33,737 bases of DNA from Daejeonella lutea (GTDB lineage Bacteria; Bacteroidota; Bacteroidia; Sphingobacteriales; Sphingobacteriaceae): assembly GCF_900168015.1 (NCBI RefSeq), contig NZ_FUYR01000001.1:1-33737 (forward strand). The letters are read 5' to 3'. The number at the start of each line of letters is the position of its first letter. Position 1 is the stretch's first letter. This document shows, one piece after another, positions 1 through 33,737 of the stretch. The notes beneath the pieces are model-generated. The model saw nothing but the letters and a program-made list of their open reading frames with translations. It made no database searches and was not told the origin of the DNA. Made by a program: the position numbers and the translations under genes.

Positions 1-270
1 GAGCAAAATATCAAGACGCAGTTTGGATATCGCTATAATACGACGATCACTATTGCAGTTCTCCAAATAACCAACCAGCATAAGCTTCATAAATACAACC
101 GGATCAATGCTACGCTGGCCCTCTGAACCATAATACTTATTCGTTGCTTTATATAAAAAGCTGAAGTCGATTATCTGATTTAATCTCCTGTAGAAATTGT
201 CCTCAGGTACAGCTGAAGAAAGTTGAAAATTGAGGAAGAGCTTTTCTTGATATTTTTTCTTTCCCTGCAT
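1..270 (-). CDS. IS1182-type transposase, N-terminal 90 residues (cut by window edge)
   Basis: The reverse strand from the ATG at 270 reads without a stop to the edge and begins MQGKKKYQEKLFLNFQLSS. It then carries the blocks NFYRRL, FLYKAT, YYGSEGQRSIDPVVFMKL and LVGYLENCNSDRRI. These blocks are typical of the N-terminal domain of IS1182-family (DDE) transposases. The catalytic core would lie left of the window, so neither its integrity nor the element's left boundary can be judged. Family assignment is from remembered motif patterns; the fragment itself is intact. Confidence 0.85.
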   Translation of the reverse strand, partial: MQGKKKYQEKLFLNFQLSSAVPEDNFYRRLNQIIDFSFLYKATNKYYGSEGQRSIDPVVFMKLMLVGYLENCNSDRRIIAISKLRLDILL

Positions 271-345
271 GATCTAATTTCAGGAAAAGTGCCTTTTTAG
301 AAAAACATGAATTATCAACCGATGTTAGTTGTGCAACGGTCACGC
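1..345 (-). mobile_element. Right-hand end of an IS1182-like insertion sequence
   Basis: The transposase starts at 270 on the minus strand and is followed by about 75 bp of noncoding DNA. That stretch ends in a segment around 328-343 (GTTGTGCAACGGTCAC), which could be the terminal inverted repeat. The opposite end is outside the window, so the boundary is an estimate and no target duplication can be checked. Confidence 0.5.
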
Positions 346-366
346 AGGTCAAAAGGACCAAAACCC

Positions 367-486
367 CGCCGCTGCGCCTGCTGCTATTGAAGTTAGTGGT
401 TTGGCTTTGCTTGTGCGTTCCGCACCAGTCAATGCGGAATGACGGTGAACGGAGATTCAGTGGTAAGGCTTAAGAATCGTACACAC
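367..486 (+). repeat. Dispersed intergenic repeat, copy 1
   Basis: About 120 bp that reappear in inverted orientation at 17926-18046, roughly 80% alike by eye. Shared blocks include CCGCCGCTGCGCCTG at the left end, GGCTTTGC, a CCGCACCA...AATGCGGAATGA hairpin, GGTGAACGG, GATTCAGTG and CGTACACAC at the right end. No reading frame is conserved. A perfect 7-bp hairpin (505-521, GCGTGCC/GGCACGC) follows just outside. Confidence 0.75.
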
Positions 487-548
487 CCGGCCCTACACAG
501 CTAGGCGTGCCTGTGGCACGCTGGGAAGCGAACAACGGCTAATCCATC

Positions 549-2237
549 TTAGTTCTTCAGTGCAGACAGTGCGGTTACCAGCTCGGGACGGCCTGAATTA
601 GGGGAATTGGCGATCTGGGTTAGCTTTCGGAAATACATATTGCTTTTTGCGGGGTTAGATTTTTGTGAAGAGATGGCTGCACCGTAGAGACCGTTAAAGC
701 GGTTAGGGTGTTTTTTTAGATTGGCTTCGAAGGCAGTTAGGGCTTCGTCGGTTTTGTTCATTTGTAAAAGCATTTCCCCTAGCAACTCTCTTGCTGGTAC
801 TACTTCCCCCGGGGTTACGGGATGTTTTTCGGTAGCATCTTCCATATTGGCAGCACGTTTCATCAGCTCAAGTGCTGCGGTGTTTTTATCCTCTTTGAAT
901 AAAATCCATGCTTCGGCAGAAGCCAGCTGGATCATTACCTGGCTTGCTTCATAACTTTGACCGCGTTTCATTAAGGTATCGTAAGAAGTGCCCAGCATTT
1001 TAAACTCTGACCTGGCTGTGGTCAGATCGCCGCTGTTAGCCGCACCCAGCACCCGCGTGAAGTGAACAATAGACTTTTGCCATGGATACTTTTCCCAGGG
1101 AAAGGTCGCTGGCAACAATTTCATTTTAGCGGCATCTTTCCAATTTTTATTCTCCAGCAAATATCTTGATGGAATAGCTGCATATGCATAAGCTACTTTG
1201 AAGTTTACCGGGCTCACCTCTTTGATGGTGTTCAGGTAATCCCACTGGCCTTTAGCAAGTTTATTATCTCCCTGTTGCAAATAGGAATACATGAGGTAAT
1301 CCATTCCATGCAGCTCTTCGTCCCAGTGCCCTTTCATACCCGCGTTTTCAGCGTAACATTTGGCTGATGATACCGCGGCCAGGTTTGATCTTATATTCTC
1401 ATCCCAAAGCCCAAGCCGGGTAAAAATATGTGAAGGCATATGCTGAGCGTGGGCAGAAGACGGAGCTATAGAAGCATATTTCCGGGCAGAGGGAAGTGCG
1501 TCAGCTGCTAGTTCTGGATAATCATAACTGTGAATAATGTAATGAACGATTCCCGGATGGCCAGGTTGGCCGGGGTACAGGGAACTGAGGATGCGGAATG
1601 CCTTTTTCTGATTCTTAAAGGTCTTGTCGGTTGGATCTGCGGAGGCGTCCAGCGAAAGCGCATAAAATATAGCCGCTTCTTTATCCTCGAGGTGACTTAG
1701 GTGGATTTTCTCCATTGCCTTTTCAAAAGCAAGGCAGCGACTCTTATGATCATTTGTCTCCCAGCCGGTGTAAAACACTCCTAAAGCATCGATGTATTCG
1801 GCCTCCCGAGCAATCTTCTTTGCTATTTTCCGTGCAATGGCAATTGCTTTTGCCCCTTTGGTCAACTCTGAAGTTGATGGCGGAGCCCAGAGCGGATGAT
1901 AGTTAGACATGGCCACTCCCCAGTAAGCCATGGCACAATCAGGATCAGTCTTTATGACCTTTGCAAATACCTTTTCGGCCTCGTCATACTCGAAGGAATG
2001 GAGGAGGGCCAATCCCATATTGAAGTCCTTCTTCACAGCCTCCGTGCAGGAGGTGGGAAATTCAACTGACCCGAATTCTTTCTGTGGTGGTCCGCACCAG
2101 GCAACATTCCCCGACTTTAAATTCAGTGTGTTGCTGGGATCCCCTTTGGGTTTTTGTGTTTCCTGCATGCAGGAGAAAAAAGGTAAAAGCAGGATCAATC
2201 TCCAAGGAATGCAGTATATGGGTAATTGCTTTTTCAT
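549..2237 (-). CDS. Tetratricopeptide-repeat lipoprotein
   Basis: A 562-aa protein with a lipoprotein-type N-terminus: hydrophobic residues about 10-22 end in LPFFSC, with Cys23 the likely lipidated residue. Helical repeat segments resembling TPRs follow, for example FNMGLALLHSFEYDEAEKVF around residues 72-92 and TDEALTAFEANLKKHPN near the C-terminus, with a long alpha-helical middle. Such proteins are normally anchored in a membrane facing the periplasm and mediate protein-protein contacts; no enzymatic motif was seen. The ATG at 2237 places the signal peptide directly at the start. It is monocistronic, on the same strand as the EF-hand gene but separated from it by a terminator. The partner and role are unknown. 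Confidence 0.75.
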   Translation of the reverse strand: MKKQLPIYCIPWRLILLLPFFSCMQETQKPKGDPSNTLNLKSGNVAWCGPPQKEFGSVEFPTSCTEAVKKDFNMGLALLHSFEYDEAEKVFAKVIKTDPDCAMAYWGVAMSNYHPLWAPPSTSELTKGAKAIAIARKIAKKIAREAEYIDALGVFYTGWETNDHKSRCLAFEKAMEKIHLSHLEDKEAAIFYALSLDASADPTDKTFKNQKKAFRILSSLYPGQPGHPGIVHYIIHSYDYPELAADALPSARKYASIAPSSAHAQHMPSHIFTRLGLWDENIRSNLAAVSSAKCYAENAGMKGHWDEELHGMDYLMYSYLQQGDNKLAKGQWDYLNTIKEVSPVNFKVAYAYAAIPSRYLLENKNWKDAAKMKLLPATFPWEKYPWQKSIVHFTRVLGAANSGDLTTARSEFKMLGTSYDTLMKRGQSYEASQVMIQLASAEAWILFKEDKNTAALELMKRAANMEDATEKHPVTPGEVVPARELLGEMLLQMNKTDEALTAFEANLKKHPNRFNGLYGAAISSQKSNPAKSNMYFRKLTQIANSPNSGRPELVTALSALKN

Positions 2238-2274
2238 AAGGCTGGATTGATCTTACAACTTACCTAAAATTAAG

Positions 2275-2311
2275 GTATAAAAAAAGCCGCCCTGTCTAAG
2301 GGGCGGCTTTT
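2275..2311 (-). terminator. Rho-independent terminator of the EF-hand gene
   Basis: Perfect 11-bp stem (2282-2292 with 2301-2311) around an 8-nt loop. On the minus strand it is followed by a run of T (complement of the A-run at 2279-2285). It lies 24 bp past the stop of the EF-hand gene and upstream of the TPR gene. Confidence 0.85.
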
Positions 2312-2334
2312 CAAACTATTAACCTAAACAATAC

Positions 2335-2859
2335 TTATTTCATTTTGCGGCCTACTGCTGTAGGTTTCCGTGATCCCGCTGGTCTGGTGGCTTTTCCCGG
2401 AGTTGCGGTTTGACCGCCACGGGTCATTCGATCTCCACTTCTGCCATTGGTGCGTGCCACATCACTTACTGCTTCACCTTTTTCTCTTCCCTGACGATCG
2501 GTGCCTCTTGCTGTGCCGCTCACGTCACGACCATGGTTATCCCGATCAGTGGAACCGTTAAGCAGTCCGTCATCATTACGGTCAAGCTCGCGATTTGCCT
2601 TGCGGGTTTCTTTACGAGCCATTTTGGCAGCCTTCCGAGCCTCTTTTTCCTCTGGTGAAAAGACTCCGTCCTGGTTCACGTCGTAAACACTTTTATCAAT
2701 ATGGTCTATATCACCCTTGTTCTTCTTTGTATGATCTTTTCCAAGACGGTCCAAAACCTGTTCCTTGGTTTCGCGCTGTCTGGTCCTGTTGGTATTTGTT
2801 TGTGCAAAAGCAGTTACCGCTAACAATGCAATGGCTGCTGATAATACTAACTTCTTCAT
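2335..2859 (-). CDS. Secreted EF-hand calcium-binding protein
   Basis: A 174-aa protein with a clear signal peptide (MKKLVLSAAIALLAVTAFAQ, cleavage probably after Ala19). Residues 60-71, DVNQDGVFSPEE, form a canonical EF-hand loop with acidic or polar ligands at 1, 3, 5 and 9 and Glu at 12. A second loop at 93-104 (DRNDDGLLNGST) keeps positions 1, 3 and 5 but lacks the Glu at 12, so it may bind weakly. The rest is strongly basic and low-complexity (Arg/Lys/Gly/Thr), probably disordered. This is a periplasmic or exported protein with possible calcium-dependent behaviour; the function is unknown. Confidence 0.8.
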   Translation of the reverse strand: MKKLVLSAAIALLAVTAFAQTNTNRTRQRETKEQVLDRLGKDHTKKNKGDIDHIDKSVYDVNQDGVFSPEEKEARKAAKMARKETRKANRELDRNDDGLLNGSTDRDNHGRDVSGTARGTDRQGREKGEAVSDVARTNGRSGDRMTRGGQTATPGKATRPAGSRKPTAVGRKMK

Positions 2860-3069
2860 AGTGTTTGTTCAAGTTTATATATATAAAGGTAGTATGCGGA
2901 GATGAAGGGAAGATGAAGATTAGACTGCGAAATTCATTATACCATATCCTGACACACGAAAGACAAATCGAGTAGCAGAGGTCTATTGTTCAGATCCTTG
3001 AATGGTATTTCAAACTTTTACAAAATGTATTTTAGAATTACAGGGGATTTCCGTAAAATTGCAGCGTTC

Positions 3070-3095
3070 TCCGCCATAGCTTCAGCGACGGCGGA
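3070..3095 (+). repeat. 26-bp palindromic repeat, unit 1
   Basis: Imperfect palindrome starting TCCGCC and ending GGCGGA, with a TAGC...AGCG core. It matches the reverse complement of the unit at 3163-3188 at most positions. Located between the EF-hand gene and the tRNA. Confidence 0.65.
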
Positions 3096-3162
3096 CGGCA
3101 ACAAACCGATTCTCCAAGCTCGGTGGGACAATAGTCCTACTTATGCAAGTGTTCGTCGGACA

Positions 3163-3188
3163 TCCGACTACGCTAAGGCTACGTCGGA
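3163..3188 (-). repeat. 26-bp palindromic repeat, unit 2
   Basis: Starts TCCGAC and ends GTCGGA, with the same core as unit 1 when read on the opposite strand. It ends 5 bp before the tRNA acceptor stem. A further GTCGGA-CA-TCCGAC inverted repeat precedes it at 3155-3168. Confidence 0.65.
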
Positions 3189-3193
3189 CAAGG

Positions 3194-3267
3194 GCGCCCA
3201 TAGCTCAGTTGGTTAGAGTAGAAGACTCATAATCTTTTGGTCCCTGGTTCGAGCCCAGGTGGGCGCA
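3194..3267 (+). tRNA. tRNA-Met (anticodon CAT)
   Basis: A full cloverleaf is visible. The acceptor stem GCGCCCA (3194-3200) pairs with TGGGCGC (3260-3266), with A3267 as discriminator. The D-arm is 3203-3219. The anticodon stem is 3221-3225/3233-3237 around loop CTCATAA, with CAT at 3228-3230. The T-stem CCTGG/CCAGG encloses TTCGAGC. CCA is not encoded. It is probably elongator Met; a lysidine-modified tRNA-Ile2 with the same anticodon cannot be excluded. Its 3' end is the insertion site of the mobile element, so the 3' part from 3246 is probably element-derived but identical in sequence. Confidence 0.93.
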
Positions 3268-3272
3268 CGAAG
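3246..3272 (+). repeat. att repeat, tRNA-side copy (attL)
   Basis: This 27-bp sequence runs from GGTTCGAGCCC in the T-arm to 5 nt past the discriminator and is identical to 14171-14197. It completes the functional tRNA. Sequence beyond it differs completely from that beyond the distal copy. Confidence 0.92.
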
Positions 3273-3291
3273 TACTAGTTCATTCTAGTTC

Positions 3292-3327
3292 AAAACCCTG
3301 TAAAAAGTCTGATTTACAGGGTTTTTT
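3292..3327 (+). terminator. Rho-independent terminator supplied by the element, downstream of tRNA-Met
   Basis: Perfect 13-bp stem (3292-3304 with 3313-3325) around an 8-nt loop, ending in TTTTTT. It lies inside the element just past attL, so it now ends the tRNA transcript in place of the ancestral terminator at 14196-14223. Confidence 0.88.
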
Positions 3328-3409
3328 GCTTTCTTTTAGTCTATATCAATTCATATCAATCTACCGTTCTGGTTACCAATCCGACTACCTGTTTTTAGTT
3401 TTACCTTTG

Positions 3410-3516
3410 AGGTAACACAAAGTGCTGTAAGTGATTGAATATCGGTTATTTACGGCCTTAAAAGTTAACGAAAATGGCCTTGTTTTCAGGCTGTTTGTGT
3501 TACCTCTGTGTTACCT
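3410..3516 (+). repeat. Cluster of GTGTTACCT sites: candidate recombinase arm-binding sites
   Basis: GTGTTACCT occurs directly at 3497-3505 and 3508-3516, an 11-bp step that would put both on the same helix face, and inverted at 3410-3418. The cluster lies between attL and the integrase start. Arm-type sites next to attP are known for IntDOT and lambda-like recombinases; the assignment here is inferred from position and repetition. Confidence 0.5.
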
Positions 3517-3573
3517 GTAATTGATCCAAAAAACGGGATGTATTGTATGAATTTAAGCTAAAAAAGCAATTTT

Positions 3574-4805
3574 ATGAGAACATCACAGTCATTCGGAATC
3601 CATTTCACTATCAGAGCTGATAAAGTAAGAGATGGAAAAGCACCAGTTTATGCATGCGTTACGGTTAACAGGAAGCGCTGTTATATCGCATTGAAGCAGT
3701 TGGTAGAAGTTAAAAGCTGGGATAACGTCAAAGGAACGTTAAAAGGCAGCAGGGAAGAATTTAAAAGTATTAATCACTATTTGCATGAAGTTCGGATGGC
3801 CATCGGCACCTGCTACCAGCAACTAAGTTTAAAAGGCAGGATAGTAAATGCTGATGCCATCAAGGATGCATTTTTAGGAACGGCAGAAGAAGTACATACC
3901 TTAAGCAGCCTCTTTGAGTAACATAATGAAACGGCTACCAGCACTTTAAAATGGAGCACGCTTAAACACTACTATGTTACTCAGCGTTATTTGGTTAAGT
4001 TCATTCAAAAGCAATTCAAATCTGCCGATTTATATCTCGATGAACTGATTATAAATTCATTTATGATTTTGAGACCTTCCTTCGAAATCATAAGCCGGTT
4101 GATCACCAGAAGCCAATGAACAACAACGGTGTAATGAAGCATATTATTCGCGTTAAAAAGATGGTTCACCTGGCTATCCGGCTGGAATGGATCTCCAAGG
4201 ACCCGTTCGCCAATTATAAACTTAAAATATTTAAGGTAAACCGGGAGCATCTGTCGGAAAAGGAACTTGCTACCATGGAAAGCAAGGTCTTTGAAATTGA
4301 CCGGATTGATATGATTCGGGATTTGTTCGTGTTCTGCTGCTATACCGGACTAACTTATGTGGATGTTATCAATCTGAAACATGATAATATCGTAGAAGCT
4401 TCTGACGGAGAAATGTGGTTGCGTACCTGCAGACAGAAGACGGATATTCCGGTTAATACTCCGCTTCTTCCCAAAGCAGTAGAAATCTTAAAGAAGTATA
4501 AAGGGAACCCAAGAGCGGCAGTAACCAACACGGTTTTTCCGGTGATCTCCAATCAGAAGGTTAATGCGTACCTGAAAGAAATCGCTTCTATATGCGGGAT
4601 AACAAAGAATATCACCTTCCATTTGGCGAGACATACGTTTGCGACTACGGTTACGCTTTCTAATGGGGTACCTATTGAGACGGTGAGTAAGATGTTGGGG
4701 CACACCAAGATTGCAACGACTCAGATTTATGCTAAGGTGCTGGAGAAGAAGATTAGTGAGGATATGGCGGCGTTGAAATCTAAACTAGCGAATCTTTCAT
4801 GTTAG
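3574..4805 (+). pseudogene. Bacteroides-type tyrosine recombinase (integrase), broken by a stop and a frameshift
   Basis: Residues 1-115 (3574-3918) are an arm-binding/N-terminal domain of the Bacteroidetes integrase family, then an in-frame TAA interrupts at 3919. The same frame continues as recognisable core-binding sequence (STLKHYYVTQRYLVKFI) until about 4047. One base, probably a G, is missing there, and the reading shifts to the frame of the segment that runs to 4805. That segment holds the catalytic domain: RDLFVFCCYTGLTYVDV (box I region, with Thr where many relatives have Arg, as remembered for IntDOT-like enzymes), HLARHTFAT (H-x-x-R) and MLGHTKIATTQIYAKV (His and nucleophile Tyr). 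Full length would be about 410 residues, normal for the family. Active residues survive, but two lesions should abolish the protein unless they are sequencing errors. Confidence 0.85.
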
Positions 4806-4903
4806 TAGGTTAATCTTCATATAAAGTAGTGCGTGCGTCTAGCTTCGGCTTGTTAGTTAATTATAGTACAGACATATTGTATATTATAAACTTATACCGT
4901 AAA

Positions 4904-4933
4904 TTTGTGTTAGTTAGTTATGCTATAGGTTTA
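4904..4933 (+). promoter_or_regulatory. Candidate Bacteroidota promoter for the toxin-antitoxin-like pair
   Basis: TTTG at 4904-4907, an 18-nt spacer, then TAGGTTTA at 4926-4933, one mismatch from the TAnnTTTG consensus. It lies 25 bp upstream of the ATG at 4959. The region is AT-rich, so chance matches are possible. Confidence 0.35.
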
Positions 4934-4958
4934 TAGATAACGTGATAATTCTAAATAT

Positions 4959-5120
4959 ATGAGCGAGAAAGATCTTAAAGAGTTAATGAACCTAGTTAAG
5001 CAAGAGCTTAAGAATGGTGTGACAAAAGAAGAAGCTTTGCGTTCTTTAGTGTCGGCTGGTATTCTAGATGATGAAGGGCATTATACCAAAACCTATAAAG
5101 AGCTAGACACCGTTAGTTAA
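4959..5120 (+). CDS. 53-aa protein, putative antitoxin of the adjoining ART-like gene
   Basis: A short ORF beginning MSEKDLKELMNLVKQELKNG and ending TYKELDTVS, charged and predicted mostly helical. The middle KEEALRSLVSAGILDDEGHYTK resembles the helical segment of small proteins found before ART-like toxins in other bacteria (from memory, not searched). Its TAA stop shares one base with the ATG of the next gene (TAATG at 5118-5122), which implies translational coupling and one transcript. The antitoxin role is inferred from size and context only. The ATG was chosen because it gives the full open frame after the AT-rich leader. Confidence 0.6.
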   Translation: MSEKDLKELMNLVKQELKNGVTKEEALRSLVSAGILDDEGHYTKTYKELDTVS

Positions 5121-5782
5121 TGTATGAATTAAGACCAAACTTAATTCTGGGATTTCACGGCTGCGATCAGTCTGTCAGTGAGGCCCTCCTAAAAAATCCC
5201 AAAAATATACTGAAAAGTGAGAAGCCTTATGACTGGCTGGGACACGGCATGTATTTCTGGGAGAACGACCTCGAAAGGGCCACTGAATGGGCCAAGAACA
5301 AAGAACGATTGGGTGAAATAAAGAAAGCATCTGTAATCGGAGCAGTTATTCATTTAGGGGTCTGCTGCGATTTTCTCGATAGAAGCTATATCAAGCTCAT
5401 TAGCTCATTCTATGAGCTGATGAAAATTCATTACGAAGCTCTGGGAATTCCACTGCCTGTAAATACGGATGCTAAAAGCGATCCCAATAGAGACAAGTTG
5501 TTAAGGCATTTAGACTGTGCAACGATTGAATTTATGCATCAAAAGATATTTGAAGCTTATCAATTGGAAGTAGCTAGTTCAGGATTCAGCAGCAAGAAGA
5601 TATTTGACTCTACTAGAGGGGTGTTCACGGAAGGTGAGCCAGCTTTTAAAGGGGCTGGGCTACTTGATAAAAGTCATATTCAAATTTGTATTAGAAATCT
5701 AAATTGCATTAAAGGGTTCTTCTTACCTAGAAAGGAAACTGATTTTATACAGATTTTGACAAAAGAATATGGTTCAAAATAG
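5120..5782 (+). CDS. Putative ADP-ribosyltransferase-fold toxin-like protein
   Basis: A 220-aa soluble protein without a signal peptide. Residues 10-15 (LGFHGC) and 37-47 (YDWLGHGMYFW) resemble the 'HG' strand and 'G-x-G-x-Y-F' strand of the PARP/ART catalytic fold. The following ERATEWAKN helix fits too, and TEGEPA (about 170-175) could supply the Glu of an H-Y-E triad with its ExE. This would predict NAD+-dependent ADP-ribosylation of an unknown target. It overlaps the upstream 53-aa gene by one base, a classic toxin-antitoxin arrangement, though the small-gene-first order is only suggestive. I do not recognise a named family with certainty; DUF3990-like proteins are the nearest idea. The fold assignment is an inference from motifs. 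Confidence 0.6.
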   Translation: MYELRPNLILGFHGCDQSVSEALLKNPKNILKSEKPYDWLGHGMYFWENDLERATEWAKNKERLGEIKKASVIGAVIHLGVCCDFLDRSYIKLISSFYELMKIHYEALGIPLPVNTDAKSDPNRDKLLRHLDCATIEFMHQKIFEAYQLEVASSGFSSKKIFDSTRGVFTEGEPAFKGAGLLDKSHIQICIRNLNCIKGFFLPRKETDFIQILTKEYGSK

Positions 5783-5827
5783 ATAACGACTGTTTGCTCG
5801 AACCTGTTGTAATCTTACCACTCTTAT

Positions 5828-5927
5828 TCCCATTCCTTAGTTCAGCCGGCGTTTTTCTAAATCCATGAATCCGACAAGAGAACAGAAAATAATCTACTGC
5901 AAGGAGACTTTGGCGGTGAAAGCTCTT
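5828..5927 (+). repeat. 100-bp imperfect direct repeat, copy 1
   Basis: Aligns with 6801-6900 over exactly 100 bp with few gaps. Shared blocks are TCCCATTCCTT near the start, CAAGAGAACA in the middle, AAGGAGA, and GTGAAAGCTCTT at the end. No gene is recognised in it. With copy 2 it flanks the DUF6088 gene. Confidence 0.7.
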
Positions 5928-6013
5928 GATTGACCAAGGTTGGGTTCAGTTGGCAACTATTAATAAGAGCTGTATTCGTATTAGCTTAGGGAAATCTCTT
6001 CGTCCTGCAGTAG

Positions 6014-6610
6014 TTAGGAGGCATTCTGTTTAATCGGAGATTCTAATAGCGGGGCTAATATCTTTTTTGTCTTTGCATTCCCGTATTTCGAAACATCGCG
6101 TTTCAGCTTCCTGGTGTCCATCGTACGAACTTTAAGCGCTACATTTTTTAAAACTTCTGCCGGATCTTCAGCAAGAGATTCAAGATTATTTAACAGGTCA
6201 ACTATCAAGAATTCTTTGGTTACTTTGCTCGGAAAGTGTGGCTTCATGCGGAAGGAAAATTTCCTGTTTCCTAGCTTGAATTCACCGTGCCGTTTATGAT
6301 TATATACGGTTCTTTCATTATACAACTGGGTAGTACCAACTCCTAAACTATTATAAGAGCTTGGCGAAGTAAGCAGGAACCTATCATCTTTAAGAAAGCT
6401 TCTTATCAAAACCTCTTCCTCCGGTGGAGTTTTACCAAAGGCACTTAATTTCGGGTAATAGTATAAGCCCTGAGAAAGTTTTTGAAGTGTATCTTCCTCA
6501 ACCAGAGCATCAAGAAGCCGATCAACTGATTTAGACCATTTGGCTAAATCATCCCGGCGATATACCTGGCCTCTTTTAAGATGCTTTTTTAATTCCTCGA
6601 GCCTGTTCAT
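6014..6610 (-). CDS. DUF6088 / AbiEi-like antitoxin-type protein, no toxin partner
   Basis: A 198-aa protein. Residues about 1-55 read as a winged-helix domain (LKRGQVYRRDDLAKW, SVDRLLDALVEEDTLQKLSQGLYYYPK), followed by the DUF6088 core with PSSYNSLGVGTTQLYNERTVY. The family is annotated as AbiEi-type antitoxins of type IV systems, where it normally precedes an AbiEii nucleotidyltransferase toxin that it represses or counteracts. No AbiEii gene is present: the 230 bp downstream are noncoding. Two 100-bp direct repeats flank this gene, which suggests rearrangement or loss. It may have been kept as a standalone regulator or be decaying. ATG at 6610. Confidence 0.8.
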   Translation of the reverse strand: MNRLEELKKHLKRGQVYRRDDLAKWSKSVDRLLDALVEEDTLQKLSQGLYYYPKLSAFGKTPPEEEVLIRSFLKDDRFLLTSPSSYNSLGVGTTQLYNERTVYNHKRHGEFKLGNRKFSFRMKPHFPSKVTKEFLIVDLLNNLESLAEDPAEVLKNVALKVRTMDTRKLKRDVSKYGNAKTKKILAPLLESPIKQNAS

Positions 6611-6800
6611 GCTTTCTTTAGTACAAAAATAGTGCTAATTATTTACAATGTGTAAATATTTTTATTAAAAATTCATGCAGATTATTCAGGTATATACCTC
6701 ATAATAAGATAGTATGCTTGTTGATGTGTATATAATTGTAATTGCAATAACTCTCCGGAAAGATATGAGAAGTATAATTCTTAACGAGACTCATACACTA

Positions 6801-6900
6801 TCCCATTCCTTTGTTAAGCCACCACCCTCGAAGTGAGTGAACCTGTCAAGAGAACATGGAATAAATCGGACGAAGGAGAATTTATGCCGTGAAAGCTCTT
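6801..6900 (+). repeat. 100-bp imperfect direct repeat, copy 2
   Basis: Second copy of the repeat at 5828-5927, in the same orientation, lying between the DUF6922 gene and the DUF6088 gene. The rest of the 6611-6946 gap is AT-rich and shows nothing recognisable. Confidence 0.7.
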
Positions 6901-6946
6901 TACTGGTGAAATGAACGTGAGACATTTGCTTCTCAAAGAATGGGTA

Positions 6947-7234
6947 TCAGATTGCAAACCGAGCAAATGCAGGAATTTGATATCTCTCTGCCACAAGAAT
7001 ACAGACCTTGTTGCTTATCCTTTCCCTTGTGGACTTTAACACATTTACTATTTCATCCTTTGTGTAAACTTCCTCAAGGCTAATTATATCATTCAAAAAA
7101 GTAGCAGGGGTAGTTGCAACTAGGGCCCGTGGAATAATAATATCCATGTCCCTATTTAAATCCAGGGTATGGATATCTAAATCCCATACTAGGTGCTTTG
7201 GAAGAATATCAGATATGTTGTGTTGCTCCTTCAC
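6947..7234 (-). CDS. DUF6922 family protein
   Basis: A 95-aa protein with the family pattern ISDILPKHLVWDLDIHTLD at the start, IIPRAL in the middle and RERISNKVCILVAERYQIP at the end. Homologues in Bacteroidetes often neighbour AbiEii-type nucleotidyltransferase genes (from memory), and here the same strand carries the AbiEi-like DUF6088 gene 336 bp further on. This pair is probably what remains of an AbiE-like locus. It is full length for the family; the biochemical role is unknown. The start at 7234 puts M directly before the conserved block. Confidence 0.75.
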   Translation of the reverse strand: MKEQHNISDILPKHLVWDLDIHTLDLNRDMDIIIPRALVATTPATFLNDIISLEEVYTKDEIVNVLKSTRERISNKVCILVAERYQIPAFARFAI

Positions 7235-7332
7235 CTTACAAAGATACCTCTTAATACCTGGATAAAAGCTATGGCTGCTTCCCCAAAATTGGATTTAATA
7301 AACGATCAGACCATCTCTTTTTGAATGGTCAG

Positions 7333-7464
7333 CAAGATGTACATTTGCTACACAAATGAATCTTGCCTTCCGGGAAGAAGCCCTGATTCTCCGGCTTCAG
7401 CAAGATGTACGTTTGTATTACAAACTACTCTTGCCTATGACAAAAATCCTCCGAAGTCGGATTT
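7333..7464. ncRNA. Candidate structured RNA: tandem stem-loops next to the reverse transcriptase gene
   Basis: Four hairpins lie in series. 7333-7365 has CAAGA/TCTTG outside CATTTG/CAAATG. 7377-7398 is GAAGCC/GGCTTC. 7401-7433 repeats the first hairpin with the inner stem changed to GTTTGT/ACAAAC. 7442-7464 is AAAATCC/GGATTTT, which resembles a terminator in either direction (T5 on the minus strand). Both partners of the inner stem differ between the two 33-nt units while pairing is kept, which argues for selection on structure. It lies 310 bp past the stop of the RT on the RT's strand. Orientation and transcription are not established. Confidence 0.5.
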
Positions 7465-7644
7465 TCTAATGACATCTTAAACGGATTTAGGAGCATGAAA
7501 TGAAAATCAAAGGATGTCTCGTTTCTTAACAACCACTTTCTTTTTCTCTGGCAGGAGTTAAATTCGTTCCTAATACCACATCTGCCTTCCCCATTCTCGA
7601 GAAAAAATCCCATCTCACCGCATCATTCGGCAAAGTTACCGACA

Positions 7645-7725
7645 GGCGGATAAAAGTAAAGGCTATACAAGCGAAGCATTTTTATTTGTTTTTAACGGTG
7701 CTTCGGCCTTGACATGTCATCCGCC
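7645..7725. ncRNA. 81-nt nested hairpin just downstream of the RT stop codon
   Basis: Three nested perfect stems: GGCGGAT (7645-7651) with ATCCGCC (7719-7725), AAGGC (7659-7663) with GCCTT (7706-7710), and CGAAGCA (7672-7678) with TGCTTCG (7699-7705). They enclose a 20-nt AT-rich loop. No T-run follows on either strand, so it is not a simple intrinsic terminator. It begins 49 bp beyond the RT stop. It could be part of an RT-associated RNA or a palindromic repeat. Confidence 0.5.
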
Positions 7726-7773
7726 AGCGATTTTGGTGCCTAAGCGTTGGACATGGAAGGTATGTAATTGTGC

Positions 7774-9543
7774 TTAAAACTTAGGGCGCTCAAGAATACT
7801 GAAAAACGAATGAGGAAAGCCGGCTTCTAATAAATCTGGTAGATCCTCTTTTTCTTCTTCTTTTACGTTTGGAATAGCTCTTTTTTCAAAATAGAATTTT
7901 AATTTCGATAACGCTCGTTGCCGGGTAAAATCAAGATGCCTTAATTGATGTCGTGTATATTTATTATTTTCAATTAATTTAAATCCAGCACCCCAACACA
8001 TTGTTAAAGGAGTGTTTTTATAAGTACCGATATCTATATTACCAACAGCCATCGCTGCCAATCGGCTGCTAAAGCTTTTCCTGATAGAAAGTTCTTGATT
8101 AATTAATTCTTCATTAGTATGCTTATCTAAACGCTTGATTACTTTCAATAATTCCGAATTATGTTTCGTTGTTTGTTTCTCAATAGATTTCTTTCTGATT
8201 TTTAGATCACCGTTTTCATGAACCATATAACCTAAAAAGCTTACCCAAGGGGAATGGGGATGAAGGTCGGACTTTTTGATACTCCATAAATACACGTCCC
8301 TGGACTTAATATTTTTACCCCAAAACATCCTAGAGTATTTAGGCTTCAACTCAGGTGGGGCATGTGGAATTAGATTTAAATTTGATAAATTTTGAAAGTA
8401 ATCATTGAAAAGTGCTTTGCATTCTTTTGCAGATTTGTGCACAATAACCATATCGTCGCAATACCGTAGATAAATGTAATCGTTATTCCAACTTGCTAAA
8501 TTTGTAACCACATCGTCTAAGTCGTGCATTAACAAGTTTACCATTAAGCCTGAAAGTGCACCACCTTGTGGGATACCAATTCTTTTTAAAGCTAAATCCC
8601 CAGCGTTAAATCTTTCTATCAACTCGACAGTCCATTCAAATTGTCCATTGAAATCGTTGGCCGCATGCCAAAAATGGATATTAGTATTTAGCGGAAATAC
8701 GGAATCGCTAAAAGAATAGCAATCAAGATATCCTTTAAAAACCATTTCTGCTGATTGGTGAATATTAACACCTTGTTTTGATAATGCTTCTTTAGCATTG
8801 TTGTATTTTTGAACTACAACCTCATGATCAACGCAATCAAAAAATTTCTTTATATCGCATTCCGCTACATATAAAGGCGAATCGAGATGTTTAATTCTAA
8901 ATTTTTTAAGAAGCTCGACGGCATCATGATAAGTTGGCCCTTTCATATATGAGTTTTTGGAACGGAACGCAAACGAGCAATCCAAAAAAACATTATCGAA
9001 CAACTGAGTTAAGTACTTATTAGTTAAGCTCAAAACGATTTTGTCCTCTACAAAAAATTTTGCAATCGGTCGCCGTTCTTTTTCTTCTTTTTTATACGGG
9101 GGTTTTCTTGCAGGAAATACGGTAGGCTTAACTAACGAAAAATGTTCACTTTGAAAGACCTTGATTTTGAGATTGAAAATGAATTTTCTTAAATTTTGAT
9201 ACCAAATCGGAGTTTCTAAGAAATTATTTTGGCCTGTAATAAACAGTCTATGTATATGATATACCCGATTACGTATTGACTGTTGATTTAACTCCATTGT
9301 CGAATCAAAAGTTTTTCTGTTAATATGCTTTTTGGGTCTTGACCATTCTTTTCTTGAAGGAAGAAGATCACTAATAATTTTGATCTCTAATGCTCTGGCT
9401 TTATCCTCTATAGAAAAAGGTTTACTCTTACAGTATTTATCTAAATAAGAATTTTTATGAATATAGAATGCGATTTTAGATCTGGAAATTATAATTTGTT
9501 CTAATACGTTGTAAAAATCGAAGAAGCTTTCAAAATCTTTCAT
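7774..9543 (-). CDS. Reverse transcriptase of defence-associated (UG/DRT-like) type
   Basis: A 589-aa protein with a complete RT palm. RRPIAKFFVEDKIV (about 157-170) precedes the fingers. Motif A is AECDIKKFFD (Asp230, Asp236), motif B is GIPQGGALSG (323-332), motif C is YCDD (361-364, catalytic Asp363/364), and FLGY (436-439) follows. Residues 1-140 and 450-589 match nothing I recognise; there is no maturase X, HNH, integrase or protease domain, so it is not a group II intron or retroelement protein. Size and setting (defence island, isolated gene, structured noncoding DNA alongside) fit the 'unknown group' RTs, several of which are antiphage systems acting with a noncoding RNA; the subgroup cannot be assigned by eye. 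It is transcribed away from the primase gene, sharing a 193-bp intergenic region. Base composition is AT-rich. Confidence 0.85.
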   Translation of the reverse strand: MKDFESFFDFYNVLEQIIISRSKIAFYIHKNSYLDKYCKSKPFSIEDKARALEIKIISDLLPSRKEWSRPKKHINRKTFDSTMELNQQSIRNRVYHIHRLFITGQNNFLETPIWYQNLRKFIFNLKIKVFQSEHFSLVKPTVFPARKPPYKKEEKERRPIAKFFVEDKIVLSLTNKYLTQLFDNVFLDCSFAFRSKNSYMKGPTYHDAVELLKKFRIKHLDSPLYVAECDIKKFFDCVDHEVVVQKYNNAKEALSKQGVNIHQSAEMVFKGYLDCYSFSDSVFPLNTNIHFWHAANDFNGQFEWTVELIERFNAGDLALKRIGIPQGGALSGLMVNLLMHDLDDVVTNLASWNNDYIYLRYCDDMVIVHKSAKECKALFNDYFQNLSNLNLIPHAPPELKPKYSRMFWGKNIKSRDVYLWSIKKSDLHPHSPWVSFLGYMVHENGDLKIRKKSIEKQTTKHNSELLKVIKRLDKHTNEELINQELSIRKSFSSRLAAMAVGNIDIGTYKNTPLTMCWGAGFKLIENNKYTRHQLRHLDFTRQRALSKLKFYFEKRAIPNVKEEEKEDLPDLLEAGFPHSFFSILERPKF

Positions 9544-9592
9544 ATTAAAAAGAGGGCAGCGGCTAAAAGGAAATACTTCTATTGTTGTGGTT

Positions 9593-9669
9593 GGTTTAAA
9601 ACCGTGATTCTCATGTTAAGGTTTAAGCCTTACGCATATTGGTCCAATTATTATTATTCTCAGACTGAG
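9593..9669. promoter_or_regulatory. Three palindromes in the divergent RT/primase intergenic region
   Basis: GGTTTTAAACC-type inverted repeat at 9593-9603, a 16-bp near-perfect palindrome TAAGGTTTAAGCCTTA at 9617-9632, and CTCAGACTGAG at 9659-9669. They could be operators controlling both genes or stems of an RNA upstream of the RT. No regulator gene adjoins them. Confidence 0.4.
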
Positions 9670-9736
9670 TTTTAATTAACTTCTACAGTTTCGCTACCCT
9701 CGTGATAAATGTATTATTTTTATTTTTGAAAATGTT

Positions 9737-10714
9737 ATGATTAAAGATTTTAAAGTAGGATACTATCCTAAGCCTTTTAAGCACGAGTTTAAGACAATTG
9801 ATCTGGAAGCAATGCTTAAAAGCTTTAGGGGTGATTTTTTTAAGCCTCAAATTGAAAAGGCTCGACAACTTTATTTGGATCAGGAATTTGAAAAATATAC
9901 GCTTTTAAAAAATACGTTGCCTGCCGTGACGTTTTCAGGCACTTTCTCTCCTACACGAACAGCCGGAAATCTAATAACTTATAGTTCTTTAATTATTTTG
10001 GATGTAGACAAAGCAGGAGAAGATTTAAACAGTATTAAAGAATTACTTTCCAAAGACCAATATATTTTGGCAGTATGGCTCTCACCTTCCGGGGACGGTT
10101 TAAAGTCTTTGATTGTAAGCGAAAACGCCGAGGATCAACACAAGAAAGCTTATAGGGCAGCTACCATCTATTATAAAGAAAATTATAACATTACTATTGA
10201 TACTTCCGGTTCTGACGTTTCCAGATTGTGTTTCATTTCTTATGATCCGAATATAAAAGTAAATGTCGATTACAAAACGTTTAATCAGTTGCATTTAGTG
10301 GATGAAAAGGTTGAAATCCTCAACAAGGTAAAAAAAGTGTTTTCGAGATATCCTTTGCTATTAAAAGATAGCTTGCCTAATGATGAATTATCTAAACTTA
10401 CCTATAAAAAGATGTACCATTTTTTAAGTAAGCGAGGGCTCTCAATCACTGAGTCTTATGAAAATTGGGTTCGTGTGGCATTCGCCTTGAGTAATACCTT
10501 CAACCTTCGTTTGGGTAGCCAATATTTTTTAGAATTGTGCAGGCTTGATGGCGTAAATCATGATGAGTATCAAAGCGAAAAGCTTATTCATTCTTGTTAT
10601 CAAAAAGGAACTTCTCAAAGTTCATTTGCAACTTTACTTTACTTGGCAAAAGAAAAGGGCTTTGATATTCATTTTAATAAGAAAATGAATGTAAAAAAAA
10701 AAGCAAAAAAATAA
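9737..10714 (+). CDS. BT4734-type primase-polymerase (VirE_N-like) with PriCT-like C-terminus
   Basis: A 325-aa protein. Residues about 55-170 carry the archaeo-eukaryotic primase pattern of the BT4734/VirE-N family: LPAVTFSGTF, LIILDVDK (Asp89 and Asp91, metal ligands), SPSGDGLKSL (116-125) and the ITIDTSGSDVSRLCFISYDP block (Asp155, Asp160). Residues about 225-310 (YHFLSKRGLS, NWVRVAFALS, ATLLYLAKEKGF) look like a PriCT-2 helical domain. Relatives in mobile elements usually continue into a DUF3987-like helicase; none is present here. Expected activity is nucleic-acid priming or gap filling. Its head-to-head pairing with the RT suggests a shared pathway. A 7-bp hairpin (10710-10728) overlaps the stop. 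A TATTTTTG box at 9721-9728 lies only 8 nt before the ATG. Confidence 0.8.
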   Translation: MIKDFKVGYYPKPFKHEFKTIDLEAMLKSFRGDFFKPQIEKARQLYLDQEFEKYTLLKNTLPAVTFSGTFSPTRTAGNLITYSSLIILDVDKAGEDLNSIKELLSKDQYILAVWLSPSGDGLKSLIVSENAEDQHKKAYRAATIYYKENYNITIDTSGSDVSRLCFISYDPNIKVNVDYKTFNQLHLVDEKVEILNKVKKVFSRYPLLLKDSLPNDELSKLTYKKMYHFLSKRGLSITESYENWVRVAFALSNTFNLRLGSQYFLELCRLDGVNHDEYQSEKLIHSCYQKGTSQSSFATLLYLAKEKGFDIHFNKKMNVKKKAKK

Positions 10715-10978
10715 CGCCCAACGTTATTACCAAATAGATTTCCCGTCGTCAATCGACGTTAAACTTTCCAGATTATTTACAGCTACTTAGGTCGCTCGAT
10801 GGATATCGGCGAAATGAACCATTGTACAGAAAAACGGCGAACTTATTTAATAAAACACAAGAGAAAACACAAATTATAAAATTGAAATACATAAATGATT
10901 CAATCTATTTCAAAAGGAATGGAAAAGTTTTTTGAATAAAATTTGTAAATATCAATTAGTTTTCGCAATATTTGTATA

Positions 10979-11374
10979 ATGAAACCGAAGATTTTCAAAA
11001 TAGAGATTAATAAGGCTAAAGCTACAATTCACAATAGCGGAAAATTGGGATTCAATATAGAGGCAATAGAGGTAATGCAATTAAAAAGCCAAGGCTCATA
11101 TTTGTTGGCTACAGATGAGGAACGCTCTGATTTACTGTATTTGATACCTACAGACTCAGCTGATGGTGTAGGTAAAGTGGCAAAGGCAGGAGACTATTAC
11201 TATTTGAACGTAGGAGATGCATTCCAGAAATTGGGATTCAAGTATACTGAATACACTATAATGTTTGACATTGAGAAAAACGAATATGATGGAAAGGACA
11301 TTTTTATCCTTAAAAAAAGGAAAGAAATCAAGCGAAAGGAAAAAAGCACTACGACTGAAGGAGGTACGGTATAA
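10979..11374 (+). CDS. Hypothetical 131-aa protein of mobile-element type
   Basis: I do not recognise a named domain. The protein starts MKPKIFKIEINKAKATIHNS, has a conserved-looking core KLGFNIEAIEVMQLKSQGSY and AGDYYYLNVGDAFQKLGFKY, and ends in a lysine-rich tail (KKRKEIKRKEKS). It is soluble, probably beta-rich, with no signal peptide. Similar small proteins occur in Bacteroidetes integrative elements (from memory). It stands alone between a 264-bp AT-rich gap, in which I see no other gene, and a strong hairpin (11378-11410), so it is likely its own transcription unit. Confidence 0.7.
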   Translation: MKPKIFKIEINKAKATIHNSGKLGFNIEAIEVMQLKSQGSYLLATDEERSDLLYLIPTDSADGVGKVAKAGDYYYLNVGDAFQKLGFKYTEYTIMFDIEKNEYDGKDIFILKKRKEIKRKEKSTTTEGGTV

Positions 11375-11377
11375 ATA

Positions 11378-11410
11378 AAATAGGTTGTTACTTGCAATAA
11401 CAACCTATTT
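11378..11410 (+). terminator. Strong hairpin after the 131-aa gene, probable terminator
   Basis: Perfect 13-bp stem AAATAGGTTGTTA (11378-11390) / TAACAACCTATTT (11398-11410) with a 7-nt loop, 3 bp past the stop. The stem itself ends in TATTT, but an A-run follows, so it is not a textbook intrinsic terminator on the plus strand. Confidence 0.6.
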
Positions 11411-11483
11411 AAAAAATTACTTGGTGAGAGTAATTTACTGTTGGCTTACCACCACGCAGATTTCTTAATCTTATTACAAAGTT

Positions 11484-11514
11484 ATTAAAGTTACTTTAAT
11501 TTTCTAATTAAAGT
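11484..11514. promoter_or_regulatory. Candidate operator upstream of the CBASS locus
   Basis: ATTAAAGT-T-ACTTTAAT (11484-11500) is a perfect 17-bp palindrome. A further ATTAAAGT half-site follows at 11507-11514. It lies about 105-135 bp before the DUF3892 start, where a repressor or activator could bind. No cognate regulator is encoded in the element. Confidence 0.4.
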
Positions 11515-11617
11515 GAGATTGTAATTGTTTTTTACTCACCCGGCTTGTAGTTGTCTGTTTCTCCGACACTTTAACCAGACAGCATTTACATTAAATTTCA
11601 AATTAATACACACAGAA

Positions 11618-11890
11618 ATGAGTAATAGAATTACACATATTAGAATGTCGGCTGAAACGGGTTCGGCCGAACACATTGTTAGAGTTAAAGGAACAAACTC
11701 AAACGGAAACTGGGAAAACTCGGTGGCAGAAGTTATAACTTATTTAAAGGCTGGTTACAGCTTTTATGTATATGCCGCAAATCGTAGCATAAATGTAACA
11801 TATCAAAAGAGTGCTGCAGGGAACGAGTATATCAAGACAGAACCTGATAGTACGAAAAAGGATAACCTACTGAGTTTACCTCGCTTTTAA
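11618..11890 (+). CDS. DUF3892 family small protein, first gene before the CBASS pair
   Basis: A 90-aa protein beginning MSNRITHIRMSAETGSAEHI, with later blocks VRVKGTNSNGNWENS, YLKAGYSFYVYAANRSINV and EYIKTEPDSTKKDNLLSLPRF. This matches the remembered DUF3892 pattern of small beta-rich proteins. The open frame extends upstream to 11525, but the ATG at 11618 starts at the conserved block after an A-rich leader and is preferred. The gene is isolated by hairpins on both sides (11378-11410 and 11918-11947) and is 84 bp upstream of the CD-NTase. Its role is unknown; a link to CBASS is suggested only by position and strand. Confidence 0.7.
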   Translation: MSNRITHIRMSAETGSAEHIVRVKGTNSNGNWENSVAEVITYLKAGYSFYVYAANRSINVTYQKSAAGNEYIKTEPDSTKKDNLLSLPRF

Positions 11891-11917
11891 ATAAGCCTTT
11901 AACATTTAATAAATCAG

Positions 11918-11947
11918 GATGTCGTTGACCTAATGGTTAACGACATC
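11918..11947 (+). terminator. Hairpin between DUF3892 gene and CD-NTase gene (terminator or attenuator)
   Basis: A 13-bp stem with one G-T pair (11918-11930 with 11935-11947), TAAT loop, followed by TTATTTCT. It ends 27 bp before the CD-NTase start, so it would limit read-through into the toxic CBASS genes. Confidence 0.65.
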
Positions 11948-11974
11948 TTATTTCTAAAACTTTAATAAAAAATT

Positions 11975-13000
11975 ATGCCAACTTTAGACTACACACGTAG
12001 ATTATCAAGTCTCCAAAACAGGAGATTTGACAAGGAACTGAACGAATCAACCTTAACCAAGTCCTTTAGCGCGTCAAATTTGCCAGAGGATATCAAATAT
12101 CTAATTGAATCTATGCAACCTATTGGCGACAAATATAACGCCAAGACAATTACTGCAGCCAACAATGTTCAAAAGCACTTAGAACGTGATTTTAATTTGC
12201 ATTTTAATAGGGCGTACAGAACCCAAGGTTCTGTCATGACTGGTACCAATATAGAGGTTCATAGCGATTTTGATCTTTTGACGGTAATTGATCGTTATTT
12301 TTATCCGCAATCACAACCGGTAAACCCGTATACCGCGTCAGATCCGAATGTTGATATATGCGAAATGCGTAAACAGGCCACTGAAATTATGAAGGCGGAA
12401 TACAAAATTGTAGACGATACGGGCGATAAGTGTATTTCGATTGAAAATCAAAATTTAAATCGAAAAGTGGACATCGTATTTTGCTATTGGTATCACTCTG
12501 AAAAGTTCAACGAAACGAACAACGACCATTATAAAGGTGTATATCTATATGATTTTAAAAAACAAATCAAACACCGGGATTTTCCATTTGCGACAATAAA
12601 CAATGTCAATCATAAAGGCGACAATACGCATGACGGATTTAGGAGAGGTGTCCGTTTGTTAAAGACGCTAAGGGCGGACTGCGAAGTGGAATTGAAAATG
12701 CTAAAAAGCTTCCAATTGACCTCAATAGCTTACTCTATGGAAAATTCTTCGTTAATGTATAGTACCGGAAGTGAATTACAAATAGCAAAGAATTTATCGG
12801 CTGAGATGAAATTGCTTATCGATGATCCAATTAAGCGAAAGGCCGTCCTAAGCCCTAACGGAATAGAACGACCATTAGCAAAGGATGAAGTTGTCGCTGA
12901 TATGATTCGATTAAAGCAAGATTTGGATGTTCTAATTGAAGATGCTTCCAAAGATATCGCCAATAGCTATTTTGTTCAACGATCAATTTTAGCTTATTAA
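11975..13000 (+). CDS. CD-NTase (cGAS/DncV-like nucleotidyltransferase) of a CBASS system
   Basis: A 341-aa cytosolic enzyme predicted to make a cyclic dinucleotide on phage infection. The nucleotidyltransferase signature is complete: QGSVMTGT (Gly85-Ser86) followed by SDFDLL (Asp98, Asp100), with the third carboxylate at NRKVDIVF (Asp166). The C-terminal half is helical, as in the OAS-like fold. It is followed after 3 nt by a TIR-STING gene. Bacterial STING loci described so far usually pair with CdnE-type enzymes making c-di-GMP, so that product is the best guess, but the clade cannot be assigned by eye. No Cap2/Cap3 ancillary genes adjoin, consistent with a minimal (type I) system. Confidence 0.88.
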   Translation: MPTLDYTRRLSSLQNRRFDKELNESTLTKSFSASNLPEDIKYLIESMQPIGDKYNAKTITAANNVQKHLERDFNLHFNRAYRTQGSVMTGTNIEVHSDFDLLTVIDRYFYPQSQPVNPYTASDPNVDICEMRKQATEIMKAEYKIVDDTGDKCISIENQNLNRKVDIVFCYWYHSEKFNETNNDHYKGVYLYDFKKQIKHRDFPFATINNVNHKGDNTHDGFRRGVRLLKTLRADCEVELKMLKSFQLTSIAYSMENSSLMYSTGSELQIAKNLSAEMKLLIDDPIKRKAVLSPNGIERPLAKDEVVADMIRLKQDLDVLIEDASKDIANSYFVQRSILAY

Positions 13001-13003
13001 GTC

Positions 13004-13942
13004 ATGACAGATTTAAAACCTAATATCTTCATTGGCTCGTCAGGTACGGGCTATGAATACGCAACAAAAGTAAAAGACTGTTTGAATGGAATTGCAAATT
13101 GTATTTTATGGCAAGAACCGGGTGTATGGGAGCCAAATAGGAGTACGTTTGATAATTTACTGAGAATGGTAAGTTTTTTTGATTTCGGTATTTTTGTAGC
13201 AACGGCCGATGACTTGACGTTGACTAAAGATGATAAAATAGTTATCGAACCCAGGGACAATGTTATTTTGGAAATGGCGTTGTTTTTAGGTGCTTTAGGA
13301 AAGCACAAGTCTTTTTTATTAGTGGAAGAAGGTGTAAAGCTGCCGAGTGATTTTAAAGGTATTTATATGCCGCGTTTTAAAAGAGCAGATAATAATGCTA
13401 TTGAGGCAGCCTGTAAGGAATTTTCTGCTACAATTGAAGAACATTACAAGCTTGGGCATTTAAGTTTATATCCAACAACCGCTTTGGCCATCGGATATTA
13501 TAAAAATTTCATTGCTGGGTTGGTAGATAGTGTCCAAAACACTAAAGTGTTAAAGATTAATAATTTGAAGTTTACCAAATTTAAGCTTAAAGTTATCATG
13601 CCGAAGGATTTAAAAGGTCTAATCAGAGAAAAGGCCGATCAGTTTTACAGGCGGCATGGATTTATCGAAAACACTATGGAAACGAAATTCAGAAAACATC
13701 CCGCTTGGTTTCATATCGACGAACACCATGCACCGCAAGCGATTATGTATGATATGCCTAGTACCTTAACTGGTGTTGACGATGCCATTGAAATGATTTT
13801 GCAAAAAGGATTTCAAGGCAGAACCCAACTTCAGGAGGTTATCGAGCAAAGAGAGTTAAATAATTTTAGACGCGTTTTGCAGATCCAAATAGATAGAAGT
13901 CCCTTTGCACAAGAAATTGTTGAAATTGTCGATGAGTTTTAA
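13004..13942 (+). CDS. cap12: TIR-STING effector (Cap12), cyclic-dinucleotide-activated NADase
   Basis: A 312-aa two-domain protein. Residues 1-150 are a TIR-like domain: NIFIGSSGTGYEYA at the start and EPRDNVILEMALFLGALG, in which Glu90 is the expected catalytic glutamate. Residues about 152-312 match the bacterial STING fold: LYPTTALAIGYYKNF corresponds to GLAWSYYIGYL of human STING, KFKLKVIMPKDL to its LYILLPLDC strand, and YDMPSTLTGVDDAIEMIL lies in the C-terminal ligand-lid region. Known homologues bind c-di-GMP, form filaments and deplete NAD+, causing abortive infection. The length is close to the roughly 320 aa of characterised TIR-STINGs. It is co-transcribed with the CD-NTase (3-nt gap). 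It has no membrane segments, unlike animal STING. Confidence 0.88.
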   Translation: MTDLKPNIFIGSSGTGYEYATKVKDCLNGIANCILWQEPGVWEPNRSTFDNLLRMVSFFDFGIFVATADDLTLTKDDKIVIEPRDNVILEMALFLGALGKHKSFLLVEEGVKLPSDFKGIYMPRFKRADNNAIEAACKEFSATIEEHYKLGHLSLYPTTALAIGYYKNFIAGLVDSVQNTKVLKINNLKFTKFKLKVIMPKDLKGLIREKADQFYRRHGFIENTMETKFRKHPAWFHIDEHHAPQAIMYDMPSTLTGVDDAIEMILQKGFQGRTQLQEVIEQRELNNFRRVLQIQIDRSPFAQEIVEIVDEF

Positions 13943-14091
13943 CGATACATACTAACAAAAAACATTGCTTAGAAATATTGAAAGTCACTTCATTAAGGAT
14001 AAGGTTATTCCCGTCATGAACCTAAGTGCAATCTTACAGTGTTGTTCTGCCCATTGCTTTTTATTAAAAAATGTTAAATTTGTATAGTCGT

Positions 14092-14130
14092 TTTGGTCCA
14101 GTTACCAAACCAACTACCAGTACTTTTAGG
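14092..14130 (+). repeat. Subterminal repeat near attR, matched at 3364-3402
   Basis: GTTACCAAACCAACTACCAG and its surroundings parallel 3372-3390 (GTTACCAATCCGACTACC) in the same orientation. Both are preceded by CGTTTTGG/CGTTCTGG and followed by TTTTAG. Each copy lies about 70-125 bp inside its att repeat, so these are candidate recombinase or excisionase sites. The remainder of 13943-14170 shows no gene. Confidence 0.5.
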
Positions 14131-14170
14131 TTCTTTGTACATAATTGATATTTAGCTAATTACAGCGTAA

Positions 14171-14197
14171 GGTTCGAGCCCAGGTGGGCGCACGAAG
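14171..14197 (+). repeat. att repeat, distal copy (attR)
   Basis: Exact 27-bp copy of 3246-3272. It contains only the 3' half of the T-arm and the acceptor strand of tRNA-Met, so it is a remnant and not a second tRNA. It marks the right end of the element. Confidence 0.92.
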
Positions 14198-14223
14198 CCC
14201 CGCAGTTGCGGGGCTTTTTTTTT
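14196..14223 (+). terminator. Ancestral tRNA-Met terminator, displaced by the element
   Basis: 8-bp GC stem AGCCCCGC/GCGGGGCT (14196-14203/14208-14215), AGTT loop, then nine T. It follows the attR tRNA remnant directly, as a terminator follows an uninterrupted tRNA gene. Confidence 0.88.
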
Positions 14224-14385
14224 GCGAACAACTGAGAGAGAGTTTGTCCCGATGACAATCGGGAAGCTGACAGGTGACTCGGTAGCTCCGCAATTTAGGG
14301 ACGTTAGTTTGTCGGCTACTCGTCCACAATTTTACTCTGTTTACATTAGAACAACCCCGTCGCCTGAACTTTGCATTCAATATCC

Positions 14386-14775
14386 TTATTCCGTCGATCG
14401 ATATGCTTTGACCCACCACGTATTGCCGAACGGGTCCGTAAACCCACCACTACGGCCAAATGGACTCTCTTTGATTGGCATCACACCAATTGCCCCGGAA
14501 TCAATTGCTTTCTTATAAGTTTCATCAGCGTCGGCTACATAAATAAATCCCCCAATAGTACATGGTTCTAATTGAGTGGTATCTCCGGAAAACATGATTA
14601 CACTTTCACCAATTGAAAGTTCTGCATGGGCGATGATCTTACCATCAGGTTTATAATTCATTTTCTCTTTGGCACCGAACACATCCTGCATGAATCGAAT
14701 AAATCGATCGGCATCTTTCATCACCAAATATGGCATCAATCTTTGGTGATTTTTTGGGAAGTCTAATGTTTCCAT
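14386..14775 (-). CDS. VOC superfamily protein (PhnB/glyoxalase-like)
   Basis: A 129-aa single-domain protein. RLMPYLVMKDADRFIRFMQDVFGA is the first beta-alpha-beta unit of the vicinal-oxygen-chelate fold. HAELSIGESVIMFSGD carries the metal-ligand strand, and GGFTDPFGNTWWVK is the C-terminal signature seen in PhnB-like members. The substrate cannot be inferred; these proteins include glyoxalases, resistance proteins and demethylubiquinone-type methyltransferase relatives. The ATG at 14775 follows CTAAA and starts at METLDFPKNHQ, the usual N-terminus; an upstream ATG at 14814 would add 13 residues. It lies just outside attR and belongs to the host chromosome. Confidence 0.85.
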   Translation of the reverse strand: METLDFPKNHQRLMPYLVMKDADRFIRFMQDVFGAKEKMNYKPDGKIIAHAELSIGESVIMFSGDTTQLEPCTIGGFIYVADADETYKKAIDSGAIGVMPIKESPFGRSGGFTDPFGNTWWVKAYRSTE

Positions 14776-14897
14776 TTTAGCTGGTTGATATTTCTTTGAA
14801 TCAGAAACATGCATCTGACTAATTTGTTCGGGCGATTCTGTAGTCGATACAAATTGCTCTTTTCGTTATAGCAACTCTAGGAAGGAACTCAATCCTC

Positions 14898-15010
14898 CTG
14901 CTTCATATAAAACTCCCTCGATGCCACCAGCTCAGGAATATCTAGTTCTCCCAGCAATTTGTTTATTTCAATAGTATTAACTAATGGTAGTGACGGGTGT
15001 GTCGGTTGGG
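14898..15010 (-). pseudogene. Decayed duplicate of the bestrophin gene's 3' end
   Basis: About 113 bp align with 15915-16033, the last 40 codons of the intact bestrophin-like gene, on the same strand. Blocks such as CATAAAACTCC, GCTCAGGAA, TCTCCCAGCAATT and GTGTGTCGGTTGGG are shared, with small deletions and substitutions that break the frame. The rest of the gene is absent. The adjoining 15011-15161 contains nothing recognised. Confidence 0.8.
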
Positions 15011-15161
15011 GGGTATGTATTTGCGCGAAAGTTCCGTATAAAGCCGGGAGCCTGTTGAGTTTTTACGCCACCTGGAAGAGAAGTTATCCGGGTGAAATGA
15101 GGAGGACCAAGTGGCTAGGAACTTAGGAGCGGTTAAAGTTCGATGGGGTCATCCCTAAGTT

Positions 15162-15770
15162 TCATAAAATTAAATGATCCTTTATCCCAATCTGCTTCCA
15201 TTTTCCATTCAGATCCTTTTCGAACATGATGGTTAGTATCGCATAATAGTCGTCCATTTTCTCATCTAAAAACACGCGCTTTTCTTTGACTGAGATTTTT
15301 AAAAACGCATATCTATTATCAGTTGAGTACACAGGGGAAGCAATGAGAAAATAGAATCCCAGAGGCTTATTAAATCTTTCAACTAGCTGGAATCCGTTTC
15401 CTTTAAATGCAATTTTAGATGGTTTAATTTGGGAAGCTCTTTTGGATAGTCTTTCCTTTTCTGCGTCAGGAATTAGTGCATCCAGCTTCGGATTGGAGAA
15501 AAGGTAGGCGAAGAGGTAGGGATGATGCTCTTCGTATTTAAGACTATCTATTACCTTGGGATTTCGCAGATCTAAATCCTTCAGAAAGAAAGTTTGCGGG
15601 TTCCACTTCTCGGTCGTGTTGATTACCTCAAACGTTTCGGGAATTCTCTGATTGAAAGCGCTTAGTATTTTAAAATTTTCCTTTTTTTTAAATGCAAGGG
15701 TATATAACTCATTCGTTTGAGAAAAACAGACGCTTGAAATAAAGCAGGCAATAAGTGTAAGTCTTATCAT
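15162..15770 (-). CDS. Hypothetical exported protein
   Basis: A 202-aa protein with a signal peptide (MIRLTLIACFISSVCFSQ, cleavage near residue 18), so it is probably periplasmic or secreted. The mature part is mixed alpha/beta with segments KNPQTFFLKDLDL-like and PLGFYFLIASPVYSTDNRYA; no domain is recognised. The motif YAILTIMFEKDLNGKWKQIG resembles strands seen in NTF2-like or other Bacteroidetes secreted proteins, but that is weak. It lies between the bestrophin gene and its decayed copy and is transcribed with the same orientation. Confidence 0.65.
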   Translation of the reverse strand: MIRLTLIACFISSVCFSQTNELYTLAFKKKENFKILSAFNQRIPETFEVINTTEKWNPQTFFLKDLDLRNPKVIDSLKYEEHHPYLFAYLFSNPKLDALIPDAEKERLSKRASQIKPSKIAFKGNGFQLVERFNKPLGFYFLIASPVYSTDNRYAFLKISVKEKRVFLDEKMDDYYAILTIMFEKDLNGKWKQIGIKDHLIL

Positions 15771-15914
15771 ATGAAAGGAAACTTAAGCATTACCGGACCA
15801 ATACCTTATTGCAAAATATCATTCTAAACTTAGAGATCCAAGCAGACCAAGACTATAAAGTAAAAACCTTACTCTATTGAAGGCACCCAATTCTGAAAAT
15901 TTGACATGCAGAAC

Positions 15915-16808
15915 CTACTTCACATAAAACTCCTTCGGTGCTACCGGCTCAGGAACATCGCTTTCTCCCAGCAATTGTTTGATGTTTATTTCGATGGTTG
16001 TGGCTATCGTAGTCACTGGTGTGTCGGTTGGGCGATTGTTAAATGGATCCTGCAAGTGCGTGGCTGATTTCTCTAAAAGGAAGAACGCAGCGGAGATCAC
16101 CAGAAGTAAAGGCATCTCAAAATAACTATTGATGTCGTTCAGCGCAATGGCCAGAGTGACGACGAAAATATAAATGAAGAAGTGCAGGAAGAGCCGGTAC
16201 GTGTGTGGAAATACCGTGCTTTTTATTCGTTCAGCCATTCCCATGGAATTCGAGAAGTTGACGAGCGTATTATTGATCTGAACCTGGCTAAACCGGTCGA
16301 GGGCAGCTTCGTTGTGCAGCTCAGCAACCTGCAGTGCATTAAGCTGCAACAAGGCCAATGGTTTATTGCTGTGTTTGCGGATCTGTTTAAGGTCCTTGTC
16401 TGAAATGTAGGAACTGAGATTGGCTGTGGCATCCAGTCCGCGTAAACTCTGACCAAGAGAAAAACACCAGGCAATCTGGCGGTAAGCAATTTCTTTGATC
16501 TGCGCTTTTTTCTCCGGGGCCACAAAGGACTGAAGCTGCAGCACAAACGTCCGGCTATCGTTTACGATGCTACCCCAAACCTTACGAGCCTCCCACCAGC
16601 GATCATAAGACTGGTTAATTTTAAACGATAAGATTACCGAGATAGCCGTACCAATAAAGGCAGGTATGCTGATCGGCATTTCCGGGATTACGTACTCAAA
16701 TTTAAGTGTTAAATAATTGACAAGCAGCCCGATGACTAACACGGTGAGGACTTCAAGTCGTACTTTATTAAGGATGTAGGAGGGAGGTATATTTTTGTTT
16801 AATAACAT
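15915..16808 (-). CDS. Bestrophin-like anion channel family protein
   Basis: A 297-aa inner-membrane protein of the bestrophin/UPF0187 (YneE) family, close to the usual bacterial length of about 300. Hydrophobic segments lie near residues 17-33, 45-62, 205-225 and 230-245. The signature SYDRWWEARKVWG occupies 67-79, and HLQDPFNNRPTDTPVT near the C-terminus is the conserved acidic/Asn segment. Bacterial members form pentameric ion channels (anion or sodium-selective). The ATG at 16808 gives the expected N-terminus. It is followed by a VIT transporter gene on the same strand 75 bp upstream, possibly co-expressed. A decayed copy of its 3' end is at 14898-15010. Confidence 0.88.
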   Translation of the reverse strand: MLLNKNIPPSYILNKVRLEVLTVLVIGLLVNYLTLKFEYVIPEMPISIPAFIGTAISVILSFKINQSYDRWWEARKVWGSIVNDSRTFVLQLQSFVAPEKKAQIKEIAYRQIAWCFSLGQSLRGLDATANLSSYISDKDLKQIRKHSNKPLALLQLNALQVAELHNEAALDRFSQVQINNTLVNFSNSMGMAERIKSTVFPHTYRLFLHFFIYIFVVTLAIALNDINSYFEMPLLLVISAAFFLLEKSATHLQDPFNNRPTDTPVTTIATTIEINIKQLLGESDVPEPVAPKEFYVK

Positions 16809-16883
16809 GCGGCGTTCGATATTTTTGATACTAAACTTAACTGGGGGTGGAATGTTTTTGGGTGGATTGTTTTTTGACAGGGA

Positions 16884-17585
16884 TCAAACCTTGACGCCAA
16901 AAATATAACCCACTAACGCAGAAAGAACCATAGCTATTGATCCCCAAATAGTGATCCTAATCACAGCAATTTTTATGCTTGAACCACCTGTTTTTGCAGA
17001 CGTTACCCCAAGTATGACGAGAAAGATAATCGTGAAACCATACAGCCAATATTCCATTCCTTTAACGGGTGCAAAAAGGACAATCAATAAGGGCAGGACA
17101 CCACCAACAGTAAAGGATGCACCCGAAGCAAAAGCAGCCTGAATTGGATTTGACTGACTAATTTCATTTATGCCTAATTCATCTCTAATATGTGCACCTA
17201 AAGCATCTTTCTCAGTCAGTTCAATAGCAACTTGCATCGCAGTTTCTTTTCTCAATCCCCGCTTTTCATAGATCTGAGCTAAAATATTAAGCTCTACTTC
17301 AGGCATTTCCTGTAGCTCTTGCCGTTCTCGTTCTATATCAGATTTCTCGGTGTCTGTTTGTGAGCTTACCGAGACATATTCGCCTGCTGCCATAGATAAT
17401 GCACCAGCGACAAGCCCCGCAACTGTTGCTAATACAATCGGCTCTCTTGTCACACTTGCCGCTGCAACGCCTATTGCAAGACTGGAAATTGAAATTATTC
17501 CATCGTTTGCACCAAGAACAGCGGCTCTAAGCCAATTACTTCTGTGTATGTAGTGGCTGTCTAAATAATTGTCTATTGTTATCAT
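16884..17585 (-). CDS. VIT/CCC1-family iron-manganese transporter
   Basis: A 233-aa membrane protein. HRSNWLRAAVLGANDGIISISS (15-36) and AGALSMAAGEYVSVSSQTD are the two family signatures. ERERQELQEMPEVEL-IYEKRGL is the cytosolic metal-binding helical hairpin, and three hydrophobic segments follow (about 155-175, 180-197 and 208-230). Homologues move Fe2+ or Mn2+ out of the cytosol. The length equals the family norm, so it looks intact. It has the same orientation as the bestrophin gene, with the start at 17585. Confidence 0.9.
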   Translation of the reverse strand: MITIDNYLDSHYIHRSNWLRAAVLGANDGIISISSLAIGVAAASVTREPIVLATVAGLVAGALSMAAGEYVSVSSQTDTEKSDIERERQELQEMPEVELNILAQIYEKRGLRKETAMQVAIELTEKDALGAHIRDELGINEISQSNPIQAAFASGASFTVGGVLPLLIVLFAPVKGMEYWLYGFTIIFLVILGVTSAKTGGSSIKIAVIRITIWGSIAMVLSALVGYIFGVKV

Positions 17586-17925
17586 TTTAGGTTTATAATG
17601 GATGTCTTCTTACAATGAGGCGTAATATTTGTGTCGGAGTATTGGGGGTGTAAGTTGTTCGTTCTTGTCCCTATTGCAAAAGCTATATTAAAGATACCAA
17701 TTTAACTGAAACGGAATCTTTGCGGTCCCGGAATGAGAGGCTGTATTGGGGGATGTGGTGTCATTGACCCCTCAGTCCCGCAATAAGCGGGACAGCTCCC
17801 CTTGCCAGGGGAGCGCTAGCGTACACACCGTATTAAAATCCACCCCCAACCCCCGCCGGCGGGGGACACTGGCGTACACACCGCGGTCCGCCCCGGGTGG
17901 ACAACATTTCTACACCAGCTAGTCT
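17586..17925. other. Gene-free stretch with a cluster of GC-rich palindromes
   Basis: After about 190 bp with no visible feature, palindromes follow one another: GTCCCGC/GCGGGAC (17775-17793), GCTCCCC/GGGGAGC (17795-17814), CCCCCGCCGGCGGGGG (17850-17865) and a GTCC...GGAC pair near 17886-17902. GCGTACACACCG occurs twice (from 17819 and 17872) and CGTACACAC is also in the adjoining dispersed repeat. No coding frame is credible. Confidence 0.6.
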
Positions 17926-18046
17926 GTGTGTACGTTTCTTGAGCCAAAGCACTGAATCCCCGTTCACCTTCATTCCGCATTGGCTGGTGCGGCAGTTGCA
18001 GGCAAAGCCTACATACTGGCTTTAATAGCGCCAGGCGCAGCGGCGG
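17926..18046 (-). repeat. Dispersed intergenic repeat, copy 2 (inverted)
   Basis: Reverse complement of the repeat at 367-486, about 80% alike by eye over 121 bp. Between it and the SDR gene (18047-18234) no gene or clear signal was found. Confidence 0.75.
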
Positions 18047-18234
18047 CGTTTACTCATTTTTTGCTTATTGTTTCAATGGAATTCGTGGTCTTCCTTTGGT
18101 CGGCATGGTACTTTTCTGCTGCAGGAAAAGTACTAGGCCCTCCCGCGATTTCTATGAGCGGGCTAAATTTCCCAAAAACTCAATCCCCTATTATCTGTTA
18201 GCTAATCATGCCATCTCACATCAAGCCAATCAAA

Positions 18235-19209
18235 ATGAAATCAGAAACTTTAACAGGAAAGACCATCGTTATTACCGGCGCCTCCAGTGGTGTCGGCCTT
18301 GCTACTGCAGAAGCTTTCGCAGAGGAAGGTTGCCATTTGATACTAGCAGCCAGGGGCGAGGCGGGGCTTGACGCGGCGGTGGAGCGTTGCCGCAAAATCG
18401 GGGGCACAGCGGTAGGGATACCGACGGATGTTTCCGATTACGCGCAGGTGCAGCATTTGCTGGCTGAAACCCTGGCACGGACAGGGCGGGTTGATGTGTG
18501 GGTGAATAATGCCGGGGTAATGGCCAGCGGTAAGTTTGAGGAGATTCCTATTGATGTTAGTCACCAGGTGGTTAAGACCAACCTCTTCGGTTATATGAAC
18601 TGCGCACACGTGGTACTGCCTGTTTTCAAATCGCAGCAGGAAGGAGTGCTGGTGAACAATGTATCTATCGGCGGCTTCATGCCGGCCCCATATAGTTCGG
18701 CTTATTCGGCCACAAAGTTCGGCATCAAAGGAATGATGGAATGTTTGCAGGGGGAGATCTCCAACGAGCCGGATATTCACATTGCCAACTTATACCCGCA
18801 GATCCAGCGCTCTACGGGCAATATGCATTCGGCTAAATACTCGGGACTGGATTTCAAGGTTCCGCCTTTTGCGGCAGATCCAAAGGATACCGCTGCTCAA
18901 CTGCTTAGCCTGGCGAAGAACCCTAAGAAGAATAAGTTCCCGGACTTTAATTCATGGCTGCTTAAGACTATGCATGACTTTGCACCGAACCTGCTTGTTA
19001 ACACGGCTTCCGCGGGAATGCGCCTGCTGATGAAATGGAAAGATGCGCCGTCGACTGAGGGCAATATCTTAACACCTTCAAAAGACCCGCACGAGATCTA
19101 TGGGGAGTCAATCTTGCCCGTGCAGGTTAAATCTTCGAAACTGGCATTGGGGGTTGGTTTGGCTTTTGTTGCAATTTTGCTGGCTAGCAAGGCTTCGGGG
19201 AAGGATTGA
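18235..19209 (+). CDS. SDR-family oxidoreductase with C-terminal membrane segment
   Basis: A 324-aa NAD(P)-dependent short-chain dehydrogenase. The cofactor motif TGASSGVG is at 14-21, NNAG at 91-94, and the catalytic Ser144, Tyr157 and Lys161 (YSATK) are all present. The N-terminal 250 residues are a classical SDR. The tail ends in a hydrophobic stretch (LALGVGLAFVAILLAS) that may anchor it in the membrane. The substrate is unknown. The ATG at 18235 (MKSETLTGKT) follows CAAA and starts just before the first strand; an in-frame ATG at 18208 would add nine residues. Monocistronic; neighbours are on the opposite strand. Confidence 0.88.
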   Translation: MKSETLTGKTIVITGASSGVGLATAEAFAEEGCHLILAARGEAGLDAAVERCRKIGGTAVGIPTDVSDYAQVQHLLAETLARTGRVDVWVNNAGVMASGKFEEIPIDVSHQVVKTNLFGYMNCAHVVLPVFKSQQEGVLVNNVSIGGFMPAPYSSAYSATKFGIKGMMECLQGEISNEPDIHIANLYPQIQRSTGNMHSAKYSGLDFKVPPFAADPKDTAAQLLSLAKNPKKNKFPDFNSWLLKTMHDFAPNLLVNTASAGMRLLMKWKDAPSTEGNILTPSKDPHEIYGESILPVQVKSSKLALGVGLAFVAILLASKASGKD

Positions 19210-19247
19210 TAGATGTAATATTCCTCTTTTCTTACGCAGCATTAATC

Positions 19248-19868
19248 TTATCTAAAATGTCTTAGGAACAATTCCTCAATCTCCAGCATAGTTACTCGCC
19301 CAGGTCGGGAAGGGCAAACCTTTTCATAATGGGCAGGATCATAAAACGCCAAAGACTTGATAGAATCTCTGGTAATTAGGTCTAAATGAAGGGTGCTGCT
19401 GTCAAAAATTCTATTATCGATAACCCCTGTGCTTGGTGGAAGAGCTGGACAATGTTGACCATCCACAGAATCGTCCTTCAGAGTCCATAGACTGAATTGC
19501 CCTACCCGGCTCCAGACTAAGCGTATAACTTCTTCATCAAGAACTACAAGATGAAATTCCCCGTGAACATTTACCGGCCCAAATAATCTTTTGTAAAACA
19601 CATTTGACCTAATCGCTGACGGTACTTTTACCCTCGATAATGTTGATATGTCGTCGACAGGTTTATACTGATAGCAGGTAAGAGTGTCTCCTTTTTTACT
19701 AAGTAACAAATACCGGTGAGACGACAGCCAGTTTGATGAATAACTCACTATTATGGTAGTATCCGCATTCATCTGCATGAATTTATGCATGTCAGTTATC
19801 GAATGGCTTTGAGCATGCAGCAAACCAGCGCTTATGATTAGGAGCAGAAGTGTAATTATAGCCTTCAT
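19248..19868 (-). CDS. Hypothetical exported protein
   Basis: A 206-aa protein with a clear signal peptide (MKAIITLLLLIISAGLLHAQ). The mature protein has many short beta-like segments (TIIVSYSSNWLSSHRYLLLS, GEFHLVVLDEEVIRLVW) and one cysteine pair candidate. No domain is recognised. The ATG at 19868 positions the signal peptide correctly. Its 3' end converges with that of the SDR gene; only 38 bp separate the stops. Confidence 0.65.
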   Translation of the reverse strand: MKAIITLLLLIISAGLLHAQSHSITDMHKFMQMNADTTIIVSYSSNWLSSHRYLLLSKKGDTLTCYQYKPVDDISTLSRVKVPSAIRSNVFYKRLFGPVNVHGEFHLVVLDEEVIRLVWSRVGQFSLWTLKDDSVDGQHCPALPPSTGVIDNRIFDSSTLHLDLITRDSIKSLAFYDPAHYEKVCPSRPGRVTMLEIEELFLRHFR

Positions 19869-19968
19869 ATCTAATAGATGCCACGTTCAAAAGAACTTCA
19901 CACCGAAGTTAAAAATTAAGCGCTTTGCCGAACCTTTAAACCAATGTTGGGGATCTGCTCTATGCGCC

Positions 19969-20322
19969 TCAATCTTTAATCTCAAAATCCTGCACCACAC
20001 CAGTACCCGGACTTGCCAGGCTCGCCAGCACTTTCCCTCTATAGATTACTTTCCAGGAAGTGAGGCCAGCACCTGAGAGATATATCTTGTAGGTCTTGCC
20101 GATCTCTGGAGTGAAATTATATGAAAAGGGATCACTCAGGTTGGTGAGGTTTTGAAACTCAATTTCATTTGAGGTACCGGTGATGCGTCTGGTAACTTTC
20201 AAATCGAATTTCTGGCCGGTAGCTTCTATCTTGAAATTCCGGGAGTCGGGTTCGAGGCAGCATTCTTCTCTTTCACAGCCGGTAAGGGAAAGGGCGATAA
20301 ATAAAATTAGAAGGTATTTCAT
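19969..20322 (-). CDS. Small lipoprotein, function unknown
   Basis: A 117-aa protein with a lipobox (FIALSLTGC, Cys16 lipidated). It is followed by EREECC and a beta-rich mature domain (KFDLKVTRRITG, NFTPEIGKTYKIYLSG, SWKVIYRGKVLASL) reminiscent of small immunoglobulin-like or membrane-associated Bacteroidetes lipoproteins. No family is assigned. Monocistronic. Confidence 0.7.
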   Translation of the reverse strand: MKYLLILFIALSLTGCEREECCLEPDSRNFKIEATGQKFDLKVTRRITGTSNEIEFQNLTNLSDPFSYNFTPEIGKTYKIYLSGAGLTSWKVIYRGKVLASLASPGTGVVQDFEIKD

Positions 20323-20452
20323 TAGTATGATTTATGGTCACTGGAAGCAGAGAGATTAATTGACCCTAACGGATTTACGTACAAGATAGCTTGTTAGTTA
20401 CCAAGTTAAGAAGATAGGAGCTGAAGAATGACAAATATTCTTAAATTTATCT

Positions 20453-20656
20453 ATGGACCGGCCGAAGCGAAACTGGAAGCATTACAAATGGCGATTGTTT
20501 TATTACAATCCCGACGACCCCTCGATTTTTGTTGACAAACAATTCGGTATCGGCTGGGATCTTAATTTCGCCCACAGGAAGTCTTGGTACCTGATGCTGT
20601 TCCTGATCTTGTTTCCGACGCTTGTGGTTTTGATCCCGGTTCTGCTTATTAAATAA
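20453..20656 (+). CDS. Small membrane protein of DUF5808 type
   Basis: A 67-aa protein. YYNPDDPSIFVDKQFGIGWD and LNFAHRKSW match the remembered DUF5808 pattern (N-x-DDPR-x-FVPK-x-x-G-x-GWTLNFARP). A single membrane helix follows (YLMLFLILFPTLVVLIPVLL). It lies 14 bp upstream of another small membrane-protein gene, so the two are probably co-transcribed. Function unknown. Confidence 0.75.
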   Translation: MDRPKRNWKHYKWRLFYYNPDDPSIFVDKQFGIGWDLNFAHRKSWYLMLFLILFPTLVVLIPVLLIK

Positions 20657-20670
20657 TTTAAAGAAAGATA

Positions 20671-20874
20671 ATGGCTGCCATAGATCCTGGATTAATAAAG
20701 GCATTGTTCATATTGGGTATTGGATTATTAATGCTTTGGAAACCAAGGGTTGTTTCTGAACGGAGTGACTGGGAGGGGTATATTAAGATTGGGGGGCTGG
20801 TGGTTTTGTTATTGGGGGTTGTGTTTGTGGTTTCGGCTTTGAATCGGGTTTCGTGTGGAAGTCGGTTTATTTAG
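20671..20874 (+). CDS. Hypothetical 67-aa membrane protein
   Basis: Two hydrophobic segments (ALFILGIGLLMLW and IGGLVVLLLGVVFVVSAL) separated by a charged loop (KPRVVSERSDWEGYIK). It follows the DUF5808 gene by 14 bp on the same strand. No family is recognised. It is probably an inner-membrane protein of the same small operon. Confidence 0.6.
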   Translation: MAAIDPGLIKALFILGIGLLMLWKPRVVSERSDWEGYIKIGGLVVLLLGVVFVVSALNRVSCGSRFI

Positions 20875-20982
20875 GACGAAAATAGGAGAGGGTGTACTAA
20901 TTTACCGGACAGAGTATTCGTTTTCATCATTGGTTAAAGAGCGCTTGAGTTAACTCTTAAACCAAGGGAACATACTCGGTGA

Positions 20983-21468
20983 TCAATCTATTATTGAATC
21001 GAGTGACTTAAATACAAACTCAGTATTTGAGTTGTCTTGAACGACATCGAACTTCACGTTTGTAAGTCTCGCATTACCGTAACTTTTCCCTTTCGTTCTT
21101 AATATTCCTTCAATTCCCTGTTGGGAGTCTTTTATCGTGAAAACGATTACTGCACATAAGCCATCCCCCTGGATATAGGCGTGAATGTATTTCCGATGGT
21201 CATTCTCTTGATACAAAGCCACCCAGTACGATAATTTTGATTTATCAACGAGTTTCAACTGTTTTGCTAGCTCGCCCTTGTACACTTTTGTTTGTGGAGC
21301 ATGGGCATTGAAAACCGGATTAGTGTTTTTACAATCAGGTCTTCCGCAAGAACCTATTAAAGTTAAAAAGTAAAATGCCGACAACAATTTGAAAACAGAT
21401 TTGAGATCTGAAGTCGGAGGTCGGAAATCAGATATGACGGGTAAACGATAGTGGAGGATGCCAAGCAT
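20983..21468 (-). CDS. Hypothetical lipoprotein with a microrepeat in its N-terminal coding region
   Basis: From the ATG at 21468 (MLGILHYRLPV) the protein has 161 residues; an in-frame TTG at 21495 is less likely. A hydrophobic segment KLLSAFYFLTLIGSC is a lipobox, but it is preceded by about 25 residues including SDFRPPTSDL. Those residues are the translation of the genomic microrepeat containing TCTGAAGTCGGAGG, so the signal peptide seems lengthened by a repeat insertion and export might be impaired. The mature part is beta-rich, with no recognised domain. It starts 5 bp past the stop of the glutaminyl cyclotransferase gene and is probably co-transcribed with it. Confidence 0.6.
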   Translation of the reverse strand: MLGILHYRLPVISDFRPPTSDLKSVFKLLSAFYFLTLIGSCGRPDCKNTNPVFNAHAPQTKVYKGELAKQLKLVDKSKLSYWVALYQENDHRKYIHAYIQGDGLCAVIVFTIKDSQQGIEGILRTKGKSYGNARLTNVKFDVVQDNSNTEFVFKSLDSIID

Positions 21469-21472
21469 ATAT

Positions 21473-22306
21473 TTATTGATTGAGTTGCAATTCAAATATC
21501 TTCGGCCATAACTTCCCCGTCACAAAAACCTTGTTCGCAAGAGAATCATAAGCTATACCATTCATCTCTAACGAGCCCGAATATAAATTCTTCGCGTCGT
21601 GTGCTAATGAACCCAGATCAAGTTTCCCAACAACTTTACCAGTTGTGGGGTCTATTTTGACAATCGTATTTGTCAACCAAATGTTAGCGTAAATGAAACC
21701 TTTAATGTACTCCAATTCATTTAAGTTATTCTTCGCATATCCATCTTCAACAACTGAAACCCTCTTAATCATTTGCAGATTAATGGGAGCTAGATACGTT
21801 AACTGCGATGTCCCATCACTCATAATAAGGTTCGTTCCATCCGTTGTTAAACCCCAGCCTTCCTCACTCGGGAAAGTAAATTCTTTGACCTTCTTAAAGG
21901 TTAACGCATCATAAACGAAGCCTATCTTGGTTTTATAAGTGAGTTGGAAAACCTGGCCGTTCAAAAAGGCAATTCCTTCACCAAAATATTTATGCTTGTC
22001 TAATTCCACTTTCGTGTCGATTTCCCCTGTTTTAAGGTCAACAGTTCCAAATAATGATCTTGTTTGAGGAAGGTCGGGGCTTGCACCAGTACTTTCATAA
22101 AGTTTTCCAAAGTGTATGACAAAACCTTCTGTGAATGCTGTTGTATCATGGGGATGGGATTTGATGTAAGTGTAATTTATTGTAGGAGTCGCGTTGGTAG
22201 TAGCAGTGGTCTCGGCTTTATTATCGCTAGTTCCGTTGCAAGCAAAAATCAAGACAGCGATAGGAAATCCTGCAATAAGATTTAAAAAGGTTCTTTGTGA
22301 CTTCAT
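21473..22306 (-). CDS. Glutaminyl-peptide cyclotransferase (glutamine cyclotransferase), lipoprotein
   Basis: A 277-aa protein from ATG 22306; a TTG six codons upstream is a weaker start. The signal peptide ends LIFAC (lipobox). The mature domain shows the plant-type glutamine cyclotransferase beta-propeller pattern: HDTTAFTEGFVIHFGKLYES, LDKHKYFGEGIAFLNGQVFQLTY, EGWGLTTDGTNLIMSDGTS, LNELEYIKGFIYANIW and the C-terminal NGIAYDSLANKVFVTGKLWP. It converts N-terminal glutaminyl residues to pyroglutamate, probably on periplasmic or surface proteins. Length is normal for the family. The divergent gene at 22387 shares its upstream region. Confidence 0.88.
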   Translation of the reverse strand: MKSQRTFLNLIAGFPIAVLIFACNGTSDNKAETTATTNATPTINYTYIKSHPHDTTAFTEGFVIHFGKLYESTGASPDLPQTRSLFGTVDLKTGEIDTKVELDKHKYFGEGIAFLNGQVFQLTYKTKIGFVYDALTFKKVKEFTFPSEEGWGLTTDGTNLIMSDGTSQLTYLAPINLQMIKRVSVVEDGYAKNNLNELEYIKGFIYANIWLTNTIVKIDPTTGKVVGKLDLGSLAHDAKNLYSGSLEMNGIAYDSLANKVFVTGKLWPKIFELQLNQ

Positions 22307-22386
22307 AAGGCCAAGACGCTTCAATATTAGTTGATTAGTTTAAATCTAGGTTATGCAAGCTTGATTATATCCATTAACTTGTTGAT

Positions 22387-22968
22387 GTGAAAGAGAAGAT
22401 TTTAGGCATATCCCTGATGATACTTCTAAGTGCCTGTGCTTTAACAGTAACTGAGGAAGATAAGCAAACAATGTTTAATAATGCATCATTTGATAATGAA
22501 GTGATTTCACGGCTGCCTAAATACCAGGAGTTCCGATCTTTTCTAGAATTAAATGCGGATACGATATTTAATTACGTGGACAGTTTGGTTGCAGTTGGAA
22601 AAGGTTCTGCAGATTCTATACTAAAGGTAGATTTCCCGGCTGAGGGAATACATGTATATCGCGATTGCATGCAATTCAGGCGTGTTTATAAAAACCATCA
22701 ATTCACAGCTTTCCCAGATCATTTGAGGGAAGATTTGAACAACTTTGCTGACTCAATTGGAGAAAGAAATTTAGCCGCATTCACCCTTTGTAGAGATAAA
22801 ACTGTTCTTGTTCAAATAAGGGAACAAAGAACCGACCAGGGGCTTACGGTTATACATTCTCTTACATGGGATAAGATAATAGAACAGGAACAGCGGTACC
22901 ACAAAGATACTCTGCTTGCAGAGGATTGTATTTATCACATTGCCTTATCTGCAGATACCAGCTTCTAG
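22387..22968 (+). CDS. Hypothetical lipoprotein (GTG start)
   Basis: A 193-aa protein starting at GTG: the next ATG, at 22417, would remove the signal peptide. ILGISLMILLSAC is a clear lipobox (Cys17). The mature part is helical at first (EFRSFLELNADTIFNYVDSL) and later beta-rich (RNLAAFTLCRDKTVLVQIRE, LTVIHSLTWDK). No domain is recognised. Divergent from the glutaminyl cyclotransferase gene with 80 bp between. Confidence 0.65.
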   Translation: MKEKILGISLMILLSACALTVTEEDKQTMFNNASFDNEVISRLPKYQEFRSFLELNADTIFNYVDSLVAVGKGSADSILKVDFPAEGIHVYRDCMQFRRVYKNHQFTAFPDHLREDLNNFADSIGERNLAAFTLCRDKTVLVQIREQRTDQGLTVIHSLTWDKIIEQEQRYHKDTLLAEDCIYHIALSADTSF

Positions 22969-23093
22969 GTAAATGCCTTTTGCCAGGGATCTGAAGGTTT
23001 ACGCCCAACCTAGCTGATTTATAATGATCACAAACTGGATAAGGATCATTGTGTTGAATATAAATCGCTTTTTCCGGATTATAATAAGTTTGC

Positions 23094-23486
23094 TTAGTTG
23101 TCAGGAATCAACTCTTTAACCATCTCCCTGCCATCCTGGTCGAAATAGGTGCAAGTCATTTGAGATATATCCACAACCCATTTTTCTACACCGGCTGCGG
23201 CGGCTTGTTGGCAGAAGGTGAGGTAGTCTGTCTGGCCCTGCTGGTGAATGGATAAAGCATGTTCGAGTGCTTTCTTGTTTGATGTGTCGGCTATGGGTAA
23301 GGCCGAATATTTGGGTTCGGATGCGACTTTAGAATCGGGAGCTCCATTATATTCCGCATGACCGTCGGAGACAAAAGTAGTATAGGTGAAAACGCCAAGT
23401 GCTTTAATATCCTGGATATACCGGGGAAAATCTGCGCCGCTTTTAACTTTGGAATGCGCCTCTTGAATCTGCTGAAGTGTAAACAT
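23094..23486 (-). CDS. DUF1398 (YbcV-like) family protein
   Basis: A 130-aa soluble protein with the family pattern FTLQQIQEAHSKVKSGADFP at the N-terminus, then YIQDIKALGVFTYTTFVSDG and, near the C-terminus, AAAAGVEKWVVDISQMTCTY-type strands. The length equals the family norm (about 130 aa). Biochemical function is unknown; E. coli YbcV is the reference member. It lies 69 bp from the AraC-type regulator stop in the same orientation, so the two may be one transcript. Confidence 0.85.
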   Translation of the reverse strand: MFTLQQIQEAHSKVKSGADFPRYIQDIKALGVFTYTTFVSDGHAEYNGAPDSKVASEPKYSALPIADTSNKKALEHALSIHQQGQTDYLTFCQQAAAAGVEKWVVDISQMTCTYFDQDGREMVKELIPDN

Positions 23487-23555
23487 GTAATGGTCTTTTA
23501 AATAGTTTGATACAAAGAACGCGAACGATCTGCGCCGGGCATTGTAAAAATCCGT

Positions 23556-24326
23556 TTAAAAGGATCGCGAAGAAAAGAAATGTTCCGGTGTTTGTCCGGT
23601 GAAGCGTTTGAAGTCTTTGATAAAGTGTGCCTGATCGAAGTACCCTGCTTCATAGGCCCGTTCGGATGGTAAGAGTCCCTTGTGATCGTCCGTCATTACT
23701 CTCCTGAACCGAACAATTGACGCATATTTTTTCGGGGAACACCCGACCACACTTCTGAATCGCTTTTCTAATGGACTTGAACTTGAATTCAGAAGTTTTG
23801 CAAGATCACCTATTCGGATATTGCCCGCTGATTCATTTATACATTGTATTGCCGCGCTAACCAATGAGTCGGTATCAAACTTACGTTTTATGGATAGGAG
23901 GAAATTTTCAATAATACTGATGCGCTCTCGGTCGGTCTGAACTTCACTAATCTGTTCTTCCACGATGCGGATCTGATGAGGACTAATTATGGCGTCGAGC
24001 GGAATACTTTGCTCGAAGAGTTCATGGATGGGTAAAGCAAAAAGTGCTGCGGCACCACCTGGCTTAAAACGGACCAAAACGGATCCGCTCGGTTCCAGAT
24101 TCCTGAATACCCTAACCTTGTTTTGCAGGCCAGTGATCCCGGATGCGGATAAGGGAATACTTTTATTATCGCTGATCAGGGAGAGCCGGCCTTTGTATTG
24201 AAACCCTAATACTAAAGCCGTATCGGGTAATACGTTGTACGGCAATTCAGTTTCATTCTCCACAATAATGAAGCTCTCCACTTCATTCTGCAAGGATGCC
24301 TGGGCCTGAATAGTTGTAAAACGCAT
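23556..24326 (-). CDS. AraC-family transcriptional regulator
   Basis: A 256-aa protein. Residues about 1-140 form a beta-rich sensor domain (DUF6597-like: NVLPDTALVLGFQYKG, SGITGLQNKVRVF, GSVLVRFKPGGAAALF). Residues about 155-256 form the double helix-turn-helix of AraC/XylS proteins, with LAKLLNSSSSPLEKRFRSVVGCSP and AYEAGYFDQAHFIKDFKRFTGQTPEHF. It probably responds to a small ligand. It may control the downstream DUF1398 gene and, being divergent, the efflux operon starting at 24545; the latter is only a positional inference. Confidence 0.88.
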   Translation of the reverse strand: MRFTTIQAQASLQNEVESFIIVENETELPYNVLPDTALVLGFQYKGRLSLISDNKSIPLSASGITGLQNKVRVFRNLEPSGSVLVRFKPGGAAALFALPIHELFEQSIPLDAIISPHQIRIVEEQISEVQTDRERISIIENFLLSIKRKFDTDSLVSAAIQCINESAGNIRIGDLAKLLNSSSSPLEKRFRSVVGCSPKKYASIVRFRRVMTDDHKGLLPSERAYEAGYFDQAHFIKDFKRFTGQTPEHFFSSRSF

Positions 24327-24506
24327 ACTTTGGAACGACTGTCATAAAAGTACGGAGGATATTTAATTCGATGAAATATTATCCGGGGAGGATGGAAATC
24401 GGCGGTTTATGCAGCAGACTCTGTTGTAGACCGGAGAATTGGTAAGCTGGTTTGTGTAAGAGTATACCAAGTCGACAATGTCACTAGAATATTTACTCGA
24501 GCGCCA

Positions 24507-24537
24507 TTGATATTCTCATTTCCTAAACATATTTTTG
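24507..24537 (+). promoter_or_regulatory. Bacteroidota promoter of the efflux operon
   Basis: TTG at 24507-24509, a 20-nt spacer, then a perfect TATTTTTG (TAnnTTTG) at 24530-24537. Only 7 nt separate the box from the ATG at 24545, so initiation would fall at or next to the start codon, giving a leaderless or nearly leaderless mRNA. Confidence 0.6.
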
Positions 24538-24544
24538 CCGCTGA

Positions 24545-24961
24545 ATGACTCGGGGTTTTATTAAGTATTTCCTAATACTGTTTGTTTTTTTCTTCAGCGC
24601 GACTGGCCTCGGCTCGGCGTTTGTGCAAAAGCCAGGCTCCAATAATCCCTCTGCAGAATCTATTAAGGTATCTGTTCATAGTGGACTTCGCAGTTTTGAA
24701 CAAGTGCGGACCGTCTTTACCCGTCTGCCTCTGGCGGGAAGTGAACGGCGATCGGATCGTTTTGTTGCTGACGAAAATGAGGTAGAAGAGGATCACCTTT
24801 CAAAAAAGGGCGTGACGAAGTATACCTCTTTAGCCTCCGCCTTTGCATTTGTATTTCTGCCTTCTGCAACTATCCATAGCGGTGTATTTGCCCCATTCAA
24901 GGATTATCCGGGTAGTTTATCAAACAAAGTTTACCTCCTGTTACGAGTCTTTCGGATCTGA
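24545..24961 (+). CDS. Hypothetical exported protein leading the efflux operon
   Basis: A 138-aa protein with a signal-like N-terminus (YFLILFVFFFSATGLGSAF), a low-complexity polar middle and a hydrophobic stretch (LASAFAFVFLPSATIHSGVF) before the end LRVFRI. No domain is recognised. Small proteins of this kind are seen before RND operons in related bacteria (from memory). It lies 103 bp upstream of the adaptor gene on the same strand, with a good promoter directly ahead of it, so it is likely the first gene of the transcript. Confidence 0.6.
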   Translation: MTRGFIKYFLILFVFFFSATGLGSAFVQKPGSNNPSAESIKVSVHSGLRSFEQVRTVFTRLPLAGSERRSDRFVADENEVEEDHLSKKGVTKYTSLASAFAFVFLPSATIHSGVFAPFKDYPGSLSNKVYLLLRVFRI

Positions 24962-25064
24962 CATTCCCGTTCTCTTATCAAATGTCCGTTTAGCGCATCG
25001 ACACTTAAATGATGTGCCCGTGTATTAATCTACACTTCTAATTATTTCCCAATACTAAATTTAT

Positions 25065-26144
25065 ATGAATAGAATTTTCATAGTTCTAATGCTGTGCGGC
25101 ATTTTGTGCCAAAGCTGTGAAACTAAAAAAGTTGAAAAAGAGGAAGAGACTGAATTCCTGGTCAGTACTCCTTTGGTGAAAGACACCCTGATCACGAAAG
25201 AATATGTCAGTCAGATCCGTGCAGTAAGTCACATTGAAGTAAGAGCTCTGGAGAGAGGTTATCTGCAGAAGATCTTCGTAGACGAAGGTCAGACGATACA
25301 TAAAGGGCAGCTGATGTTCCAGATTAAACCCGCTATGTACCAGGCTGAACTTCGCAAAGCTCAGGCTGAAGCAGAGTTCGCCCAGATCGAATACCGGAAT
25401 ACCAAAAATCTTGCTGACCATAAGATCGTTGCTGCTAATGAGCTGGCGATGGCAAAGGCAAAATTAGATAAAGCCCGGGCCGAAGTGTCAATGGCACAGG
25501 TGCATTTAGGCTTTACCCAGATCCGCGCACCTTTCAACGGTATTATGGATCATTTCCAGGTGCGACTGGGAAGCTTGCTGGATGAAGGCGATCTGCTTAC
25601 AACCCTATCAGATAACAGTGAGATGTGGGTATATTTTAACGTCCCGGAGGCTGAATACCTGGACTATAAAAGCAATCAGTCAGGCCATAATATGTCGAGG
25701 GTGAGGCTGCAGATGGCAAATAATAAGCTATTTCCACATGCTGGTGTAGTTAAAACCATAGAAGCCGATTTCAATAACGAAACCGGAAACATTGCATTCC
25801 GGGCTACATTTCCAAACCCCGACGGGCTGTTAAGACATGGAGAGACAGGGAATGTACTGATGGATATCCCAATTTCCAATGCATTACTAATACCTCAAAA
25901 GGCCACGTTTGAAGTCCTGGACAAGAAGTACGTTTACGTGGTTGATAAGAGCGGCAAGCTGAAATCGAGAGAAATTACTGTCGCTGCCGAGCTTCCGCAT
26001 ATTTATGTTGTGAAGGACGGTTTAAATCAAAGCGATCAAATTCTTCTGGAAGGTTTGAGGCTGGTTAAAGAGAACGAAAAGATCCACTACAAGTATCTGA
26101 AACCGGCTACAGTCATGTCTCAGTTAGATTTATATGCTGAGTAA
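25065..26144 (+). CDS. RND efflux periplasmic adaptor (membrane-fusion lipoprotein)
   Basis: A 359-aa protein with a lipobox (LMLCGILCQSC, Cys18). The HlyD-like order is visible: a lipoyl half-motif (VRALERGYLQKIFVDEGQTI), an alpha-helical hairpin rich in Ala/Glu/Lys (about 100-145), the second lipoyl half (GFTQIRAPFNGIMDHFQVRLGSLL), then beta-barrel and membrane-proximal domains (VYVVDKSGKLKSREI). It bridges the inner-membrane pump and outer-membrane channel encoded next. 23 bp separate it from the pump gene. Confidence 0.93.
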   Translation: MNRIFIVLMLCGILCQSCETKKVEKEEETEFLVSTPLVKDTLITKEYVSQIRAVSHIEVRALERGYLQKIFVDEGQTIHKGQLMFQIKPAMYQAELRKAQAEAEFAQIEYRNTKNLADHKIVAANELAMAKAKLDKARAEVSMAQVHLGFTQIRAPFNGIMDHFQVRLGSLLDEGDLLTTLSDNSEMWVYFNVPEAEYLDYKSNQSGHNMSRVRLQMANNKLFPHAGVVKTIEADFNNETGNIAFRATFPNPDGLLRHGETGNVLMDIPISNALLIPQKATFEVLDKKYVYVVDKSGKLKSREITVAAELPHIYVVKDGLNQSDQILLEGLRLVKENEKIHYKYLKPATVMSQLDLYAE

Positions 26145-26167
26145 TCACCTCTTAAAAATCAGAAGAC

Positions 26168-29100
26168 ATGTTTAGTAAATTTATACACAGACCGGTATTT
26201 GCTATCGTCTTATCGGTCGTAATGATCTTTGTGGGGGGGCTTGCTATCAAGAAGCTGCCCATTTCCCAGTTCCCGGAAATTGCACCCACCACGGTCAATA
26301 TATTTATTGCTTACCCGGGCTCAAGTGCGGATGTGTTGGTGAATTCCACACTGATTACCCTTGAAACTGCAATAAACGGAGTGGAGGGAATGCGCTATAT
26401 CGCCACAGATGCAACCAGTGCCGGAGAGGCAACACTGAGAATCATCTTTGAACCCGGTACCGATCCAAATGATGCGGTGATCCGGGTAAAAACCAGGGTA
26501 GACCAGGTCATGCCGCTGCTGCCAGAGCTGGTACAGCGTGAAGGTGTTATTATCACACCCATTCAGCCAAGTATGCTGATGTACGTCAACCTCTATTCAA
26601 AAGATAAGAGCATCGACGAGAAATTTCTTTTCAATTATGCCACGGTGAAAATGATCCCCGAGATCCAGCGGATCAAAGGTGTTGCCAGGGCCCAGATCCT
26701 GGGAAGCCGCAGATATGCCATGCGGGTCTGGTTAAATCCTGATCGTATGCGGGCATATAAGATTTCCGTGGAGGAAGTCATGGAGTCGCTTGCCGAGCAG
26801 AGTATTATTGGCCGGCCGGGAAGGTTGGGCCAAAGCTCGGGTATTGCAGCTCAGTCGCTGGAGTATGTGCTCACCTACAAAGGGCGGTACAATAAGCCTG
26901 AAGAATATGAAAATATCATTGTGCGTGCCAATGCAGAAGGTGAAAGTATACATCTGAAGGATATCGGCACGGTTGAACTGGGAAGCGAGTTCTTTGACAT
27001 CTATTCCAATCTGGACGGCCAGCCCTCAGCTGCTATCGTGCTCAAACAGAATTACGGAAGTAATGCAAGTGATGTAATTGCTGAAGTAAAGTCAAAGCTC
27101 GATGATATGAAAGCCTCGTTCCCGCCGGGAGTAGATTATAAGATCAGTTATGATGTATCCCAGTTCCTTGACGCCTCGATCGAGCAGGTTCTTCATACCC
27201 TGAGGGATGCCTTTATCCTGGTTGCTATCGTGGTATTTATCTTTCTTGGCGATTGGCGTTCTACCTTGATACCTATCCTCGCCGTGCCCGTGTCGCTGAT
27301 CGGGTCATTTTTCGTGATCCAGTATTTTGGGCTGTCGATCAACCTGATCACTTTATTTGCCTTGGTATTAGCTATCGGAATTGTGGTTGACAATGCGATA
27401 GTGGTGGTTGAAGCCGTGCACGCCAAAATGGAAGAGAATAAGCTTTCTCCATACAGGGCAACTGTAGAAGTGCTGCGGGAGATTGGAGGTGCTATTATCG
27501 CCATCACCCTGGTTATGACTGCCGTTTTCATTCCCCTGCTATTCATGTCAGGACCCGTGGGAATATTTTACCGGCAGTTCTCCATTACCATGGCCAGTTC
27601 AATCGTTATTTCGGCAATAGTAGCCCTAACACTGACCCCGGTCTTGTGCGCTATGCTGCTCAAGAATAATCACGGGAAACCCAGGAAGAAAAACCTGCTG
27701 TCCCGATCACTTGATGGCTTTAACAACTGGTTCGAACGGGTTACCGGACGATACGTGGGCTTACTGCGGTCGATGGTTAGCCGCAGGTGGATCACCTGGG
27801 CCATTCTTCTGGCTTTCTGCGCAGGAATATTCGTTGAAAACCAGATCCTGCCATCGGGCTTTATTCCAAATGAAGACCAGGGCACCATTTATGCGATCAT
27901 TCAGACTCCGCCGGGATCGACGCTCGAACGAACCAACCAGGTTTCCCAGCGATTGCAGAAGATCTGTGAAGAGATCGATGGGGTAGAATCTGTCTCGTCG
28001 CTGGCCGGCTACGAAATCATGACCGAAGGTCGCGGATCAAATGCCGGTACCTGTCTGATTAACCTTAAAAGTTGGTCGGACCGCGAACATACCGTTAAAG
28101 AGATTATGGAGGAACTCGAAGAGAAGTCCAAAGGCCTGGGTGCCGTTGTCGAATTCTTTGAGCCCCCGGCTATCCCCGGGTTTGGATCCTCCGGCGGTTT
28201 CTCTATGCGTCTGCTGGATAAGAATTCGGATACCGACTACCATGAATTCGATAAGATCAACAATGAGTTTATGGATAACCTGAGCAAGCGTAAAGAACTG
28301 ACTGGTTTGTTTACCTTCTTTGCTGCCAATTATCCGCAATATGAACTTGTTATTGATAACGAACTGGCAATGCAGAAGGGAGTTTCTATAGGCAAGGCAA
28401 TGGAAAATCTGAATATCCTGATCGGCAGTACCTATGAGCAGGGTTTTATCAAGTTCAATCAATTCTTCAAGGTGTATGTACAGTCCGACCCAAAATATCG
28501 GAGGCTTCCATCTGATATCCTGAAATTGTACGTAAAAAATGACCATGGCGAAATGGTGCCCTATTCTGCGTTCATGTCGCTGAAGAAAACACAAGGGCCT
28601 AATGAGGTAACCCGGTTCAACCTGTACAATTCGGCAGCGATCCAGGGTCTGCCAGCTAAAGGCTATACCACGGCAGATGCCATACAGTCGATACAGGAGG
28701 TTGCCAAAACAACTTTGCCGAAGGGTTACGATATTGCCTGGGAAGGATTATCCTATGATGAATCCATTCGGGGAAATGAATCTCTTTACGTTTTCCTCAT
28801 CGTGTTGCTGTTCGTCTACTTTGTGCTGGCAGCGCAGTACGAAAGTTTCATCATTCCTATGGCCGTAATCCTTTCCCTGCCTGTGGGCGTATTTGGGTCG
28901 TTTCTCCTGCTAAAGCTGATGGGACTCGAAAACAACATTTATGCCCAGGTCGGTTTGATCATGCTGATTGGACTACTTGGAAAAAATGCCGTACTGATTG
29001 TTGAGTTTGCCGTCCAGAAAAGACAGCAGGGTGCCACCCTGCTCGATGCCGCAATTGAAGGTGCCAAGGTTAGGTTCAGGCCTATTCTCATGACCTCATT

Positions 29101-29368
29101 TGCATTTATTGCCGGTTTACTACCGTTGATAGTTGCAAGCGGGGCAGGAGCCATCGGGAACCGCACCATCGGGGCTTCGGCCCTTGGGGGTATGTTATTT
29201 GGAACTGTTTTCGGAGTGATCATCGTTCCCGGGTTGTACTTCATCTTCGGCAGTTTAGCCGACGGACGCCATATGATCAGAGATGAGCATGAAAAGCCAT
29301 TAACCGAAGGGTTTGTTTACGCCGATGATAGTTTCCCTGACCTAGAAGAAAGTGAAAATCATGTATAA
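26168..29368 (+). CDS. RND multidrug efflux pump, HAE1/AcrB family
   Basis: A 1066-aa inner-membrane proton antiporter of full family length. The N-terminus FSKFIHRPVFAIVLSVVMI is TM1. The TM4 proton-relay segment GIVVDNAIVVVEAVH has Asp408 followed by Asn409 where AcrB has two Asp; TM10 keeps the lysine (GLLGKNAVLIVEFA). Two large periplasmic loops each begin after TM1 and TM7, and RSTLIPILAVPVSLIGSF is TM3. It exports amphiphilic compounds with the adaptor upstream and the outer-membrane factor downstream. Its last 8 bp overlap the start of the outer-membrane gene, indicating translational coupling. Confidence 0.95.
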   Translation: MFSKFIHRPVFAIVLSVVMIFVGGLAIKKLPISQFPEIAPTTVNIFIAYPGSSADVLVNSTLITLETAINGVEGMRYIATDATSAGEATLRIIFEPGTDPNDAVIRVKTRVDQVMPLLPELVQREGVIITPIQPSMLMYVNLYSKDKSIDEKFLFNYATVKMIPEIQRIKGVARAQILGSRRYAMRVWLNPDRMRAYKISVEEVMESLAEQSIIGRPGRLGQSSGIAAQSLEYVLTYKGRYNKPEEYENIIVRANAEGESIHLKDIGTVELGSEFFDIYSNLDGQPSAAIVLKQNYGSNASDVIAEVKSKLDDMKASFPPGVDYKISYDVSQFLDASIEQVLHTLRDAFILVAIVVFIFLGDWRSTLIPILAVPVSLIGSFFVIQYFGLSINLITLFALVLAIGIVVDNAIVVVEAVHAKMEENKLSPYRATVEVLREIGGAIIAITLVMTAVFIPLLFMSGPVGIFYRQFSITMASSIVISAIVALTLTPVLCAMLLKNNHGKPRKKNLLSRSLDGFNNWFERVTGRYVGLLRSMVSRRWITWAILLAFCAGIFVENQILPSGFIPNEDQGTIYAIIQTPPGSTLERTNQVSQRLQKICEEIDGVESVSSLAGYEIMTEGRGSNAGTCLINLKSWSDREHTVKEIMEELEEKSKGLGAVVEFFEPPAIPGFGSSGGFSMRLLDKNSDTDYHEFDKINNEFMDNLSKRKELTGLFTFFAANYPQYELVIDNELAMQKGVSIGKAMENLNILIGSTYEQGFIKFNQFFKVYVQSDPKYRRLPSDILKLYVKNDHGEMVPYSAFMSLKKTQGPNEVTRFNLYNSAAIQGLPAKGYTTADAIQSIQEVAKTTLPKGYDIAWEGLSYDESIRGNESLYVFLIVLLFVYFVLAAQYESFIIPMAVILSLPVGVFGSFLLLKLMGLENNIYAQVGLIMLIGLLGKNAVLIVEFAVQKRQQGATLLDAAIEGAKVRFRPILMTSFAFIAGLLPLIVASGAGAIGNRTIGASALGGMLFGTVFGVIIVPGLYFIFGSLADGRHMIRDEHEKPLTEGFVYADDSFPDLEESENHV

Positions 29369-30791
29369 AGAAAGAATATTTTACAGGCTGGGGATTGCTT
29401 ATGTCACCCTGGCCTTTATAGGTTGCAGTGTGCCAGCCCTGGTGCAGAAAGATGCGAATACTTCAATGCCGGTAACTTATAACAGCTCCCGGGATACACT
29501 TAATTCCGTTAACACCAGATGGAAGCAGTTCTTTAACGATCCGTACCTGAGCGCTCTTATTGATACTGCCCTGCAAAAGAACCAGGAGCTGAATATCACC
29601 ATGCAGGAAATTGAAATTGCCCGGAATGAAATACGGGCCCGAAAGGGTGAGTATCTTCCGTCGGTTGGAGTACGGGCAGGGGCTGGGGTGGAAAAGGTGC
29701 CACGCTATACAAATATTGGTGCCATGGAAGCTACCACTGAAATGGAACCGGGCAAGGAAATACCTGAGCCATTGCCGGACCTGATGGGTGGTTTAGTCGC
29801 TTCCTGGGAAGTAGATGTCTGGCATAAACTGCGTAATGCACGGCAGTCGGCCGTTAACCGCTACCTTGCCAGTGTAGAAGGTAAGAACTTCTTAGTGACT
29901 AACCTCATTGCGGAAATTGCCAGTTCCTATTATGAGCTGCTCGTTCTGGATAATCAATTAGCTATTATCCAGCAGAATATGAAACTGCAGAGTAATGCCC
30001 TGGAGATTGTTAAAATTCAAAAGGAGTCGGCCCGCGTAAACGAGCTTGCTGTACGCCGGTTTCAGGCACAGGTGCTCCACACTCAGGGTTTACAGTATGA
30101 TATCCAGCAAAAGATAACTGAAACTGAAAACAGGATTAATTTCCTTGTCGGGAGGTTTCCGCAGCCAGTGCAACGAGTGCAGCAGTCGCTGGAGGATTTG
30201 TTGCCACGAGGCATCAAGACAGGTTTGCCGGTACAGCTGCTTACTAATCGTCCCGACATTCGGCAAGCGGAATTACAGCTTAAAGCAGCCAGACTCGACG
30301 TGCAGGTTGCCCGCGCAGCGTTCTACCCATCTTTAGGAATTTCAAGCGGGCTGGGCTTACGGGCTTTTAGTCCTGCTTACCTGTTTAAACCCGAGTCTTT
30401 GTTTTATTCCCTGGCCGGGGATGTCACCGCGCCATTGATCAATAAGAACGCAATTAATGCGATGTATTATGGTGCCTCTGCGCAGCAGGTACAGGCTGTT
30501 TACAATTATGAAAAGACAATCCTCAACGCAAACATTGAGGTTATGAATGAAATGTCCAGGATAAACAACCTGGAAGAAAGCTATAACCTGAAAATGAAGG
30601 AAGTTGAGGCACTGACTCAGTCTATCGATATTTCAAATAGCTTGTTCAGATCTGCCAGAGCCGATTATATGGAGGTGCTGATGACCCAGAGGGATGCGCT
30701 GGAGTCGAAGTTCGACCTGACGGAAACGAAGATGCAGCAGATGAAAGCGATGGTTAACGTTTACCGGGCCTTAGGCGGAGGGTGGAATTGA
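29361..30791 (+). CDS. Outer-membrane efflux channel lipoprotein (OprM/NodT-type)
   Basis: A 476-aa protein from the ATG at 29361, which overlaps the pump gene by 8 bp; a GTG at 29352 would add three residues. The signal peptide ends FIGC (Cys22 lipidated). Two long coiled-coil repeats typical of TolC-like proteins are visible: RWKQFFNDPYLSALIDTALQ with NITMQEIEIARNEI, and later LLTNRPDIRQAELQLKAARL with VQVARAAFYPSLGISSGLGL. The last helix ends MVNVYRALGGGWN, the usual family terminus. It completes the tripartite pump. Confidence 0.93.
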   Translation: MYKERIFYRLGIAYVTLAFIGCSVPALVQKDANTSMPVTYNSSRDTLNSVNTRWKQFFNDPYLSALIDTALQKNQELNITMQEIEIARNEIRARKGEYLPSVGVRAGAGVEKVPRYTNIGAMEATTEMEPGKEIPEPLPDLMGGLVASWEVDVWHKLRNARQSAVNRYLASVEGKNFLVTNLIAEIASSYYELLVLDNQLAIIQQNMKLQSNALEIVKIQKESARVNELAVRRFQAQVLHTQGLQYDIQQKITETENRINFLVGRFPQPVQRVQQSLEDLLPRGIKTGLPVQLLTNRPDIRQAELQLKAARLDVQVARAAFYPSLGISSGLGLRAFSPAYLFKPESLFYSLAGDVTAPLINKNAINAMYYGASAQQVQAVYNYEKTILNANIEVMNEMSRINNLEESYNLKMKEVEALTQSIDISNSLFRSARADYMEVLMTQRDALESKFDLTETKMQQMKAMVNVYRALGGGWN

Positions 30792-30810
30792 TTTGTTTGA
30801 TTAAGTGTTG

Positions 30811-30842
30811 AAAAGGTCATGCAGAAATGTGTGGCCTTTTTT
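30811..30842 (+). terminator. Rho-independent terminator of the efflux operon
   Basis: 13-bp stem with three G-T pairs (30811-30823/30828-30840) capped by a GAAA tetraloop and ending in six T, 20 bp past the outer-membrane channel stop. Confidence 0.85.
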
Positions 30843-30999
30843 GTTTGGGTGCAGGAGGAGGTAGGACGCATGAAGCCGGAAGTTCCTTTAAAATGCCGGG
30901 TAGAATACGTCGGGCCAGTTGCGTAGTTAACTCATGCAGAATCTAGCATAGGTTGCTTTTCCCGTTTTCGGAAGATGAAAAGGGCTTTAAGCACTAACC

Positions 31000-31425
31000 T
31001 TACGAGCCAGATCTTACTTTTACAAAAACTGTGCTGCAGCCCTCGATGCAATAGATCGGACCAGCAGGACCCATCGTGAGTTCTCCCTCTTTTATTTTAT
31101 AAATGTAATTCTGAATGGTCTTATCCCTTTTCATAAGCTGCACGGTGATGCTGTCTTTGATTGTATAGCTCACATATTCACTAAAGACGTCGCCCTCAAA
31201 CTCACCATTTTTTTTAAACTCGATATAGTCCTTACTTCCTTTAGCCAGTCGAAATTCCTGGGGCCCGCCGATAGAAATATAAGATCCAGTGAGCTTCCAT
31301 TTACCTTCAAGGTTGGTTTCTTGCAGCATATCTGACTTATCGCAGGAAGCGGAGAAAATTAGCACCGATAGCAGGACCAATAAACCCGCTAAAGTTTTGG
31401 GTAGGAAATTTCTTGCAGTTTTCAT
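31000..31425 (-). CDS. Lipocalin-like lipoprotein
   Basis: A 141-aa protein with a lipobox in LSVLIFSASC (Cys28). The mature part opens with LEGKWKLTGSYISIGG, the first strand of lipocalin-like domains common in Bacteroidetes lipoproteins, followed by alternating beta strands (YIEFKKNGEFEGD, YTIKDSITVQLMKRD, NYIYKIKEGELTM). A ligand is unknown. It converges with the efflux operon and has the start at 31425. The assignment rests on a short motif. Confidence 0.7.
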   Translation of the reverse strand: MKTARNFLPKTLAGLLVLLSVLIFSASCDKSDMLQETNLEGKWKLTGSYISIGGPQEFRLAKGSKDYIEFKKNGEFEGDVFSEYVSYTIKDSITVQLMKRDKTIQNYIYKIKEGELTMGPAGPIYCIEGCSTVFVKVRSGS

Positions 31426-31628
31426 CTGGTTCAGGTTTTTTGTTGTGAGTGGTTGAAAGCTCGCAACCTTATAGGCAAAACGAGTCTTTCCGTGAAAACG
31501 TTACAAAAATGGAAACTATAGTTGAGCAATGAGCTATGGGCGATGAGCTGTCAGCCATCAGCTATTGGCTATGAGCTTAATGCACAGGCGCTAAGGTGAC
31601 AGGCACTGGATATAGGTACTAGACGTTC

Positions 31629-31913
31629 TTACATTTTTAGAAATTCTGGAGCCTTATAGATCAGCACGGCTGGCCAAAGTAGGGCCTTCCCGACACCTAA
31701 TGCACCTTTTGCAAAATTGTGGGCAGCTGAATAAAATATATGCCGTCCCCCGATAAATGCCATCAGGTAGATGATCGAGATTTCATGATTTTTAGGAACA
31801 AGCGATTTAGACTTAGTCAGACCCTCCCTGAGGGCTTCAAGTTTTGAGCAGTGAGAGGCCGCATAGTCAGAATGGTAAATTGTTAAACTTTCCCACCGAA
31901 AATTGAAATTCAC
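31629..31913 (-). CDS. Doubtful 94-aa ORF, possibly a C-terminal gene remnant
   Basis: It opens only with GTG at 31913, directly after an in-frame TGA. The second half has a plausible protein-like character (ISIIYLMAFIGGRHIFYSAA, GVGKALLWPAVLIYKAPEF) that looks like the C-terminal membrane-associated end of a larger protein such as a glycosyltransferase. The first half is unremarkable. No upstream coding continuation was found in any frame. It could be a short real gene, but a decayed fragment is more likely. Confidence 0.3.
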   Translation of the reverse strand: MNFNFRWESLTIYHSDYAASHCSKLEALREGLTKSKSLVPKNHEISIIYLMAFIGGRHIFYSAAHNFAKGALGVGKALLWPAVLIYKAPEFLKM

Positions 31914-31968
31914 GCAGAATTTTCACCTTTTTTCTTAAAAATCTCGAAATAAACAGAATTCTCCATTA

Positions 31969-32064
31969 CGAATTTCATAATTCGTCAAGTACCGGCCTTG
32001 CGAAATTCATAATTCGCGAAGTGCCGGCATTATAAATTTCATAATTGCGAGTTAACCGGCATTG
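31969..32064 (+). repeat. Tandem repeat, three units of exactly 32 bp
   Basis: Units at 31969-32000, 32001-32032 and 32033-32064. Each contains an AT-rich palindromic core (CGAATTTCATAATTCG in unit 1) followed by a segment with CCGGC. Unit 3 is the most diverged. A partial fourth unit may follow. It lies just upstream of the doubtful 94-aa ORF, on its 5' side. Confidence 0.85.
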
Positions 32065-32099
32065 AAAATATCGTAAAAGTGCATTTTATGTGAAAAAGA

Positions 32100-33240
32100 G
32101 GGGGAATTTTAGTAAATTATAGAAAGGAGAAAGTGGAAGTGAGTTGACGGTTGAGGGTTGACAGTTGACGGTTGGAGGGATTGAATTTGGACGGGGAAGA
32201 TAGGATGAATGGCGGGTGGAGATTCGATAGCTATCGGGTTGAAAGTTGAAAGTTGAAAGTCAGCGAGGTGGGAAATAATTAAGGGAAGAAGCCTGGATGA
32301 GGGGCGAGTGGAGACCCGATAGCTATCGGGTGGAGCATTGAGAGGTGAAAGAGGAAAGGAAAATTGAAAACTAAAGTAGGACGGATAACTGGTCGGGGAA
32401 TGAGGCAAGAAAACGGATCGGGGATGGAGCTAAATGGGGGAGGCGAACGCAGGTGAATGCTAAGTGAATGAAATAGGAAGTCTGAAGTCGGAGGGCAGAA
32501 CGTGGCAGGTAGATCTAGGAGGAATGTTGGATTAGAAGCAGGTGGTATGATGAAAAATAGAAGAAACTGGATGGAGGAAAGAAGGTGAAAGGTGAAACCT
32601 GAACGGGAAAACTGAAGTAAGTTGCAGAGCTGGGGATGGGATTGGGATGCAATGCAGAAACCTGCAGCTTTCATCTCAAATTGACTCCATTTTGATGTTT
32701 AGGGCTTCACCCTGTTTTAGTACTGAGATCACACTGTCTAAGCACTGAGATCACCCTTAGATAAGAAGGCGGGAAATAGTGCGGGTATGTGCGGGTTTGG
32801 GTGGAAATGATTGAGGCGGTTGCGGGTTTTGGCGGGGAGGAATTGAGGTCTGAAGTCGGAGGTCTAAAGTCGGAGTTGGAAGGTTTTTTTGGGGAGGAGT
32901 GTAAGATGAACGTAGCATAAAGCAGGAATGAACGTGAGATAACTTAGGATAACCATAGGATGGGCCTGCTAAGAGAAATTGTACCGGTATGAGTATTAAA
33001 TATAAACCATTTAAATGATTGCGTATGGGAAAGGAAGAATGAAGCATGAGGAACGAAGTAGGAAGTATGAAGTAGGAAGCGGAGGTCAGAAGTCTGAGGA
33101 GGGCTCCTGGAGTATGTGGCCACGTACTATTAGGAAATCTTCCCGGGCTTGACGCGGGTTTTCGGGAAAGGGTATGAGCGCATGGCTCTCCGCCCAGACC
33201 GATTACTGATTACCGATTACTGATTACCTCTTCAAACGGC
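32100..33240. other. Gene-free, purine-rich microrepeat region
   Basis: More than 1.1 kb in which the plus strand is strikingly rich in G and A. It is composed of short reiterated words: GTTGACGGTTG/GTTGACAGTTG near 32140-32175, TTGAAAGTTGAAAGT near 32240, CGATAGCTATCGGG at 32227-32240 and again within 32316-32331, TCTGAAGTCGGAGG at 32481 and 32849, ACTGAGATCAC at 32721 and 32743, and GATTACTGATTACC near 33200-33227. Open frames on the minus strand here are low-complexity artefacts. 33241-33602 shows no gene either, only another short reiteration (GTCAATTGTCCACTGTCAACTGTCC-type) near 33357-33382. Confidence 0.7.
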
Positions 33241-33602
33241 AAAGAAAGACCTGCATAATTAAGTATGAAATAAAAGATCGATTAGAGCGGAATTTACGGC
33301 TTAGAAGCTGTTATCTGGATGCGGACAGAGCATCTTATCCGTCCAGTGTGACACTGTCAATTGTCCACTGTCAACTGTCCACTCAAAAAGGCTGGTGCAT
33401 TACAGTTATTGGGTTCAATTCCCCAATGATGCCGCAAGTATAGTGAGGTCCGACCCGGCGGATTGTACACTGAACGCGAAATAGGCGGTAAGTATGAAGA
33501 CTCTGCTAAAAGTATTATTTAAGAGCCAAGTATCAAGAATCAAGACTTCCACAAAGCGTACCTATGTCGCTAAGTGGGGATGGGTTAGGAATGGGGGATC
33601 AC

Positions 33603-33648
33603 GGCGCGATGAGGAGCAGGCGGAGCTGCGAGTCATCGCGCCTTTTTT
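33603..33648 (+). terminator. Strong hairpin with T-run near the right edge
   Basis: 10-bp perfect stem GGCGCGATGA (33603-33612) / TCATCGCGCC (33633-33642) around a 20-nt loop, followed by TTTTTT. The next 40 bp contain GTCATGGCGAGGAGG, a word typical of intergenic repeats in this group. No adjoining gene was found, so it may be a mobile palindromic repeat and not a terminator. 33649-33737 contains nothing else recognised. Confidence 0.5.
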
Positions 33649-33737
33649 AAGGGTAGGTGGTCGTCATGGCGAGGAGGTACGACGAGCCATCTTTATTAAG
33701 TTGAGAGTGGAGAGTTGCTTCGCCCGCCGTAGCATTA

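Follow-up and report, generated by a model that had tools for sequence, protein, structure and literature searches.

The window, that is, the whole stretch of 33,737 nucleotides of Daejeonella lutea that was analysed, carries a gene for a reverse transcriptase (RT) of the UG39 group and, divergent from it, a gene for a VirE/PriCT-2 protein. The genes and the gap between them are as follows.

3194-4805, plus strand: tRNA-Met, then a tyrosine integrase in two ORFs (arm-binding domain, catalytic domain)
7774-9543, minus strand: UG39 reverse transcriptase, 589 aa (RT_UG39 profile, RVT_1, AF2 model)
9544-9736: 5' gap of 193 bp between the RT and VirE genes
9737-10714, plus strand: VirE/PriCT-2 partner, primase-polymerase-like (AEP), 325 aa (RTasVirE-PriCT2, E 7.5e-100)
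11975-13942, plus strand: CD-NTase and TIR-STING pair, CBASS type (prok_STING E 1e-40, TIR E 3e-25)

A preliminary description of this DNA had placed the RT within a defence island, and both an AbiEi-like gene (6014-6610) and the CD-NTase and TIR-STING pair bear this out; a DUF6922 gene (6947-7234) is a further neighbour. This placement among defence-type genes suggests, as far as gene context can indicate, that the locus may serve in phage defence. The tRNA-Met and integrase site is possibly the end of the island, and the tyrosine integrase, split over two ORFs, looks broken.

The RT itself had been recognized as a 589-aa protein with YCDD, PQGG and DIKKFFD motifs, and the ORF at 7774-9543 on the minus strand indeed matches RVT_1 (E 1.7e-15) and contains ECDIKKFFD, PQGG and YCDD; residues D230, D363 and D364 are invariant among 61 aligned rows. 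PADLOC assigns the ORF to RT_UG39 with an E value of 1.6e-164, residues 4-585 being aligned to positions 2-538 of the 541 in the profile. Since this profile covers almost the full length of the RT, its N-terminal and C-terminal parts are not orphan sequence, contrary to the earlier statement that the 140 residues at either end match nothing. The named DRT profiles that rank next among the matches listed are Drt2 (6e-24), UG17 (5e-20) and Drt9 (5e-19). An AF2 model of the RT (pLDDT 88.5) was closest in Foldseek to the DRT9 structures 9vma, 9vku and 9nlv (TM about 0.5), the top PDB match being 9vma (E 7.3e-15, TM 0.51), followed by group II-like, group II intron and DRT2 RTs. Among the DRT types, the RT is thus nearest to Class 2 (DRT2, DRT9, UG17) by profile rank and best fold, a placement that is based on these two measures, while a PDB sequence search favours group II intron RTs (best 1.4e-26) over DRT9 (3.4e-20) and DRT2 (1.2e-18).

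The RT had also been called stand-alone, which the divergent RTasVirE-PriCT2 gene contradicts. The protein encoded by this gene contains an N-terminal BT4734-like_N domain (E 1.8e-27) and scores 18.7 bits for PriCT_2, under the cutoff of 22; its residues D89, D91, D160 and R163 are invariant among 43 rows, the first two being candidates for the catalytic DxD of an AEP fold. With its AF2 model (pLDDT 90), the top PDB match in Foldseek was the S-2L PrimPol AEP 6zp9, at a probability of 0.99 but an E value of 0.016, and a sequence search of the PDB returned no match at E<=0.1. The partner model resembles a PrimPol domain weakly.

UG39 is rare: of 395 genomes sampled from the class, 4 have it, including that of the window, and the RT occurred in 2 of the 59 other genomes of a set of relatives (E<1e-70). 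A scan of GTDB species genomes, from which the best 80 of 85 matches were taken, yielded 79 loci, and PADLOC called UG39 in all 20 homologues scanned with it (L011 and 19 of these 79). Among viral contigs, the RT protein as a single query found no relative, and an alignment query found 28 loci whose RT-domain matches were short (E 2e-6 to 1e-4); no match was obtained in the phages searched, and one record in the plasmids. We built a tree from 68 RTs after removing near-copies and frames that were short or broken. A VirE gene adjoins 45 of the 68, window included, and it is co-directional with the RT in 26, divergent in 19 and absent in 23; these labels cluster on the tree, three changes being needed.

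The preliminary description proposed that the RT works with a structured RNA and sought this RNA 3' of the gene. The first part of the proposal is supported by our analysis, but the RNA candidate lies 5' of the RT. The 3' tract is, as had been stated, noncoding and structured: 7235-7773 is without an ORF of at least 80 aa, and 7300-7773, which holds two 40-nt repeats 68 nt apart, folds on the RT strand better than all of its 100 shuffles (z -2.96). Folding energy alone does not separate the two regions, since z is -2.92 for the RNA of about 150 nt at 9552-9701. Related RT loci lack the tract, 3' homology being confined to L014 (226 nt, 82%) and to L013, where the tract breaks off some 71 nt beyond the RT stop codon although the RT gene is 99% identical to that of L014. 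More generally, among 12 hand-picked locus pairs the first 200 nt 3' of the RT fell short of the RT gene in identity in all but one, the window and L014 (82.0 vs 81.8%, or 0.2 points), and the median distance from the RT stop codon to the next ORF of at least 100 aa is 173 nt (63 loci). The preliminary description had itself named homologous RT loci without a conserved 3' tract as evidence against its proposal, and such loci were found; it had also set the proposal against a placement of the RT inside a well-described DRT type, and the RT falls in a named DRT group, UG39. Two elements of the tract occur elsewhere.

7329-7543, minus strand: hairpin repeats lying 5' of the DUF6922 gene (6947-7234), outside the RT system (83% match in L121)
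7548-7756, minus strand: dispersed intergenic element with copies away from the RT, not part of the RT system

The former matches a genome of the same genus (G003, locus L121), where four tandem copies lie 5' of DUF6922 and an AbiEii-like ORF and where no match to the RT was found. Within the latter, 7602-7756 recurs at 84% on contig C52 of genome G033, where a relaxase gene lies about 0.8 kb away, and a second site in the L014 genome matches 7548-7756 at 86%; the window's own genome contains no second copy of the tract at E<=0.01. Because its halves match unrelated sites, the tract looks like a junction of sequences belonging to two unrelated neighbours. We rejected it as the RNA partner on the occurrence of its halves away from UG39 and on the unconserved 3' flank.

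Both elements have features of their own. The hairpin repeats are tandem units of about 67 nt, with two copies in the window (7329-7436) and four in L121 (1619-1856), and could be a repeat RNA tied to the toxin-antitoxin-like locus that they precede. The dispersed element is a structured sequence of about 150-200 nt (L122, L132), seen once near a relaxase gene and once between genes for Roc/LRR and HEPN proteins.

The span described earlier, 7333-9543, omits the 5' gap, which is the better RNA candidate and which had been named merely as a region for testing. With Mucilaginibacter loci this gap shares about 96% identity, against 81-82% for the RT and VirE genes of the same loci. By BLAST, it matches L013 and L014 at 96.8% over 190 nt; in a global alignment with L014, 187 of 195 positions are identical (95.9%) against 81.8% for the RT gene (p 1e-8). 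Among 12 non-overlapping locus pairs picked by hand, the gap was more conserved than the RT gene in 11 (two-sided sign test, p 0.006), singly at p<0.05 in eight, and the pair L055/L056 goes the opposite way. In the clade of the window, conservation extends across the whole 193 bp, loops included. The parts of the gap are listed below.

9552-9701, minus strand: candidate RT-associated ncRNA, about 150 nt, in RT sense, with putative ends set by the closing stem
9692-9701, minus strand: 5' arm of the closing stem, GAGGGUAGCG
9552-9561, minus strand: 3' arm of the closing stem, CGCUGCCCUC
9642-9665, minus strand: possible internal hairpin GUCUGA/UUGGAC (three sequences only, weak)
9617-9632, minus strand: possible internal hairpin UAAGG/CCUUA (similar hairpin in L013 and L015, by eye, weak)
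9562-9592, minus strand: loop region, candidate template, flanked by the closing stem and the last stable hairpin
9706-9713, minus strand: TACATTTA, a near-match to the Bacteroidota -7 box, just before the RNA

The complementary ends of the gap in the window thus read GAGGGUAGCG and CGCUGCCCUC, followed by UUUUUAAU and the RT AUG; past the 3' arm come UUUUU (9547-9551), AAU and the start codon. In the hairpin at 9642-9665, both differences between the window and L013 keep a standard pair, a weak indication drawn from three sequences. A weak hairpin of six pairs is predicted within the loop at 9562-9592, which is a candidate template region by analogy with DRT10 (PMC12632851). Rfam gave one match over 9500-9760, below threshold, and only a tRNA over the whole window at gathering thresholds. 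As to the promoter, the exact -7 box, whose consensus we take to be TANNTTTG, is present in 12 of 21 divergent loci, where 1.08 would be expected by shuffling; the box of the window is one base off.

A closing stem was searched for in the 270 nt 5' of each RT, near-copies included, with 20 shuffles per locus. In the 3' control, a stem surpassed every shuffle in 8 of 77 loci and was equalled or exceeded by no more than a single shuffle in 15; on the 5' side this held for 38 and 54 of 79 loci. Where VirE is present these counts are 32 and 44 of 54 loci; where it is absent they are 6 and 10 of 25, leaving 15 VirE-less loci in which the stem does not stand out. Loci in which it does not stand out include L035, L059, L079, L082 and L084 without VirE, and L064 and L074 with it. 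The window's own stem was equalled by one of its 20 shuffles. As the stem is found with divergent VirE, with co-directional VirE and in part of the VirE-less loci, it is not simply the promoter of VirE; in many co-directional loci the end of the VirE gene adjoins or contains the 5' arm of the stem.

Covariation was counted on MAFFT alignments built without structure, of which A2, A3 and A4 were cut at the ends set by the stem search. From 21 non-redundant divergent loci, 12 entered A2, seven entered A3 and A9 together with the VirE-less L085, and L063 and L074 entered neither; of the 26 co-directional loci, A4 includes 21, with L038, L041, L055, L061 and L064 left out. The percentages of paired cells lean upward because the stem arms had been found by a search for complementarity, and for the same reason it is the changes on both sides of a pair and the slid controls that carry weight. 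In A2, 92.5% of cells are paired against at most 51% when slid, and in 15 of 31 pairs both sides changed, against a shuffled mean of 6.8. For A4 the values are 79.2% against up to 64%, with 17 of 19 pairs changed on both sides (shuffled mean 10.7). A3, which contains the window, has 80.2% of cells paired and five pairs changed on both sides (3.4 in shuffles, 22 of 500 as high), with its window rows shifted by two columns at the closing stem. After the ends had been re-trimmed by hand (A9), all 80 of 80 cells are paired (100%; 33-68% when slid) and 5 of 10 pairs changed on both sides (2.8 in shuffles, 8 of 500 as high); the count of further pair types did not exceed that in shuffles (373 of 500 as high). 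A8, an untrimmed alignment of eight VirE-less loci chosen for carrying a TTCGA-type repeat, gave a consensus fold of only -4.0 kcal/mol with a covariation term of -0.08 and no closing stem. Judged from these alignments, the closing stem is kept by compensatory changes across UG39 loci with VirE, the support being weaker without VirE. The candidate 5' RNA is clearest in Bacteroidota, and a small number of Spirochaetota, Pseudomonadota and Cyanobacteriota loci show it too.

The motif TCAGTAT is present in 18 of 47 VirE loci (shuffled mean 0.71, maximum 4), and CAGTAT lies 15-48 nt 5' of the 3' arm of the stem in nearly all loci having it, L015 being an exception; the window has only AGUAUUU (9571-9577, minus strand), a partial match to the family motif UCAGUAU. 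An A-B-A' repeat, counted in loci with a stem only, was not enriched in 44 VirE loci (mean repeat 3.95 vs 4.02 shuffled) or in 16 VirE-less loci (3.62 vs 3.9). A looser tandem-repeat scan picked out 11 of 80 loci at p<0.05, nine of them VirE-less, some of the repeats being simple repeats or stem sequence, and the best tandem repeat of the window reached p 0.41. Given that the general test was negative, we do not claim an A-B-A' template for the window. Eight VirE-less loci, picked for their repeat, share a TTCGA-type repeat of period 5 within the RNA's 3' part (singly p 0.003-0.15); seven of them form one supported clade, and the eighth, L081, is not in the tree. This TTCGATTCGA-type repeat, which looks like a telomerase-type template for 5-nt repeats, lies 5' of the RT in L011, L026, L030, L035, L047, L048, L049 and L081, and the branch comprises Bacteroidota and Pseudomonadota records. 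Separately, a cyanobacterial UG39 locus from Dolichospermum (L053) has a TACCCTACCCTACC repeat 5' of the RT at the inner end of the closing stem; it may be structural, since it overlaps the stem.

We consider it probable that the locus is a UG39 defence-type cassette made of the RT, a 5' ncRNA of about 150 nt in RT sense and the primase-polymerase-like VirE/PriCT-2 protein, working by a mechanism like that of Class 2 DRT systems. The main competing explanation, to which we give roughly one chance in five, is that the conserved 5' element acts purely in cis as a regulator of RT and VirE (a leader with structure, an attenuator or a bidirectional promoter region) and neither binds the RT nor serves as its template. 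Its position at the RT start codon, its stem followed in many loci by a U-run as in an attenuator, and the promoter box that directly precedes it in 12 of 21 divergent loci would all fit such a role. However, a regulator accounts less readily for a clade in which the loops are conserved along with the rest of the 193 bp, or for the presence of the element in co-directional loci with its 5' arm at or inside the VirE end; moreover, the solved RTs nearest by fold use such RNAs, according to excerpts of PMC12489045.

Retron RNAs are likewise located 5' of the RT and closed by inverted repeats, and the closing stem could accordingly be read as the a1/a2 repeat of an msr-msd RNA from which the RT makes msDNA. 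We regard this as very improbable: the retron profiles score far below UG39, RT_Ec107-like (E 1e-8) being the only retron among the matches listed; the NAxxH and VTG motifs of retron RTs were not seen in this RT by eye; the predicted fold contains no long msd-like hairpin; and Foldseek puts DRT9 first. Hardly any credence is left for the 3' tract at 7300-7773 as the RNA partner, for although it folds better than its shuffles and L014 shares 226 nt of it downstream of its RT, parts of both its halves are found away from UG39, L013 loses it, the 3' flank is unconserved in other UG39 locus pairs, and the typical space before the next ORF is short.

Under the preferred reading of an RT with a 5' ncRNA and a primase-like partner, the RNA would be transcribed, would form a long closing stem enclosing small hairpins and would be expected to bind the RT, which might copy a short loop of its own RNA into DNA, probably repeatedly, as in the Class 2 DRT mechanism. 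By analogy with those systems, this loop would be the template and the copied DNA the product. The DNA could trigger or carry out defence, and the primase-like partner might prime, copy or act on it. A more far-reaching version, which we put forward tentatively and hold to be doubtful, is that UG39 is an undescribed ncRNA-guided DNA writer in which RT and primase-polymerase act jointly: with a short loop of the 5' RNA as its template, the RT would make repeat cDNA in the manner of telomerase, and in loci with VirE the primase would make or prime a second strand to give double-stranded repeat DNA as the defence signal, while one VirE-less branch would plausibly make 5-nt repeats from the conserved TTCGATTCGA-type loop.

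Known systems share some of these features and differ in others. DRT9 (UG28), the closest solved fold, consists in the excerpted account of PMC12489045 of an RT and a 188-nt ncRNA of several stem-loops, sought in the 300 bp upstream; UG39 shares an RT with an ncRNA of several stem-loops, but the Drt9 profile reaches only 5e-19 against 1.6e-164 for UG39, and UG39 often has the VirE partner. DRT9 is further described, in excerpts of the DRT10 study, as having a conserved poly-U template (PMC12632851), whereas the RNA of the window has no long poly-U, the longest U-run inside the closing stem being 4. The same excerpts present DRT10 (UG17) as an RT with a SLATT protein and a 137-nt ncRNA that has a large central stem, small stem-loops and a template downstream of a stem-loop (PMC12632851). 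A compact RNA of this build in a three-part system recalls UG39, and the TTCGA-type repeat of VirE-less UG39 loci recalls the A-B-A' template described there; in contrast, the UG39 partner is a primase-like VirE/PriCT-2 protein and not SLATT, the ncRNA adjoins the RT where that of DRT10 lies upstream of the partner gene, and the A-B-A' pattern is not enriched. DRT2 (UG2), with a 280-nt ncRNA upstream of the RT (PMC12489045, excerpts), resembles UG39 in the position of its RNA and gives the best named DRT profile after UG39 (Drt2, E 6e-24), but the RNA of the window is about half as long and gave no evidence for a hidden gene. As for DRT3 (UG3 and UG8), a system of two RTs and an ncRNA, complementary strands are made there by two polymerases, according to excerpts of PMC13174585. 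The primase partner of UG39 could take the role of the second polymerase, which is an RT in DRT3 and AEP-like in UG39, and the ncRNA of DRT3 is downstream.

The RT group and its partner were already catalogued by 2023 (PADLOC-DB 2.0.0): RT_UG39 and RTasVirE-PriCT2 denote the same RT family and the same partner, in a library that consists of protein profiles only. The paper of Mestre et al. 2022 is reportedly the source of the PADLOC RT_UG39 group. In the literature searched, whose scope did not extend to this founding paper, we found no conserved ncRNA for UG39 and no paper naming UG39 in an RT context. What may be new is the conserved 5' RNA, which suggests a Class 2-like RT-ncRNA system (like DRT2, DRT9 or DRT10) with a primase-like partner.

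According to excerpts of a 2025 study, ncRNAs were acquired by no more than a small set of UG/Abi RTs, DRT2, DRT3 and DRT9 among them, most being without one (PMC12489045), and DRT10 later joined the ncRNA-bearing RTs, as excerpts of PMC12632851 have it. If our reading is true, the conserved 5' RNA would make UG39 a further ncRNA-bearing group, usually paired with a primase-like protein, and it would allow the proposal that repeat cDNA synthesis unifies these RTs to be tested directly.
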